Part shown: positions 1-64,000 of the stretch, piece by piece
Layout: each line of letters opens with the position of its first letter
Position numbering within the stretch: position 1 is the first letter of the stretch
Notes under the pieces: generated by a model
Databases searched by the model: none
The model's input: the letters and a program-made list of their open reading frames with translations, nothing else
What the model was told of the DNA's origin: nothing
Assembly: GCF_014138285.1 (NCBI RefSeq)
Contig: NZ_JACGXN010000007.1
Span: 186,001 to 250,000, forward strand
Direction of reading: 5' to 3'
Origin: Phyllobacterium myrsinacearum
GTDB taxonomy: Bacteria; Pseudomonadota; Alphaproteobacteria; Rhizobiales; Rhizobiaceae
Length of the DNA stretch: 64,000 nt
Position numbers and translations under genes: made by a program

Positions 1-738
1 ATTTTCTCTGTCTTCTTTGCCCTCTACGGCCGGATGGTTGCAGACCCGATGGTCGCCGAGGTTCGTCCCGGCGGACCGGCGGCTGTGGCCGGATTCCAGC
101 CCGGCGACCGTTTTATCAGCGTGGATGGCGACAAGGTAGAAACATTTGCTGACGTACAGCGCCACGTTTCAGCCCGGGCAGGCGATTCTCTGAAATTCGT
201 TGTGGAGCGCAACGGGCAGGAAGTGAACCTGACCGCGACCCCGGAACTTGCCGAACAGAAAGATGCCTTGGGCAACACGGTGAAAATTGCTGTCATCGGT
301 GTCGTGAACAACCAGGAACTCGGCAATTTCCGGCGGATTACCTATAACCCGATCGAATCAGTTGGTCAGGCTGTGCGTGAGAGTGGTTTCATCATTGCCC
401 GGACAGGCCAGTTCTTCAGCCGCTTCTTTGCAGGGCGTGAGGACAAATGTCAGCTTGGCGGACCGGTCAAAATTGCCACAATGGCAGGGCAGGCAGCCAG
501 TCAGGGTGTCGATTGGCTGATTCAACTGACCGCCATGCTGTCCATCGGCATCGGTTTGCTTAATCTTTTCCCTTTACCGCCGCTTGATGGTGGGCATTTG
601 ATCTTTTATGCGGTGGAAGCAGTCATCCGCAGACCGGTAAAACCGGCTGTTCAGGAGATTTTCTTCCGCATGGGGTTCCTTTTGGTGCTCGGATTCATGG
701 GATTTGTTGTGTTTAACGATCTTTTCGCCTGTCGGTGA
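1..738 (+). CDS. rseP: RseP/MmpA-type intramembrane site-2 zinc protease, C-terminal part
   Basis: The gene enters from the left edge: the reading frame is open from base 1, and 245 residues are visible. The product is an inner-membrane metalloprotease that cleaves membrane substrates such as anti-sigma factors. A PDZ domain fills about the first 85 residues (VRPGGPAAVAGFQPGDR core). The late transmembrane segment carries LFPLPPLDGGH, the Leu-Asp-Gly zinc-ligand motif of the family, near bases 565-600. The HExxH motif must lie upstream of the window. The position just before bamA and the lpx genes is the usual rhizobial order. The first in-frame ATG at 34 is internal and should not be taken as the start. 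Confidence 0.93.
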   Translation: MFSVFFALYGRMVADPMVAEVRPGGPAAVAGFQPGDRFISVDGDKVETFADVQRHVSARAGDSLKFVVERNGQEVNLTATPELAEQKDALGNTVKIAVIGVVNNQELGNFRRITYNPIESVGQAVRESGFIIARTGQFFSRFFAGREDKCQLGGPVKIATMAGQAASQGVDWLIQLTAMLSIGIGLLNLFPLPPLDGGHLIFYAVEAVIRRPVKPAVQEIFFRMGFLLVLGFMGFVVFNDLFACR

Positions 739-967
739 TGAAAATTAAACATTAGTGAAAATTATAGGGCTGGGCTGGAAAAGCGTTATGATCTGTTTAC
801 TATAAGCCGCGAATGGCGTGGCATGGATGCCACGCTTTGATGTGAAGTAAATAGATTTTAACCGTAAGCCTTGCGTGTATGTAAAAACCGGTTATGACGG
901 TGTGCGAGTAAGTGCTTAGTCCGGGATCTCGCCCGGGGACAACGAGAAACAAAGGTTTAGTAGGCCT

Positions 968-3352
968 ATGGCGGCAAGTTCAAAATTCGTTGGTGCAGCG
1001 TCGGCGCTCGCCATTTCAGCGGCTCTTGTAAGTTCGGGAGCGATCGTTACGACGGTTGCGGGGATTACAGCAGCTCAGGCAGCAACTGTGAGCCGCATTG
1101 AAGTGCGCGGGAATACCCGTGTGGATGCCCAGACGGTTAAGGACAATCTCGGCATCACGCCCGGTAAGCCTTTTTCCAATACTGATATCGACGCAGCCAC
1201 CAAGCGCCTGTTCGCGACGAACCTGTTCGGTGATGTGCGCATCACCCAGTCCGGCAGTACGCTTGTCGTCACTGTGTCCGAGCACCAGGTGGTCAATCAG
1301 GTCATTTTCCAGGGCAACAAGAAGATCAAGGACGCTCAGCTCGCTGATGCCGTGCAGTTGAAGGCGCGTAGCGCGTTCAACCAGCAGACGCTTGATGCTG
1401 ATACCGAGGCTGTCCGCGCGGCTTACCGCAACGTCGGCCGTAGCGATGCTACGGTAAGTTCGCGCCTGATGGATTTGGGTCAGGGTCGCGTCAATGTTGT
1501 CTATGAGATCAATGAAGGCGACCGTACCAAGATCGCCAATATCGTGTTTGTCGGTAACAATGCCTTTGGTGAGCGCCGTCTGCGCGATGTGATTTCGACA
1601 AAGAAGTCTAATCCTTTATCCTGGCTGACACGCAATGACGTGTACAGTGAAGACCGCATGCGCGCCGACGAAGAAGCGCTGCGCCGCTTCTACTATAACC
1701 GCGGTTACGCCGATTTCCGCGTGATATCGTCGACAGCCAATCTTGATGCTGCGACCAACGAGTACACGATCACCGTCACGGTTGAAGAAGGTGACAAGTA
1801 CAAGTTCGGCGGCGTCGAGATCCAGAGCTCCGTCGAGGGTGTCGATACATCCAAGCTCGGTGGACTTGTGCAGACCTCGGAAGGCGACACATACAACGCC
1901 AAGGAAGTCGAAGATTCGATCATCAAGCTGTCGGAGAAGGTTGCCGGCCAAGGTTATGCCTTTGCCAAGGTTGAGCCGCGTGGCGACCGCAACTTCGAAA
2001 ACCACACGATTTCGGTTGTCTACAACATCGATCAGGGGCCGCGCGCCTATCTCGAACGCATCGAGATTCGCGGCAACGAGAAGACACGTGATTACGTCAT
2101 CCGCCGTGAATTCGATGTGAGTGAAGGCGATGCCTTCAATCAGGTGCTGATCCAGCGTGCCAAGAAGCGTCTTGAGAACCTCGAGTTCTTCCAGACTGTC
2201 AACATCTCGACCGCTCCCGGCTCGCAGCCGGATCAGGTCGTGCTTGTTGTGGATGTCGTTGAGAAGTCGACCGGTGAGTTTTCCATCGGTGGTGGTTATA
2301 CGACCGGTGGTGAAAGCCCCGGGCCAACAGTTGAAGGTTCGATCACCGAGCGCAACTTCCTTGGCCGTGGTCAGTATATCCGTATCGGTGCCGGTGGTGG
2401 TCTGAACAACAACCGCACCTATTCGCTGTCCTTCACCGAGCCTTATTTCCTCGGTCAGCGTATTTCCGCCGGCTTTGACCTCTTCAAGCGTCAGTCCGGT
2501 GTAAACGACAAGTATGAGACCGATTTGACCGGTGGTACGATCCGCTTTGGTCTGCCAATCACCGAAACGCTGACTGCTGGCGTTGCGTACAATCTCACGC
2601 AGGAAAAGTATGAGATTGATGACGAGGCCAAGCTGCCGGATGGCACGCCAGATCCAAGCCAGATTTCGCAGGCATTTATCGATGCTGCGGACCGCGGTGC
2701 ATGGATCAAGTCATCGGTTAGCTGGTCATTGGTCTATGACACTATTGATGATCGCAAGAATCCGCACGATGGTCTCTACGCCAAGTTCAATCAGGAATAT
2801 GCCGGTATCGGTGGTGATGCCAACTTCCTGAAGACGACATTCAAGGGCAGTTACTACAAGACGCTGTCGCAGGAAATGGATATCGTCGGCCTTGTTGGTG
2901 TCGGTGCTGGTCATATCGAAGGATTTGGCGATGATCTGCGCGTCTTCGATCTGTTCAAGAACAATCAGGAGATGATCCGCGGCTTCAAATATGCCGGTAT
3001 TGGTCCTCGCGACGGTAGTGTTCGGGACAGTGACGGCAGCTTCCTCGGTGGTACGACTTACTTCAATGCCAGTGTGGAAACGCAGTTCCCATTGCCGATT
3101 GTTCCTGAGAGCCTGGGTATTCGCGGTGCGCTGTTTGCCGATGCCGCGACACTTTATGGCAACGAACTCAAGGATAGAGACGGTAGGCGGTATGTATCCG
3201 ACGATGGCATGGAATGGCGTGCGTCTGCTGGTGTAAGTATCATGTGGGCATCGCCGTTCGGTCCGCTGCGCTTCGACTACGCTTTCCCGGTCAAGAAAGT
3301 TGAAGGCGATCAGGTGCAGAACTTCAACTTCGGCATGTCGAGCAAATTCTGA
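968..3352 (+). CDS. bamA: Outer membrane protein assembly factor BamA
   Basis: BamA is the outer-membrane core of the BAM complex that folds and inserts beta-barrel proteins. The product has 794 residues, normal for the family. An N-terminal signal peptide (about residues 1-38, ending near AQAA) is followed by POTRA repeats (about 40-420) and a C-terminal 16-strand barrel (about 445-794). The barrel contains the conserved MIRGF loop motif and ends in FGMSSKF, with the terminal Phe typical of outer-membrane proteins. The 229-bp gap after rseP could hold its own promoter. A stem-loop lies between this gene and lpxD. The assignment is secure. Confidence 0.97.
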   Translation: MAASSKFVGAASALAISAALVSSGAIVTTVAGITAAQAATVSRIEVRGNTRVDAQTVKDNLGITPGKPFSNTDIDAATKRLFATNLFGDVRITQSGSTLVVTVSEHQVVNQVIFQGNKKIKDAQLADAVQLKARSAFNQQTLDADTEAVRAAYRNVGRSDATVSSRLMDLGQGRVNVVYEINEGDRTKIANIVFVGNNAFGERRLRDVISTKKSNPLSWLTRNDVYSEDRMRADEEALRRFYYNRGYADFRVISSTANLDAATNEYTITVTVEEGDKYKFGGVEIQSSVEGVDTSKLGGLVQTSEGDTYNAKEVEDSIIKLSEKVAGQGYAFAKVEPRGDRNFENHTISVVYNIDQGPRAYLERIEIRGNEKTRDYVIRREFDVSEGDAFNQVLIQRAKKRLENLEFFQTVNISTAPGSQPDQVVLVVDVVEKSTGEFSIGGGYTTGGESPGPTVEGSITERNFLGRGQYIRIGAGGGLNNNRTYSLSFTEPYFLGQRISAGFDLFKRQSGVNDKYETDLTGGTIRFGLPITETLTAGVAYNLTQEKYEIDDEAKLPDGTPDPSQISQAFIDAADRGAWIKSSVSWSLVYDTIDDRKNPHDGLYAKFNQEYAGIGGDANFLKTTFKGSYYKTLSQEMDIVGLVGVGAGHIEGFGDDLRVFDLFKNNQEMIRGFKYAGIGPRDGSVRDSDGSFLGGTTYFNASVETQFPLPIVPESLGIRGALFADAATLYGNELKDRDGRRYVSDDGMEWRASAGVSIMWASPFGPLRFDYAFPVKKVEGDQVQNFNFGMSSKF

Positions 3353-3364
3353 TAGATTGCTGAC

Positions 3365-3392
3365 CTCCCGGGGGAGCATATTTCCCCGGGGG
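3365..3392 (+). promoter_or_regulatory. GC-rich stem-loop overlapping the lpxD ribosome binding site
   Basis: CCCGGGG (3367-3373) pairs with CCCCGGG (3384-3390) around a 10-nt loop, and a G-U pair and one more C-G pair can extend the stem to 9 bp. The second arm runs into the GGGGGAG that serves as Shine-Dalgarno sequence for lpxD (ATG at 3406). No T-run follows, so it is not a standard terminator. Partial masking of the ribosome binding site, or an mRNA-processing role between bamA and lpxD, is inference. Confidence 0.5.
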
Positions 3393-3405
3393 AGAAAGTT
3401 AGTCG

Positions 3406-4464
3406 ATGGCCGATCCGATCTTTTATGAGCCACTGTTGAACGTGACTATTGGTCAGATCGCCGGTCTGACCAATGGCGTTCTCGTGGACAGTTCTCTTGC
3501 CAACCGGCCCGTCACACGTCTTGCCTCTCTGGCTGATGCCGGGCCTGATGCACTTGTTTTCATCGATGGCAAGAAGAATGCCCAGAACCTTGAAGGTTTG
3601 AAGGCCGCGGGTGTCCTCTGCACGGATGAAGTCAAACCCAGCATTCCCAAAAACGTGGCCATTATTGTCAGCCGTCATCCGCAGCAGGATTTTGCGGCCA
3701 TTGGCCGTGCACTGTACCCGCGGGCAGTCAATGCGCATCTTTGGAGCGGCGACGAGACCGGTATTTCCCCCCATGCAATTATCGATCCCACGGCCGAGAT
3801 TGAAGCAGGTGTGACCATCGAACCCGGCGTTATCATCGGCAAGGGTGTTGCCATCGGTGCCGGAACGGTGATTGCCGCCAATGTGGTAATTGGCAATGGC
3901 TGCAAGATTGGGCGCGATTGCTATATCGCCCCGAGTTGCTCTGTCCAGTACGCCTTTCTGGGTAATCGTGTGCTGCTTCATCCCGGCGTGCGCATCGGCC
4001 AGGACGGGTTTGGCTATGTGCCGGGCAAAGCAGGTCTCGACAAGATGCCCCAACTCGGCCGGGTCATTATTCAGGACAATGTCGAAATCGGTGCCAACAC
4101 CACGGTTGATCGCGGTGCATTGGCCGATACGATTATCGGTGAAGGTACAAAAATCGATAATCTTGTACAGATTGCCCACAATGTTCGCATCGGGCGCCAT
4201 TGCGTGATTGCTGCGCAATGTGGCATTTCCGGCAGCGTCGTGCTCGGTGATATGACAATGCTGGGCGGAAGCGTCGGCATCAAGGATCACGTCAACATCG
4301 GTTCACGCGTTGAAATCGCTGCCGCAAGTGGTGTTATGAATGATATTCCGGATGGCGAGCGGTGGGCCGGAGCGCCCGCGCAGCCGTTCAAGCAATGGTT
4401 CCGGGAAATCGCGAGTGTCCGCGCGATGACCAGAACCAAGAAGGAGAGCAGTTCAGATGAATGA
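3406..4464 (+). CDS. lpxD: UDP-3-O-acylglucosamine N-acyltransferase LpxD
   Basis: LpxD adds the N-linked hydroxyacyl chain to UDP-3-O-acylglucosamine, the third step of lipid A synthesis, in the cytoplasm. The 352-residue protein has an N-terminal uridine-binding domain (about 1-110) and a long left-handed beta-helix of hexapeptide repeats (about 115-310; runs such as [19 protein letters not shown]). A short charged helix ends the protein. The gene overlaps fabZ by 8 bp, so the two are probably translationally coupled. The family and context agree fully. Confidence 0.97.
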
Positions 4465-4942
4465 AAATGTGCAGGCGAGCAGTCTCGGTGTCGCGGACAT
4501 CCAGAAGATTCTGGCAAATCTGCCGCATCGCTATCCCTTTCTGCTGATTGATCGTATCGTTGACATTGACGGCGATGTTTCAGCAACCGGCATCAAGAAT
4601 GTCAGTATCAATGAGCCGCATTTCGCCGGACATTTCCCTGAATTGCCGATCATGCCTGGTGTTCTGATCATTGAAGCCATGGCCCAGACTGCCGGCGCAA
4701 TCGTGCTGTTCCACAATGGTGGCGGCAAGCCCGGCAAGGTCTTCTTCATGACCATCGACAATGCGAAGTTCCGCAAGCCTGTCGTTCCCGGCGATCAGCT
4801 CAAGTTGCACGTGACCAAGCTCAAGCAGCGCGGCAACATCCACAAGTATAGCTGCATTGCTGAAGTTGACGGTGTGAAGGTCGCCGAGGCAGAAGTCGCG
4901 GCCATGGTCAGTTTCCCTGATGAAGACGAGACCGGAGCTTGA
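4457..4942 (+). CDS. fabZ: 3-hydroxyacyl-[ACP] dehydratase FabZ
   Basis: FabZ dehydrates beta-hydroxyacyl-ACP in the fatty acid elongation cycle and competes with LpxA for hydroxymyristoyl-ACP. The 161-residue hot-dog-fold protein carries [11 protein letters not shown] near the N-terminus and the active-site segment [15 protein letters not shown] followed by EAMAQTAG (catalytic His and Glu). It starts inside the end of lpxD and its TGA overlaps the ATG of lpxA, which fits a tightly coupled lpx operon. Confidence 0.97.
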
Positions 4943-5775
4943 TGTCCAGTTCCAGCATTCACCCCACGTCCATTATCGAGACGGGCGCCAAAATTGGCGA
5001 CAGGGTAAGTATCGGTCCATTCTGCCACATCGGTCCTGAAGCTGTCATCGGCAATGACGTCAGTATTCTCAGCCACGTCGTCATTATGGGTGCGACGACC
5101 CTTGGCGATGGCTCGAAAGTCTATCCGCACGCCATTCTGGGCGGTGATCCCCAGAACACGAAGCACAAGGGTGGTCACACCACGCTCGTCATCGGCAAGA
5201 ATTGCACCATTCGCGAGGGCGTCACGATGCATCGCGGCACCGATAGCAGCCGTGGTTTCACCACAGTTGGCGACAACTGCATGTTCCTGGCCTATTCGCA
5301 TGTGGCGCATGACTGCGACATTGGCGACAACGTTACGTTCTCGAACAATGTCATGATTGGCGGCCATGTAACGATCGGCAACAATGTTATCATCGGTGGC
5401 GGTGCAGCGCTGCATCAGTTTGTTCGCGTTGGTCATCATGCCTTTATAGGCGGTCTTGCCGCAGTCGCATTGGATGTGATCCCCTACGGCATGGTAATCG
5501 GCAATCATGCTTACCTGGGTGGTCTGAACATTGTCGGTATGAAACGATCCGGCATGGCCCGTCCGGAGATACACAATCTGCGCCGCGCGGTGCGTATGTT
5601 GTTTGATCGCAGCAAACCGGTTCGCGCACGGGCTGACGATGTGCGTCTGGCTTTTGCAGACTCTCCGGCTGTTGCCGATCTGATCGATTTCATCACGACG
5701 GATACCAAGCGCGCCTACTGCACGCCGCCCCTCGGTTCTGGAATCGAGACCAGCGATAGTGACGACAACAGCTAA
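4942..5775 (+). CDS. lpxA: UDP-N-acetylglucosamine acyltransferase LpxA
   Basis: LpxA catalyses the first step of lipid A synthesis, 3-O-acylation of UDP-GlcNAc. The ATG at 4942 overlaps the fabZ stop as TGATG and is preferred to the in-frame TTG three bases upstream; this gives 277 residues. Hexapeptide repeats of the left-handed beta-helix fill about residues 8-190, with the catalytic His in AYSHVAHDCDIG, and the C-terminal helical domain follows. The protein is slightly longer at its C-terminus than the E. coli enzyme (262 residues). Confidence 0.97.
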   Translation: MSSSSIHPTSIIETGAKIGDRVSIGPFCHIGPEAVIGNDVSILSHVVIMGATTLGDGSKVYPHAILGGDPQNTKHKGGHTTLVIGKNCTIREGVTMHRGTDSSRGFTTVGDNCMFLAYSHVAHDCDIGDNVTFSNNVMIGGHVTIGNNVIIGGGAALHQFVRVGHHAFIGGLAAVALDVIPYGMVIGNHAYLGGLNIVGMKRSGMARPEIHNLRRAVRMLFDRSKPVRARADDVRLAFADSPAVADLIDFITTDTKRAYCTPPLGSGIETSDSDDNS

Positions 5776-6649
5776 GACACAGCCTTTGGCATCTTCTGCG
5801 GCCATTACTGGCCGCACTGCGATTGTTGCGGGCAATGGGCTTTTGCCTATTGCGATTGCGGAAAGCCTGCAGAAGCAAGGCGCCGATCCCCTGATCATAG
5901 CGATCAAGGGCGAGGCATCGCCTGACATTAACGCGCGCAAACACGCTGAAATCTCGATCGTCGAACTCGGCGGACTGATGAAAATCCTGAAATCAGAAAA
6001 CATCATCAATGTCGTGCTGGCAGGCGGCATACGCCATAGGCCGGAATTTTCTGCGGCACTGCACCCGGGCAACGGCAATCTCGTTGCGCTGTACCGCTTC
6101 ATGCGTGCTTTTCGCCTTGGCGATGACGGACTGCTCAAAGCAGTGATTGCGACCATTGAATCCTATGGCTTCCGGGTTGTCGGTGCCCACGAGATTGTTC
6201 CCGATATTCTTGCGCCTGAAGTGGGGACCATCACCCGGCGGAAGGCGGACAAGGAAAGCATCGCCAATATGCAGGCCGCCCGGGAGGCGGCGATCATGAT
6301 CGGTTCCCTCGATATTGGTCAGGCGGCCATTGCCGTGGGCAGGCGCGTTGTGGCGCTTGAGGGCGTGGAGGGCACCGACGCAATGCTGCAGCGGGTGGCG
6401 GAACTGCGCGTCGCCAAGCGCATCAACCGCAAGGGCGGTGTTCTGGTGAAATGTGCCAAACCCCAGCAGGAAGTGCGGGCGGATTTGCCTGCCATTGGCG
6501 TGAGCACTGTCGAGAATGCGGTGAAAGCCGGTTTAAAGGGCATCGCCATCGAAGCGCGGCGAACGCTGATCCTCGGCTATGCCGAGACGATCGCCGCTGC
6601 CAATGAAGCCGGTATCTTCATTGAAACCTTCACGCAGGAGGCCACGTGA
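5759..6649 (+). CDS. lpxI: UDP-2,3-diacylglucosamine diphosphatase LpxI
   Basis: LpxI (DUF1009) hydrolyses UDP-2,3-diacylglucosamine to lipid X; it replaces LpxH in most alphaproteobacteria. The 296-residue protein shows an N-terminal domain starting AIVAGNGLLPIAIAESL and a conserved C-terminal domain with GSLDIGQAAIAVGRRVVALE and GTDAML. The start is a GTG at 5759, 17 bp inside lpxA, and the stop overlaps lpxB. No LpxH-type metallophosphatase is seen in the window. Confidence 0.95.
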   Translation: MTTTAKTQPLASSAAITGRTAIVAGNGLLPIAIAESLQKQGADPLIIAIKGEASPDINARKHAEISIVELGGLMKILKSENIINVVLAGGIRHRPEFSAALHPGNGNLVALYRFMRAFRLGDDGLLKAVIATIESYGFRVVGAHEIVPDILAPEVGTITRRKADKESIANMQAAREAAIMIGSLDIGQAAIAVGRRVVALEGVEGTDAMLQRVAELRVAKRINRKGGVLVKCAKPQQEVRADLPAIGVSTVENAVKAGLKGIAIEARRTLILGYAETIAAANEAGIFIETFTQEAT

Positions 6650-7827
6650 TGGCCGCAACCAAGCCGCTTCGCCTCGCTATCGTCACCGGCGAAGAGTCCG
6701 GCGACCTGCTTGGCGCTGATCTGGTTCAGGCTTTAAGGCGGCAATATCCGGGTGAGGTAACACTGACCGGTGTTGGTGGTGACCATCTCTCAGCCCTTGG
6801 TCTCAACTCGTTGTTTGATCAGCATGAAATCGCTCTTGTCGGACTCTCGGCCATCGTCACGAAACTGCCGCAGCTTATCCGTCGCATATCACAGCTCGCC
6901 AAAGCCATCATTGCGGCAAAACCCGATTGCCTTGTGATTATCGACAGTCCGGATTTCACCCACCGCGTCGCACGTAAGGTGCGGGCGGCTGATCCCTCAA
7001 TTCCGATCATCAATTATATCAGTCCATCGGTCTGGGCATGGAGGCCGGAACGCGCCAAGGCCATGCGCAGCTATATCGATCACGTCCTGGCCATTCTGCC
7101 ATTTGAAGTGCAGGCGCTGAAGGATCTCGACGGCCCGCCTGCCACCTATGTCGGCCATAGGCTTGTGTCATATGCACCACTACTGGCGGCTGCAGAACAG
7201 AATCGCGCGCGCGAAAACAGTCTCGGCGACCGAACTGAACACAATATTGTCGTGCTTCCCGGTTCGCGCAGAGCTGAAATTACTAGTCTTTCCAAACCCT
7301 TCGGCGAAGCTATTGAACTGTTGTCGAGTCGCGGAAACCGCTTCAGGCTGACGTTGCCGACGCTTCCCAAAGTCGAATCCCTGGTGCGGCAGCTCACGGC
7401 TGACTGGAAAGTTCAGCCAAACATCGTGGTGGGGGAATCGGAACGTCTGAAAGCCTTTGCGGAAGCCGATGCCGCATTGGCCGCTTCAGGGACGGTATCG
7501 CTTGAACTCGCGCTGGCACGGATTCCAACGGTTCTGTCGTACCGGCCTGACTGGCTGGCGCGGATTTTCATCGCGCCTCGCATCAAGGTCTGGAGCGCAG
7601 CCTTGCCCAATATCATCGCCGACAAGCGGGTTGTGCAGGAGTATTTCAACCAGTTCGTTCGTCCCGGTCCGCTGGCGCGAGAAATCGAACAACTGCTGAA
7701 ACCCGGTTATACCAGATCTCTGCAGCTTGAAGGTTTTGATGAGATAGCAGCGTTGATGCAGACGGAGCGGCCATCCGGCGAAATTGCTGCCGAAAAAGTC
7801 CTCGAATACGTGCGTGACAAGGCCTGA
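6649..7827 (+). CDS. lpxB: Lipid-A-disaccharide synthase LpxB
   Basis: LpxB (glycosyltransferase family 19) joins UDP-2,3-diacylglucosamine to lipid X, forming the beta-1,6 disaccharide at the inner face of the membrane. The ATG at 6649 overlaps the lpxI stop as TGATG and is preferred to the GTG at 6646. The 392-residue protein has the family start VTGEESGDLLGADL, the PSVWAWRPERA segment, the LPGSRRAEI nucleotide-binding loop and the SGTVSLELALARIPTVLSY acceptor-site region. It is the last gene of the operon and is followed by a terminator. Confidence 0.97.
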   Translation: MAATKPLRLAIVTGEESGDLLGADLVQALRRQYPGEVTLTGVGGDHLSALGLNSLFDQHEIALVGLSAIVTKLPQLIRRISQLAKAIIAAKPDCLVIIDSPDFTHRVARKVRAADPSIPIINYISPSVWAWRPERAKAMRSYIDHVLAILPFEVQALKDLDGPPATYVGHRLVSYAPLLAAAEQNRARENSLGDRTEHNIVVLPGSRRAEITSLSKPFGEAIELLSSRGNRFRLTLPTLPKVESLVRQLTADWKVQPNIVVGESERLKAFAEADAALAASGTVSLELALARIPTVLSYRPDWLARIFIAPRIKVWSAALPNIIADKRVVQEYFNQFVRPGPLAREIEQLLKPGYTRSLQLEGFDEIAALMQTERPSGEIAAEKVLEYVRDKA

Positions 7828-7864
7828 GGAACTGGCTTTTCGAAACTGCTGCATATGCAGACAT

Positions 7865-7891
7865 GAAAAAGGCGCCGAAAGGCGCCTTTTC
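7865..7891. terminator. Bidirectional intrinsic terminator between lpxB and gltA
   Basis: AAAAGGCGCC and GGCGCCTTTT flank a 4-nt GAAA loop, with A-tract on one side and T-tract on the other. It can end both the lpx operon (plus) and gltA (minus), whose 3' ends face each other here. Confidence 0.88.
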
Positions 7892-7905
7892 TATGCAGGA
7901 TGATC

Positions 7906-9198
7906 TTATTTGCGATTGCCGACAGGCACGTAGTCGCGCTGTGCCGCACCGGTGTAAAGCTGGCGCGGACGGCCAATCTTCTGGTGCGGATCTTCGATCA
8001 TTTCCTTCCACTGGGCGATCCAGCCAACCGTGCGTGCAACGGCAAACAGAACCGTGAACATGGTGGTGGGGAAGCCGAGTGCCTTCAAGGTGATGCCGGA
8101 ATAGAAATCGACATTCGGATAAAGCTTCTTCTCGATGAAATATTCATCGGTCAGGGCAATGCGCTCCAGTTCCATTGCAACGTCAAGCAGCGGATCGTCC
8201 TTGATGCCGAGTTCGGCGAGAACTTCCTTGGTGGTCTGCTGCATGATCTTGGCGCGTGGATCGTAGTTCTTGTAGACGCGGTGACCAAAGCCCATCAGGC
8301 GGAACGGATCGTTCTTGTCCTTGGCGCGGTTGATGAATTCAGGAATGCGGTCAACCGTACCGATTTCGCCGAGCATGTTGAGCGCAGCTTCGTTGGCGCC
8401 GCCGTGGGCAGGGCCCCAGAGGCAGGCAATACCAGCAGCGATACAGGCGAACGGATTGGCACCGGACGAACCGGCAAGACGCACCGTTGATGTCGATGCA
8501 TTCTGCTCGTGATCAGCGTGCAAAATGAAAATCCGGTCCATTGCGCGGGCAAGAACCGGATTTGGAACGTAATCTTCGCATGGCACGGCAAAGCACATGT
8601 GCAGGAAGTTGGTTGCGAAATCGAGATTGTTCTTCGGATAAACGAACGGCTGACCAATGTGGTACTTGTAAGCCATCGCAGCCAGGGTCGGGATCTTCGC
8701 GATCATGCGGATCGACGCAACCATGCGCTGATGCGGATCAGAAATATCTGTTGAGTCGTGATAGAAGGCCGACAGGGCACCCACGCAGCCGACCATGACA
8801 GCCATGGGATGGGCGTCACGGCGGAAGCCGCTGAAGAAGCGCGACATCTGTTCATGCACCATGGTGTGGTGCGTTACGCGATAATCAAAATCATGCTTCT
8901 GGCTCTTTGTCGGCAGTTCGCCGTAAAGCAGGAGATAGCAGGTTTCGAGAAAATCGCCTTTTTCAGCGAGTTGTTCGATCGGGTAGCCGCGATGCAGCAG
9001 AATGCCTTCGTCACCGTCGATATAGGTGATCTGCGACTCGCAGGAGGCTGTGGATGTAAAACCCGGATCGTAGGTGAATGCACCCGTATTCTTGTAGAGT
9101 GTTCCAATGTCCACGACATCAGGTCCGATGGTGCCTTTTTTAATCGGTAACGCAAACTCGTGACCATTCAGATCGATGTTGACGCTATTCTCAGACAT
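7906..9198 (-). CDS. gltA: Citrate synthase
   Basis: This enzyme condenses acetyl-CoA and oxaloacetate to citrate at the entry of the TCA cycle. The 430-residue protein is the hexameric Gram-negative type: an N-terminal beta domain precedes the helical catalytic body. The active-site segments are [13 protein letters not shown] (His), [14 protein letters not shown] (His) and a late Asp in PNVDFYSG. The ATG is preceded by AAGGAA at a good distance. The 303-bp leader on its upstream side contains a large hairpin, described separately. Confidence 0.97.
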
Positions 9199-9501
9199 TG
9201 CCGTTCCTTTCTTGCTTCAGCTCCCGCTGACATCCCGTGTACCGTTCCGAAGTTCGCTGCTTGAGCAGTAGACTCTCGTCGAACTTCGGAAGTGAAAGCA
9301 CACGAGTTACTTCATATTCCAGTATGCCTTTGAAACAGGATTGTTCCGTCCAGGCAGGTAAAATTCTGACCTTTGCGTTCAGCACACTGGCCCAAAGCCT
9401 TGACCTCTTTACAAGGTCTTTATCCTGATTTTCTCAGGCACGACACCGTAGCCGAACGGCACAATGTTGCAATGCAAAAAATGCACCGGCGAGGCTACGG
9501 A
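9199..9501 (-). promoter_or_regulatory. gltA upstream region with a 12-bp inverted repeat
   Basis: This is a gene-free stretch between gltA and gltX. It holds a perfect 12-bp inverted repeat, TTCCGAAGTTCG (9245-9256) and CGAACTTCGGAA (9280-9291), with a small nested hairpin CTGC-TTGA-GCAG at its inner edge. The structure lies about 50-90 nt upstream of the gltA start and would form in the 5' untranslated RNA. No T-run follows on the minus strand, so a terminator is unlikely. I see no ORF or RNA gene that I can name. Confidence 0.5.
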
Positions 9502-10926
9502 TTAACCTTTTATCTGGTCTTCAATACGGCCCAATGACTCCTCGCGGCCCAGGACCGCCAGAACGTCGAAAACACCCGGAGATGTTGCTCTTCCCGTCAA
9601 TGCAGCACGCAAGGGCTGAGCGATTTTGCCGAGTTTCAGACCAGTGCTTTCCGCGTGAACCCGCACTGCGGCATCAAGTGCCTCGGCAGTCCAGTCATTG
9701 ACACCCGAAAGCGCCGGCAGAACGCCGGAAAGCACGGCCAAACCCTCTTCGTTCAGCAGGCTTGCAGCTTTTTCGTCGAGCGCAAGCGGGCGCTGTGCAA
9801 ACAGGTATTTCGCGCTGTCCGCCAGTTCCACCAGTGTCTTGGCACGTTCCTTCAGGCCAGGCATTGCTGCCAGCAGTTGCTGCCGGTTCCGGTCATTCAA
9901 GCGCGACAGAATGTCCGCACCGCCTTCGATCTCCGGCAGGATATCGATCATGGCCTTGACCAGATCAGCATCGGCGGAGAAGCGCATGTAATGGCCGTTG
10001 ATCGCTTCAAGCTTCTGAAAGTCGAAACGCGACGCGCCGCGATTGATATCGGAAATTTCGAACCACTCGATCATCTGCGCATCGGACATGATCTCGTCAT
10101 CACCGTGGCTCCAGCCGAGGCGTACGAGATAGTTGCGCAAAGCGGCGGGCAGATAGCCCATGGCGCGATAGGCCTCGACGCCGAGTGCGCCGTGACGCTT
10201 GGACAGCTTTGCACCGTCCGCACCGTGGATCAGCGGAATATGGCCCATGACTGGGATATCCCAGCCCATGGCATCATAGATGACTGCCTGTCGTGCCGCG
10301 TTGGTCAAATGATCGTCGCCACGGATGATGTGAGTGACGCCCATATCATGATCATCGACCACGACGGCATGCATATAGGTCGGATTGCCGTCGGAACGCA
10401 GGATGATGAAGTCATCGAGATCCTTGTTGGGAAAGCGTACATCGCCCTGCACGAGGTCGCGCACCAGCGTTTCGCCGTCCTGCGGTGCCTTGATGCGGAT
10501 AACCGGTTTGACGCCCTCAGGGGCTTCCTTCGGGTCGCGATCGCGCCAGCGGCCGTCATAACGGGGTGGACGGCCCTCGGCACGGGCCTTTTCCCGCATT
10601 TCCTCAAGCTCTGCCGGTGACGCATAGCAATAATAGGCTTTGCCCCTGGTCACGAGCTCTTCGGCGACTTCCCGGTGACGGGGCGCCCGCTCATACTGCG
10701 ACACGGCATCGCCATCCCAATCGAGACCCAGCCACTTCAAACCATCACGAATGGCTGTGACGGCCGCCTCAGACGAGCGTTCGCGGTCGGTGTCTTCGAT
10801 GCGCAGCAGCATCTTGCCGCCCGTATGCTTGGCATAGAGCCAGTTGAACAGGGCCGTCCGGGCACCGCCAATATGGAGGTATCCGGTCGGGGAGGGTGCA
10901 AAGCGCGTAACAACAGGTGACGACAT
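9502..10926 (-). CDS. gltX: Glutamyl-tRNA synthetase
   Basis: GltX charges tRNA-Glu and, in alphaproteobacteria, often also tRNA-Gln for later amidation. The start chosen is the ATG at 10926 ([15 protein letters not shown]), preceded by GGAG; a longer frame reaches 11055 but adds 43 residues unlike the family. The 474-residue protein carries the class I signatures HIGG (in [12 protein letters not shown]) and KLSKRHG (KMSKS loop), and an anticodon-binding helical C-terminus. Such genomes often have a second gltX copy, which cannot be tested here. Confidence 0.96.
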
Positions 10927-11038
10927 AAGTACTCCAACAGACGTCTCGGCCATTAGCCTAACATCCAATCGATTTGATCTGGCGTTGATGTAGCATAGGA
11001 GCGCTGTCGTGCAAGGGCATTGGCAGAATTGGAGGCAA

Positions 11039-13492
11039 ATGCAGGGGTCAGTCACCGGTACACAAACGAGTGAACGGCATTTTTTTGATCGTCTGCCGGA
11101 CGATGAGCCGGATATTGTGACTCAAATACCTCCGGGTGCTGCTGTCTTTCGGCAAAGCGTGAGTCTTTCCGCAAAGCTGCGTCGGACAATAGGTCAGGGG
11201 CACAATCCGGTGCGCTTGCTCTTTGTGGCGATCTCTATGGCATTCAGCCGGGAATATGATCGCGGCAACTTTTTCCTCTTCACACCCGTCTTTGCCGGAA
11301 GCGGTGCCGTCCTCTATTTCAGCCTGCCGTCGGAACCGAGGCTAAGTGCCATACTTTTCGGATTGACCGCACTTGCGGGGTTCAAACTTCGGGCGCGGGA
11401 GCGATACTTGACCGGTGTTTGGCTTTCCATGGCCCTGTTGATTGTCATAGGCATGGTATGCGCCAAGCTGGAAACACTGCGTCTGGATACGCCCATGCTT
11501 GGCTCCGGCGTCACCACCCGCCTGACCGGACGCATTGTCGCGATCAATCGTGCCGAGCGCGGTGGCTGGCGTGTGACGATGGATGTTGTGGCCACGGAAC
11601 GGCCGCAACTGCGTTATGCACCCGCGCGGCTCGTTGTTTCAGTCCGCGCCTTACCATTGGATGCTGATATCGGCTCCGGGTTGAGCGGTCTGGTACATCT
11701 GCGCCCGCAGTCTGGCCCGGTACGACCCGGCAATTACGACTTTGCCTTCCACAACTACTATCGCGGTATCGGCGGGAGTGGTTTCTTTCTCGGCAAACCT
11801 GAAGCGGTTCACCTCGCGGAACCGCCAGATGCGGCAACCAGAATGCTGTTCATGATCGCCGGCATGCGTCAGGCACTGACCGATCGTATCCTTGGTCATA
11901 TCCCGGGAGAAACGGGAGCGATCGCTGCCTCACTCATCACCGGACAGCGCGATGGCATCAGCGAAGCCACGAACAACGCCATGCGATTGAGCGGCCTGTC
12001 GCACATCCTGTCCATTTCAGGGTTTCACATGGCGCTCGTGGCAGGGATAGTTATCGGCTCCTTGCGTGCTTGCATGGCGTTCTTCCCGGAGTTTGCAGCG
12101 CGATATCCCATCAAGAAGTTTTCGGCGTGCGCGGCACTTTCAGCGTCGGCATTCTATCTCTTGCTCTCGGGTATCGACGTGGCTGCCCAGCGGAGTTTTA
12201 TCATGCTTGGCGTCATGCTCATCGCCATGACTGCAGACCGCGCGGCATTGTCACTGCGTAACGTGGCATTGGCGGCCTTGGTGACGATCGGCGTCGCGCC
12301 GCACGAACTCATGGGACCAAGTTTCCAGATGTCCTACTCGGCGACTGCTGCGTTGATTGCGTTTTACGGCTGGTGGTCACCGCGTAAGGCCGGCAGGAAC
12401 GGCAAGCGTCCACGCGGCAACCACATGCTGCTGCAACTGCCGGGCAGGATTGGCGATCATATCAGCAATGCTGCTCTGACCTCTCTGGTCGCGGGCTCCG
12501 CCAGCGCTATCTTTGCCGCCTACCACTTCAACAACACAGCACCACTCGGATTGATCGGCAATGCCTTTGCATTGCCGGTGGTCTCTGTTCTTGTCATGCC
12601 CTTTGCTGTTCTGGCACTCCTGCTCATGCCTTTCGATCTGGATTTTCTGCCATTCGCTATCATGCAGCGTGGCATCGAGCTTGTGGTTTTCATCGCCAGC
12701 CATGTTGCCGCACTCTCGCCCTCAGGCAATCTCGGCCCCATGCCGCAGCTCAGCCTGATCCTCATGAGCGGAGCGCTTGTAATCCTGCTGCTTCTATCGT
12801 CGTGGTTGCGTCTTTGCGCCCTGCCACTCGTTGTTGCCGCAGTATTGATGATGGCGCGGACAGTCCCGCCGGATATCGTCCTGTCCGAGGATGGCAGGCT
12901 GGTCGGTGTGCGCAATGGAGCTGTGCTGATGATCAATCGCGCACAGGGCGGTACCTTCTCCTTGAACAACTGGCTGCAGGGCTATGGGCTTGAACAGATC
13001 GTCAAGCCCATGGATGGAGGCAAAAAACCGGTAGAGGGGGCTTTTGAATGCGCCAACAAGCTCTGCATCGCCCGCGAACCGGGCGGCCTTATCATCGCCT
13101 ATACGGATGACCCTACGCAAAAGCATGCTGCCTGCAGCGAGGCTCATATTGTTGTCCTGGGGTTTGCCGATGCGCAGAGCGATTGCGAGGCACCCGGTGC
13201 AATGGTGATTTCGCGGCGGGATTTGGCTCTGCACGGCGCCGCCGAGATCAGGTTCGGCTCCATCAAACAAGGGCAGGACGATCTGTCCGATACCGCAAAA
13301 GTGGAGGAAATCGTGAATCAAAGACTGCTGTCAGCTGATTTGACCTATGCAATAGGGCCACCCGAGCGGCCATGGAACACGTATCGCATTCATTCGAATG
13401 CGGCACGCAACCTGCCGGAACGCAACCGCAATTCTCAACCTGCCAAGGACATCCCGACCAATTCCGGACGGGATGCTGAAGCGGATCAGTAG
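11039..13492 (+). CDS. comEC: ComEC/Rec2-family inner-membrane DNA-uptake channel protein
   Basis: ComEC forms the inner-membrane channel for single-stranded DNA in transformable bacteria; many Rhizobiales carry it without known competence. The ATG at 11039 has GGAGG five bases upstream and is preferred to a GTG at 11009, giving 817 residues. Membrane segments begin near residue 75. An OB-like DUF4131 domain covers about 130-250 and the competence domain about 270-580, with the signature [19 protein letters not shown]. The C-terminal region (about 620-817) shows no HxHxDH metal-binding motif, so the nuclease-like beta-lactamase domain is absent or degenerate. Its 3' end overlaps lexA by 7 bp, convergently. 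Confidence 0.9.
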
Positions 13493-14205
13493 CGTCGGAT
13501 CAGTCCGACAAGCTTGCCCTGTACCCGCACGCGATCCGGTCCGAAAATGCGTGTTTCATAGGCAGGATTGGCTGCTTCCAGTGCAATCGAGGCGCCCTTG
13601 CGGCGAAAACGCTTCAGCGTCGCTTCTTCGTCATCGACAAGTGCCACGATGATTTCACCGGGACTTGCGGTGTCACCACGCTTGATGACCACGGTATCGC
13701 CGTCAAAAATACCGGCCTCGATCATCGAGTCGCCCTTGACCTCAAGCGCGTAATGTTCGCCGCTACCGATCATATCAGGCGGAAGGCTCAGCATGTGGGT
13801 CTGATTCTGGATGGCGGAGATCGGCACACCGGCGGCGATCCGGCCCATGACGGGAATGCTTACATTGGCAGGCATATCCATATCATTGGAGGCGCGCGGC
13901 TGCTGCTTTGGCGGGGCAACGTTGCGCCCGAGACTGCCTTCGATCACGCTTGGTTCAAATTTTCTCTGAGCGTTAAGCCCTGGAGCTATGGAGTCCGGCA
14001 GCCGCAGGACTTCCAGCGCGCGTGCCCTATTGGCAAGCCGGCGAATGAAGCCGCGCTCTTCCAGCGCAGTGATCAGCCGGTGAATGCCGGATTTGGAGGC
14101 CAGATCCAGCGCATCCTTCATTTCGTCGAAGGATGGCGGAATGCCTGTCTCCTTCAGACGCTCGTGAATGAAGAGAAGAAGTTCATGTTGTTTACGCGTG
14201 AGCAT
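13486..14205 (-). CDS. lexA: SOS response repressor LexA
   Basis: LexA represses DNA-repair genes and cleaves itself when RecA is activated. The start is set at the ATG at 14205 ([10 protein letters not shown]), giving 239 residues; a longer frame to 14268 would run through the SOS box and lacks family similarity. The winged HTH fills about 1-70. The self-cleavage site Ala-Gly is seen in [10 protein letters not shown], the catalytic Ser in [11 protein letters not shown] and the Lys in [10 protein letters not shown]. The gene ends inside comEC on the other strand. A self-regulating operator lies upstream. Confidence 0.97.
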
Positions 14206-14258
14206 CGGCGATCCTTTAGCAGGGAATCGGAAAAACAAACCCAGAACAAACACTATCT

Positions 14259-14273
14259 GTTCCAGCATTGTTC
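14259..14273 (-). promoter_or_regulatory. Alphaproteobacterial SOS box (LexA operator) of lexA
   Basis: The sequence reads GTTC, seven bases, GTTC, the direct-repeat LexA operator known from alphaproteobacteria (equivalent to GAACN7GAAC on the minus strand). It lies 54-68 bp upstream of the lexA start, which fits autorepression. Confidence 0.88.
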
Positions 14274-14569
14274 TACAAGTGCTTAATATTCCGTTGCATC
14301 CTATGAAGAAGACCGATTGTGTTCCTCACCGCGGAAAGGCGCGTCGGTAGCGTTGTACGCGGAAATGGCGCCTGAAACGGCAAAGAATGCGAGGAGAGAT
14401 GCAAAGGGCGAGGGCACTTCCCGAGCCGAGCGGCTCCATTTACCCGGCTACTTCGTTGCAAAGGCCCGAGAATGAACCACATTGCCATCGCCTTTGCTCC
14501 TTGTATCCGAGCAAATGGCCTCATACCATTTCGGCCACATTACTGAGTCCCGATCCCAGGTCATGCAGG

Positions 14570-15412
14570 ATGACATCCATCACAAGAATCGCCGGTCGCC
14601 CGGATATTGCCACCATCATCGACTGGGCGGCGGCCGAGGGCTGGAATCCCGGCTTGGATGATGCGGGCGTATTCTGGGCCAGCGACCCTGACGGCTATCA
14701 TGTACTGGAGATCAACGGTGAACTGGCGGCGGCGATCTCACTGGTGCGTTATGGGCGCAATTACGCTTTCCTCGGTTTCTATATGGTTCACCCGCAATGG
14801 CGCGGCCAGGGTTTGGGGTGGACACTCTGGCAGAGTGTACTGAACGGATTTGCGGGGCAGACCATCGGTCTCGACGGTGTCATTGCCCAGCAGGAGAATT
14901 ACCGCAAATCCGGGTTCGCCTATGCCCACGCGAATTACCGTTTTGGGGGTGTTCCAAACTGTGCGGCGCCCAAAAACAAAGAGATAGTTGCCATTGATGG
15001 GGGGCTGACCGATGCCGTGTCAGCCTACGACAGCGGATTTAATCCTGAGCCCCGCAGTTCTTTCATTCGTGCGTGGCTGGGGTTGTGTGCGTCGAGGCAG
15101 GGAATGGCCTGGATTGTGGATGGCAGGATTGCGGGATACGGCGTCGTGCGTGAATGCCGGCAGGGCTACAAGATTGGTCCGTTGTTCGCCGAAACAGCAG
15201 AGATTGCTGACGGGCTTTTTCAATCGCTGGCCGCAGAGGCCGGAGATAAGCCGGTCTTTCTGGATATTCCCGGACCCAATGCGACCGCCCGGGGTCTTTG
15301 CGAACGCTATGGTCTGACACCGGTTTTCGAAACCGCGCGGATGTATCGCGGGCCGGCGCCTGAACTGCCGCTCGACAGGATTTTTGGTATTACAACATTC
15401 GAACTCGGGTAG
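14570..15412 (+). CDS. GNAT-family N-acetyltransferase with a C-terminal second GNAT-like domain
   Basis: The protein is predicted to transfer an acyl group from CoA to an unknown acceptor. The start at 14570 (MTSITRIAGRPD) is chosen because homology-like sequence begins there; the in-frame extension to 14387 adds a low-quality Pro/Ser/Arg-rich stretch, and the ribosome binding site is weak, so the start is uncertain. Of 280 residues, the N-terminal half has the CoA-binding pattern VHPQWRGQGLGWTLW. The C-terminal half resembles the domain often found behind YitH-like acetyltransferases. It stands alone between lexA and thuR, and no substrate can be inferred. Confidence 0.75.
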   Translation: MTSITRIAGRPDIATIIDWAAAEGWNPGLDDAGVFWASDPDGYHVLEINGELAAAISLVRYGRNYAFLGFYMVHPQWRGQGLGWTLWQSVLNGFAGQTIGLDGVIAQQENYRKSGFAYAHANYRFGGVPNCAAPKNKEIVAIDGGLTDAVSAYDSGFNPEPRSSFIRAWLGLCASRQGMAWIVDGRIAGYGVVRECRQGYKIGPLFAETAEIADGLFQSLAAEAGDKPVFLDIPGPNATARGLCERYGLTPVFETARMYRGPAPELPLDRIFGITTFELG

Positions 15413-15418
15413 GCCGTC

Positions 15419-16447
15419 TCAACGGCGCGGGGCGACTGGCGGTCCGCTCGATTGGCGCAGGATAAGCTCGACCGGCCATATCTCATGAATGCTCTCGACC
15501 GGCTCGCCATCGAGCACGCGCACCAGCAGTTCGGCAATGCGCGAACCAGCGGAGCGGATTGACGACCGCGTTGTGGTCATGGCCGGGACCATGTTGCTGG
15601 CGTTGAGATAGGGGAACACGTCGTCATGGGCAACGACGGACACTTCCTTGCCCAGTTCATAGCCCTTTGAGCGGATCGCGCGAAAAACGCCCAGCGCCGT
15701 CATCATCGAACCGGCAAGGATGGCTGTCGGGTGCGGCGTATAGGACAAAAGGCGCTGCGCCTCGTGAAAACCTGTCTCGTCGGAAAACCGCTCATGCACG
15801 ATAAAACGCGGATCAACGGGAATACCGCGCTCCAGCAATGCTTCACGATAACCCGTCTCCCGGTGCTCGGAGAACGTATGCCCCTTCAGTCCGTCGATCA
15901 TCGCGATATGCCGGTGGCCGATATCGATCAGATGGGTTGCCGCCTGCCGGAACGCACCGGCATTGTCGATGTCAAGCCAGGCGTGCGGTGCCGCAATGTT
16001 GGTTCGCCCGTGCAGCACAAAAGGAAATTTTGCTTCCGTGAGCATGGCGACACGCTCATCCATCAGGGTAGGGCCGGTCACGATAATACCGTCCACGCGC
16101 TTGCTGGAAATCAGCCGCTTGTAAGCCGCAAGCTCATCATTGTTGATACTCGGGCTCATCAGCAGATCCATCTCATCGCGCGAAAGCTGCTCGGCCAGAC
16201 CGGAAAAAAACTCGCTCGTGTGGGGACCGAAACGTTCGCTGCGGTCGCGCGGCATGAGAATGCCGATCGCACCGATGCGGCCGATGGCAAGACGGCGGGC
16301 ATTGGCATTGGCACTATACCCGAACTTGAGGGCAGCCTCGCTGACACGTTCGCGTGTCGCCTTGTTGACTTCGGGATAGCCGTTCAGGGCGCGACTGACA
16401 GTCGTTTGCGAGAGTCCCAGTTCTTCGGCCAGTTCCTTGAGTTTCAT
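15419..16447 (-). CDS. thuR: LacI-family transcriptional regulator of the thu operon
   Basis: This is a LacI/GalR repressor of 342 residues. The N-terminal HTH and hinge are complete (MKLKELAEELGLSQTTVSRALNGY), and the rest is a periplasmic-binding-protein-like sugar-sensing domain. The ATG at 16447 is preferred to a TTG at 16456. It is divergent from thuE, and copies of the palindrome CAAAGCGCTTTG lie in the intergenic region, the expected operator type for LacI proteins. The name ThuR follows the Sinorhizobium layout; the inducer (trehalose or a related disaccharide) is inferred from the neighbours. Confidence 0.85.
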   Translation of the reverse strand: MKLKELAEELGLSQTTVSRALNGYPEVNKATRERVSEAALKFGYSANANARRLAIGRIGAIGILMPRDRSERFGPHTSEFFSGLAEQLSRDEMDLLMSPSINNDELAAYKRLISSKRVDGIIVTGPTLMDERVAMLTEAKFPFVLHGRTNIAAPHAWLDIDNAGAFRQAATHLIDIGHRHIAMIDGLKGHTFSEHRETGYREALLERGIPVDPRFIVHERFSDETGFHEAQRLLSYTPHPTAILAGSMMTALGVFRAIRSKGYELGKEVSVVAHDDVFPYLNASNMVPAMTTTRSSIRSAGSRIAELLVRVLDGEPVESIHEIWPVELILRQSSGPPVAPRR

Positions 16448-16567
16448 GGCAAGCAATCCAGTACATAATCCAAATCAGGCAGGCGGGGGAAACGTTCCGG
16501 TTACCGGAATGACCCGTCCGCAGCGCAGATATGACTCCAAACAGTAAACATCACCAGAGCATAAATT

Positions 16568-16579
16568 CAAAGCGCTTTG
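16568..16579. promoter_or_regulatory. LacI-type operator 1 (thuR-proximal)
   Basis: A perfect 12-bp palindrome CAAAGCGCTTTG lies 121 bp upstream of the thuR start. It is identical in its core to the copy next to thuE. It is likely bound by ThuR for autorepression or for looping with operator 2. Confidence 0.75.
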
Positions 16580-16785
16580 GAGAAATCCTCTCAATATTGT
16601 GATCTTTGGTTATCAGGACCTTGTTTCAACAGGGTGGCGTGCGGGTTTTACGCGATTGGAAAATCGCACTAGTATATTGTTATTCAATAATAATACTGCG
16701 AATTATCAGGATTTTTGATGGCGAAGATACAGGCTGCCACCAATTTGCGGCTTGACAGTTGAAAAGGCCTTTGTCATTTTTCGCT

Positions 16786-16797
16786 CAAAGCGCTTTG
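16786..16797. promoter_or_regulatory. LacI-type operator 2 at the predicted thuE transcription start
   Basis: A second perfect CAAAGCGCTTTG, extended to 14 bp by flanking T and A, sits just downstream of the candidate -10 element of thuE. Binding here would block initiation. Confidence 0.78.
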
Positions 16798-16821
16798 AAT
16801 ATCTATTTTTCAAGAAATTTC

Positions 16822-16833
16822 CAAAGCGCTTCA
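16822..16833. promoter_or_regulatory. Partial LacI-type operator 3
   Basis: CAAAGCGCTTCA matches 11 of 12 bases of the other two operators. It lies 36 bp (centre to centre) from operator 2, in the thuE leader. Its role as an auxiliary site is inference. Confidence 0.5.
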
Positions 16834-16911
16834 GGAGGAATTTTGAGAGGGGATCTGGCATTATTGCGATGCGCCGGGGCCCGATTCCATTTCGGTTTTT
16901 GGGAGGAAATC

Positions 16912-18174
16912 ATGAAAGCCAAGTCATTTATTGCGACCCTTTTGACCACGACATTGCTGGCATCGGGGGCTTTTGCCGCCAATCTTGCGATTGTATCCGG
17001 TGATACCGGCAATGGACGCGAGTTCCTGCGCAAGCAGCTCGATCAGTTCGAGAAAGAAACCGGAAACAAGGTTTCGATTGTGGCCATGCCGGCCAACAGT
17101 TCCGACAATTTCGGCCAGTATCGCCTTTGGCTAGCGGCAGGAAACTCCGATATCGACGTATATCGCACCGACGTGATCTGGGCGCCGCAGCTGGCCGACC
17201 AGTTTCTCGATCTGAAGGCAGCCGCCAAAGACGTCATCGACCAGCATATTCCCTCGATCATCGAAAGCCAGACCGTGGATGGCAAACTGGTCGCGCTGCC
17301 CATGTTCACGGATGCACCGGCGCTTTATTACCGCAAGGACCTGCTTGAGAAGTACAAGAAGCCGGTACCAAAGACCTGGGACGAGATGGCGGCAACCGCC
17401 AAGGAAATTCAGGATGGCGAGCGTACGGCAGGCAACAAGGGCATCTATGGCTTTGTCTTTCAGGCCAATGCCTATGAGGGGCTGACCTGCAACGCGCTTG
17501 AATGGATAAAGTCCTCGGGCGGTGGCCAGGTCGTTGAGGCTGACGGCACGATTTCGATCAACAACCCCGATGCTGCTGCCGCCATTGATCGCGCCAAGGG
17601 CTGGGTCGATACGATCTCGCCGAAGGGGGTACTTGCCTATACGGAAGAAGAGGCACGCGGCGTCTGGCAGACCGGCAATTCTGTTTTCATGCGCAACTGG
17701 CCCTATGCTTATGCGTTGGCCGGTGCCGACGGCAGTGCCATCAAGGGCAAATTTGACGTGGCGCCTTTGCCAAGCGGCAAGGAAGGGCAAAACTCGGCAG
17801 CAACGCTCGGCGGCTGGAATCTCGCGGTTTCGAAGTATTCGAAGGCGCCCGAAGAGGCGATCAAACTTGCCATGTTCCTTGGCTCGCCGGAACAGCAGAA
17901 AGCACGGGCGATTTCGCAGGCCAGCATGCCGACCATCAAGTCGCTGTACGACGACAAGGATATCGCCGCGGCACAGCCGCTCATTCCGAACTGGAAAGCG
18001 GTATTTGAAAATGCCGTTCCGCGCCCGTCGGCGCCGACAAAGGTGAAATACAACGAAGTGTCCAACATGTTCTGGAGTGCCGTGCACGATACATTGTCGG
18101 GCAATGGCACCGCTGCCGAAAATCTCGAGCTTCTGGAAGCCAAGCTCACCGAACTCAAGGGAGACAGCTGGTAG
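16912..18174 (+). CDS. thuE: Trehalose/maltose-type ABC transporter, periplasmic substrate-binding protein
   Basis: This family 1 extracytoplasmic solute-binding protein captures the disaccharide in the periplasm. The start at 16912 is chosen because GGGAGG lies just upstream and a clean signal peptide follows (about residues 1-22, cleaving after GAFA). The mature protein begins with a binding-protein fold (IVSGDTGNGREFLRKQL) and has 420 residues in total. It heads thuEFGKAB. The ligand (trehalose, maltose or sucrose) is inferred from the Sinorhizobium thu cluster, not read from residues. Confidence 0.88.
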   Translation: MKAKSFIATLLTTTLLASGAFAANLAIVSGDTGNGREFLRKQLDQFEKETGNKVSIVAMPANSSDNFGQYRLWLAAGNSDIDVYRTDVIWAPQLADQFLDLKAAAKDVIDQHIPSIIESQTVDGKLVALPMFTDAPALYYRKDLLEKYKKPVPKTWDEMAATAKEIQDGERTAGNKGIYGFVFQANAYEGLTCNALEWIKSSGGGQVVEADGTISINNPDAAAAIDRAKGWVDTISPKGVLAYTEEEARGVWQTGNSVFMRNWPYAYALAGADGSAIKGKFDVAPLPSGKEGQNSAATLGGWNLAVSKYSKAPEEAIKLAMFLGSPEQQKARAISQASMPTIKSLYDDKDIAAAQPLIPNWKAVFENAVPRPSAPTKVKYNEVSNMFWSAVHDTLSGNGTAAENLELLEAKLTELKGDSW

Positions 18175-18194
18175 TCCTCTGCCAGCAGAAGGGC

Positions 18195-18240
18195 ACGGTG
18201 CGGATGGCGTTCATTACCTCCCGAACCCCGTTCGCACCGT
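18195..18240 (+). promoter_or_regulatory. Stem-loop between thuE and thuF
   Basis: ACGGTGCG (18195-18202) is the exact reverse complement of CGCACCGT (18233-18240), with a 30-nt loop. No T-run follows. Hairpins in this position often protect the binding-protein part of an ABC operon transcript from decay; that role is inferred. Confidence 0.5.
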
Positions 18241-18290
18241 TTGCCTGACGCTTTCGCTTCACCCAGAACCATACGGGCAGGAAAACGAAT

Positions 18291-19238
18291 ATGACGCCTT
18301 CCACCGCACGTTCAGAGCTTATGCGCCAGCGCGCCCGCTCGGCGCAGCTGTTTCTCATTCCGATGATTGTTGCCCTGGCCATCGTTGCCGGCTGGCCATT
18401 GCTTCGGACAATCTACTTCTCCTTCACCGATGCCTCGCTGACCAATATGAGCGCGGCAAAATGGGTGGGATTCAAGAACTATTTCTCGTGGATCCAGTTG
18501 AAAAGCGGCCGGACGATCTATTCAGGCCTCCTGGTCGATCCAACATGGTGGAACGCCGTTTGGAATACGGTGCGGTTCAGCATCATCTCCGTCGCGCTTG
18601 AAGCCTTCTTCGGCATGATCGTCGCGCTCGTTCTCAATGCCGAGTTCAAGGGCAGGGGCATTGTCCGCGCTGCCATTCTCATTCCATGGGCGATCCCGAC
18701 CATCGTGTCCGCCCGTCTCTGGGGCTGGATGCTGAACGACCAGTTTGGTATTCTCAACGATCTTTTCATGCGTCTTGGTTTTATCAGCCAGCCGATTGCG
18801 TGGACCGCAAGCGCCGATACCGCGATGACTGCGGTATTGATCGTCGATGTCTGGAAAACCACGCCTTTCATGGCACTGCTCATTCTGGCGGGCCTGCAGA
18901 TGGTACCCAAAGACATATATGAAGCGGCGCATATCGATGGCGTGCATCCGATCCGCCAGTTCTTTCGCATTACCTTGCCGCTCATCAAACCGGCATTGAT
19001 GGTCGCCATCATTTTCCGCCTGCTCGATGCCATGCGCATTTTCGACCTGATCTATGTTTTGACACCCAACAGTTCCCAGACAAAGACCATGTCCGTATTG
19101 GCGCGTGAAAATCTCATCGAGTTCGACAAGTTTGCCTATGGCTCGGCACAATCGACGCTGCTTTTCCTGGTGATTGCCCTGATGACTGTGCTGGCGATCT
19201 GGCTAGGCCGCGTGCGCCTCGATGGAGGAGACCGCTGA
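18291..19238 (+). CDS. thuF: ABC sugar transporter, inner-membrane permease (MalF type)
   Basis: This is one of two membrane subunits that form the sugar channel. The 315-residue protein has an N-terminal membrane helix (about 20-45), a periplasmic loop and a five-helix core. The cytoplasmic EAA loop is seen as EAAHIDGVHPIRQFFRITLP and contacts the ATPase. Its stop overlaps the thuG start (TGATG), so the two permeases are translationally coupled. Confidence 0.93.
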   Translation: MTPSTARSELMRQRARSAQLFLIPMIVALAIVAGWPLLRTIYFSFTDASLTNMSAAKWVGFKNYFSWIQLKSGRTIYSGLLVDPTWWNAVWNTVRFSIISVALEAFFGMIVALVLNAEFKGRGIVRAAILIPWAIPTIVSARLWGWMLNDQFGILNDLFMRLGFISQPIAWTASADTAMTAVLIVDVWKTTPFMALLILAGLQMVPKDIYEAAHIDGVHPIRQFFRITLPLIKPALMVAIIFRLLDAMRIFDLIYVLTPNSSQTKTMSVLARENLIEFDKFAYGSAQSTLLFLVIALMTVLAIWLGRVRLDGGDR

Positions 19239-20068
19239 TGATCTGGAATCTCACCAAGAATACGGCGTTTTATGCGCTTGTGACCCTGATTGTCGTGCTG
19301 GCGGTCTTTCCATTCTACTACGCGATCATCACCAGTTTCAAAACCGGCAGCAACCTGTTCACCGTCGAGTATTTTCCATCCACGTTCTCTCTGGAAAACT
19401 ACGTATCGGTCATCAACGCCGGCAGTTTCACCCGCAACCTGCTCAATTCGCTCATTGTGTCGACACTGGTGGTTCTGCTGGCACTGCTGATAGCAGTCAC
19501 GGCATCCTTTGCGCTGGCCCGTGTGCGGTTTCGCGGCCGTTCGCTCCTGCTGCTGACCATCCTGTCGGTGTCGATGTTCCCGCAGATCGCCGTCTTGGCG
19601 GGGCTGTTTGAAGTCGTGCGCTTTCTCGGCCTCTACAACACGCTGTGGAGCCTCGTTTTCTCCTATACGATTTTCACATTGCCATTCACAGTCTGGGTGC
19701 TGACAACATTCATGCGTGATCTGCCTATCGAAATAGAGGAAGCGGCGATTGTCGACGGCGCAACACCCTGGGTCATCATAACAAAGGTTTTCCTGCCTTT
19801 GATGTGGCCGGCGATGGTGACGACTGGATTGCTCGCCTTCATTGCGGCATGGAACGAGTTCCTCTTCGCACTCACGTTCACCTCTTCGACGGAGGTACGC
19901 ACGGTGCCGGTCACCATCGCACTTCTGTCGGGAGCCAGCGCACATGAAATCCCGTGGGGCACGATCATGGCCGCATCCGTCATTGTGACGGTGCCGCTCG
20001 TTGTTCTCGTCCTGATTTTCCAACGCAAGATCATTTCCGGTCTAACCGCCGGCGGCGTCAAGGGGTAA
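19238..20068 (+). CDS. thuG: ABC sugar transporter, inner-membrane permease (MalG type)
   Basis: This is the second membrane subunit of the sugar importer, of 276 residues and six predicted helices. The EAA loop reads EEAAIVDGATPWVIITKVFL. It pairs with ThuF and is followed after 5 bp by the ATPase gene thuK, all on one transcript with thuE. Confidence 0.93.
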   Translation: MIWNLTKNTAFYALVTLIVVLAVFPFYYAIITSFKTGSNLFTVEYFPSTFSLENYVSVINAGSFTRNLLNSLIVSTLVVLLALLIAVTASFALARVRFRGRSLLLLTILSVSMFPQIAVLAGLFEVVRFLGLYNTLWSLVFSYTIFTLPFTVWVLTTFMRDLPIEIEEAAIVDGATPWVIITKVFLPLMWPAMVTTGLLAFIAAWNEFLFALTFTSSTEVRTVPVTIALLSGASAHEIPWGTIMAASVIVTVPLVVLVLIFQRKIISGLTAGGVKG

Positions 20069-20073
20069 CTTAA

Positions 20074-21084
20074 ATGACAGCTATTCATCTCAATAACATT
20101 CGCAAGTCCTTCGGTACGTTCGACGTGATCAAGGGGGTCGATCTTGAAATCAGTCCCAGCGAGTTCATGGTTTTCGTCGGACCTTCCGGTTGCGGGAAGT
20201 CGACGTTGCTGCGCCTGATTGCCGGTCTTGAAGATATCACCGCCGGTACGCTTGCCTTTGATGACAAGGTGGTCAACAGCCTGACCCCGTCGCAGCGCGG
20301 TATTGCCATGGTGTTTCAGTCCTATGCGCTCTATCCGCATATGACAGTGTTCGACAATATGGCCTTCGGTCTGAAGCTCGCCAAAGGCGGCACCGACGAG
20401 ATCAGGCGGCGCGTGAATGAGGCGGCGGAAATGCTGCAGATCACCGCCTATCTTGATCGCCTGCCGAAACAGCTTTCCGGCGGTCAGCGCCAGCGCGTGG
20501 CCATCGGACGGGCCATTGTACGTGACCCCAAAGTCTTCCTCTTCGATGAACCGCTTTCCAATCTCGATGCGGCTCTGCGCGTGCAAACGCGGCTTGAGAT
20601 CGCCAAACTGCATGCCAAAATGCACGAGACCACAATGATCTACGTCACTCATGATCAGGTTGAGGCCATGACGCTTGCCGACCGGATCTGCGTGCTGCGC
20701 GATGGTATCGTCGAGCAGGTTGGCACGCCGCTCGAGCTGTATGAAAAGCCGCAATCGGTTTTCGTCGCGGGTTTCATCGGGTCACCCAAAATGAACTTTC
20801 TCACTGAGAAGCACGCGGATACCTACCGAGCCCACACACTCGGCGTTCGCCCGGAGCATCTGGAGATCCGGCCGAAGGACGGCGCATGGAACGGCAAGCT
20901 GATCCTGTCCGAAAACCTCGGCTCCGAAACCTATCTCTATATTGATATTGGCGCGAAGGACCCGCTTGTCGTCAGACAGGACGGAACTGCAAGCCAGCAG
21001 CCCGGCGAACTGCTCTACATTTCGCCGATCAACGACAATGTCCACCGCTTTGATCAGTCAGGCAGGCCGGCAGCGTCAAACTGA
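20074..21084 (+). CDS. thuK: ABC sugar transporter, ATP-binding protein (MsmK/UgpC type)
   Basis: This cytoplasmic ATPase powers the ThuEFG importer. The 336-residue protein shows Walker [10 protein letters not shown], signature [14 protein letters not shown], Walker B VFLFDEP and the switch His in YVTHDQ. A C-terminal regulatory OB/TOBE domain follows (about 235-336), shorter than in many MalK proteins. Confidence 0.94.
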
Positions 21085-21139
21085 AGACCGAACACACGCA
21101 TCCTCCCAACACGCATATGCAATGAATAGGAAGACACAA

Positions 21140-21922
21140 ATGACCATCCGCACGCTCGTCTGGGGCGAAAATGTTCATGAGAAGATGAACAAGACCGTCG
21201 CTGAAATCTACCCTGAAGGCATGCACAACCAGATTGCCAAGCTTTTGAAGTCCGACAGCAACATCTCGGTCAAGACAACCACGCTGCAGGAACCCGAACA
21301 CGGCCTGACGGACAAGGTGCTTGAGGAAACCGATGTTCTCATCTGGTGGGGTCATCGCGCACACGGGGATGTCTCCGATGAGGTGGTCGAACGCGTGGCC
21401 AAGCGCGTCTGGGAAGGCATGGGCATCATCGTCCTGCACTCCGGACATTTTTCCAAGATCTTCAAGCGCCTCATGGGTTCGCCCTGTGCGCTGCACTGGC
21501 GCGAAGCCGGCGAGCGCGAGCGGCTCTGGGTCGTCAATCCGGGCCATCCCATCGCCAAGGGCCTGCCGCGCTATTTCGAGCTTGAAAACGAAGAGATGTA
21601 TGGTGAACCATTCTCCGTGCCGGAACCGCTCGAAACAATCTTCGTATCCTGGTTCCAGGGCGGCGAAGTGTTCCGTTCCGGCCTGACCTACCGCAAGGGC
21701 GCCGGCAACGTATTCTATTTCCGTCCGGGCCACGAAACCTATCCGACTTATCACGACGAGACTGTCGGGCTGGTGCTGCGCAATGCGGTGAACTGGGCTT
21801 ACAATCCCAACCGCTATCCGGAGCTCAACACAGCGCCGAACACACCGGTTGACAAGGCGATCGAGCCCATCACCGCGCGCGGTGGCAGCCTACATGAATC
21901 TGGTGAGGAAGGTTTCCGCTAG
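21140..21922 (+). CDS. thuA: ThuA trehalose utilisation protein (glutamine-amidotransferase-like fold)
   Basis: ThuA-family proteins act with ThuB on trehalose-type disaccharides; in Sinorhizobium and Agrobacterium the pair is linked to formation of 3-keto derivatives. The start at 21140 ([14 protein letters not shown]) has AGGAAG upstream and gives 260 residues. The family segments [13 protein letters not shown] and [19 protein letters not shown] are present. It lies 55 bp after thuK and is co-directional with the transporter, so imported sugar is probably its substrate. Confidence 0.92.
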
Positions 21923-22034
21923 ACGTCCGACCTGATCAAGGATGGCCGTTCACGCGGCCGTCCGCAAACAGCTGTCATATCGATGCCGTCACCCGTTGCA
22001 GCGTGCGGCACATTCATTTTGAAGGACTGGACCA

Positions 22035-23084
22035 ATGCGTCTCTTGATCTTGGGTACCGGCAGTATGGCCAATTCCCACGCCCGGAATTTCGCTGAAATA
22101 GAAGGTGTAACGCTGGCTGGCGCGGTAGATGTCGATCCGGGCCGGGCGGAAGCATTTCGCGCTGAATACGGTATTGAACGGGCCTTCACATCGCTCGAAG
22201 ATGCGTTGGCATGGGGCGAGTTTGATTCGGTAGCGAACGTCACGCCCGATAGCATCCACCACGACACAACATTGCAATGCATCGCTGCCGGCAAACACGT
22301 GTTCTGCGAGAAGCCGCTTGCAGCCAATTACGAAGACGCCGCCGAAATGGCGGACAAGGTTGAAGCTGCCAATCTTGTCGGCATGGTGAACCTGACCTAT
22401 CGTAATGTCGCGCAGCTTCAGGCCGCACGCAATCTGGTCACGAGTGGCCAGATTGGCAAGGTCAAGCATGTGGAGGCGTCCTATCTGCAGAGCTGGCTTG
22501 TCTCGAAAATGTGGGGCGACTGGCAGACGGAAAGCCGCTGGCTCTGGCGCTTGTCAAAAAAACATGGGTCCAACGGCACACTCGGCGACGTCGGCGTACA
22601 TATTCTGGATTTCGTTGTTTACGGCACCGACACGGAGATCGACGAGGTTTTCTGCCGTCTCAAAGCCTTTGATAAGGCGGAAGGCAATCGCATCGGCGAA
22701 TATGAACTGGATGCCAATGACAGCTTCACCATGACGGTAAGCTTTACCAATGGCGCGCTTGGCGTCGTGCATTCCAGCCGCTGGGCGACGGGCCATGTCA
22801 ATGAGTTGCGTTTGCGCGTCTATGGTGACAACGGCGCATTTGAGGTGGTGCATCGCCATGATGGTTCAAAGCTGTCAGTATGCCTTGGTGAAGACGTCGA
22901 GACGGCGACGTGGAAAGAGGTTGAAGTAGAACCTGTGGCAACCAACTATCAGCGTTTTGTCGAAGCCGTAAAGCTCGGTACGACGCTCGAGCCTTCTTTC
23001 CGTCACGCGGCTAAGTTGCAAAAGGCGATAGATCTTGCCAATGTGACTGAAAGCGACCGGAAGGAACACCGGTTAACCGCTTGA
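22035..23084 (+). CDS. thuB: ThuB, Gfo/Idh/MocA-family NAD(P)-dependent sugar dehydrogenase
   Basis: This oxidoreductase is thought to oxidise the glucosyl C3 of trehalose-type sugars together with ThuA. The 349-residue protein has an N-terminal Rossmann nucleotide-binding domain (LILGTGSMANSHARNF) and the family motif EKPLA (in VFCEKPLAANYEDA), and a C-terminal substrate domain with GDVGVHILDF. It ends the thu operon; a stem-loop follows. Confidence 0.9.
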   Translation: MRLLILGTGSMANSHARNFAEIEGVTLAGAVDVDPGRAEAFRAEYGIERAFTSLEDALAWGEFDSVANVTPDSIHHDTTLQCIAAGKHVFCEKPLAANYEDAAEMADKVEAANLVGMVNLTYRNVAQLQAARNLVTSGQIGKVKHVEASYLQSWLVSKMWGDWQTESRWLWRLSKKHGSNGTLGDVGVHILDFVVYGTDTEIDEVFCRLKAFDKAEGNRIGEYELDANDSFTMTVSFTNGALGVVHSSRWATGHVNELRLRVYGDNGAFEVVHRHDGSKLSVCLGEDVETATWKEVEVEPVATNYQRFVEAVKLGTTLEPSFRHAAKLQKAIDLANVTESDRKEHRLTA

Positions 23085-23127
23085 TATGAGTTGCAGATTG
23101 CCTTGGGTTGCTCTCAGGCAAATACCG

Positions 23128-23161
23128 CTCTGGAGTTGTGGACTGACCCATGACTCCAGAG
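23128..23161. terminator. Inverted repeat between convergent thuB and moeA
   Basis: CTCTGGAGT (23128-23136) pairs perfectly with ACTCCAGAG (23153-23161) across a 16-nt loop. It lies in the 91-bp gap between two converging operons, where a transcription end is expected. There is no clear T-run on either side, so it is a weak or factor-assisted terminator at best. Confidence 0.5.
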
Positions 23162-23175
23162 GTCCGGTTTCAAAC

Positions 23176-24384
23176 CTATCGCAACATCAGAATGGTGCAG
23201 GGCGATCCGGCCGGCAGGGACGGTGCATGCGGCTCACGGATGATCAGGCCGTTGGCATCGGCGAGAAATTTCAGCATGGAGGAATCCTGTAGTTCGAACG
23301 GCGTTGCCGTCAGCGTGCCATCAGCGCTTGTGACGATTCGGGCACGAACGTAGTCCTGCCTCTGGTCATTGATATTCATCTCTGCACCAAGCACAGCGGC
23401 ACGCAGATCCGGCGCATGCGGCAGGCCCATGAATGCACGAATGAGTGGCGTCAGGAAAATATGCGCGCAGATCAGGCTCGATACGGGATTGCCGGGCAAA
23501 CCGAGGATGCGCATACCCTGAAGATGACCAAACATCAGCGGTTTGCCGGGGCGCAGGGCAATCTTCCAGAAATCCAGTTCCATGCCACGTGCCGCCAGCG
23601 CTGGCTGCACCAGATCATGATCGCCGACAGAAGCACCACCGAGCGTCACCAGAATGTCGGCCTTGGCGGCAATAGCACGATCCAATGCCTGGCTCAGTGC
23701 TTCCAGACTGTCTTCCGCAATACCAAGATCGATGGCGATACCGCCCGCATTGCGGACGATTTCCGCAAGGCCGAAGCTGTTGGATGCAATGATCTGATCC
23801 GGACGATAGGGTTCGCCGGGACTGACGAGTTCATCACCCGTCGCCAGAATGGCCACGCGCGGACGCCGGATGACGGACAGTTGCGGATGGTCGGCGGATG
23901 CAGCAAGAGCGAGCGCGGATGAATCGAGCTGGCGGCCAGCATCGAGCAAGACATCGCCCTTGTTGAAATCAAGGCCAGCCTTGCGGATGTTGCGGCGAAG
24001 GGCGATCGTCTCGACAATTTCAACTTCCGCGCCATGGGCAACAGTGTTTTCCTGAATGACCACACTGTCCGCACCTTCCGGCACCGGCGCGCCGGTGAAA
24101 ATGCGCACGGCTTCGCCCGCATTGACCAACCCCTGGAAGGCATGACCGGCTGCAGATTGACCCACAAGCTTCAGGCGGACAGGCACATTGACGACATCGG
24201 CTGCACGAAGGGCGTAACCATCCATGGCTGAGGCGGCAAACGGCGGCTGCTGGCGTTTGGCGTGCAGATCGGCAGCCAGCACACGGCTACCGGCTTCGCC
24301 AAGCGTTACAGTCTCTGATTCCAGCAGTTGGACATTGGCAAGGATGCGCCGCAGCGCTTCGTCAACCGGAAGAAGGCCTGCCAT
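23176..24384 (-). CDS. moeA: Molybdopterin molybdotransferase MoeA
   Basis: MoeA inserts molybdate into adenylated molybdopterin, the last step of basic molybdenum cofactor synthesis. The 402-residue protein shows ASAMDGYALR near the N-terminus, the molybdopterin-binding segment LGGASVGDHDL and the late LGLPGNPVSS motif. It follows moaC after only 3 bp on the minus strand and is the distal gene of the ppiD-trpDC-moaC-moeA unit. Confidence 0.96.
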   Translation of the reverse strand: MAGLLPVDEALRRILANVQLLESETVTLGEAGSRVLAADLHAKRQQPPFAASAMDGYALRAADVVNVPVRLKLVGQSAAGHAFQGLVNAGEAVRIFTGAPVPEGADSVVIQENTVAHGAEVEIVETIALRRNIRKAGLDFNKGDVLLDAGRQLDSSALALAASADHPQLSVIRRPRVAILATGDELVSPGEPYRPDQIIASNSFGLAEIVRNAGGIAIDLGIAEDSLEALSQALDRAIAAKADILVTLGGASVGDHDLVQPALAARGMELDFWKIALRPGKPLMFGHLQGMRILGLPGNPVSSLICAHIFLTPLIRAFMGLPHAPDLRAAVLGAEMNINDQRQDYVRARIVTSADGTLTATPFELQDSSMLKFLADANGLIIREPHAPSLPAGSPCTILMLR

Positions 24385-24387
24385 GGT

Positions 24388-24888
24388 TCAATTCCCGTCT
24401 GATGTTTCTGCGGACCAGTCGCCGGATTTGCCGCCTGATTTCTGCAACAGGCGAATATCCTGAATTATCATGCCCTTGTCGGCAGCTTTTGCCATGTCAT
24501 AGACGGTCAAGCATGCAAGGGAAACGGCGGTAAGTGCTTCCATTTCGACACCCGTTTTACCTGTCAATTTGACCGTGGCGCGGACCCGCAGGCCCGGCAG
24601 CGAGGAATCCGCATCGATATCGACGGTGATCTTGCTCAAAAGCAGGGGGTGGCAGAGCGGAATGAGATCGTGGGTTTTCTTGGCAGCCATGATCCCGGCA
24701 ATGCGCGCGGTGCCGATGACATCGCCCTTTTTGGCATTGCCCGAAAGGATCAGGTCGAGCGTCTCCGCACGCATGCGTATTGAACCCTCGGCTACAGCAA
24801 TCCGTTCGGTCTCGGTCTTGTTGCCGACATCCACCATATGCGCGGCGCCGGTGCTGTCGAGATGGGTCAGCTTGGGCGCGGTTGTCAT
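24388..24888 (-). CDS. moaC: Cyclic pyranopterin monophosphate synthase MoaC
   Basis: MoaC works with MoaA in the first committed step of molybdenum cofactor synthesis. The start at 24888 ([12 protein letters not shown]) overlaps the trpC stop by 4 bp (ATGA) and gives 166 residues; the longer frame to 25017 lies inside trpC and is rejected. The family motifs [16 protein letters not shown] and KTGVEMEAL (catalytic Lys region) are present. Confidence 0.96.
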
Positions 24889-25703
24889 GCGGCGCTTGTC
24901 TGCTGGTCCGATGGGCCGTGCAGAAGCGTGTGTGCCGCGGCCGCGACATCGCTCTGGCGCATCAGGCTTTCGCCAACGAGGAATGTTCCAATATTTGATT
25001 TGGCAAGACGCTGGCAATCCGCATGGGTGAATACGCCGCTTTCGCTGACGAGCAGCTTGTCCACGGGCACCATCTTGGCCAACCGTTCGGAAACGGCGAG
25101 GTCCACGTTGAATGTCCGCAGGTCGCGGTTGTTGATGCCGAGAAGAGGTGAGGCGAGCTTCAGGGCCCGCTCCATTTCAGCTTCGTCGTGTACCTCGACC
25201 AGGACATCCATATCAAGTGCCATGGCTGTGTCTTCAAGCCCCTTGGCCAAGGCATCGTCGACGCCGGCCATGATGATCAGGATGCAATCGGCGCCCCAGC
25301 TGCGGGCTTCAAACACCTGATAGGTATCGAAGAGAAAATCCTTGCGCAGCGCAGGCAGGCTGACGGCAGCGCGGGCTGCTGTCAGAAACTCCGGTGCACC
25401 CTGAAACGACGGTGCATCGGTCAGCACGGAAAGACAGGCCGCGCCGCCCTGTTCATAGGCTTTCGCCAACGCGGGTGGATCGAAATCAGGGCGAATCAAA
25501 CCTTTTGACGGACTGGCCTTCTTGATCTCCGCGATCAGGCCGAATTCATTCGCAGTGCGTTTCCGGCGCAAAGCGTCAAGGAAGCCGCGCGGCGCATCCT
25601 GATCCCTGATCCGGGCCTTGAGTTCGTCAACGGTCAGACGCGCCTTGGCCGCGGCAATCTCTTCACGCTTGTAGGCTTCGATCTTGCGAAGAATATCAAC
25701 CAT
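24885..25703 (-). CDS. trpC: Indole-3-glycerol phosphate synthase
   Basis: TrpC closes the indole ring in tryptophan synthesis. The 272-residue TIM barrel contains the family segments [28 protein letters not shown] and VSESGVF. It starts 3 bp after trpD and overlaps moaC by 4 bp. In Sinorhizobium, trpDC is physically apart from trpE and is influenced in trans by the trpE attenuator RNA; whether that holds here cannot be read from this sequence. Confidence 0.96.
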
Positions 25704-25705
25704 GC

Positions 25706-26725
25706 TCAGATCGCCTCGCTGTTGGATATATGGATGAGCTTCTTTAGCACATTCCGGGCTGCGCCGCTGTCGATTGAATGGGCGGCCATGCCGATGCCTG
25801 TTTTCAGGTCGTCCGCAACGCCTGCCACCACCAATCCGGCGCCCGCGTTGAACAGGGTGATATCGCGATAGGCACCATGCGCGCCGTCGAGAACCGACAG
25901 CAGCGAGACCGCATTCTCGTCGGCCGTTCCACCTTTGAGATCCTGCGGATCAACGAGCCGCAGTCCAAATGCTTCCGGTTGGATCTCGAAGGTTCGGATA
26001 GCGCCGTTCTCGAGCGCCGCAACTTTGGTGACGCCCGCCGTGGTGATTTCGTCGAGCCCGTCGCCGTGCACGACCCATACGGATTCAGAACCAAGGTTTT
26101 TGAGTACCTGCGCGATGGGTTCAACCCATTCCGGCGCGTAGACGCCGACCAGCTGGCGGGTAACGCCGGCCGGATTGGTCAAAGGGCCGAGAAGGTTGAA
26201 AATCGTCCGCGTGCCCAACTCAACGCGGGCGGGCCCCACATGTTTCATCGCCGGATGATGGGACGGCGCGAACATGAAGCCAATGCCGGCCTCCCTGATA
26301 CAGGTGGAGATCAGGTCCGGGCCAATCTCGATGTTGATGCCGAGTGCCGCAAGCGTGTCGGCCGCACCCGAGCGCGACGACAGGGCGCGATTGCCGTGTT
26401 TGGCAACCGGCACACCGGCTCCGGCGGCGACAAAGGCCGCGCATGTTGAAACGTTATATGAACCCGACTGGTCGCCGCCGGTGCCAACAATATCAATCGC
26501 GCCGGGCACGGCTTTGACGGTCAGCATCTTCGAGCGCATCGCAGAGACAGCGCCGGCAATTTCGTCGACCTGTTCGCCGCGCACGCGCAGCGCCATCAGC
26601 AGAGCACCGATTTGTGCCGGGGTTGCCTGTCCCGACATCATGATGTCGAAAGCCTCGACGGCTTCCTCGCGGGAAAGTACCTTTCCCGCGGCCGCAATGC
26701 CGATGAAACGTTTCAGTTCAGCCAT
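25706..26725 (-). CDS. trpD: Anthranilate phosphoribosyltransferase
   Basis: TrpD transfers phosphoribose from PRPP to anthranilate. The 339-residue protein has the PRPP-binding loop [14 protein letters not shown] and the following [15 protein letters not shown] segment. It is the stand-alone enzyme, not fused to TrpG. It lies 18 bp downstream of ppiD and is followed closely by trpC. Confidence 0.97.
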
Positions 26726-26743
26726 TCCTAGGTCTCACAGCAA

Positions 26744-28636
26744 TCACTGGCGGGCAAGCGCCTGATCAATAACGGTTTTGTTGATAGATACGGGGTAGAC
26801 CGTCTGCAACTGCATGACCAATTGGTCCAGCAGATCATCTGACAGACGCGAGGTGAACGAATCTTTCTCGGCCTTGCTGAGTGAGTCCGGTCCCACATTC
26901 AACGGCTCGATCGATTCCGTGACCTTGAAGATCAGCTTTGATTGATCGGCCGCCGATTCGGTGACGCCAACCAGGCCGTTCGGGCCGTCAAACACCGACG
27001 CCACGCCGCCTTCACCCAGGTCGGTATCCTTCGACTGTCGGGTGATGCCGCGTTTGGTTTCCTTGGTGAACTTGAATTCCGCGGCAATATCGTCGAGCGA
27101 CGTTCCTGAGGCAACACGTTTGCGAACTTCCTCGGCTTTTTCGTTGAGGCGCTTTTCAAGTTCGGCAGTCCGCCAGTTTTCCGTCACGCGAGCCTTAACT
27201 TCGTCAAGAGTGCGATCACGTGCAGGCGTGATGCCCGCTACGTCATACCAGAGGAAGCTGTTCGACCCGACGTTCAGCGGTTCGTTGTCAAAACCCTGAT
27301 CGGCAAGGAAAGCAGCGGCCAGAAGGTTCTCACCGAATGGAATGTTGGGAATTTCCTTCTCGTCCGGCCCGCGTCCGGACTGATCGACAGCATCAATAGT
27401 GACCATCTTGAGGTTCTGCTTGGCAGCAGCATCCGCCATGCTCGTGCCATCGGCGCGGGCATTTTCATAGGCATCATGCACTGACATGACCGATGAAGCG
27501 GCAAGGGTGAGGGCAATCGTCTCGCGAATGTCCTTCTCGACTTCAGCGAGCGGCTTGACCACCTCAGGCGCAGCGGCAGTTACCCGGACAATCACCGGAC
27601 CGAAGGCGCCGGTAATTACGTCACTCACATTTCCGGCCTGCAGTTTGAAAATCGCATCGGAAATTGTCTGGTCGGGCAGGGCATTGCGCTGGAAAGTGCC
27701 AAGGCGCACGTCGTTCATGCTCTTGCCTTCGGCCTTGACCTCATCCTCGAACGGGGTGCCTGCGGCAAGCCTGTCATGGGCCGCCTTGGCCGCATCGGCG
27801 TTGGCAAAGGTCAACTGTTCGATGGTGCGGGTTTCAGGTGAGGTGTAACGGGCTATGTTCTTGTCGTATTCGGCCTTGATCTCTTCCGGCGATACGGAAG
27901 CCTCGTCGGCAATATCCTTGGGTTCGAGCTTTACATAGGTGATCTTACGGTACTGCGGCGCACCATAGGCTTCCTTGTTCGCGTCGAAATAGGTTTTCAG
28001 ATCCGCATCGCTGGGCGCCGGGATATCCGTGATGAATGATTTCGGCATCGACACGTAATCGATCGTGCGCGATTCACCCTTGTAGGTCGCAACCGCTTTC
28101 AGCAATGTGTTCGGCACGGTGATACCGTCAGCCACGGCTTCAACAATCTGCTGGCGGCGCGCAATCTTGCTGCGGCTGTCGAGGTAACCCTGGGGCGTCA
28201 TGCCTGCATTGCGCAGCACGAGGTCAAACTGTCCGGGGTTGAAACGGCCGTCCGGCCCCTGAAAAGCCGGGTCTTCGGCAGCAAGCTGGGCAAGGCGGTC
28301 CTTGGACAGACCAAGCGACATCTTGCGTGCCTCTTCGTCGAGCACGACGCCGGCTACAAGTTGCGACTGAACTTGATTGCTCACACCGATGGCATCCGCC
28401 TGTTCCCGCGTGAAGCGCTGTCCAAAACGCTGCTGCAACGATGCCAGCTGGCGATCATAGGCGAGGCGATACTCGACCGGTGATACTTTCGAGCTGCCGG
28501 CACTGATAGCCGAACCGTTGCCGACGGCACTGAGAATTGTATTGGACACGCCCCAGCCAACAAAACTGACGCCAAGAAGAGCAAGAAGCAGCTTGGCTAC
28601 CCAGGTCTGGGCCACGTCGCGCAAGGAATCGAGCAT
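26744..28636 (-). CDS. PpiD/SurA-type periplasmic peptidyl-prolyl cis-trans isomerase
   Basis: This inner-membrane-anchored folding factor of 630 residues has a single N-terminal helix (about 14-35) after a short cytoplasmic tail. A SurA_N-like chaperone domain covers about 45-200, a parvulin-type PPIC domain about 240-380 and a C-terminal chaperone region the rest. PpiD-type proteins help newly secreted outer-membrane proteins. In this clade the gene heads the trpD operon; its own promoter lies in the 154-bp gap shared with tpiA, which is divergent. Confidence 0.9.
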   Translation of the reverse strand: MLDSLRDVAQTWVAKLLLALLGVSFVGWGVSNTILSAVGNGSAISAGSSKVSPVEYRLAYDRQLASLQQRFGQRFTREQADAIGVSNQVQSQLVAGVVLDEEARKMSLGLSKDRLAQLAAEDPAFQGPDGRFNPGQFDLVLRNAGMTPQGYLDSRSKIARRQQIVEAVADGITVPNTLLKAVATYKGESRTIDYVSMPKSFITDIPAPSDADLKTYFDANKEAYGAPQYRKITYVKLEPKDIADEASVSPEEIKAEYDKNIARYTSPETRTIEQLTFANADAAKAAHDRLAAGTPFEDEVKAEGKSMNDVRLGTFQRNALPDQTISDAIFKLQAGNVSDVITGAFGPVIVRVTAAAPEVVKPLAEVEKDIRETIALTLAASSVMSVHDAYENARADGTSMADAAAKQNLKMVTIDAVDQSGRGPDEKEIPNIPFGENLLAAAFLADQGFDNEPLNVGSNSFLWYDVAGITPARDRTLDEVKARVTENWRTAELEKRLNEKAEEVRKRVASGTSLDDIAAEFKFTKETKRGITRQSKDTDLGEGGVASVFDGPNGLVGVTESAADQSKLIFKVTESIEPLNVGPDSLSKAEKDSFTSRLSDDLLDQLVMQLQTVYPVSINKTVIDQALARQ

Positions 28637-28790
28637 AGAAAGTCACCGTAACAGTATGAGGCTCAAATTGAATTGCTTAGGGGAATAGCGTCATGAAGGG
28701 CTTGTGTCGATTGCTTTATCAAGTGAATTTGCTAGTCAGACAATCAAAAGACCGAGAAATCATCAAATCTATCGTGTTGAGGAACGCCGA

Positions 28791-29555
28791 ATGACCCCTG
28801 ATGTCCGTCCACTCGTCGCTGGTAACTGGAAAATGAACGGGACGGGAGAGTCTCTGGATGAACTGCGGATCATCGTCAACCGGCCGAATTCGGCGATTGG
28901 CGAGACGATCGACGCGCTGATCTGCGTACCAGCGACACTTGTCTTCCGCGCTGCCCAGTCCGTGGAAGGCGAGGCGCTCCACATTGGCGGCGAGGATTGC
29001 CATGCGAAAAAGTCCGGCGCGCACACGGGCGACGTCTCTGCTGACATGCTCAGGGATGCCGGTGCATCGCACGTTATTGTCGGGCATTCGGAACGCCGCA
29101 CGGATCACGGCGAGACGGATGCGATCGTGCATGACAAGGCAATCGCCGCGTGGAACGCAGGACTGGTCGCCATCATCTGCATTGGCGAGACCGAAGCGCA
29201 ACGCAAGGCCGGTGCCACACTTGATATCATTGCGACACAGCTCGCCGGTTCTATTCCCGATAGCGCAACGGCAGCCAACTGCGTTGTTGCCTATGAGCCG
29301 GTGTGGGCGATCGGCACCGGCCTGACGCCCACTGCCGGCGACGTTCGGGAGGTGCACGCATCGATCCGCGCCGCTCTGGTCAAGCGTTTTGGTGCGGAGG
29401 GCGCGAAACTGCGCATTCTCTATGGTGGCTCCGTAAAGCCGTCCAATGCCGTTGAGCTTCTCGGTATCGAGAACGTCGATGGCGCACTTGTTGGCGGCGC
29501 GAGCTTGAAAGCGACGGACTTCCTGGCCATCTGTGAAGCATATCATTCGCTCTGA
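28791..29555 (+). CDS. tpiA: Triosephosphate isomerase
   Basis: This enzyme interconverts dihydroxyacetone phosphate and glyceraldehyde 3-phosphate. The ATG at 28791 ([17 protein letters not shown]) with GAGGAA upstream is preferred to a longer frame from 28704. The protein has 254 residues. The active site is complete: Lys in NWKMNG, His in GHSERR and Glu in [11 protein letters not shown], with the phosphate loop YGGSVKP. Confidence 0.97.
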
Positions 29556-29667
29556 ACCACACCAGAAGCCCCGAACTGCCGAGAAAACTGTCAACTGACG
29601 GGCTTGGTTTATTGCAAGATACGGTGTAAAGAGCCGCGTCCGACACCTAGAAAGCAGAAAATACCCC

Positions 29668-30135
29668 ATGCAAACCGTCGTTATCGTCATTCATCTTCTG
29701 ATTGTACTTGCCCTCGTTGGAGTTGTGCTCATGCAGCGCTCCGAAGGTGGTGGTCTTGGAATTGGCGGCGGCTCCGGTTTCATGAGCGCGCGCGGTGCAG
29801 CCAATGTGCTCACACGCGCCACGGCAATTCTTGCAACAGGTTTCTTTATCACGTCTTTGGCATTGGGCATCATGTCGCGTTATGCGGAAAGCCCGACGGA
29901 TATTCTGAACCGTATCCCGGCGACAACGGGCGGACAGCCTGCGACAGGCGGACAGCCAGCGGGTAGCGGTGGTATTCTCAATCAGCTCCCGGGTGCGCCA
30001 GCTACGACGCCGCCTGCATCGGATGCAAATGCTCCGGCTTCGGGTGCGCCTGCGCCCGCCGAATCAACTGCGCCAGCGCCATCTGCTCCGGTCACGCCGG
30101 CTCAGCCTGCCAATCCTGTTCCGAATTCGCAGTAA
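29668..30135 (+). CDS. secG: Preprotein translocase subunit SecG
   Basis: SecG is a small auxiliary subunit of the SecYEG channel. The 155-residue protein has two membrane helices (about 3-22 and 52-72) separated by the Gly/Ser-rich loop MQRSEGGGLGIGGGSGFMS, which identifies it. An Ala/Pro-rich cytoplasmic tail (about 90-155) is an extension common in alphaproteobacteria. It lies between tpiA and the L,D-transpeptidase gene. Confidence 0.93.
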   Translation: MQTVVIVIHLLIVLALVGVVLMQRSEGGGLGIGGGSGFMSARGAANVLTRATAILATGFFITSLALGIMSRYAESPTDILNRIPATTGGQPATGGQPAGSGGILNQLPGAPATTPPASDANAPASGAPAPAESTAPAPSAPVTPAQPANPVPNSQ

Positions 30136-30343
30136 CAGGCTGAAGAAGTGATTCTATGCAGACGCGCAGCAAATGTGTTGCGCTTCCGCAACCCTTGCAG
30201 GTGAAGAATCAGTCTGCCCTGTTCTTCACGGTGATTTGCATTGAGAAGAAAGCAGTCTTCGGATATCGCCATAATCAGGTTTGGCCTAGGGGGCCTGGCA
30301 AGCGCCGCTGATGGCGCATGCATACTATCCGGGAACTAACATT

Positions 30344-31021
30344 ATGATTTCACGTCGCTCTCTGCTTATCGGAATCTCCGTTCTGGCGCTGGCCGGACCG
30401 GCATCCGCTCAGACCATTGCCAACACGGCTGCCACGCCTGCTGATGGTGCCAACATTGATCCGGCAGCAACCGCTTCCACGGCAAAGCCTGCCAAGGTTT
30501 CCCAGGTACGCAAGCCAGCCCGTGCGGCAGCAGCGACCAAGCGCAATTATTCGCTTGATCCGAAGTATTTGCCGCAGGACGTATCCTTTACAGGTTACAA
30601 GCCAGGCACGATCGTTATCGATCCCAAGGAAAAGTTCCTTTATCTCGTTGAGACATCCACCACAGCACGCCGCTATGGCATTGCTGTTGGCAAGGAAGGC
30701 CTCGAGTTCAAGGGTACTGCTGAAATCCGCACCAAACGCGAATGGCCGCGCTGGATTCCCACCAAGGAAATGATCCAGCGGGAACCTAATCACTATGCCA
30801 AGTACGAGAATGGCATGGATGGCGGTCCTGGCAATCCTCTGGGTGCTCGCGCGCTGTACCTTTCGCAGGGTAACAAGGATACTTATATCCGTATTCACGG
30901 TACCGTGCAGCCATGGACAATCGGCAGCTCCGCTTCGAACGGTTGCTTCCGTATGGTCAATGATCACGTGATCGATCTTTACAACCGCGTCAGTGTTGGC
31001 ACGGAAGTGGTTGTACTGTAA
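30344..31021 (+). CDS. L,D-transpeptidase (YkuD family), exported
   Basis: These enzymes make 3-3 crosslinks in peptidoglycan or attach proteins to it, in the periplasm. The start at 30344 (MISRRSLLIGISVLAL) gives a signal peptide ending near ASA-Q and 225 residues; an upstream in-frame ATG at 30311 would bury it. The YkuD active site is complete, with His in IHGTVQPW and Ser/Cys in SNGCFRMVN. A strong terminator follows. Confidence 0.9.
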   Translation: MISRRSLLIGISVLALAGPASAQTIANTAATPADGANIDPAATASTAKPAKVSQVRKPARAAAATKRNYSLDPKYLPQDVSFTGYKPGTIVIDPKEKFLYLVETSTTARRYGIAVGKEGLEFKGTAEIRTKREWPRWIPTKEMIQREPNHYAKYENGMDGGPGNPLGARALYLSQGNKDTYIRIHGTVQPWTIGSSASNGCFRMVNDHVIDLYNRVSVGTEVVVL

Positions 31022-31042
31022 GAACTATTCATCGCTGAATTG

Positions 31043-31080
31043 AAACGGCCAGACATCGCGTCTGGCCGTTTTGTTTGTTT
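31043..31080 (+). terminator. Intrinsic terminator after the L,D-transpeptidase gene
   Basis: AACGGCCAGA (31044-31053) pairs with TCTGGCCGTT (31061-31070) around a 7-nt loop, followed by TTGTTTGTTT. A second short hairpin, CGGC-TTTCAT-GCCG with ATTTTTTT, lies at 31106-31127 just upstream of pyrG. Confidence 0.88.
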
Positions 31081-31166
31081 GAAAAAAATATTGGGACGGG
31101 AAAAACGGCTTTCATGCCGATTTTTTTGTGGCCAAATCACTCACAAAGGACTAACGAGATAAGCCC

Positions 31167-32795
31167 ATGGCCCGATATGTTTTCATCACTGGCGGCGTGG
31201 TTTCTTCCCTCGGAAAAGGCATCGCCGCAGCTGCTTTGGCAGCCCTCCTTCAGGCTCGTGGATACCGTGTACGGATTCGCAAGCTTGATCCTTATCTCAA
31301 CGTCGACCCCGGCACGATGTCGCCGTATCAGCATGGCGAGGTCTTTGTGACCGACGATGGCGCTGAAACTGACCTCGATCTTGGTCATTATGAGCGCTTT
31401 ACGGGGCGTCCTGCCAACAAGCAGGACAATATCACCACCGGACGCATTTACCGGAACATCATCGAGAAGGAACGCAGGGGGGATTACCTCGGCGCGACTG
31501 TTCAGGTGATTCCGCACGTCACCGATGAGATCAAGAACTTCATCGTTGACGGCAATCAGGACTATGATTTTGTCCTGTGCGAAATCGGCGGCACCGTCGG
31601 TGATATCGAAGCGATGCCGTTCCTCGAGGCGATCCGTCAGCTCGGCAATGATCTGCCGCGCGGCAGTGCCGTTTATATTCACCTGACCCTGATGCCCTAT
31701 ATTCCGGCTGCGGGCGAACTGAAGACCAAGCCGACCCAGCATTCCGTCAAGGAATTGCGCTCGATCGGTATCGCACCTGACATTCTGCTGATTCGCGCCG
31801 ATCGCGAGATTCCGGAATCCGAACGCCGCAAGCTTTCGCTGTTCTGCAATGTCCGCTCCTCCGCGGTCATTCAGGCGTTGGATGTCGATACAATTTATGA
31901 TGTTCCGATGGCCTACCACAGGGAAGGCCTGGATTCGGAAGTTCTGGCAGCGTTCGGTATCGATCCGGCACCGAAGCCCCGCATGGAGCGTTGGGATGAG
32001 GTCAGCAACCGCATCCACAATCCCGAAGGCGAGGTCACGATTGCCGTTGTCGGTAAATACACCGGCCTGAAAGACGCCTACAAGTCGTTGATCGAAGCCC
32101 TTCATCATGGTGGTATGGCCAACAAGGTCAAAGTCAATCTCGACTGGATCGAATCGGAAATATTCGAGCAGGAAGATCCGACCCCTTACTTGCAGAAGGT
32201 GCATGGCATTCTGGTGCCGGGCGGCTTCGGCGAGCGCGGTTCGGAAGGCAAGATTCTGGCGGCAAAATTCGCCCGCGAGAAGAAAGTGCCGTATTTCGGT
32301 ATCTGCTTCGGCATGCAGATGGCGGTCATCGAGGCAGCCCGTTCGCTGGCTGGCGTCGAAAAGGCGTCGTCAAGCGAGTTCGGCCCGACGAGCGAACCGG
32401 TTGTCGGTCTGATGACAGAATGGCTGAAGGGCAACATGCTGGAGAAGCGCACCAAGGCCGGTGATCTCGGCGGCACAATGCGTCTGGGCGCCTATGAAGC
32501 CATGCTGAAATCCGGAACGCGGATTGCCGACATCTATGGCACAACGGATATATTCGAGCGGCATCGTCATCGCTATGAAGTGAACATCGACTACAAGGAC
32601 CGTCTGGAAGAATGCGGTCTGGTGTTCTCCGGCATGTCGCCGGACGGTGTTCTGCCTGAGACCATCGAGTATCCCGATCATCCATGGTTTATCGGCGTTC
32701 AGTACCATCCGGAACTGAAATCACGGCCATTCGAACCGCATCCATTGTTCGCCTCGTTCATTCAGGCGGCAATGGATCAGAGCCGGTTGGTTTGA
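31167..32795 (+). CDS. pyrG: CTP synthase
   Basis: PyrG aminates UTP to CTP using glutamine. The 542-residue protein has the N-terminal amidoligase domain starting [17 protein letters not shown] with the P-loop, and a class I glutamine amidotransferase domain with the nucleophile Cys in [11 protein letters not shown] and the late His-Glu pair in [11 protein letters not shown]. It has its normal length and no sign of fusion. Confidence 0.98.
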
Positions 32796-32849
32796 AACAA
32801 GAGGGGTGTGGCTTGAATTGCAGTTCGCATTGAGGCACACCCTTACCCC

Positions 32850-33746
32850 ATGACCACGATTTCACCCCGCACACCCCGGCCTGTCGATCATCTGGTTCTG
32901 CCTGTCTTGGACCTCGACACGGCGCGCCTGCGTCTTGACGCACTCGGCTTTACTGTTGCACCTGTCGGCATCCACCCGTTCGGCACCGAAAACGCCTGCG
33001 TGTTCTTCAGCGATGACACGTTTCTGGAACCATTGGCCATTGCCCAGCGCGAGACCTGTGAATCCGAGGCGCGCAACGGCAATGTCTTCGTTGCCCGTGA
33101 TCAGGCCTATCGTTTCCGTCAGGGGCAGGAGGGTTTTTCTGCCTTGGTCATGGGAACGCAGGATGCAAGGGCAGATCACGATGCGTTTGTGCAATCGGGA
33201 ATTTCTGCGGGCCGGATGCTGGAATTTTCGCGTGGCTTCAAAACGCCCGATGGTGCAGAAGGAGTGGCGGGTTTTCGTCTTGCCTTCGCCGCCGATCTGC
33301 GGGCACCTGATGCATTTTTCTTTACCTGCGAGCGCGTGAATGCGCCGAAAGTAGATCGTACGGCGCTTCAAACCCACCGGAATGGTGCGATTGGCCTGCG
33401 CGAGATCGTGCTTTCGGAAGTCAATCCGACGGATTTTCAGTATCCCTTGCAGGAACTCGTCAACCAACGCGACGTCAATGCCCATTCATTTGGCATGGAT
33501 ATCCGTGCCTCCAATGCCAATATCACCGTCCTGACGCCCGCAGGTCTTCGATCATTCTTCGGTCTGAATACATCAGAAAATGAGCGCGGTTTGCGCTTGC
33601 AGGCGTTCGTCGTCGGTGTCCGCGATCTGGCTGCGGTTGAAACTCTGCTCGCCAACAACAATATCTCCACTGAAAAGCGCGGCTCCCGCCTCATTGTGCA
33701 TAAGGCACCGGGACAGGGCGCTGCCATTGTATTTGAGGCTTCCTGA
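32850..33746 (+). CDS. VOC-superfamily (glyoxalase-like domain) protein of unknown substrate
   Basis: The 298-residue protein begins [26 protein letters not shown], the opening beta-alpha-beta unit of a VOC metalloenzyme, and has a second related module in the C-terminal half. Such proteins include dioxygenases, glyoxalases and resistance proteins; nothing seen here fixes the reaction. The stop overlaps the kdsA start, so it is probably co-transcribed with kdsA. Confidence 0.8.
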
Positions 33747-34576
33747 TGTCCCTGAATTCTACAGTATCCGCCGGCTCGGTTGCCTTTTCCAACACTGCTC
33801 AGTTTTCGCTGATCGCGGGACCTTGCCAGATGGAGAGCCGCCAGCACGCGTTTGATATGGCCGGCGCGTTGAAGGAACTCACAGGCAAGCTCGGCATCGG
33901 ACTGGTCTATAAATCAAGTTTTGACAAGGCGAACCGCACGTCTCTGACGGGCAAGCGCGGCTTTGGTCTGGAGAATTCGCTTCCGGTTTTTGCCGATATC
34001 AAAAAGGAGTTTGGCCTCCCAACTTTGACTGACGTCCATACGGAAGAGCAATGCGCAATTCTGGGCGAAGTCGTCGATGTGCTGCAGATCCCCGCATTTC
34101 TCTGCCGTCAGACAGATTTGCTGATTGCTGCGGCCAACACAGGCAAGGTGGTCAACATCAAGAAGGGGCAGTTCCTGGCACCCTGGGACATGAAGAATGT
34201 CATTGCCAAGGTAACGGAAAGCGGCAATCCGAATGTGATGGTCACCGAGCGTGGTGCGTCGTTCGGCTACAACACACTGGTGTCTGACATGCGCTCGCTG
34301 CCGATCATGGCAGGATTCGGTGCACCGGTCATTTTCGATGCCACCCATTCGGTGCAGCAGCCGGGCGGACAGGGCGGCTCGACCGGCGGGCAGCGCGAGT
34401 TCGTGGAAACTCTGTCACGTGCAGCCGTTGCCGTCGGTGTCGCCGGTCTGTTCATCGAAACACATCAGGACCCGGACAATGCACCATCCGACGGCCCGAA
34501 CATGGTGCCGCTCGACCAGATGCCGAGGCTTCTGGAGAAGCTGCTGGAATTCGACCGGATCGCCAAGTCGGCCTGA
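33746..34576 (+). CDS. kdsA: 3-deoxy-D-manno-octulosonate 8-phosphate synthase
   Basis: KdsA condenses phosphoenolpyruvate with arabinose 5-phosphate to make KDO-8-phosphate for the lipopolysaccharide core. The 276-residue barrel contains IAGPCQMES near the N-terminus, [12 protein letters not shown] and the [14 protein letters not shown] active-site segment near the C-terminus. It overlaps the VOC gene and precedes the PRC-barrel gene. Confidence 0.97.
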
Positions 34577-34677
34577 TGGTGGCCAAAAAGGTTCCATAGA
34601 AAAACTCGAAATTTTTATGCAACTTTGATGGGATTTGCCCATTTCCCTTTCAGTGACAACAGAAAAGGAGTGAGCAA

Positions 34678-35031
34678 ATGCCAACCAATTCAGGTCATAC
34701 AACAGCAATCCGCGCTTCCCGTGTTATCGGCACCAATGTCTATAATACAGGCGGTGAGAAGATCGGCGAGATCGAAGATGTCATGCTCGACAAGGCGGCT
34801 GACGGCATCATGTTTGCCGTCGTCGGTTTTGGCGGGTTCCTCGGTATCGGTGAAAAATACCATGCCGTTCCTTGGTCGATGCTGGATTACGACACCAACA
34901 ATGACGGCTATGTCGTTCCGTTCACGCGTTCGCAGCTGGAACAGGCTCCGGCACATACGATCAAGGAACTGTCCGAGAATGACGGGCGCAAGGCGCGCGA
35001 TCTTTCGTTCTCCTATTTCAAGGCGGCCTGA
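34678..35031 (+). CDS. PRC-barrel domain protein
   Basis: This small 117-residue protein consists of one PRC-barrel domain (about 10-90; VYNTGGEKIGEIEDVMLD). PRC barrels occur in RimM and in photosynthetic reaction-centre H subunits and otherwise have unclear roles, often stress-linked in rhizobia. A strong ribosome binding site (AAAAGGAG) precedes the ATG. It has its own terminator, suggesting a single-gene transcript. Confidence 0.85.
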   Translation: MPTNSGHTTAIRASRVIGTNVYNTGGEKIGEIEDVMLDKAADGIMFAVVGFGGFLGIGEKYHAVPWSMLDYDTNNDGYVVPFTRSQLEQAPAHTIKELSENDGRKARDLSFSYFKAA

Positions 35032-35064
35032 CCGTTCTTGAAGGTGGAAAGAACGCCTCATACG

Positions 35065-35100
35065 AAAAATGGCCGTCTCTGACGGCCTTTTTTCTGTTTT
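35065..35100 (+). terminator. Intrinsic terminator after the PRC-barrel gene
   Basis: GGCCGTC (35071-35077) and GACGGCC (35081-35087) form a 7-bp stem with a 3-nt loop, preceded by an A-tract and followed by TTTTTTC. Confidence 0.92.
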
Positions 35101-35183
35101 GATCAAGAATTCGTCCTTATGGGGATTTTCCTTGTCATCTTCATTCGCTATTCCAGTGGCGAATGCTGCCCAATGCAAATTGA

Positions 35184-36473
<1,290 letters not shown>

Positions 36474-36498
36474 TTCAGTCAGAGTGCTATGAGATAGG

Positions 36499-36532
36499 AA
36501 TGGCGGGCCCTGTGCCCGCCATTTTAGTTTTC
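36499..36532 (+). terminator. Intrinsic terminator after eno
   Basis: TGGCGGGC (36501-36508) pairs with GCCCGCCA (36514-36521) around CCTGT, followed by TTTTAGTTTT. Confidence 0.9.
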
Positions 36533-36656
36533 AGTAGGGGTGGCGCATCCCGCGAAATGGCGAATTTAATCGGCTGTTAAGCAAAACATTGTTTTATGGC
36601 CAGGTGACTAATCAGGCCATCGTGACCTGATTCCGCATCCCTTCGGGTCATTTGCC

Positions 36657-36989
36657 ATGTGGACAAAACAAAGACGGAAAACCAATCGCGGACGGCTTGT
36701 CGTGCCTATCCTTGCCGCCATGTTTTTCGCCTATTTCGGTTTCCACGCCTATCATGGCGAGTACGGTCTCTATTCCACCATCAAGCTGCAGGAACAGACC
36801 CAACTGCTGCGGGCGCAGTACGATGCCGTCAAGACATCGCGCGTAGAGCTTGAACGTGAGGTCCAACTTATGCATGATGGGACAATCGAGCGGGACATGC
36901 TGGATGAACAGGCCCGCAAAGCGCTGAATGTTTCACGGCCGGATGAAGTCACAATCATGCGTGGCTCCGGCGATTTAACTATTAACTGA
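36657..36989 (+). CDS. ftsB: FtsB/DivIC-family septum formation initiator
   Basis: FtsB-like proteins join FtsL and FtsQ in the cell division complex. The 110-residue protein has a short basic cytoplasmic N-terminus, one membrane helix (about 13-30) and a coiled coil (about 37-75) ending in a short periplasmic domain, with LDEQARKALNVSRPDEV typical of the family. The position after eno is the usual one. Its stop codon lies inside a 10-bp inverted repeat. Confidence 0.85.
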   Translation: MWTKQRRKTNRGRLVVPILAAMFFAYFGFHAYHGEYGLYSTIKLQEQTQLLRAQYDAVKTSRVELEREVQLMHDGTIERDMLDEQARKALNVSRPDEVTIMRGSGDLTIN

Positions 36990-37003
36990 ATTCCAGTTAA
37001 TAG
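36979..37003. promoter_or_regulatory. 10-bp inverted repeat upstream of pdhA
   Basis: CTATTAACTG (36979-36988) and CAGTTAATAG (36994-37003) are exact reverse complements with a 5-bp AATTC spacer. A second pair AGACGTT/AACGTCT (37002-37008, 37024-37030) follows at once. The site lies 115 bp upstream of the pdhA start and could be a regulator-binding palindrome or a 3'-end hairpin of the ftsB transcript; the sequence alone does not decide. Confidence 0.5.
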
Positions 37004-37117
37004 ACGTTTTGTTGTGCATTTTGAACGTCTTATTTGCATAGCTCTTATTCAATTCTGCATATTGTAAGTTCTGCTTTCGCTGCTATTCTCGCCCAACTAA
37101 ATAACAGGGAGTGAGAT

Positions 37118-38149
37118 ATGGCTACGAGGGCGAAAAAAAGCCCTGCGCGTTCCGCGCAGACCTCTGCTGTCAAAGCACCAAAACCAATCCAGTTCACCAA
37201 AGAGCAAGAGCTCGAAGCCTACCGCGAGATGCTGCTGATCCGGCGTTTCGAAGAAAAAGCCGGTCAGCTTTATGGTATGGGTTTCATCGGCGGTTTCTGC
37301 CACCTCTATATCGGTCAGGAAGCTGTTGTTACCGGAATGCAGGCCGCGCTGATTGAAGGCGACCAGGTCATCACCGGTTATCGTGATCACGGCCATATGC
37401 TGGCCTGCGGCATGAGTGCCCGGGGTGTCATGGCTGAACTGACCGGACGCCGCGGTGGCCTTTCCAAAGGCAAGGGCGGCTCCATGCACATGTTCTCGAA
37501 AGAGAAGAATTTCTACGGCGGTCACGGCATCGTCGGTGCACAGGTCTCTCTTGGAACGGGCCTCGCCTTTGCCAATCGCTACCGCGAAAACGGCAATGTA
37601 TCCCTGGCCTATTTCGGTGACGGTGCGGCCAACCAGGGTCAGGTCTACGAAAGCTTCAACATGGCGGCGCTCTGGAAGCTGCCTGTCATCTACATTATTG
37701 AAAACAACCGTTATGCCATGGGCACCTCGGTTTCCCGCGCTTCGGCCGAAACAGATTTCTCCCGTCGCGGCATTTCCTTCAATATTCCCGGTATTCAGGT
37801 TGACGGCATGGATGTACGCGCTGTTCAGGCTGCCGGTGAGGAAGCCACGGCCTGGGCGCGCTCCGGCAAGGGCCCGATGATCCTGGAGATGCAGACATAC
37901 CGGTATCGCGGTCACTCCATGTCGGATCCGGCCAAATACCGTTCCAAGGACGAAGTGCAGAAGATGCGCTCCGAACACGATCCTATCGAGCAGGTGAAGA
38001 GCCGGTTGATCGACAAGGGCTGGTCCACAGAGGACGACCTGAAGAAGATCGACAAGGACGTTCGCGACATCGTTGCCGACGCAGCGGATTTCGCCCAGTC
38101 CGATCCGGAGCCGGATGCATCCGAGCTCTATACCGATATTCTGCTCTAA
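37118..38149 (+). CDS. pdhA: Pyruvate dehydrogenase E1 component, alpha subunit
   Basis: E1 decarboxylates pyruvate using thiamine diphosphate. The 343-residue alpha subunit has a basic/Ala-rich leader (about 1-25), the thiamine-diphosphate motif from [13 protein letters not shown] to IIENN, and the active-site loop [15 protein letters not shown]. It heads the operon pdhA-pdhB-pdhC-SGNH-lpdA. A good AGGGAG site precedes the ATG. Confidence 0.97.
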
Positions 38150-38162
38150 GGGAGGCGCAACC

Positions 38163-39557
38163 ATGCCTGTAGATATTCTGATGCCAGCGCTCTCGCCGAC
38201 CATGGAAGAGGGCAAACTGTCGAAATGGCTGAAAAAGGAAGGTGACAAGGTCACCTCCGGCGACGTTCTCGCAGAAATCGAAACCGACAAGGCGACGATG
38301 GAAGTGGAAGCAGTCGATGAAGGTACTCTCGGCAAGATTCTTGTGGCCGAAGGCACCGACAATGTGAAGGTCAATACTGTCATCGCCGTTCTTCTGGGCG
38401 AAGGCGAAAGCGCCGATACTGCCAGCGCGCCGAAGGCTGCAGTCGCTGAAGCGCCTGCCAAGGCGGAGGAAGCCCCGAAGCAGGAAGCGGAAGCCGAAAA
38501 GCCTGCTGCGACCGTACCGGCTGCGCCGAAGTCCGAAGTTGCCGCTGATCCGGATATTCCGGCAGGCACTGAAATGGTTTCGACCACTGTACGCGAAGCA
38601 CTGCGCGACGCCATGGCGGAAGAGATGCGCCGTGACCCCAACGTCTTCGTCATGGGTGAAGAAGTCGCCGAATATCAGGGCGCCTACAAGATCACCCAGG
38701 GCCTGCTCGACGAATTCGGTCCCAAGCGTGTTGTCGATACACCGATCACCGAACACGGCTTCGCCGGCGTTGGAGTTGGTGCTGCCATGACCGGCCTGCG
38801 TCCGATCGTTGAATTCATGACCTTCAATTTCGCCATGCAGGCGATTGACCAGATCATCAATTCGGCAGCCAAGACACTTTATATGTCCGGCGGACAGATG
38901 GGCGCACCGATGGTGTTCCGTGGTCCTTCCGGTGCCGCTGCTCGCGTTGCTGCCCAGCACTCCCAGTGCTATGCCGCTTGGTACAGCCATATTCCGGGCC
39001 TTAAGGTCGTCATGCCCTACACGGCTGCCGATGCGAAGGGCTTGCTGAAGGCTGCGATCCGCGATCCGAACCCGGTGATCTTCCTCGAAAACGAGATCCT
39101 CTACGGTCATTCCTTCGATGTGCCGAAGCTGGATGATTTCGTCCTGCCGATCGGCAAGGCCCGTATCCACAAGAAGGGCAAGGACGTTACGCTCGTCTCC
39201 TTCGGTATCGGCATGAACTACACGGTCAAGGCCGAGGTAGAGCTGGCCAAGCTCGGTATCGACGCTGAGATTATCGATCTGCGCACGATCCGCCCGATGG
39301 ATATTCCGACTGTGGTGGAATCGGTCAAGAAAACCGGCCGCTGCGTCACCATCGAGGAAGGCTATCCGCAGTCTTCGGTCGGCACGGAAATCGCCACCCG
39401 CGTCATGCAGCAGGCATTCGATTATCTGGATGCGCCGATCCTGACGATTGCCGGCAAGGACGTTCCGATGCCCTATGCCGCCAATCTGGAAAAGCTGGCA
39501 TTGCCGAATGTTGCTGAAATCGTCGAGGCCGTCAAAGCTGTGACATACACAGCGTAA
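38163..39557 (+). CDS. pdhB: Pyruvate dehydrogenase E1 component, beta subunit with N-terminal lipoyl domain
   Basis: The start at 38163 ([17 protein letters not shown]), 13 bp after pdhA and preceded by GGGAGG, gives 464 residues. An N-terminal lipoyl domain (about 1-80, modified Lys in ETDKATMEV) is joined by an Ala/Glu/Pro linker (about 82-135) to the transketolase-like E1 beta body. A lipoyl domain on E1 beta is a known trait of alphaproteobacterial PDH complexes and means lipoyl groups sit on both E1 and E2. Confidence 0.97.
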
Positions 39558-39573
39558 AGGGGAGGAAATCGAT

Positions 39574-40938
39574 ATGCCGATCAATATCACCATGCCGGCT
39601 CTTTCTCCCACCATGGAAGAGGGCAATCTTGCCAAATGGCTTGTCAAGGAAGGCGATAAGGTTGGTCCCGGCGATGTAATTGCCGAGATCGAAACCGACA
39701 AGGCAACGATGGAAGTCGAAGCGGTCGATGAGGGTACGGTTGCCAAGATCGTGGTTCCTGCCGGTACGGAAGGCGTAAAGGTCAATGCACTGATCGCCAT
39801 TCTGGCAGCTGACGGCGAAGATGTCGGCGCCGCTGCCAAGGGTGGCGAAGCTGCTCCTGCGAAAGCTGAAGCAGCGCCTGCCGCGGCTGAGACTCCGAAG
39901 GCAGACACCCCCAAGGAAGAGAAGAAGCCGGAAGCGGCTCCAGCATCTGCGGCGCCCGTCGCCACGGCTGCTGCGCCAGTCAAATCAGGCGACCGGACAT
40001 TCTCTTCTCCGCTCGCACGCCGCATCGCCAAGGATGCCGGTGTTGATCTTTCTGCTGTGACGGGTTCCGGTCCGCATGGCCGTGTGATCAAGAAGGACGT
40101 CGAGGCTGCGATTTCGGGTGGCGGTGCCAAAGCAGCGGCTCCCGCTGCAGCGGCAAGCGCATCTGCGCCTGCAGCAGCTCCGAAACCCATGTCAGATGAT
40201 ACGGTGCTGAAACTGTTCGAGGAAGGCTCTTACGAACTCGTGCCGCATGATGGCATGCGCAAGACGATCGCCAAGCGTCTGCTGGAAGCCAAATCAACTG
40301 TTCCCCATTTCTACCTGACAGTTGATTGCGAACTTGATGCATTGCTGGCCCTGCGTGCGCAGATCAATGCGGCATCGCCGATGCGCAAGACGGAAAAGGG
40401 CGATGTTCCCGCCTACAAGCTTTCTGTCAACGACATGATCATCAAGGCGATGGCTCTGGCCCTGCGCGATGTTCCGGATGCCAATGTGTCCTGGACCGAA
40501 GCCAACATGGTCAAACACAAGCATTCCGACGTGGGCGTTGCCGTGTCGATCCCCGGCGGCCTGATCACACCGATCATCCGCAAGGCTGAACAGAAGACCC
40601 TGTCGGCCATCTCCAACGAGATGAAGGACCTGGCCAAGCGCGCGCGTGACCGTAAGCTGAAGCCCGAGGAATATCAGGGCGGCACAACGGCGGTTTCAAA
40701 TCTCGGCATGTTCGGCGTCAAAGATTTCGCCGCTATCATCAATCCGCCGCATGCCACCATTCTGGCAATCGGTGCGGGTGAGGAGCGGGCAGTCGTCAAG
40801 AAGGGTGAGATCAAGGTTGCCACGGTCATGTCCGTGACGCTTTCGACCGATCATCGTGCCGTCGATGGAGCCTTGGGTGCCGAGCTTGCTCAGGCTTTCA
40901 AGCGCCATATCGAGAACCCGATGGGCATGCTGGTCTGA
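39574..40938 (+). CDS. pdhC: Dihydrolipoamide acetyltransferase (E2) of pyruvate dehydrogenase
   Basis: E2 forms the core of the complex and moves the acetyl group to CoA. The 454-residue protein has one lipoyl domain (about 1-80, Lys in ETDKATMEV), an Ala/Pro linker, a peripheral-subunit-binding domain (about 145-180, [16 protein letters not shown]) and the catalytic domain with [14 protein letters not shown] (His and Asp). Its lipoyl domain is nearly identical to that of PdhB, indicating duplication or gene conversion. Confidence 0.97.
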
Positions 40939-40946
40939 GGCCGATA

Positions 40947-41585
40947 ATGAAAACGGTGCTCTGCTATGGCGATTCGCTGACCTGGGGCTATAAGCCCGAC
41001 GGGTCGGGGCGTCATGCCTTGGCGGACCGCTGGCCGCAGGTGCTTCAGGCTGAACTCGGCAATGGCGGTCACGTTGTTGCCGATGGCCTGAATGGCCGGA
41101 CAACGGCTTTTGACGATCATCTGTCCGGTTTCGAGCGTAATGCTGCCAAAACGCTGACCACCGCGCTTGGCACGCATTTTCCACTCGATCTCGTGATCAT
41201 CATGCTCGGCACCAACGACATGAAGACTTTCATCTGCGGCAACGCGTTAGGTACCAGGCGCGGCATGCAACGGCTGATTGAGATTGTCCGCACCGCGCCG
41301 TACCAGCTTGGTGTGAAAGCGCCTGATATTCTGATCATGTCTCCACCGCCGCTCGGCGAGACGGACGGTCCGGAATTCAGGCTGGTGTTCGAGCAGGGCA
41401 TCGAACAATCACGCTTGCTCGCCGCGTTTTATGAAGATGCCGCCCGACAGGCCGACTGCGCGTTTTTCGATGCGGGATCGGTAGCAAAAACATCATCCGT
41501 CGATGGCGTGCATCTGGATGCAGACAATACACGGGCAATCGGTAAAGCCATTGCACCAATCGTTCGAGGCATACTCGATATTTAG
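40947..41585 (+). CDS. SGNH/GDSL-family hydrolase (arylesterase-like)
   Basis: This is a predicted serine esterase or lipase of 212 residues with no signal peptide. The SGNH blocks are complete: Ser in CYGDSLTWGY, Gly/Asn in LGTNDMK and Asp/His in VDGVHLDAD. It lies 8 bp after pdhC and 23 bp before lpdA, inside the pyruvate dehydrogenase operon. That location is shared by several Rhizobiales as far as I recall, but the substrate is not known from sequence. Confidence 0.88.
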   Translation: MKTVLCYGDSLTWGYKPDGSGRHALADRWPQVLQAELGNGGHVVADGLNGRTTAFDDHLSGFERNAAKTLTTALGTHFPLDLVIIMLGTNDMKTFICGNALGTRRGMQRLIEIVRTAPYQLGVKAPDILIMSPPPLGETDGPEFRLVFEQGIEQSRLLAAFYEDAARQADCAFFDAGSVAKTSSVDGVHLDADNTRAIGKAIAPIVRGILDI

Positions 41586-41608
41586 TTCAGTCTTAGGAGG
41601 ACCGAGAC

Positions 41609-43054
41609 TTGGCCAATAATTACGACGTGATCATCATTGGTTCCGGCCCGGGCGGCTATATCGCCGCTATCCGTTCCGCGCAGCTGGGATTGAAGACCGC
41701 CATCGTGGAGCGCGAACACCTTGCCGGTATCTGCTCCAACTGGGGCTGCATACCGACAAAGGCACTGCTGCGGTCGGCTGAAATTTTCCATTATGCCGAG
41801 CACGCAAAGAATTATGGCCTGAAGATCGAAGGCAGCGTCACCGCTGACCTCAAGGCAATCGTTTCGCGCTCGCGCGGCATTGCCGAACGGATGAACGGCG
41901 GCGTCGGCTTCCTGATGAAGAAGAACAAGGTCGATGTCATCTGGGGCGAGGCCAAGCTGACCAAGCCGGGCGAGATCGTCGTGTCCAAGACCACCAAGAA
42001 GCCGGTCGAGCCACAGGCGCCGCTACCCAAGAATGCCTTGGGCGAGGGCACCTACACTGCCAAGCACATCATCATCGCGACCGGCGCGCGACCGCGTGCG
42101 CTTCCCGGTATCGAGCCGGATGGCAAGCTGATCTGGACCTATTTCGAAGCTATGAAGCCCGAAGAAATGCCAAAGTCGCTACTCGTCATGGGTTCCGGCG
42201 CCATCGGTATCGAATTTGCATCGTTCTACCGCACGATGGGTGTCGATGTGACCGTGGTTGAAGTCATGTCGCAGGTCATGCCTGTTGAAGACACCGAGAT
42301 TGCCAATTTTGCCCGCAAGCAGTTCGAAAAGCAGGGCATGAAGATCATTCTCGATGCCAAGGTGACCAAGGTGGAGAAATCAGCCAATTCCATCACCGCC
42401 CACGTGGAAAAGAAGGATGGCAAGGTCGAGCAGATCACCGCAGATCGGATGGTCTCGGCTGTCGGCGTACAGGGGAATATCGAGAATATCGGCCTCGAAG
42501 CACTTGGCATCAAGACTGATCGCGGCTGCATTGTCATTGACGGTTATGGCAAGACCAATGTTCCCGGCGTCTACGCCATTGGTGATGTTGCCGGACCGCC
42601 CATGCTGGCACACAAAGCCGAGCATGAAGCCGTCATCTGCGTTGAAAAGATTGCCGGGCTGCCGAACGTACATCCGATGGACAAGGCCAAGATTCCGGGC
42701 TGCACCTACTGCAATCCACAGGTCGCTTCTGTTGGCCTGACCGAAGCCAAGGCGAAAGCCGAGGGCTATGACATCCGTGTCGGCCGCTTCCCGTTTGTAG
42801 CCAATGGCAAGGCGATTGCTCTTGGTGAAGATCAGGGCATGGTCAAGACAATCTTCGACAAGAAGACCGGCCAGCTTCTTGGTGCCCATCTTGTGGGCGC
42901 GGAAGTGACCGAGTTGATCCAGGGTTTCGTGATTGCGATGAACCTTGAAACCACTGAAGAAGAACTGATGCACACGATCTTCCCGCATCCGACCATTTCG
43001 GAAACGATGAAGGAAAGCGTGCTCGACGCCTATGGACGTGTGTTGAACGCCTGA
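41609..43054 (+). CDS. lpdA: Dihydrolipoamide dehydrogenase (E3)
   Basis: E3 reoxidises the lipoyl groups and passes electrons to NAD. Translation begins at a TTG (41609), with TAGGAGG eight bases upstream; no in-frame ATG sits in the right place. The 481-residue protein has the FAD motif IIGSGPGGYIAA, the redox disulfide in ICSNWGCIPTKAL, a second Rossmann motif VMGSGAIGIEFA and the C-terminal His-Glu pair in FPHPTISET. It has an insert around residues 128-145 (Lys/Pro-rich) seen in this E3 subgroup. Confidence 0.96.
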   Translation: MANNYDVIIIGSGPGGYIAAIRSAQLGLKTAIVEREHLAGICSNWGCIPTKALLRSAEIFHYAEHAKNYGLKIEGSVTADLKAIVSRSRGIAERMNGGVGFLMKKNKVDVIWGEAKLTKPGEIVVSKTTKKPVEPQAPLPKNALGEGTYTAKHIIIATGARPRALPGIEPDGKLIWTYFEAMKPEEMPKSLLVMGSGAIGIEFASFYRTMGVDVTVVEVMSQVMPVEDTEIANFARKQFEKQGMKIILDAKVTKVEKSANSITAHVEKKDGKVEQITADRMVSAVGVQGNIENIGLEALGIKTDRGCIVIDGYGKTNVPGVYAIGDVAGPPMLAHKAEHEAVICVEKIAGLPNVHPMDKAKIPGCTYCNPQVASVGLTEAKAKAEGYDIRVGRFPFVANGKAIALGEDQGMVKTIFDKKTGQLLGAHLVGAEVTELIQGFVIAMNLETTEEELMHTIFPHPTISETMKESVLDAYGRVLNA

Positions 43055-43076
43055 TAGCGAGAGGATTTTCGTCCCG

Positions 43077-43340
43077 TTGGTCACGATCAAGGACAGCAAA
43101 CCCTGGATTCGCCTGTCATGGGCAATCCTCAAATGGTCGACCCTGCTCGGCTTTGGGCTGGGGTTTGCTGCATCTGCCTTGAGTCTCGTTTCCGGCAACA
43201 CCATATCCATCAATGGCACCGCTATTGGTGGATGGACCGGTGTCTGGATCGTGACGTTTGCCTGTGGGTTGGGTGGCTTCCTTTTCGGTGCTATATGGGC
43301 TCTGGTGTTTCGTGCCATAGCGATTGCGTCGGGACGATAG
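43077..43340 (+). CDS. Small two-helix membrane protein of unknown function
   Basis: The 87-residue frame starts at a TTG (43077), with GAGAGGA somewhat far upstream, so the start is tentative. Two hydrophobic helices are visible (about 18-40 and 53-80), the second Gly-rich (TFACGLGGFLFGAIWALV). It lies between lpdA and a GlsB-type gene with short gaps, so it is probably co-transcribed. I do not recognise the family. Confidence 0.6.
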   Translation: MVTIKDSKPWIRLSWAILKWSTLLGFGLGFAASALSLVSGNTISINGTAIGGWTGVWIVTFACGLGGFLFGAIWALVFRAIAIASGR

Positions 43341-43356
43341 AGGCGAGCGAGGAAAA

Positions 43357-43635
43357 ATGGATCAGCCAGTCGGTATCATGAGCATGCCCGGTGTCGGTTT
43401 CTTCGGAATGCTGCTGATCGGTTTTATTGCCGGTTATATCGCAGAAAAGGCAATGAGCCGGAATCATGGCTTGTTCACCAATATCCTTGTTGGTATTGCC
43501 GGGTCTTTCGTGGGTGGCACCCTTGCCGGATTGTTGAATTTCAACTTTTACGGCTTTTTTGGAAATCTGATCGTTGCGACGGCGGGCGCAATTGTCATTC
43601 TGTGGATTTTTGGCAAAGCCAGATCCTCGAATTAA
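43357..43635 (+). CDS. GlsB/YeaQ/YmgE-family small membrane protein
   Basis: The 92-residue protein has three Gly-rich membrane helices in the pattern of the transglycosylase-associated family (FFGMLLIGFIAGYIAEKAM, NILVGIAGSFVGG, VATAGAIVILWIFG). Members are often stress-induced, with no proven activity. The ATG at 43357 has GAGGAA upstream; a longer frame from 43324 is less likely. It lies 14 bp before lipA. Confidence 0.85.
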   Translation: MDQPVGIMSMPGVGFFGMLLIGFIAGYIAEKAMSRNHGLFTNILVGIAGSFVGGTLAGLLNFNFYGFFGNLIVATAGAIVILWIFGKARSSN

Positions 43636-43649
43636 ACTAGGAAGTCCTG

Positions 43650-44615
43650 ATGGTAACGGTTCTCGATACGATCGATCAAAAGCAGCGCCTGCGGCACCCT
43701 GAAAAGGCGCATCGTCCGGATACGGAAATTCTGAAGAAGCCGGACTGGATTCGCGTCAAGGCACCTGTTTCGAAGGGTTATGCGGAAACGCGCGAGATCG
43801 TGCGTTCGCACAGCCTTGTGACGGTTTGCGAAGAGGCCGGTTGTCCAAATATCGGCGAGTGCTGGGACAAGAAGCACGCAACATTCATGATCATGGGCGA
43901 GATCTGTACCCGTGCCTGCGCGTTCTGCAATGTCGCGACCGGATTGCCGACCGCGCTGGACCCGAACGAACCGGAAAATGTCGGCAAGGCCGTCAAGAAG
44001 ATGGGCCTGACCCACGTGGTGATCACGTCGGTTGATCGGGATGATCTTCCCGATGGCGGTGCCCAGCATTTCGCTGACGTGATCAACGCGATCCGCGAGA
44101 TTTCACCCGGTACGACAGTCGAAATCCTTACGCCTGATTTCCTGCGCAAGGACGGTGCGCTTGAAATCGTTGTTGCCGCACGCCCCGATGTGTTCAACCA
44201 CAATCTGGAAACCGTACCTTCCAATTATCTGAAGGTGCGTCCGGGTGCCCGTTATTTCCATTCCATCCGCCTGCTGCAGCGGGTGAAGGAACTCGATCCG
44301 ACAATCTTCACCAAATCCGGCATCATGGTTGGCCTGGGCGAAGAGCGGAACGAAGTTCTGCAGCTTATGGATGATCTGCGCACCGCAAACGTGGACTTCA
44401 TGACCATCGGCCAGTATCTGCAGCCGACGCGCAAGCATCATCCGGTTCTCAATTACGTCACACCGGACGAGTTCAAATCCTATGCGACGATTGCCAAGAC
44501 CAAGGGTTTCCTTGTGGTCGCATCGAGCCCGCTGACACGCTCTTCGCACCATGCGGGTGATGATTTCGCCAAGCTGAAGGCTGCACGCGAGGCGCTGCAC
44601 GCCAACAGAAGCTAA
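43650..44615 (+). CDS. lipA: Lipoyl synthase
   Basis: LipA is a radical SAM enzyme that inserts two sulfurs into octanoyl groups on lipoyl domains. The 321-residue protein has both iron-sulfur cluster motifs, the auxiliary one as [12 protein letters not shown] and the radical SAM CxxxCxxC as CTRACAFC, plus a C-terminal Ser-bearing RSSHHAG that coordinates the auxiliary cluster. Its place behind pdhA-lpdA links cofactor synthesis to the enzyme that needs it. Confidence 0.97.
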
Positions 44616-44619
44616 CTGA

Positions 44620-45078
44620 ATGCCGAAATTCGATACGACACGCCCCGTAGTGCATCGGGCCGAGCAGATGTTTGATCTGGTGGCGGATGTGGAAACCTAT
44701 CCGCAGTTCCTGCCCATGTGCGAGAGCCTGAAAGTGCGCTCGCGCAAGGAGCGGGATGGCAAGACCCTTCTCATCGCCGATATGACAGTCGGTTACAAGC
44801 TGATCCGCGAAACGTTCACCAGCCAGGTTCTGCTCAAGCCAGACGAGAAGGTGATCGAGACCAAATATGTCGATGGCCCGTTCCGTTATCTCGACAACAA
44901 ATGGCAGTTTGTCCCATCGGCCAACCCGGAGCATTCCGAGGTCAAATTCTATATCGATTACGAATTCAAAAGCCGTACGCTCGGCTTTTTGATGGGATCG
45001 ATGTTTGACATCGCCTTCCGGAAATTCACGGAAGCCTTTGAGAAACGCGCCGACCAGATTTACGGCCGGAATAGTTGA
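44620..45078 (+). CDS. RatA/COQ10-type START-domain protein
   Basis: The 152-residue protein is one polyketide-cyclase/START-like domain, starting TTRPVVHRAEQMFDLVADVETYPQFLPMC when read in the family alignment (quoted here in part). Mitochondrial COQ10 homologues bind coenzyme Q; E. coli RatA was described as a ribosome-association toxin. The lipid-binding role is more likely here, given its operon with lipA, 4 bp upstream. Confidence 0.85.
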   Translation: MPKFDTTRPVVHRAEQMFDLVADVETYPQFLPMCESLKVRSRKERDGKTLLIADMTVGYKLIRETFTSQVLLKPDEKVIETKYVDGPFRYLDNKWQFVPSANPEHSEVKFYIDYEFKSRTLGFLMGSMFDIAFRKFTEAFEKRADQIYGRNS

Positions 45079-45165
45079 AGTTGATTTTCTGGCTAAGTAA
45101 ATAAGTTCTGTTTTGAATCTGCGTTTTCGATGTGTGCTTAGGTTGGTCGCATGGGCACCGTGCGC

Positions 45166-45295
45166 GGTTCGACAAGCTCACCATGAGGGAGAGTGGTGCC
45201 GTCATGCCAATCGGAAAGATTGCAGAATAGAGCCCCTGCCATTTACGCTCCCTCATGAAGAGCCTCACTCTCCCTCATGGTGAGTTTGTCGAACC
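45166..45295. repeat. Intergenic inverted-repeat element with 30-bp arms
   Basis: The left arm (45166-45195) begins GGTTCGACAAGCTCACCATG. The right arm (45266-45295) is its reverse complement with one mismatch (29 of 30). The 70-bp middle contains a third partial copy of the motif CTCCCTCATG. The arms carry no ORF. The form is that of a palindromic repeated element or non-autonomous mini-transposon relic; I recall similar 'TTCGACAAGCTCACCATGAG' sequences as widespread bacterial intergenic repeats, but no second copy outside this element was found in the window. Confidence 0.7.
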
Positions 45296-45365
45296 ACGGA
45301 CCACGCACAGCGGCAAACGCAATGCGTGGTCTCCACTCTATCTGAAACTGACCAAACTCAATCCT

Positions 45366-46094
45366 TCAGCGTTGTGCTGAAACCAGCAGGAACATCGGGC
45401 GTTCCAGTTCTTCGACAAGCTCGGGTCTCGCAAAAATCTGTTCGTTCGTTGGCTTCCATTCCTCCACATGGGAGATGGAAAAACCAGCAGCGATCAACAG
45501 ATTAAGAATAGTCCCGATCGTCCGGTGCTGCTTGACGACACCTTTGGCGAGCCAGTCCGTTGTGCGCGCGCCCTCAACCAGATAACCATCAATGGGCCAT
45601 GACTTGCGACCGTCCGTGTCAACGGACCAGCCGGGACGGGATGGCGCCATGAAGATCGGATGCTCCATCGAGAATATGAATTTCGCACCCGGAACAAGGG
45701 CGCTGTGAACTGTCTTGAACAGCTCAGCCAGATTTTCGATGTAATGCAGGGTGAGTGAGCTGTAGGCAAGGTCGAACGCTGCTTTAGGCAAATCTAGAAC
45801 TTCAAGATCGGCCTGATCATAGCGAATGGCCGCGTCTTGTGTCATTGACCGCGCCCGAGCCAGCATGTTTTCCGAAACATCAAGGCCGAGTACCTCAGCA
45901 GCCTTGTTCTCGCGCGCCCAACGGGCAAACCAGCCAAAGCCACAGCCGAGGTCCACTACGCGCAGGCCATCGAGGTCGGGCATCAAGGCTTGCAGGGAGG
46001 GCCATTCGGCAGCGCCAGCAAGGCCGTCGACCGAGCGGCCCAACTGGCTGTAACCCTCGAAAAAGGCGGGGGTATCATAAATATTCTGTGTCAT
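45366..46094 (-). CDS. Class I SAM-dependent methyltransferase
   Basis: The 242-residue protein has a Rossmann methyltransferase fold with motif I VVDLGCGFGWFARWA, the acidic ribose-binding VLGLDVSENML and the downstream SSLTLHYIENL. The start at 46094 (MTQNIYDTPAFFEGY) has GGAG six bases upstream; two in-frame ATGs lie 12 and 18 bp further up. The acceptor is unknown. Upstream on the same strand is a small leader ORF followed by a strong terminator, so its expression probably depends on read-through. Confidence 0.85.
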   Translation of the reverse strand: MTQNIYDTPAFFEGYSQLGRSVDGLAGAAEWPSLQALMPDLDGLRVVDLGCGFGWFARWARENKAAEVLGLDVSENMLARARSMTQDAAIRYDQADLEVLDLPKAAFDLAYSSLTLHYIENLAELFKTVHSALVPGAKFIFSMEHPIFMAPSRPGWSVDTDGRKSWPIDGYLVEGARTTDWLAKGVVKQHRTIGTILNLLIAAGFSISHVEEWKPTNEQIFARPELVEELERPMFLLVSAQR

Positions 46095-46134
46095 TTCATT
46101 CTCCATCTTCATGCGGATGGACGGCGCGCACCAT

Positions 46135-46162
46135 AAAAAAGCCCCGTCCGTTGCCGGCGGGG
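46135..46162 (-). terminator. Attenuator-type intrinsic terminator upstream of the methyltransferase gene
   Basis: Read on the minus strand, CCCCG-CCG, a GCAA tetraloop and CGG-A-CGGGG form an 8-bp stem with one bulged A, followed by CTTTTTT. It lies between the leader ORF and the methyltransferase start. Its stem segment at 46150-46158 is exactly complementary over 9 nt to the leader RNA at 46230-46238, so an alternative antiterminator pairing is possible. Confidence 0.8.
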
Positions 46163-46190
46163 TTTGCTGGTGACGAGGTACGCTTTTCGA

Positions 46191-46271
46191 TCAGCGTGCA
46201 CGAAGTCCCTGCATCCCGCCTGTTGGGATGCCGGCAACCCGGGCAACAATCAAAACGTCATTCTCGATCAT
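46191..46271 (-). CDS. Candidate 26-residue leader peptide rich in Val, Leu and Ile
   Basis: A short ORF (ATG at 46271, TGA at 46191) begins MIENDVLIVARVAGIP. Branched-chain residues make up V6, L7, I8, V9, V12 and I15. A promoter-like pair on the minus strand, TTGACA (46302-46307) and GATACC (46278-46283) with 18 bp between, would place the transcription start at the A of the ATG, so the ORF would be leaderless, as known for rhizobial attenuator peptides such as TrpL. The peptide is followed by a terminator and by a hairpin inside the ORF (CATCCC 46212-46217 with GGGATG 46225-46230). Function as a translation-sensing peptide is inferred. Confidence 0.6.
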   Translation of the reverse strand: MIENDVLIVARVAGIPTGGMQGLRAR

Positions 46272-46277
46272 GGGACC

Positions 46278-46307
46278 GGTATCCCATAATGCCGGTGACG
46301 ATGTCAA
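46278..46307 (-). promoter_or_regulatory. Candidate promoter of the leader peptide-methyltransferase transcript
   Basis: On the minus strand TTGACA (46302-46307) is a perfect -35 hexamer and GATACC (46278-46283), 18 bp downstream, a modest -10. Initiation seven bases on would fall on the leader ATG at 46271. Confidence 0.5.
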
Positions 46308-46392
46308 GAATGGCAATTTTCCCGCTTGGGATGATTGATCGGAGCGCGTGGATTCAGCTAAAGCTGAGCCGCAACCAGCACGGGAGATAATG

Positions 46393-46821
46393 ATGAGCGA
46401 CGCTGAAACGGAATATACGCTTCATATGGAAACACCATCTGTTGAGGATTATTGCCTGTTGCGTGTGATCTCCGGTTTGAGCCCGAAGAGCAAGGAGGCG
46501 GCTACCATTGGTCTTCCGAACACAGTTTGTGGCGTAACGATCACGCTGGACGGCAAGGCCGTCGGCATGGGTCGGATCGTCGGGGATCGCGGGTGTTTCT
46601 ATCAGGTGGTGGACATGGCGGTTGATCCCGTGCATCAGGCGCGTGGGCTTGGCAAGCAAATCATGTCAGCGCTGATGAATTATGTGGAAGCGGAAGCACC
46701 CGATGGCGCCTATGTCAGTCTGGTCGCTGATGGTCCGGCCAAGCATCTCTATGCAAAGTTTGGCTTTGAACCGGTCACACCGAAATCCATCGGCATGGCG
46801 TTCCGGGTATCGCGAACCTGA
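46393..46821 (+). CDS. GNAT-family N-acetyltransferase
   Basis: This small acetyltransferase of 142 residues has the acetyl-CoA-binding pattern VDPVHQARGLGKQIMSAL and the late LYAKFGFEPV typical of GNAT proteins. The ATG at 46393 has GGAG six bases upstream and is preferred to the adjacent ATG at 46390 and the upstream frame from 46348. It is divergent from the leader/methyltransferase unit and ends just before the convergent cinA-like gene. The acceptor is unknown. Confidence 0.85.
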   Translation: MSDAETEYTLHMETPSVEDYCLLRVISGLSPKSKEAATIGLPNTVCGVTITLDGKAVGMGRIVGDRGCFYQVVDMAVDPVHQARGLGKQIMSALMNYVEAEAPDGAYVSLVADGPAKHLYAKFGFEPVTPKSIGMAFRVSRT

Positions 46822-46824
46822 TTT

Positions 46825-47316
46825 TCAGGCCAGCGTTTCCAGCACCAGATCGAGCGCTGTTTCAACGGCATTCTGCCGGATATGCGCGCGGCCATGATCC
46901 GAAAAGATATGACGTACAGCCCGTGGTGCCTGTCCTTTGAGCGCCACGCCGAACCAGACGAGACCCACGGGCTTTGCTTCTGATCCGCCGCCGGGGCCCG
47001 CAACACCCGTCACCGACACGGCAATACCGGCGCGTGAGTGCTCTAAAGCACCCGCTGCCATGGCGAGAGCCACTTCCTCCGATACGGCGCCATGGACGGC
47101 AATCAACTCCATGGGAACGCAGAGCATGTCGTGCTTGGCTTCATTGGAATAGGTGACAAAGCCGCGATCCACCACATCGGATGAACCGCCAATGTCAGTC
47201 AGGGACGCAGCAATCAACCCGCCGGTGCAGGATTCGGCCGTTGCCAGCAGAATGCCTCTGGCACGGCAGGCATCCAGAACCGCGATGGCCTTTGCCTCGG
47301 CGATCAGCCCGCTCAT
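46825..47316 (-). CDS. CinA C-terminal-domain protein (nicotinamide-nucleotide amidohydrolase type)
   Basis: The 163-residue protein is the stand-alone CinA C-terminal domain, which deamidates NMN in E. coli PncC. It shows the family segments [31 protein letters not shown] and [17 protein letters not shown]. Its start overlaps the ispDF stop by 4 bp, so the two are coupled. Confidence 0.92.
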
Positions 47317-48533
47317 TCCGGCAATCCGCCGGGATAGATCACGGACGCCGTTGCAATGGCTGCAATGCCTTCCCCACGGCCGATAAAGCCCATCTTCTCA
47401 TTGGTCGTCGCCTTGACCGACACGCGATCAGGCGTAATCCCAAGCATTTTCGATAACGCTGCGGTCATTGCCTCGCGGTGCGGCCCGATCTTCGGTTCTT
47501 CGCAGATCAAGGTGATATCGGCATTGGCGATGCGCCCGCCCGCCGCTTTGACGATCCTGACCGCGTGTTCGACGAAAATATACGAGGCCGCGCCTTTCCA
47601 TTGCGGATCGGATGGCGGGAAATGCGTTCCGATATCGCCAGCACCGCGCGTAGCCAGAAGGGCATCAGTCAGCGCATGCAGCGCTACGTCCGCATCGGAA
47701 TGACCGTTGAGCTTGCGGTCGTGTTCGATAAAGACACCGGCCAGCGTCACGCCATTGCCGGGTTCGAAAGAATGCACATCATAGCCGTTACCGGTGCGCA
47801 CATCCGGGAAGGCGGCATGTTTCTGTGACAGGCGGTCATCAGCCATATCGATATCCTTTGCCCAGGTGAGTTTCGTATTATCAGCCGACCCCTCGACGAT
47901 CCGCACCGGCAGGCCCTGCCACTCGGCAATGGCGGAATCATCGGTGAAATCGGCACGCCCGATGGCGAACGCCGCATCGTGTGCCGCCATGATCGGTCCA
48001 TAGGGAAATGCTTGCGGTGTTTGTGCCGCATAGAGCCCGGCTCGCGGCACCGTGGCGCTGACCATGGCGTCGTGTCCCGCAGCTTTGAGCGTATCCGAAA
48101 CCGCAAGCACCGGCAAAACGCCGATATGCGGTGTCAGATTGAAAATCACCCGCTCAAGCAGATCAGCTGATATGAATGGCCGTACACCATCATGGATCAA
48201 TACATGGTCGGGCGCGTGGTCTTTCAGGGCGAGCAGCCCAAGCCGGGTTGATTCCTGCCGTGTCGGCCCGCCGGTGACGCATGTGACCTGCGCCGCATAG
48301 TCTCCGGCTGCCTGAGAAAAGAGGGTTTCGTCTTCCTTATGGATGACCACAACGACGTGATCGATGAAAGGGCAGCCGAGAAAAGCCCGCAGCGTATGCG
48401 CCAGAACCGCTTCACCGCCGATCTTGCGATATTGCTTTGGTCCCTCAACGCTTTGGCCCGCGCGTTCTCCGCGACCAGCCGCCACAATGACGGCTGCTAC
48501 CCGCATCTGCTTGTCGTCTGTACCTGCCGCCAC
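47313..48533 (-). CDS. ispDF: Bifunctional IspDF (MEP cytidylyltransferase / MEcPP synthase)
   Basis: This fused enzyme carries out two non-consecutive steps of the MEP isoprenoid pathway. The 406-residue protein has an IspD domain (about 10-240; [12 protein letters not shown] and DGVRPFIS) and an IspF domain (about 245-400; [17 protein letters not shown] with the zinc His, and [18 protein letters not shown]). The fusion is typical of many alphaproteobacteria. It is divergent from dusB. Confidence 0.96.
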
Positions 48534-48710
48534 ACTTCTCTCCGTAACTCCAAACTGCGTTACCTGTTGCCGAGGCGAAAGACCAGAGCTTTAAAAGAGA
48601 ACAACGTCGAAATCTCGTCACGAGAAGGCGCTCTTTGCCTTGCCTAGTCGGGTGTTCCTGTCTAAAGGATAGGCGATTGGAAAATTGCATACGAAACAGG
48701 CAATGCTGAC

Positions 48711-49709
48711 GTGACTGATCTGAATCAACCACTCGAGATAGGCGGCGTGCGCCTGCGTAACCGGGTGTTCCTTGCGCCGATGTCCGGTGTTTCCGACCTA
48801 CCGTTCCGTCAACTGGCGTGGAAGGCCGGTGCTGGCATGGTCGTGTCCGAAATGGTTGCGAGTGCAGAGCTGTGCACGCGCGAGCGCAGCAATCTGTTGC
48901 GGCTGCGCGGAGATGGTCTTGGCACGCATGTGGTGCAAATTGCCGGGCGTGAAACCAGATGGATGGCGGAAGCTGCGCGCATTGCCGAAGGCGAGGGCGC
49001 ACACATTATTGATATCAATATGGGCTGCCCGGCCAAGAAGGTAACCGGCGGCTTTTCCGGTTCAGCCCTGATGCGCGATCTCGATCATGCCTTGACGCTG
49101 ATCGAGGCGACCATTGCCGCCGTCAAGGTTCCCGTGACGCTCAAAATGCGCCTGGGATGGGATGACGACACCATCAATGCACCGGAACTTGCCTTGCGGG
49201 CCGAACAGGCCGGTGTGCAGATGGTGACGGTGCACGGACGCACGCGCTGCCAGTTTTATGAGGGCAAGGCGGATTGGCGTGCCATCCGTGCCGTCAAAGC
49301 AGCCGTTTCCATCCCGCTCGTTGCCAACGGTGACGTACTGAACCGCGATGATGCCCATCGCATCCTCGAAGCATCCGGTGCCGATGCCGTCATGGTCGGG
49401 CGTGGCTCCTATGGGCAACCCTGGCTGCCCGGGACAATCGTGCATGGTATGCAGAACGGACAGGGCGGAAGCGTGATTGCCGATTATGCCGTCGCCCATT
49501 ACGAAGCGATGCTGGCGCATTATGGCGAGCAAACCGGTATTCGCCATTCGCGCAAGCATCTCGGCTGGTATCTGGAAAAGCATGGCGTTGATGTCAGTGC
49601 GGCCGAACGCGCTTCGATCATGACTGAAACAAATCCGCGTCTCGTGGCAGGCCGCCTGCATGCCGCACTCTCTCGCACGGAAGAACACGACATGAAGAAG
49701 GTTGCATGA
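48711..49709 (+). CDS. dusB: tRNA-dihydrouridine synthase DusB (NifR3 family)
   Basis: DusB reduces uridine to dihydrouridine in tRNA using FMN. It begins at a GTG (48711). The 332-residue protein has the barrel start [16 protein letters not shown], the catalytic Cys in [12 protein letters not shown] and [15 protein letters not shown]. In rhizobia this gene, formerly nifR3, leads the ntrBC operon, as it does here, with overlap to ntrB. Confidence 0.95.
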
Positions 49710-50863
49710 TGACATCGGCAGACAATGTTGCAATGGACGACAAGCTGGCCGGGATCGTTCTCAATGCGATCCGTCATCCGGTAATCATGCTCGATGAAAC
49801 CGGGCATATTTCCTATGCCAATGCCGATGCGGAAGCGTTTTTCCGCTCCAGTGCCAGCATATTGAGCCGCAATACGCTGGAAATGCTGCTGCCGTTCGGC
49901 AGCCCGTTGCTGGCTCTGGTCAAGCAGGTGCGGGAAAGTCCGTCACCCATCAATGAATATCGCGTCGATGTCTCATCGCCGCGGCTCGGGCAGGACCGGA
50001 TTGTCGATCTCTATGTCACGCCCGTCAGCGAAGCCCCGGGATCGATCGTCATCCTGTTCAAGGAACGGTCAATGGCGGAAAAGCTCGACCGGCAGATGAC
50101 TCATCGCGGCGCTGCCCGTTCGGTGACCGGTCTTGCTTCCATGCTGGCACATGAAATCAAGAACCCGCTATCGGGTATTCGCGGTGCGGCGCAGTTGCTG
50201 GAAACGGGTCTCAATGATGATGATCGCGCACTGACGCGGCTCATCACCGACGAGACAGACCGGATTGTCTCGCTTGTCGACCGCATGGAAGTGTTTTCCG
50301 ACGAGCGCCCGATCGAGCGCGAGGCGGTAAACATCCACGTTGTGCTGGATCACGTCAAAGCGATTGCCAGGAACGGCTTTGCAAGCCACATCAAGTTCCA
50401 CGAGGATTACGATCCGTCGCTGCCCTACGTTTTCGCCAACCGCGACCAGCTGGTGCAGGTGTTTCTCAATCTTGTGAAGAACGCAGCAGAATCCATCGGG
50501 ACAAGCGAACCCGGCGAGATCACGCTCTCGACGGCCTTCCGTCCCGGTATCCGCCTGTCCATCCCGGGTATCCGCAATCGCGTATCGCTGCCACTGGAAT
50601 TCTGTGTGCAGGATACCGGTTCAGGCGTTTCGTCTGATATCATGCCGCATCTCTTTGATCCCTTCATCACGACAAAGCCGAATGGTTCTGGCCTGGGCCT
50701 TGCGCTTGTTGCCAAGATTGTCGGCGATCATGGTGGGGTTATCGAATGCGATTCCGTACCACGCAAGACCACATTTCGCATTCTGATGCCCGCATGGCAG
50801 AGCGATCCTTCGGACGACGACCATGCGGATGAAATGATTATATCGAAAAAGACAGGATTCTGA
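49706..50863 (+). CDS. ntrB: Nitrogen regulation sensor histidine kinase NtrB
   Basis: NtrB is the soluble kinase/phosphatase that sets NtrC phosphorylation according to PII signalling. The 385-residue protein has a PAS domain (about 15-125), the dimerisation/phosphoacceptor helix with His in [19 protein letters not shown], and the ATPase domain with N box [14 protein letters not shown] and GSGLGLAL. Its ATG lies within the dusB stop. Confidence 0.96.
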
Positions 50864-50865
50864 TC

Positions 50866-52332
50866 ATGAGCTTGGGCAGCATTCTCGTTGCGGATGACGA
50901 CGCAGCAATCAGAACGGTCCTCAATCAGGCGCTTTCGCGCGCCGGTTATGATGTGCGCATCACATCCAATGCAGCCACCCTGTGGCGCTGGATTTCCGCC
51001 GGTGACGGCGATCTTGTGATCACCGATGTGGTGATGCCGGATGAAAACGCCTTTGACCTTCTGCCGCGCATCAAGAAATCGCGCCCTGATCTGCCGGTTA
51101 TCGTCATGAGCGCGCAGAACACCTTCATGACGGCAATCCGTGCTTCGGAGGCAGGCGCCTATGAATATCTGCCAAAGCCATTTGATCTGACTGAACTTGT
51201 CAGCATTGTCGGCCGCGCATTGGCCGAACCGAAGAAAAAGCCGGAAAAATGGGTTAACGAAGAACAGCCGGATACCATGCCTCTGGTCGGCCGTTCGCCT
51301 GCCATGCAGGATATCTACCGTGTTCTTGCCCGCATGATGCAGACCGACCTGACCGTGATGATTTCGGGCGAATCCGGCACCGGCAAGGAATTGGTTGCAA
51401 GCGCGTTGCATGAATATGGCCGCCGCCGCAAGGGGCCGTTCGTTGCCATCAACATGGCCGCGATTCCACGCGACCTGATCGAATCTGAACTGTTTGGTCA
51501 TGAACGGGGTGCATTCACCGGTGCGCAGAATCGTTCGAGCGGCCGGTTCGAACAGGCCGATGGCGGCACGCTGTTCCTTGATGAAATTGGCGATATGCCG
51601 ATGGAAGCACAGACACGTTTGCTGCGTGTCCTGCAGCAGGGTGAATATATGACCGTGGGTGGACGCACCCCGATCAAGACAGATGTGCGTATCGTTGCGG
51701 CAACCAACAAGGATCTGCGGACGCTGATCAATCAGGGCATGTTCCGTGAAGATCTCTATTACCGCCTGAATGTCGTGCCGCTACGCCTGCCGCCGCTGCG
51801 TGAGCGCGGCGAGGATATTCCTGATCTCGTCCGTCACTTCTTCAAGATGGCGGCAAAGGACGGACTGCCGGAGAAACGCATCACTGCCGATGGCCTCGAC
51901 TTGATGCGCCGCTATCCCTGGGCCGGCAATGTGCGCGAACTGGAAAATCTGGTGCGCCGCCTTGCAGCGCTTTATCCGCAGGAAGAAATCAATGCGGATG
52001 TGATCGAGGCGGAGCTCAAGGCTGACTTGCGGCCGACCGAGCCATCCTCCTCGTCGATGTCCAATGAAGACATCACCATCGCGCAGGCGGTGGAGCTGAA
52101 CATGCAGCGCTATTTCCTCTCCTATGGCGATGATCTGCCGCCGGTTGGGCTTTACCAGCGTGTGCTTGAGGAAGTGGAATATCCGCTCATCCTGTCATGC
52201 CTGACGGCCACCCATGGCAACCAGATCAAGGCGGCTGAACTGCTCGGCCTCAACCGCAATACGCTGCGCAAGAAGATCCGCGAGTTGGGCGTGAATATCT
52301 ATAAAAACACCAAGAGCGATATGGGGCGGTGA
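50866..52332 (+). CDS. ntrC: Nitrogen regulation response regulator NtrC
   Basis: NtrC activates sigma-54 promoters under nitrogen limitation. The 488-residue protein has a receiver domain (about 5-120; phospho-acceptor Asp in [11 protein letters not shown]), an AAA+ domain (about 145-380) with Walker A GESGTGKE, the sigma-54-contacting GAFTGA loop in [10 protein letters not shown] and Walker [12 protein letters not shown], and a C-terminal Fis-type HTH. A terminator follows; ntrY and ntrX, its usual neighbours in rhizobia, are not present downstream. Confidence 0.97.
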
Positions 52333-52397
52333 ATTATCCGCATGCTGAATGAGCGGCGGATTTAAGAGCTGGTTTTCTCAGAAATTGCTATTTTGTA

Positions 52398-52436
52398 CAA
52401 ACGGGACCGTACGCGCACACGATCCCGTTTTAGTTT
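52398..52436. terminator. Bidirectional hairpin terminator between ntrC and the immunity-like gene
   Basis: ACGGGACCGT (52401-52410) pairs with ACGATCCCGT (52419-52428) except for one C-A mismatch, with flanking AAA and TTTTAGTTT. It can serve both ntrC and the converging toxin/immunity unit. Confidence 0.8.
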
Positions 52437-52801
52437 CATTCAGCCTTGAATGTCTGATCAACTGAAAGCTCTACTCTTTGATCGCAGGCCATTGTGGCGA
52501 AGTATCGTCCTAAACTCTTGCCATTACTTTTAACGTAAACTGTGACTTCCCAGCCGTGGATGCCCGAATTGTATCCAAAATCCTCGTCGAGCTCGAGGTC
52601 GTCATACTGAAAGTCATTTTTTGCAATTTTAGTGACGTAAGAAAGTATGCCGTACTTAACTGTTGCGGTTGGCATCTCCGGGCATTGCGTTGTTCTGTCT
52701 CGGAGCAATGGGATGCCGTAGACGACAAACACTGCAAACAGGAACAACACCACCACAATGGTTACTGTCACGCCAAGGACCCATTTCAATAGTTTCCACA
52801 T
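52436..52801 (-). CDS. Probable immunity protein to the adjacent colicin M-like toxin, membrane-anchored
   Basis: The 121-residue protein has a basic start, one long N-terminal membrane helix (about 8-32) and an extracytoplasmic domain of about 88 residues with exactly two cysteines, C40 and C106. This is the architecture of the colicin M immunity protein Cmi (about 117 residues, N-terminally anchored, periplasmic, with a disulfide between two similarly placed cysteines as I recall). Its ATG overlaps the toxin stop as TAATG, with GGGAGG inside the toxin gene, so the two are translated together. Base composition is AT-richer than the flanks. Direct sequence similarity to Cmi was not tested; the call rests on architecture and coupling. 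Confidence 0.72.
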   Translation of the reverse strand: MWKLLKWVLGVTVTIVVVLFLFAVFVVYGIPLLRDRTTQCPEMPTATVKYGILSYVTKIAKNDFQYDDLELDEDFGYNSGIHGWEVTVYVKSNGKSLGRYFATMACDQRVELSVDQTFKAE

Positions 52802-53643
52802 TAATGGCCCTCCCAGGAGATGGGAATGGAACCTGGCATTGCTATGTCATACTTCGTGCCCGGTAAGAGATTTACTGTTCTTGTGAACAGTTCCTGCATC
52901 ATTCCACGGTGATCGCTCGGATTGAAATCATAATGATCATCATAGGCGCGAATTTCGCCTTTGAAGTTCCATGTTCCGTCTTGATGACGGGTCATGTCAC
53001 CTTCTACCTTCAACGAGATGTTCCCTAGGTACGCCGCTGCAATTGCATTATCTTCTGCTGTGTTGTGATTAAATTTCTCGACTACAATGTGTTTCGTTCC
53101 GATAAACTTTGAGTCATTAGTGTACTGACTTAACTGATTAGTTTCTCCTATTTTTACTTGATCTGGCCGAAGGTTGAGCCCGATCTGGTTTAACGGGACG
53201 CTCAATGCTTCTCCATGGCCTTGAAGATAATGCGCCATGGCCTTGAAGGGTGATGCTATTCCGCCGGATAATGTGGTGTCATTTTTATCATAAGTCTTCG
53301 CGCGTTCCGGCTCTGACTCCACACCATTTATCAAGTCCAGAGGCGTGTTCCGTTTGCTGAGGACATTATCGAGAAATGAAAGGCCATTAAGCCAGGTGAT
53401 GAAATCCCCAGGCGTATCCAGCAGCGCATTCAGACCACTTACAATCCATTTGAGCCCGGGCAGACTGTTGAGAGAATCCCAGAACGCTTTTTGCATATAT
53501 TCCTGATACTGATCCCACAATCGCTCCATTTCCGTATGCGGATCGTATAATCGGCCCCCGGCCCAACCGGTGAATGAATTACCGGGACTACTGTCTTCCC
53601 AAGATTTAATGATGATTGGTCTCAAGACTATTGTTTCAGGCAT
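52801..53643 (-). CDS. Colicin M-like bacteriocin (lipid II-degrading phosphodiesterase)
   Basis: Colicin M-type toxins enter through an outer-membrane TonB receptor and cut undecaprenyl-linked lipid II in the periplasm. The start is the ATG at 53643 with AAGGAG eight bases upstream, giving 280 residues (colicin M has 271). Near the N-terminus PETIVLRP resembles a TonB box. The middle (about 35-120) is a helical putative receptor-binding region. The C-terminal domain carries MAHYLQGHGEALSV, AAAYLGNISLKVEG and YDDHYDFNPSDHRG, closely matching colicin M. The catalytic set D236, Y238, D239, H245 and R246 keeps the exact D-x-Y-D-x5-H-R spacing. There is no signal peptide or lysis gene in view. 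Composition is AT-rich, suggesting transfer. Confidence 0.92.
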   Translation of the reverse strand: MPETIVLRPIIIKSWEDSSPGNSFTGWAGGRLYDPHTEMERLWDQYQEYMQKAFWDSLNSLPGLKWIVSGLNALLDTPGDFITWLNGLSFLDNVLSKRNTPLDLINGVESEPERAKTYDKNDTTLSGGIASPFKAMAHYLQGHGEALSVPLNQIGLNLRPDQVKIGETNQLSQYTNDSKFIGTKHIVVEKFNHNTAEDNAIAAAYLGNISLKVEGDMTRHQDGTWNFKGEIRAYDDHYDFNPSDHRGMMQELFTRTVNLLPGTKYDIAMPGSIPISWEGH

Positions 53644-53902
53644 GCTCAAATCTCCTTATTAAAAACAAAAAACATCAAAATGAAAATCCGACTTTCCAGC
53701 CTTTATGAGAGCTGGCTCAATCAGTAAGCGGCACTGGCGAATTTGAATCGGGACAGGAGCGTTAGGATTCTCGGAAAATAAATGTTCTAAATAGGCACAT
53801 TATTGGTAAATATGATAATTTTAGTCAAGAATTAATTGCATGGATTTATCGCGTAGGTCATTGTCGAAGTCACTTCTTCGGGCCAGCGCCCCCACCAGCC
53901 GC
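53644..53902 (-). promoter_or_regulatory. Upstream region and candidate promoter of the colicin M-like operon
   Basis: This AT-rich 259-bp gap contains, on the minus strand, TTGACT (53823-53828) and AATAAT (53799-53804) with an 18-bp spacer, a good vegetative promoter. It implies a leader of about 150 nt before the toxin ATG. I looked for the alphaproteobacterial SOS box (GTTCN7GTTC or GAACN7GAAC) and found none. Confidence 0.5.
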
Positions 53903-54367
53903 TCAAAAATCCAGCGGCGCGTCGTCGATGACTTCCTTCATGACAAAGAATGTTCTTGTCTGGCGAACGCCGGGCAGGGCAATCAACTGGCTGCCATGGA
54001 TTCGGTTGAAATCGGCCATGTCCTTGACACGGATTTTGAGAAAATAGTCGAAATCTCCTGCAACCAAATTGCAGTCGAGAACAAAGCTCAACTTGGTCAC
54101 TGCCTGTTCGAACTGCGCAAAGCTTTCCGGCGTTGAGCGGTCCAGCACCACGCCAACCATCACCAGTGCGCCCCGGTCTAACATTTGCGGTTGCACCATC
54201 GCTCGCACGGTCCTGATATAGCCTTCGTCGAACAGGCGTTGCGTGCGCCGGTGACAGGTGGCCGGGCTCACATCCACCAGGGTTGCCAGCTCGGCATTGG
54301 TCAATCGCCCGTTCTTTTGCAGGAGCCGCAGCATCTTCATATCAATACGATCGAGATCTGCAGGCAT
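53903..54367 (-). CDS. acdR: Lrp/AsnC-family regulator, likely AcdR-type activator of acdS
   Basis: The 154-residue protein has an N-terminal HTH (ADLDRIDMKMLRLLQKNGRL, then NAELATLVDVSPATCHRRTQ) and a C-terminal RAM ligand-binding domain with VAGDFDYFLKIRV. The start at 54367 is family-consistent; the longer frame to 54517 runs into the acdS promoter region. It is divergent from acdS with 160 bp between, the layout known for Lrp-type AcdR regulators of ACC deaminase genes in proteobacteria. Direct control of acdS is inferred. Confidence 0.85.
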   Translation of the reverse strand: MPADLDRIDMKMLRLLQKNGRLTNAELATLVDVSPATCHRRTQRLFDEGYIRTVRAMVQPQMLDRGALVMVGVVLDRSTPESFAQFEQAVTKLSFVLDCNLVAGDFDYFLKIRVKDMADFNRIHGSQLIALPGVRQTRTFFVMKEVIDDAPLDF

Positions 54368-54527
54368 GAAAGAACCTTCCGTATATGGTTTAATTTGTAA
54401 AATTATAACGCAATTTTTGAACTTGGAAATGAGCTTATAGTAATGTGAGAGCCCAACTATGAGAGCACCTTTCTTTTGAAGGATGATAGCGTTTTGCCAG
54501 CAACAACCGCTTTTCAAGGGGAAAACA
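54368..54527. promoter_or_regulatory. Divergent acdR-acdS promoter region
   Basis: This is a short AT-rich intergenic region, with its A/T peak at 54385-54420. TATAGT (54436-54441) is a candidate -10 for acdS. Lrp-type sites are degenerate and AT-rich, so no single operator can be pinned down by eye. Confidence 0.45.
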
Positions 54528-55541
54528 ATGCTGAAAAAATTCGAACGCTATCCGCTCACATTCGGGCCGACACCCATAGAAAAACTGAGTCGATTGTCTG
54601 AGCATCTCGGCGGCAAAGTCGAGCTTTATGCCAAGCGTGACGATTGCAATTCTGGTCTCGCCTTTGGTGGAAACAAGCTGCGCAAGCTTGAGTATATCAT
54701 ACCGGATGCCATCGCTTCAGGCGCGGACACGCTCGTATCCATTGGTGGCGTACAGTCGAATCACACGCGGATGGTCGCTGCAACAGCGGCAAAGATCGGC
54801 TTCAAATGCCGGCTTGTCCAGGAGAGCTGGGTCCCACACGAGGACGCCGTCTATGATCGCGTCGGCAATATCCTTCTGAGTCGGATCATGGGCGCTGATG
54901 TGGAAATGGTCGATGAGGGTTTCGACATTGGCATTCGCGAAAGCTGGGAAAACGCCATAGAGGACGTGAAGGCCAAGGGCGGCAAACCCTATGCAATCCC
55001 GGCAGGCGCATCGGTCCACAAATATGGCGGCTTGGGCTACGTCGGCTTTGCCGAAGAAGTCAGGGCGCAGGAAGCCGAACTCGGCTTCAAGTTTGACTAC
55101 ATCATCGTCTGCACCGTCACCGGTTCGACCCACGCCGGAATGCTCGTCGGCTTTGCGAGCGATGGGCGTCAACGCAACGTCATCGGCATTGACGCCTCGG
55201 CCACGCCGACGCAGACCAAGGCACAGGTGCTGGAGATCGCCCGCCGCACCGCGGACCTTGTTGAACTGGGCAAAGATCTGACCGAGGCAGATGTCATCCT
55301 CAATGAGGACTACGCCTATCCGATTTATGGCGTACCGTCAGAGGAAACCAAGCAGGCCATTCGCCTTTGTGCACGGCTGGAGGGTATGATTACGGACCCT
55401 GTTTATGAGGGAAAATCCATGCAAGGCATGATTGATCTCGTCGGCAAAGGCTTCTTCCCGGAAGGCTCAAAAGTGCTTTACGCCCATCTCGGCGGTGCTC
55501 CGGCGCTGAATGGTTACGCCTATACGTTCCGCAATGGCTAG
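54528..55541 (+). CDS. acdS: 1-aminocyclopropane-1-carboxylate (ACC) deaminase
   Basis: This PLP enzyme splits ACC, the plant ethylene precursor, to 2-oxobutyrate and ammonia, a trait of plant-associated bacteria. The start at 54528 ([13 protein letters not shown]) gives 337 residues, one fewer than the well-studied Pseudomonas enzyme. The PLP lysine is K50 ([11 protein letters not shown]), followed by VQSNHTR. The two residues used to tell true ACC deaminases from D-cysteine desulfhydrases are both present: E294 in DPVYEGKSM and L321 in AHLGGAP (E295 and L322 in the reference numbering). Confidence 0.96.
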
Positions 55542-55566
55542 TCATGTGTCCGGTGAGTTTATTGGG

Positions 55567-55597
55567 CGCGGGGGAATGGCAATAATGTTTCCCCGCG
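55567..55597 (+). terminator. Possible weak terminator after acdS
   Basis: CGCGGGGGAA (55567-55576) pairs with TTCCCCGCG (55589-55597), with one bulged G and a 12-nt loop. The following GGTTACATTG is only moderately T-rich. Confidence 0.5.
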
Positions 55598-55769
55598 GTT
55601 ACATTGTATAATTATCCGACTAAGTATTGTTGCTGCTCTCATCATGCGGGCGGGATTGAAGTTCAATTGCGGATAATTCGTCTTTCCATCCTGAATATGT
55701 ATTGTGTTTTACATTATAATAATGCAATCGATGCCGTGATTTTACGACGGGAATCGAGGTATTGTCATT

Positions 55770-56732
55770 ATGTGGAACTTCAGCATCTTCTGTAGCCTGA
55801 TCACCTTGGCGCGAACATGGCCCTTTGTCTTGCTGCGATTGGTCGTGTATCTCGCTATACCCATCGCCTATTGCACTATTATCGCATGCGGAGCAGGGGT
55901 GGGGTATGGTATTGGCCATATCTTCATCCTGTCGGATGCAGATGCCCCTGCGCGATGCGCGGGTATTGGCGGCCTTATCGGCTTCATTACAGCCACAGCT
56001 CTGGTCTACGGCTTGCGCGAATACCTGCTCTATATACTCAAGGCAGGACATATCGCAGTGCTCGTGCATCTGATCGCGGGCGAAGCAGTTCCAGGCGGGC
56101 AGGGGCAGTTGACCTATGCGCGCAAGATGGTCACCGAACGGTTCCTTGAAGCCAATGTATTTTTCGTGTTCGATCAGCTTATCAAAGCTGTTCTGGGATC
56201 GATTAGCACGCTGACGACAGGTTTGGCTTCGCTTATACCGGTTCCGGGATTGATGGCTGCTGCAAACCTCATCAACAGCTTTATCCGCATGTCGATTACC
56301 TATGTCGATGAAATCATTCTCGGTTACAATATCCGCATGACAGGTGCCTCGCCGTTCGAGAACGGCATGCGCGGCGTCGTGCTTTATGCTCAGAACAGCA
56401 AGATCATGGTGAAAAATGCAATCTGGCTGTCATTCATTGTCTGGACCATGACTGCAGTCATTTTCGCAGCGACGCTGACGCCGGCGGCGGCCATGGTTTA
56501 CTGGATACCAGGTCCCGGTGCTGGATACGCGGTTCTCTTCGCCCTGGCGCTGGCATGGGCGTTAAAACTGGCGCTGCTTGAGCCCTTTGCCATTACTGCT
56601 CTCATGACGGTCTATTTCAGCGCCATTGAAGGACAGGTTGCCGATCCGGAGCGGGAGCAACGGCTAAGCCAGACGTCCCAGGCCTTCCGCAACCTGAAGG
56701 ACAAGGCGCTGGGTGGTCTTGCCGCCGTTTGA
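55770..56732 (+). CDS. Multi-pass membrane protein of unknown function
   Basis: The 320-residue protein has about six hydrophobic segments (near 18-48, 65-95, 160-185, 215-235, 240-265 and 268-290) and a charged C-terminal tail (VADPEREQRLSQTSQAFRNL). I do not recognise a family by eye. Gly/Ala-rich segments such as YWIPGPGAGYAVLFALALAW resemble eukaryotic choline-transporter-like proteins only loosely. It has a 228-bp AT-rich upstream region and stands alone, converging on the DUF486 gene. Confidence 0.7.
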   Translation: MWNFSIFCSLITLARTWPFVLLRLVVYLAIPIAYCTIIACGAGVGYGIGHIFILSDADAPARCAGIGGLIGFITATALVYGLREYLLYILKAGHIAVLVHLIAGEAVPGGQGQLTYARKMVTERFLEANVFFVFDQLIKAVLGSISTLTTGLASLIPVPGLMAAANLINSFIRMSITYVDEIILGYNIRMTGASPFENGMRGVVLYAQNSKIMVKNAIWLSFIVWTMTAVIFAATLTPAAAMVYWIPGPGAGYAVLFALALAWALKLALLEPFAITALMTVYFSAIEGQVADPEREQRLSQTSQAFRNLKDKALGGLAAV

Positions 56733-56734
56733 TC

Positions 56735-57085
56735 CTACAGCGGCCCCTTGAAGACGAAGAACGCACCGGCGCAGATCATTGCAAAACCCACAAAGTGGTT
56801 GATCGTGATTTTTTCGCCCAGATACATCACGGAGAAGCCGGCAAAGACCAGAAGCGTGATCACTTCCTGAATAGTTTTCAACTGGGCGGCGGAATAGATC
56901 TCGTGGCCGTAGCGGTTTGCCGGAACAGCAAGGCAGTATTCGGCAAAGGCGATCATCCAGCTGACGAGGATGACGAGAAAAAGCGGCCGGTTCTCAAACT
57001 TGAGATGGCCATACCAGGCAAACGTCATGAAAACATTTGAACCAAGCAACAAGAGAATAGGGCGGATATAATCAAAGGAGGGCAT
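56735..57085 (-). CDS. DMT-superfamily small membrane protein (DUF486)
   Basis: The 116-residue protein has four membrane helices and the family segments LLLGSNVFMTFAWYGHLKF, SWMIAFAEYCLAVPANRYG and INHFVGFAMICAGAFFVFK. DUF486 proteins are short relatives of drug/metabolite exporters with unknown substrates. The start at 57085 (MPSFDYIRPI) has GGAGGG upstream. It ends 2 bp from the converging membrane protein gene. Confidence 0.88.
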   Translation of the reverse strand: MPSFDYIRPILLLLGSNVFMTFAWYGHLKFENRPLFLVILVSWMIAFAEYCLAVPANRYGHEIYSAAQLKTIQEVITLLVFAGFSVMYLGEKITINHFVGFAMICAGAFFVFKGPL

Positions 57086-57246
57086 GGAGTGTCCTTGGCT
57101 GTAGCGTACCAGAGTGCATGCAGTAACGTTCAATCGGTCAAAACGATCCAGACAGCAGGCTTAAGTCAAGTCATGCGCAGCGGAAAGCGGGATTTGCGGT
57201 TTGGCAACAAGACATAAGCGGTGTGACCGAAAGGCCATAGCCCCAA

Positions 57247-57894
57247 TCAGGCGTTGACAGGCTGCCGTGGCGTGCGCGTCAGATACATGAAAGCAAAACC
57301 GGCCGAAACAAGCGCCATCGCAAAGCCCAGAAAAGAAAACAAACTGGTCAGATGCCCGGGGACATCGCCCCAGCGTGGCTTGATGATATCCGCAGTGTTG
57401 TACGGATCGCCGCTATACTGGCACATGACGAACGAACCGCCATTGCGCACCAGGTCGGCATCAAGATCAGAGATCAGCGCGCCAACCGCCTCCTTGTTGT
57501 CGGGCATATCGCGCATATACACGAGAGTAGCCTTCGCCGCGGCAAGATAGGCGTGCGAGCATTCATTGAACGGGCTTTGTTCATCACTGATGCTGCCGGG
57601 AACAATGCCCCAGAGGCAATAGCTGTATTGAATGTTGGTATAGTTCACCAGTCGCCGGAATGTTTCGTCCGTGCGGGTCATGCGCGCCGCCAGATCGAGG
57701 ATCGGCTTGCGGTAACTGGCGATGATAGCCATTTCCCCGTGCGAGAGGCTTGGAATGGAAATGCCCGACGTATCGGTGCCAGTACTGCTGCGATGTGCCC
57801 ATCCGCTTGTGGTCGACAACACGTACAGACACGCAGCCAAAGCCAGAAGCCAGCCTGCCGAGCGTCGCGTATGGGCGATGTGCTGCGATCTCAT
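57247..57894 (-). CDS. Exported, C-terminally membrane-anchored protein of unknown function next to cbtA
   Basis: The frame chosen starts at the ATG at 57894 and gives 215 residues, with a signal-peptide-like N-terminus (about 12-34) and a C-terminal membrane helix (about 180-202). The extracytoplasmic part has four cysteines (in YSYCLWG, NECSHAY and VMCQYSG, plus one in the leader) that could form disulfides. It follows cbtA after 52 bp on the same strand and may be a third gene of the cobalamin-riboswitch unit. The family is not recognised; the start is uncertain. Confidence 0.6.
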   Translation of the reverse strand: MRSQHIAHTRRSAGWLLALAACLYVLSTTSGWAHRSSTGTDTSGISIPSLSHGEMAIIASYRKPILDLAARMTRTDETFRRLVNYTNIQYSYCLWGIVPGSISDEQSPFNECSHAYLAAAKATLVYMRDMPDNKEAVGALISDLDADLVRNGGSFVMCQYSGDPYNTADIIKPRWGDVPGHLTSLFSFLGFAMALVSAGFAFMYLTRTPRQPVNA

Positions 57895-57946
57895 TGGACA
57901 ATCCGGAGGCCTGAACGCCGCAAGACGGGCGTTCAGGCAAGTTTGA

Positions 57947-58687
57947 TCAACGTGCCGTCTGCAGGCGATAACGCGGGCGGTTTTCGGCCAATACCCGTTC
58001 AGCCAGTCCACCGAACAGCAGTCCAAGAGTCGTCCAGATGATCAGATGTATGCCGAGCGAGGCAACACGGAAGTTCCACAGGACCGTCGGTGAGAACTGT
58101 TCAGGAACTTCATTGATTGCAGGCAGAAGGTACTGAACAAGCGCGATGAACACGACATAGGCTGCACCGGCAATCAGGGCCGCATTCCACGTGCCATGCT
58201 GGACACGCAGACGCTTTGCCAGACCGACGGCCGCGGCGAGAGCACCGAGAGAGACCACCAGCATGACGAAGAACAGTTCGGTTCTGGCGCCGATGGTATC
58301 CGGGTTGCCGACCGCCGGCGGATTCATCGGATATTTGATGGCAGGCACCAGGACAATGGCGACGAAACCGGCCAAAGCAAGCAGACCAGCCGTAGCGCGA
58401 GGGCTCAACGAACTGATACGGCCGTGCACAAAGGCAAATACCAGCGAGAACAGTCCGCCCAAGGCCGCACTATAGACGACGACACCCGTGAAAAGACCGA
58501 TACCGGCCTGCGTGTCACGGGAGACGATTTCAGGTTCAGCCGCTTCTCCGGCCGCCTGACTCATCTTCTCCTCGAATGCGATAGCACTATCAACCTGCGG
58601 TTCGCCAAAGACGCGTGCAAAGCCAAAAGCCAGCAAGCCAGCAAGCAAACCCGCGATCATGCCGCGGATTAAAAGATTTCTTGTCAT
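57947..58687 (-). CDS. cbtA: CbtA, predicted cobalt transporter membrane subunit
   Basis: CbtA is a membrane protein predicted to import cobalt for cobalamin. The 246-residue protein has about six membrane helices starting NLLIRGMIAGLLAGLLAFGF, the family segment AIKYPMNPPAVGNPDTI, and a last helix before ERVLAENRPRY. It lies 12 bp downstream of cbtB and a cobalamin riboswitch, which supports the cobalt assignment. Confidence 0.92.
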   Translation of the reverse strand: MTRNLLIRGMIAGLLAGLLAFGFARVFGEPQVDSAIAFEEKMSQAAGEAAEPEIVSRDTQAGIGLFTGVVVYSAALGGLFSLVFAFVHGRISSLSPRATAGLLALAGFVAIVLVPAIKYPMNPPAVGNPDTIGARTELFFVMLVVSLGALAAAVGLAKRLRVQHGTWNAALIAGAAYVVFIALVQYLLPAINEVPEQFSPTVLWNFRVASLGIHLIIWTTLGLLFGGLAERVLAENRPRYRLQTAR

Positions 58688-58699
58688 TGCATCATCTCC

Positions 58700-58909
58700 T
58701 TAATGGCAGGGAAAGCCGAGGAGATGACGACCGTCGTGAACGAATTCATGCACGTACATGCCCGAGAAGAGCGACATTGCACCTTCTTCCGCGCCGATGA
58801 AGTAAATGGCAAGCAGCAGGAGCAAGCCGCCGAAAATGGCCCAAGGCAACACTTCGCCGAGGGGAATGGGTGTGACGCCGGCTGCAGGCGCTAGAGTGAT
58901 ATCGGACAT
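58700..58909 (-). CDS. cbtB: CbtB, small predicted cobalt transporter subunit
   Basis: The 69-residue protein has one membrane helix (about 22-42) and a His-rich C-terminus (MYVHEFVHDGRHLLGFPCH) thought to bind the metal. This short form with terminal histidines is diagnostic of CbtB. It is the first gene behind the cobalamin riboswitch. Confidence 0.93.
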   Translation of the reverse strand: MSDITLAPAAGVTPIPLGEVLPWAIFGGLLLLLAIYFIGAEEGAMSLFSGMYVHEFVHDGRHLLGFPCH

Positions 58910-58934
58910 GGAACTTTCTCCCAGAATGACGCGT

Positions 58935-59075
58935 TCGATGACGGAATTGATAAGGTTACGGTTAGGGTCTGGCTTTCAATCAACGTATGAACGGCTGATT
59001 AATTACAGTGGCGCGACCGCTCCGGAATTTCACCGGCTTCCAAACCCGCAACTCCATCGTTATATCTGTGCGCGC
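58935..59075 (-). promoter_or_regulatory. Cobalamin riboswitch controlling cbtB-cbtA
   Basis: Read on the minus strand, the core GGAAGCCGGTGAAATTCCGG and the following GCGGTCGCGCCACTGTAA (59003-59043) match the conserved cobalamin aptamer. The B12-box-like GAAAGCCAGACC lies at 58966-58977, closer to the gene. The switch ends 25-60 nt before the cbtB ribosome binding site, so control by masking of translation or by early termination is expected when cobalamin is plentiful. Confidence 0.93.
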
Positions 59076-59142
59076 GGCAAACTGTCAATGAACGGTCGCG
59101 CTGCTGTTTCGGCCTTTTTCTCAAGTGTTTGCGGGGAATATT

Positions 59143-59739
59143 TTGGCAAAAGCCACGCGATTGACCCTTGTCTGCCACGGCGCGACCTCTGCGACGCGGA
59201 CGGGCGCTTTTCCGCTCGATGAACCAGTCGAACCAAGCGAAGTGCAACGTGCCAAGGATATTGCCGGTTATTTGCGCCATGCGCACCGTTTTGTGACCAG
59301 TCCCGCACAGCGCGCGCAACAGACAGCGCAAGCATTAGGGCTTGAAGCCGCGATTGAGGCCGTGATCTCGGACATGGATTATGGACGGTGGGCAGGAAGG
59401 TTGCTAGCTGATATCCACGCGACTGCTCCGGGTGACGTCGAGAATTGGATGAGCAACCCCGCTTCGGCTCCACACGGCGGCGAATCCTTCAACGACCTTC
59501 TTCACCGCGTCTCGGGTTGGCTCACCACACATATGGATGACGGCGGCCATACGATCGTCGTCACGCACGCCTTGGTCATCCGTGCCGCCATTATCCATAC
59601 GCTGCAGGCACCTGTTTCGGCTTTCTGGCGGATTGATGTCGAGCCGCTGAGTTTCACCGAATTGAACAGTGACGGCCAGAGATGGATGATGCGGGCCTGT
59701 GCCAATTCGCCGCCGAGCAGCGCAGGCAGCGCGACATGA
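59143..59739 (+). CDS. Histidine phosphatase-superfamily protein with CHG in place of RHG
   Basis: This phosphoglycerate mutase-like protein is divergent from cbtBA. The start is probably the TTG at 59143 (198 residues), with GGGG seven bases upstream; a GTG at 59125 is the alternative. The first catalytic motif reads LVCHGATSATRTGAFP, with Cys where the family has Arg; the nucleophile His is kept, as are the second Arg (TSPAQRAQQTA) and second His (VVTHALVIR). Members next to cbtAB are often suggested to act in cobalamin metabolism, like CobC phosphatases. Activity with the missing Arg is uncertain. Confidence 0.82.
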   Translation: MAKATRLTLVCHGATSATRTGAFPLDEPVEPSEVQRAKDIAGYLRHAHRFVTSPAQRAQQTAQALGLEAAIEAVISDMDYGRWAGRLLADIHATAPGDVENWMSNPASAPHGGESFNDLLHRVSGWLTTHMDDGGHTIVVTHALVIRAAIIHTLQAPVSAFWRIDVEPLSFTELNSDGQRWMMRACANSPPSSAGSAT

Positions 59740-59823
59740 TCCCGGCCAAAGTCGGGCGTAATTTCCATGCCTAACCCAACAATTGCGTTTCTCCCTTTAC
59801 CCCCATCTACTCAAGGAGTTCTC

Positions 59824-60195
59824 ATGTCGAAGCTGTCCCATGTATTTGTCATTGCAGCCATTCTCAGTGCTGGCATGGCGGGCGAAGCGTTTGCCCATGC
59901 CCATCTGAAATCCGCAACGCCGGCTGAAAATGCCGTTGTGACACCATCATTCGCCGAGCTCGACCTGACGTTCTCCGAGGGACTGGACATCAAATTCTCG
60001 GGAGCAACGATAACGCAGGAGGATAAATCTGCCGTTGCGACCGACAAGGCAAGATTGGCCGCTGGCGACAACAAGACCCTGATGATCCCGGTTCCAGCAC
60101 CTCTTCAGGCAGGCGCTTACACCGTTGATTGGCACGTGCTGTCTATCGACGGTCACAAGACCAAGGGCAGCTATATGTTCACCGTCAAACCCTGA
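59824..60195 (+). CDS. copC: CopC-type periplasmic copper-binding protein
   Basis: CopC binds copper in the periplasm and hands it to CopD. The start at 59824 gives 123 residues: a signal peptide ending at AFA, then HAHLKSATPAENAVV, whose first His forms the Cu(II) site with the late pair in WHVLSIDGHKTKG. The stop overlaps copD by one base (TGATG). Confidence 0.93.
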   Translation: MSKLSHVFVIAAILSAGMAGEAFAHAHLKSATPAENAVVTPSFAELDLTFSEGLDIKFSGATITQEDKSAVATDKARLAAGDNKTLMIPVPAPLQAGAYTVDWHVLSIDGHKTKGSYMFTVKP

Positions 60196-61079
60196 TGGAG
60201 CCGGCAACTGCGCTCATTTTTTGCAGGCTCGTGCACTATGCGTCGACGATGTTCCTGTGGGGCGCGTTTGCCTATCTGACATTGCTTGTTCCCAAGACTC
60301 TGGCGTTGGATACGGGTCGGCGCCTTCATGCCGCACGCGTAGCGGCTATTCTCCTTGCTCTAACGTCGACATTCCTGGCGCTTCCGCTGCAAGCTGGCGC
60401 AATCGGGCAGGGGTGGAGCGACGCGGCCAACCTGACGACAATCCGGGATGTGCTTTTCGAGACCAGCGTCGGTCATAGCTGGCTCTTTCAGGCAGCCACT
60501 GCCTTGCTGCTCATTCCCGCTCTTTTCTTGCCGGTGCACAAAGCACACGCTGTTGCTGCGGCCGCATCCGGATTACTTCTAATGAGCCTGGCTTTGACGG
60601 GACACGCTGCGATGCAGGAGGGCTGGGCGGGCGTCGCCCATCAGATCAATGACATGGCGCATGTCCTCGCCGGTGGTGCATGGATTGGGGCGCTTGTCCC
60701 GGTCATGCTGGTTCTTGGAAAATTGTACCAGCCCACTCTGCATGCGAGTGCTCAACTCGCGCTGATGCGATTTTCCACGGCAGGCCACATCGCCGTCGCG
60801 CTTGTGATTGCTTCCGGTATCGTCAATACCCTGCTCATTCTCGGCCACATTCCGGCGGATTTGTCCTCGCCCTATCAGTTTCTGCTGCTGACGAAGATCG
60901 TTCTTGTCATTCTCCTCACGGCGCTCGCCATCATAAACCGTTACGTCTTCGTGCCGCGGATGCGGTTCGACGAGGCAAGCGCCGTACAGGCAATCTGGTA
61001 TGGAACGCTTGTCGAGATCGTTTTGGGAATTGCCGTGCTCGGCCTTGTTGCCTGGTTCGGCATGCTGGAGCCGGCCTAG
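60195..61079 (+). CDS. copD: CopD-type copper resistance/import membrane protein
   Basis: The 294-residue inner-membrane protein has eight predicted helices and the CopD domain in its C-terminal half (MRFSTAGHIAVALVIASGIV). Conserved His residues within helices (RLVHYAST, DMAHVLAGGAWIG) are candidates for copper ligands. The ATG overlaps the copC stop, so the pair is translated together, probably for copper uptake or resistance. Confidence 0.92.
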   Translation: MEPATALIFCRLVHYASTMFLWGAFAYLTLLVPKTLALDTGRRLHAARVAAILLALTSTFLALPLQAGAIGQGWSDAANLTTIRDVLFETSVGHSWLFQAATALLLIPALFLPVHKAHAVAAAASGLLLMSLALTGHAAMQEGWAGVAHQINDMAHVLAGGAWIGALVPVMLVLGKLYQPTLHASAQLALMRFSTAGHIAVALVIASGIVNTLLILGHIPADLSSPYQFLLLTKIVLVILLTALAIINRYVFVPRMRFDEASAVQAIWYGTLVEIVLGIAVLGLVAWFGMLEPA

Positions 61080-61355
61080 ACAAAAATATATGTTTATCAC
61101 GTCACGCCGGTTCGCTCTGTCGCGTTCCAGCGTACGGGCGACATCCGCATGATCCATATCCTGAAAGATTGGATGTCCCGGCGATTCCTGCATTGGGCCT
61201 CCCACAGAGTTGGGTAACCACAAAACGCAATCTGGTTCTAGGATAAGTGGCAGAACCGGAATCCAGTGCCTGCTTTTGCCGATGTTTTAACCGCGCTTTC
61301 GTTTCAGGCTCCGCGCCAATGCCCTATGCTCGGGCCAATCGTAAAAGAATGGCCC

Positions 61356-61763
61356 ATGAAAAGCGTATCCGACTTGAACAGCAGATTTTCCGGACAATCC
61401 GGGAGTAAAGATCCGGTTGAACAAGGCCAGCAGGCATTGCTCTCCGGTTTGGTCGGACGTTCATCGAAATCGGCGAAGCGCACAATGAGCCAGTATTTCA
61501 AGACGTTGTCAGATGTTGATACAGCCAGAAATCAGGTCGAGAAGGCACGGCGGGCCGCTGATGAAAGCCTCAATCGTGCCAAGGCGGCGCCAAGACCCCA
61601 CGAGGTGACCAACCCGGCCTTTGTCGCTTTGTTCGAAGCCCACCAGCACGATCGCGAAGTGCTTTTCGCAGCCATGCGTACGCTTGATCGGGCTCAGGAG
61701 GTCTTGCAGGTCGAATCCGAAAAAATCGATAATTCCACACGAGATGGCAATCTTTCGCCATGA
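61356..61763 (+). CDS. Hypothetical charged helical protein
   Basis: The 135-residue frame (MKSVSDLNSRFSGQSG) is hydrophilic, with long predicted helices (about 50-80 and 95-130) and no membrane segment. I do not recognise the family. Two upstream in-frame ATGs (61326, 61266) are possible starts. No ribosome binding site is convincing. The 276-bp stretch between copD and this start shows only a small GGTTCT/AGAACC inverted repeat. Confidence 0.5.
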   Translation: MKSVSDLNSRFSGQSGSKDPVEQGQQALLSGLVGRSSKSAKRTMSQYFKTLSDVDTARNQVEKARRAADESLNRAKAAPRPHEVTNPAFVALFEAHQHDREVLFAAMRTLDRAQEVLQVESEKIDNSTRDGNLSP

Positions 61764-61877
61764 GTTTGCGGGAATCTAAAGGTGCATAAACGATCGGCCT
61801 GATTGTATTTTGCAGACTTTTGCGTTTCGCCAGCCTATCAATCCGGTGTTCGATATCATCAACAACGGAAAATCTGC

Positions 61878-63131
61878 GTGAAAAAACTCATTTCCCTGAT
61901 CCTGGCGGCTGGTTTTGTCTGCTTCAACCTTGCCGCAACAGCACGGGCGGATAATGCCGCAACCGAGCTGTTTCAGAAATATCTCGCCAACGGCCGTATT
62001 GGCGAAGCTGATGAGCAGTTGCTGGCTATGGCTGCCAAGGCCACCAATAACGCTGATGCCCAACTGGGTCTGGGTCTTGTCCGGTCGGCGCGGGCCTTCG
62101 AGAAATTGTCTCAGTCACTCTACAAATATGGATTTGGCTCCAAGTCCGATGGCTACGAGATGTTGCTGGGGCGCGGCTCCAGCGAGATTGCCAAAAACTA
62201 CAATCCGGAACCCGTCACCTATGAACAGTTTCGCGGGATTCTTGCCACGTTCATCGCCGATCTGGATTCGGCCGACAAGGCGCTTGCAGCCGTTGGCGAC
62301 AAGCCGGCAAAGCTGAAAGTGGACCTCTCCGTTGCCGGGTTCGACTGGAACGGCGACGGTACAGTCGGCCCGGAAGACCACATTGGCCGTGCCTTTGCCG
62401 ATACGAACGAGAATGGCGAGCCCTTGCCGTTTATTGTTGGTTTTGACACCGCCGATGCGAAATGGCTGCAAGGTTATGACAATCTTCTGATGGCGGTCGC
62501 CAAAGCGTGGCTCTCCCACGATTTCTCGGAGAGCTGGAACAGCAGCTTCAGCGTCGTGTTCCCGCGGGCGGTCTCAACTATGTCGGAAGCCAACGGCAAG
62601 GGTGCTGAAGAAGAGACAATGTTTGGTCTCAACAAAGCGCAGGCCGACGATATCGCCGACGCGATAACGCTTCTCCACACCATCCGCTGGCCCGTTGCGG
62701 ACAAGGCGATGTGGGGTGAAGTGCGAGATCATCTGAAGAAGGTCATCGTTCTCAACCGCGAGACCTGGGCGCTGATCGACAAGGAAACCGACGACGATCA
62801 CGAATGGCTGCCTGGACCGAAGCAGAAGAGTGGCGTTCTGCCATCTTTTGATGTGACGCCGGAGCGCATCCAAGCATGGCTCGCGGTTCTGTCGCAGTTT
62901 GAAGCGGCGCTGGACGGCAAGATTCTTGTCCCTCATTGGCGTTTTGACAAGGGCATCAACCTTGCAAAGGTTTTCGACGATCCCAAACCCTTCGACCTTG
63001 TGCTGTGGATAACCGGCCCGGCAGCTGTGCCCTATCTTCAGGATGGTCCTGCCATGAGCAACGGCGAATGGCGCCAGATTACCAACATCTTCGAAGGAAA
63101 CTTCGCCGCATACGCCTTTTATTTCAATTAA
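61878..63131 (+). CDS. Exported protein of unknown function with an EF-hand-like loop
   Basis: The frame is taken from the GTG at 61878, which gives a good signal peptide (VKKLISLILAAGFVCFNLAA, cleaving after ARA) and 417 residues. The mature part starts with a helical, TPR-like stretch. DWNGDGTVGPEDH (about residues 155-170) is a calcium-binding EF-hand/dockerin-like loop. No enzyme motif is recognised. A strong terminator follows, so it is the end of its transcript. Confidence 0.75.
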   Translation: MKKLISLILAAGFVCFNLAATARADNAATELFQKYLANGRIGEADEQLLAMAAKATNNADAQLGLGLVRSARAFEKLSQSLYKYGFGSKSDGYEMLLGRGSSEIAKNYNPEPVTYEQFRGILATFIADLDSADKALAAVGDKPAKLKVDLSVAGFDWNGDGTVGPEDHIGRAFADTNENGEPLPFIVGFDTADAKWLQGYDNLLMAVAKAWLSHDFSESWNSSFSVVFPRAVSTMSEANGKGAEEETMFGLNKAQADDIADAITLLHTIRWPVADKAMWGEVRDHLKKVIVLNRETWALIDKETDDDHEWLPGPKQKSGVLPSFDVTPERIQAWLAVLSQFEAALDGKILVPHWRFDKGINLAKVFDDPKPFDLVLWITGPAAVPYLQDGPAMSNGEWRQITNIFEGNFAAYAFYFN

Positions 63132-63263
63132 AGTAGAGGCAAAAGAGCCCAAAAATGGAGCTGTGGTAACGGGATTCAGGGGCAATCATGCCATTCCCTT
63201 GCTTCAGTTGCTCCGCAGGAGGGACTGGTCTCTTTACTGAAGTTCGATGTGAATCAGTTGAAA

Positions 63264-63293
63264 TCGGCCCTCTTTTTCGGGCCTTTTTCTTTT
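63264..63293 (+). terminator. Intrinsic terminator after the exported 417-residue protein gene
   Basis: GGCCC (63266-63270) and GGGCC (63279-63283) form the stem around an 8-nt loop, followed by TTTTTCTTTTG. Confidence 0.8.
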
Positions 63294-63351
63294 GTTCCTT
63301 GTAAAGGAAATGGTGCCGTCTAAAAGTACGGCAAACAACAGGAGAAACGCC

Positions 63352-63558
63352 ATGAAAATCAGTGCACGCAATCGGCTGAAGGGAACAATCATCGAAGTGA
63401 CCAAGGGCGCGACCACCGCCCATGTCCGTATCGATGTGGGCGGTTCGATCGTTACCGCATCCATCACCAACGAGTCCGTTGATGAATTGCAGCTGAAGGT
63501 TGGAAACACTGCTTATGCCGTCGTCAAGGCGTCGGACGTCATGGTTGCCATCGATTGA
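63352..63558 (+). CDS. Molbindin-like protein (single Mop domain)
   Basis: The 68-residue protein is one Mop domain (SARNRLKGTIIEVTKGATTAH, quoted from its start up to residue 23 in outline), the fold that binds molybdate or tungstate as hexamers in the cytoplasm. The ATG at 63352 has CAGGAGA upstream. No modABC transporter is near, so it probably serves as a storage or buffering protein. Confidence 0.88.
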   Translation: MKISARNRLKGTIIEVTKGATTAHVRIDVGGSIVTASITNESVDELQLKVGNTAYAVVKASDVMVAID

Positions 63559-63591
63559 TCAATACAGAGCGCCGTGTGTCTGCACGCGGCG

Positions 63592-63918
63592 CTATTTTTT
63601 GGCGCGGCGCAACAATTCCAGCGCAACGTGCAGCACATCTTTCTCCTTGATGCCTACAGTGACATCCTCGACATCATCGATGGTTTCGCCATCAACGAGA
63701 CGGATTGGATTGTGTCCCTTGGCAACGACCATCGTTCGAACTCGCCGCGGAATGGCCGGCAACAGAAAACGTTTGACGCACTCGACAAGGACTTCGCGCT
63801 TGTTGGGAGCCAGCCTGCCGAGCTTTTCGCGCAGCAGAGACCCGAACATGTTACCATCAGCAAAACCAAATTTGCTATCAAGATCAAAGGCATGCAGTTG
63901 GTATTCAATGTGAGCCAT
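63592..63918 (-). CDS. Hypothetical 108-residue protein
   Basis: This is a soluble, charged protein, with MAHIEYQLHAFDLDSKFGF at the start and a C-terminal KEKDVLHVALELLRRAKK helix. GGGAGA stands a few bases before the ATG at 63918. The frame shows normal codon use for this genome and no longer competing frame. I do not recognise a family. It converges on the molbindin gene; the remaining 82 bp to the right edge hold its upstream region and nothing else that I can name. Confidence 0.6.
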   Translation of the reverse strand: MAHIEYQLHAFDLDSKFGFADGNMFGSLLREKLGRLAPNKREVLVECVKRFLLPAIPRRVRTMVVAKGHNPIRLVDGETIDDVEDVTVGIKEKDVLHVALELLRRAKK

Positions 63919-64000
63919 TTTGCTCTCCCATCGGCATCTGTCAAAATGACAATGTTGATGCCTTGATACTTCCAGAGATATGGGGATTACCCCACGGGTT

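What the first reader, a model, noticed from the sequence alone, without database searches (positions are those of the whole stretch)
52801..53643. Colicin M-type lipid II-degrading bacteriocin in a Rhizobiales chromosome
The C-terminal half matches colicin M in several blocks (AHYLQGHGE, AYLGNISLKVEG, YDDHYDFN, HRG) and keeps all five catalytic residues at the exact spacing D-x-Y-D-x5-H-R. The size and three-part layout, including a TonB-box-like PETIVLRP at the N-terminus, agree too. The characterised members I know of are from gammaproteobacteria and Burkholderia, so one in an alphaproteobacterium may be undescribed. It could target related soil or plant-associated bacteria and would define a new receptor-binding module in residues 35-120.
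Basis: partly seen in the sequence, partly recalled or inferred. Interest (0 to 1): 0.85.

Follow-up and report, generated by a model that had tools for sequence, protein, structure and literature searches.

The report
Colicin M-type bacteriocin in Phyllobacterium
A plant-associated bacterium of the genus Phyllobacterium carries a small gene pair that looks like an antibacterial protein weapon of the colicin M type plus the protein that protects its maker; I found this weapon described only in other bacterial classes, and its likely entry tag is written in the host genus's own style.

Summary
Confirmed. The ORF at 53643-52801 (-) is a 280-aa colicin M-family protein: Pfam Colicin_M E 1.8e-38, 43% identity to E. 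coli colicin M over the catalytic domain, motif DxYDx5HR intact. The genus is Phyllobacterium. It lacks the YebF signature, but its profile matches gammaproteobacterial colicin M immunity proteins beyond 500 of 500 shuffles. The toxin's TIVLRPIIIK is a TonB box of the genus's own style. The cassette lies between ntrC and acdR; two same-genus genomes have these genes adjacent. It is the lowest-GC stretch of the window. Four of 20 Phyllobacterium genomes carry it: toxin intact in two, broken in two, partner intact in all four. No match over the cut-off appeared in other sampled alphaproteobacteria. Best reading: a TonB-imported, lipid II-cleaving bacteriocin aimed at relatives, with a diverged Cmi-like immunity protein. 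Receptor, killing and release are untested.

The parts
52801..53643 (-). colM-type bacteriocin gene, 280 aa
   Evidence: PF14859 1.8e-38; colicin M 2xtr 3.8e-32; dN/dS 0.105 between G000 and G008
53605..53634 (-). TonB box, residues 4-13 TIVLRPIIIK
   Evidence: 18.3 bits on a matrix of Phyllobacterium receptor TonB boxes; reached by 0 of 18,462 positions in the other gene-like ORFs of the window, 0 of 87,458 positions in six-frame ORFs of 30 aa or more, 0 of 20,000 shuffles
53290..53541 (-). putative receptor-binding region, residues 35-118 (role inferred by position)
   Evidence: residues 1-118: no homologue in PDB or plasmids; in 20 genomes of the genus full length only in G000 and G008, two remnants in G005
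52804..53289 (-). ColM catalytic domain, residues 119-280
52906..52938 (-). catalytic motif D236-x-Y238-D239-x5-H245-R246
   Evidence: motif as given in PMC5821083
52436..52801 (-). candidate immunity gene, 121 aa; one N-terminal membrane helix, C40, C106, E111; its ATG overlaps the toxin stop (TAATG)
52399..52430 (-). terminator-like hairpin behind the immunity gene
   Evidence: -19.2 kcal/mol, z -4.3; a hairpin with a partly different stem follows the partner gene in G008 too (-16.6 kcal/mol, z -4.8)
52333..53902 (.). cassette between the ntrC and acdR stop codons, 1,570 bp
   Evidence: same-genus genomes G015 and G003 have 9 and 23 bp here; GC 45.4% against a mean of 56.1% for windows of this size

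Best explanation
A chromosomal, probably horizontally acquired bacteriocin-immunity pair of the colicin M family in Phyllobacterium. Shown by sequence: a ColM catalytic domain with intact motif, an N-terminal TonB box of the type used by the genus's own outer-membrane receptors, a middle region without known relatives, and a translationally overlapping partner gene of Cmi-like architecture. Inferred: the protein leaves the producer by an unknown route (no signal sequence is apparent by eye, no predictor was run; no lysis gene lies in the cassette), binds a TonB-dependent receptor on related bacteria through about residues 35-118, is pulled into the periplasm by the target's TonB via residues 4-13, and cleaves lipid II there, stopping cell-wall synthesis. 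The membrane-anchored periplasmic partner protects the producer by blocking the ColM domain.
Confidence: 0.85

Rival explanations
1. A recently acquired, non-adapted gammaproteobacterial gene that is decaying in Phyllobacterium and no longer used as a weapon.
For: Two of four toxin copies are broken; low GC; between G000 and G008 synonymous divergence of the catalytic domain (0.33) and the partner (0.28) is lower than that of the neighbours ntrC (0.56) and acdR (1.79), so the cassette may have been exchanged after those genomes split.
Against: G000 and G008 copies are under purifying selection (0.105); the TonB box is of the host type; the catalytic domains form one long, fully supported branch that is not nested in a sampled gammaproteobacterial clade (with the tool's long-branch warning).
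Confidence: 0.08
2. The partner gene is not an immunity protein but an unrelated membrane protein that travels with the toxin, immunity being encoded elsewhere or absent.
For: No family match by Pfam, NCBIfam or single-sequence HMM.
Against: Overlapping start, retention in 4 of 4 genomes even where the toxin is broken, two cysteines and a glutamate that MAFFT aligns with Cmi E113 (E113A abolishes Cmi activity according to PMC8469651, passage), profile match.
Confidence: 0.1
3. The ColM domain is delivered by another route (secretion-system effector or contact-dependent toxin) and the N-terminus is not a TonB box.
For: No release or lysis gene recognised in the cassette; receptor unknown.
Against: 280-aa stand-alone layout as in colicin M (271 aa); N-terminal TonB box above chance; no other N-terminal domain found.
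Confidence: 0.05

Closest known systems
Colicin M (E. coli, Cma) and its immunity protein Cmi
   Same: ColM catalytic domain with DxYDx5HR, size, N-terminal TonB box, membrane-anchored two-cysteine partner
   Different: 43% identity in the catalytic domain; middle region unrelated; N-terminus TIVLRPIIIK against METLTVHAP; partner on the same strand and overlapping, whereas cmi lies on the opposite strand; partner lacks the Pfam YebF signature; chromosomal, other bacterial class
Pseudomonas ColM bacteriocins with PmiA (PaeM, PflM, syringacin M)
   Same: chromosomal, low-GC cassettes with a downstream same-strand immunity gene, and orphan immunity genes beside toxin remnants (PMC5277000, passages; PMC5821083 Table 1)
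   Different: PmiA has four membrane helices; here one helix and a periplasmic domain
Burkholderia burkhocins M with BmiB
   Same: downstream same-strand single-helix partner with two conserved cysteines, described as without sequence homology to Cmi (PMC4661593, passages; PMC5821083 Table 1)
   Different: burkhocins carry a signal sequence and a C-terminal extension (PMC5821083); no burkhocin or BmiB sequence was at hand for a direct comparison

Membership tests
Colicin M family (PF14859 bacteriocins) | ColM catalytic domain over the curated cut-off | tested here: met
   132.7 bits against 27
Colicin M family (PF14859 bacteriocins) | DxYDx5HR catalytic motif | tested here: met
   D236, Y238, D239, H245, R246 (motif from PMC5821083)
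Colicin M family (PF14859 bacteriocins) | N-terminal TonB box | tested here: met
   by sequence matrix; function not tested
Colicin M family (PF14859 bacteriocins) | ColM fold | tested here: inconclusive
   own model too poor; fold expected from about 40% identity to solved structures
Colicin M family (PF14859 bacteriocins) | linked immunity gene | tested here: inconclusive
   adjacent Cmi-like partner in 4 of 4 loci; protection itself cannot be tested here
Colicin M family (PF14859 bacteriocins) | lipid II cleavage and killing of sensitive bacteria | not testable with these tools
   needs enzyme and killing assays
Cmi immunity proteins (YebF family PF13995) | Pfam YebF signature | tested here: not met
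   no YebF match listed at E <= 10 for the 4 Phyllobacterium partners, while the E. coli and Klebsiella partners match
Cmi immunity proteins (YebF family PF13995) | single N-terminal anchor, periplasmic domain, two cysteines | tested here: met
   sequence and model; no topology predictor was run
Cmi immunity proteins (YebF family PF13995) | Cmi/YebF fold | tested here: inconclusive
Cmi immunity proteins (YebF family PF13995) | homology by profile comparison | tested here: inconclusive
   for: hhalign 72.9%, E 3.1e-5, 0 of 500 shuffles in each of two controls; against: 1.3% with two sequences, hmmsearch E 7-17
Colicins under SOS control | LexA box upstream | tested here: not met
   no GTTCN7GTTC with up to 1 mismatch in 53644-53902 nor upstream of the G008 gene; the alphaproteobacterial LexA consensus is recalled, not from a call

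The most novel reading that the evidence does not exclude
TonB-imported colicin-like weapons exist outside Gamma- and Betaproteobacteria, and the barrier between classes is a TonB-box dialect: this lineage carries the box of its own host genus, xIxLxPIxI. At the same time periplasmic ColM immunity proteins with and without the YebF signature (Cmi, the Pantoea type, and this one) form one superfamily marked by two cysteines and a C-terminal C-x(3-5)-[VIF]-E motif.
Probability: 0.5. Interest if true: 0.65.

Novelty: new variant of a known kind. Interest (0 to 1): 0.5.

Why it matters
A 2017 survey found nuclease bacteriocins only in Gammaproteobacteria, calls the reason unclear, and names a colicin M type in Burkholderia as the only enzymatic bacteriocin identified outside that class (PMC5536347, passages). 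A ColM weapon with a host-type TonB box in a plant-associated alphaproteobacterium would extend enzymatic, TonB-imported bacteriocins to a third class and make the question of class barriers testable. One genus offers intact pairs, toxin-less immunity carriers and genomes without the cassette, a natural set for studying bacteriocin ecology. The partner links immunity proteins with and without the YebF signature.

Tried and rejected
Predicted fold of the toxin: mean pLDDT 36.5 with 3 rows, not used. LexA box: the number in the window is what chance gives (55 found, 50.7 expected; 10 against 8.8 in L005), none upstream of the gene. Residues 1-118: no convincing homologue in PDB (best E 0.031), none in plasmids, and besides G000, G008 and the G005 remnants only rows of E 0.2 or worse in the genus. 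Similarity of the toxin to receptor N-termini: residues 1-34 exceed 200 of 200 shuffles because of the box, residues 14-60 and 14-118 do not (136 and 110 of 200 shuffles reach the score). Phage or plasmid origin: the plasmid and phage records that match are all under 60% identity (495 and 602 plasmid records at two E limits; 1 phage record); the partner protein finds nothing in plasmids and its alignment nothing in IMG/VR; A1 as profile finds no PDB sequence of interest (best E 0.2). The one genome-contig scan used patterns from the query itself and returned only P. endophyticum, so it says nothing on distant members. L009 (same order, 20.4 bits, below cut-off) was not followed up. ColM-beta sequences (burkhocins) were not in reach, so the alpha/beta placement of PMC5821083 was not tested. 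VIA-align: YebF itself is not among the 50 rows shown.

Rows dropped: five receptor rows (L058-L061, L069) from the TonB matrix because the motif finder placed them at a site I judged wrong; 34 of 72 receptor matches of the genus had loci in hand, and 29 of these (23 distinct boxes) were used. From the tree, L106 (no open frame by my filter) and 5 duplicate rows. The partner used for G008 starts at an upstream TTG; the GTG that overlaps the toxin stop is the likelier start.

Full report
Observation. The ORF at 53643-52801 (-) encodes 280 aa from an ATG with a good Shine-Dalgarno-like site. Residues 119-275 match Pfam Colicin_M at E 1.8e-38 and solved colicin M at 3.8e-32. All five catalytic residues stand in the spacing DxYDx5HR given for the family (PMC5821083, parts 1-3 of 4 of its main section read). 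NCBIfam lists no family for it at E <= 1.

Host. I do not know the species. The window lies in a 275,925-bp contig with ispDF-, dusB-, ntrB- and ntrC-type genes beside the cassette (gene names by me from the domains), hence chromosomal.

Distribution. In the genus 4 of 20 genomes match PF14859, three over the cut-off. In the family draw 2 of 394 match, both Phyllobacterium, one over the cut-off; the carriers G005 and G008 were found only in the genus draw. In the order 2 of 397: the own genome and one weak hit under the cut-off, not followed up. In the class 1 of 385, the own genome; in the phylum draw 1 of 299, the own genome, with many near kin among the genomes listed. The draws overlap and are samples. 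The 14 control genomes gave none, so these runs hold no positive control outside the genus. By contrast tblastn finds 495 plasmid records, in 8 genera, all gammaproteobacterial.

Gene anatomy and insertion. ntrC was found in 20 of 20 genomes of the genus. In G015 and G003 ntrC and acdR lie 9 and 23 bp apart; in G000 1,570 bp stand between them, holding the toxin, the partner and a terminator-like hairpin; G008 has the same arrangement. In the other 16 neither acdR nor the cassette lies within the 1.5 kb fetched behind ntrC. So the two genomes are good evidence of an empty site, but the site is not common to the whole genus. The cassette is the GC minimum of 625 windows of its size (44.8% at 52301; mean 56.1, sd 2.4; the cassette itself 45.4%). 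Low GC (41-52%) is also reported for Pseudomonas ColM regions (PMC5277000, passages). In G005 the pair lies elsewhere (beside a gene that I recognise, by recall, as dapD), with an N-terminal piece and the catalytic part in different frames and most of the middle region missing. In G012 only a C-terminal fragment remains, fused to a start that resembles a type I secretion permease. The partner gene is open in all four.

Entry tag. The six Plug-domain receptors of the own genome show stretches such as TIELNPIIIN, VIELKPITIR, NIELAPIVLK and SITLDPIYIN before the plug. A matrix from 23 distinct boxes of the genus scores the toxin's residues 4-13 (TIVLRPIIIK) at 18.3 bits, somewhat below its own training boxes (20.5-31.7). 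No position in the other gene-like ORFs of the window (0 of 18,462; 60 such ORFs in all), in six-frame ORFs (0 of 87,458) or in shuffles (0 of 20,000) reaches it. The G008 copy scores 13.5, for which no decoy count was made, and the G005 N-terminal piece 20.1. Five gammaproteobacterial ColM N-termini score below zero. Similarity to one receptor (L040) runs a few residues past the box; residues 14-118 show none. So the toxin carries the TonB box of its host genus, as colicin M carries one of the E. coli type (recalled).

Selection and descent. Between G000 and G008 dN/dS is 0.105 for the toxin (0.116 in residues 35-118, 0.084 in the catalytic domain) and 0.27 for the partner, against 0.013 for ntrC and 0.017 for acdR. 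Synonymous divergence is 0.48 for the toxin (0.86 in residues 35-118, 0.33 in the catalytic domain), 0.28 for the partner, 0.56 for ntrC and 1.79 for acdR. Both copies have been kept under constraint; parts of the cassette may have been exchanged later than the neighbours diverged. In a tree of 28 catalytic domains the three Phyllobacterium rows form one group (100/100) on a long branch (1.34) without a resolved sister; the tool warns of long branches, and the Burkholderia clade is missing.

Mechanism. Shown by sequence: domain content, motif, tag, partner architecture, insertion, constraint. Inferred from the family (PMC5821083, PMC8469651): receptor docking, TonB-driven import, lipid II cleavage in the periplasm, protection by the anchored partner. 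Unknown: receptor, release, sensitive strains. Broken toxins beside intact partners match the 'cheater' orphan immunity genes described for Pseudomonas (PMC5277000, passages).

Literature. Searches for colicin M with lipid II, with rhizobi-, with alphaproteobacteria, for Phyllobacterium with bacteriocin or colicin, for lipid II-degrading bacteriocin, and for colicin, bacteriocin and alphaproteobacteria listed no paper that by title or start of abstract treats an alphaproteobacterial ColM bacteriocin; some lists were cut (30 of 46, 20 of 60, 20 of 22, 15 of 18), only listings were seen for most, and most subscription papers are not held. Three papers and one review searched by term have no hit for alphaproteobacteri- or rhizobi- (PMC5821083, PMC8469651, PMC4661593, PMC5277000). 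Automatic annotation of such genes in public records was not checked.

Noticed in passing
L004 1043-1296 and 2048-2301 (G012): A 256-column direct repeat (94.5%) of the 3' end of an AraC-type regulator gene flanks the toxin remnant and the intact partner gene, hinting at how the cassette was inserted or copied.
   Followed up: partly
L004 1399-1635 (G012): The toxin remnant is an open frame whose residues 4-36 match the start of a PrtD-type secretion permease (E 7.5e-8) and whose rest is the ColM C-terminus, probably a recombination scar.
   Followed up: partly
L037 2469-2816: The Pantoea ColM partner, with no Pfam match, is recognised by a profile of the other immunity proteins (E 1.2e-4), suggesting that more ColM immunity types are related than reported.
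   Followed up: partly
L058-L061, L069: One receptor type of the genus does not show the common TonB-box form before its Plug domain; the stretch VTLLQRLVVG or VTLLQRLVIG may be its variant.
   Followed up: no
L082 3665-4480: The IMG/VR ColM protein closest to the window's (45.9% over 146 residues of the catalytic domain) has an N-terminus unlike a TonB box, perhaps the ferredoxin type known from pectocins (by eye).
   Followed up: no
window 55770-56732 (+): A 320-aa, probably membrane protein beside the acdS-type gene has no Pfam or NCBIfam match.
   Followed up: no
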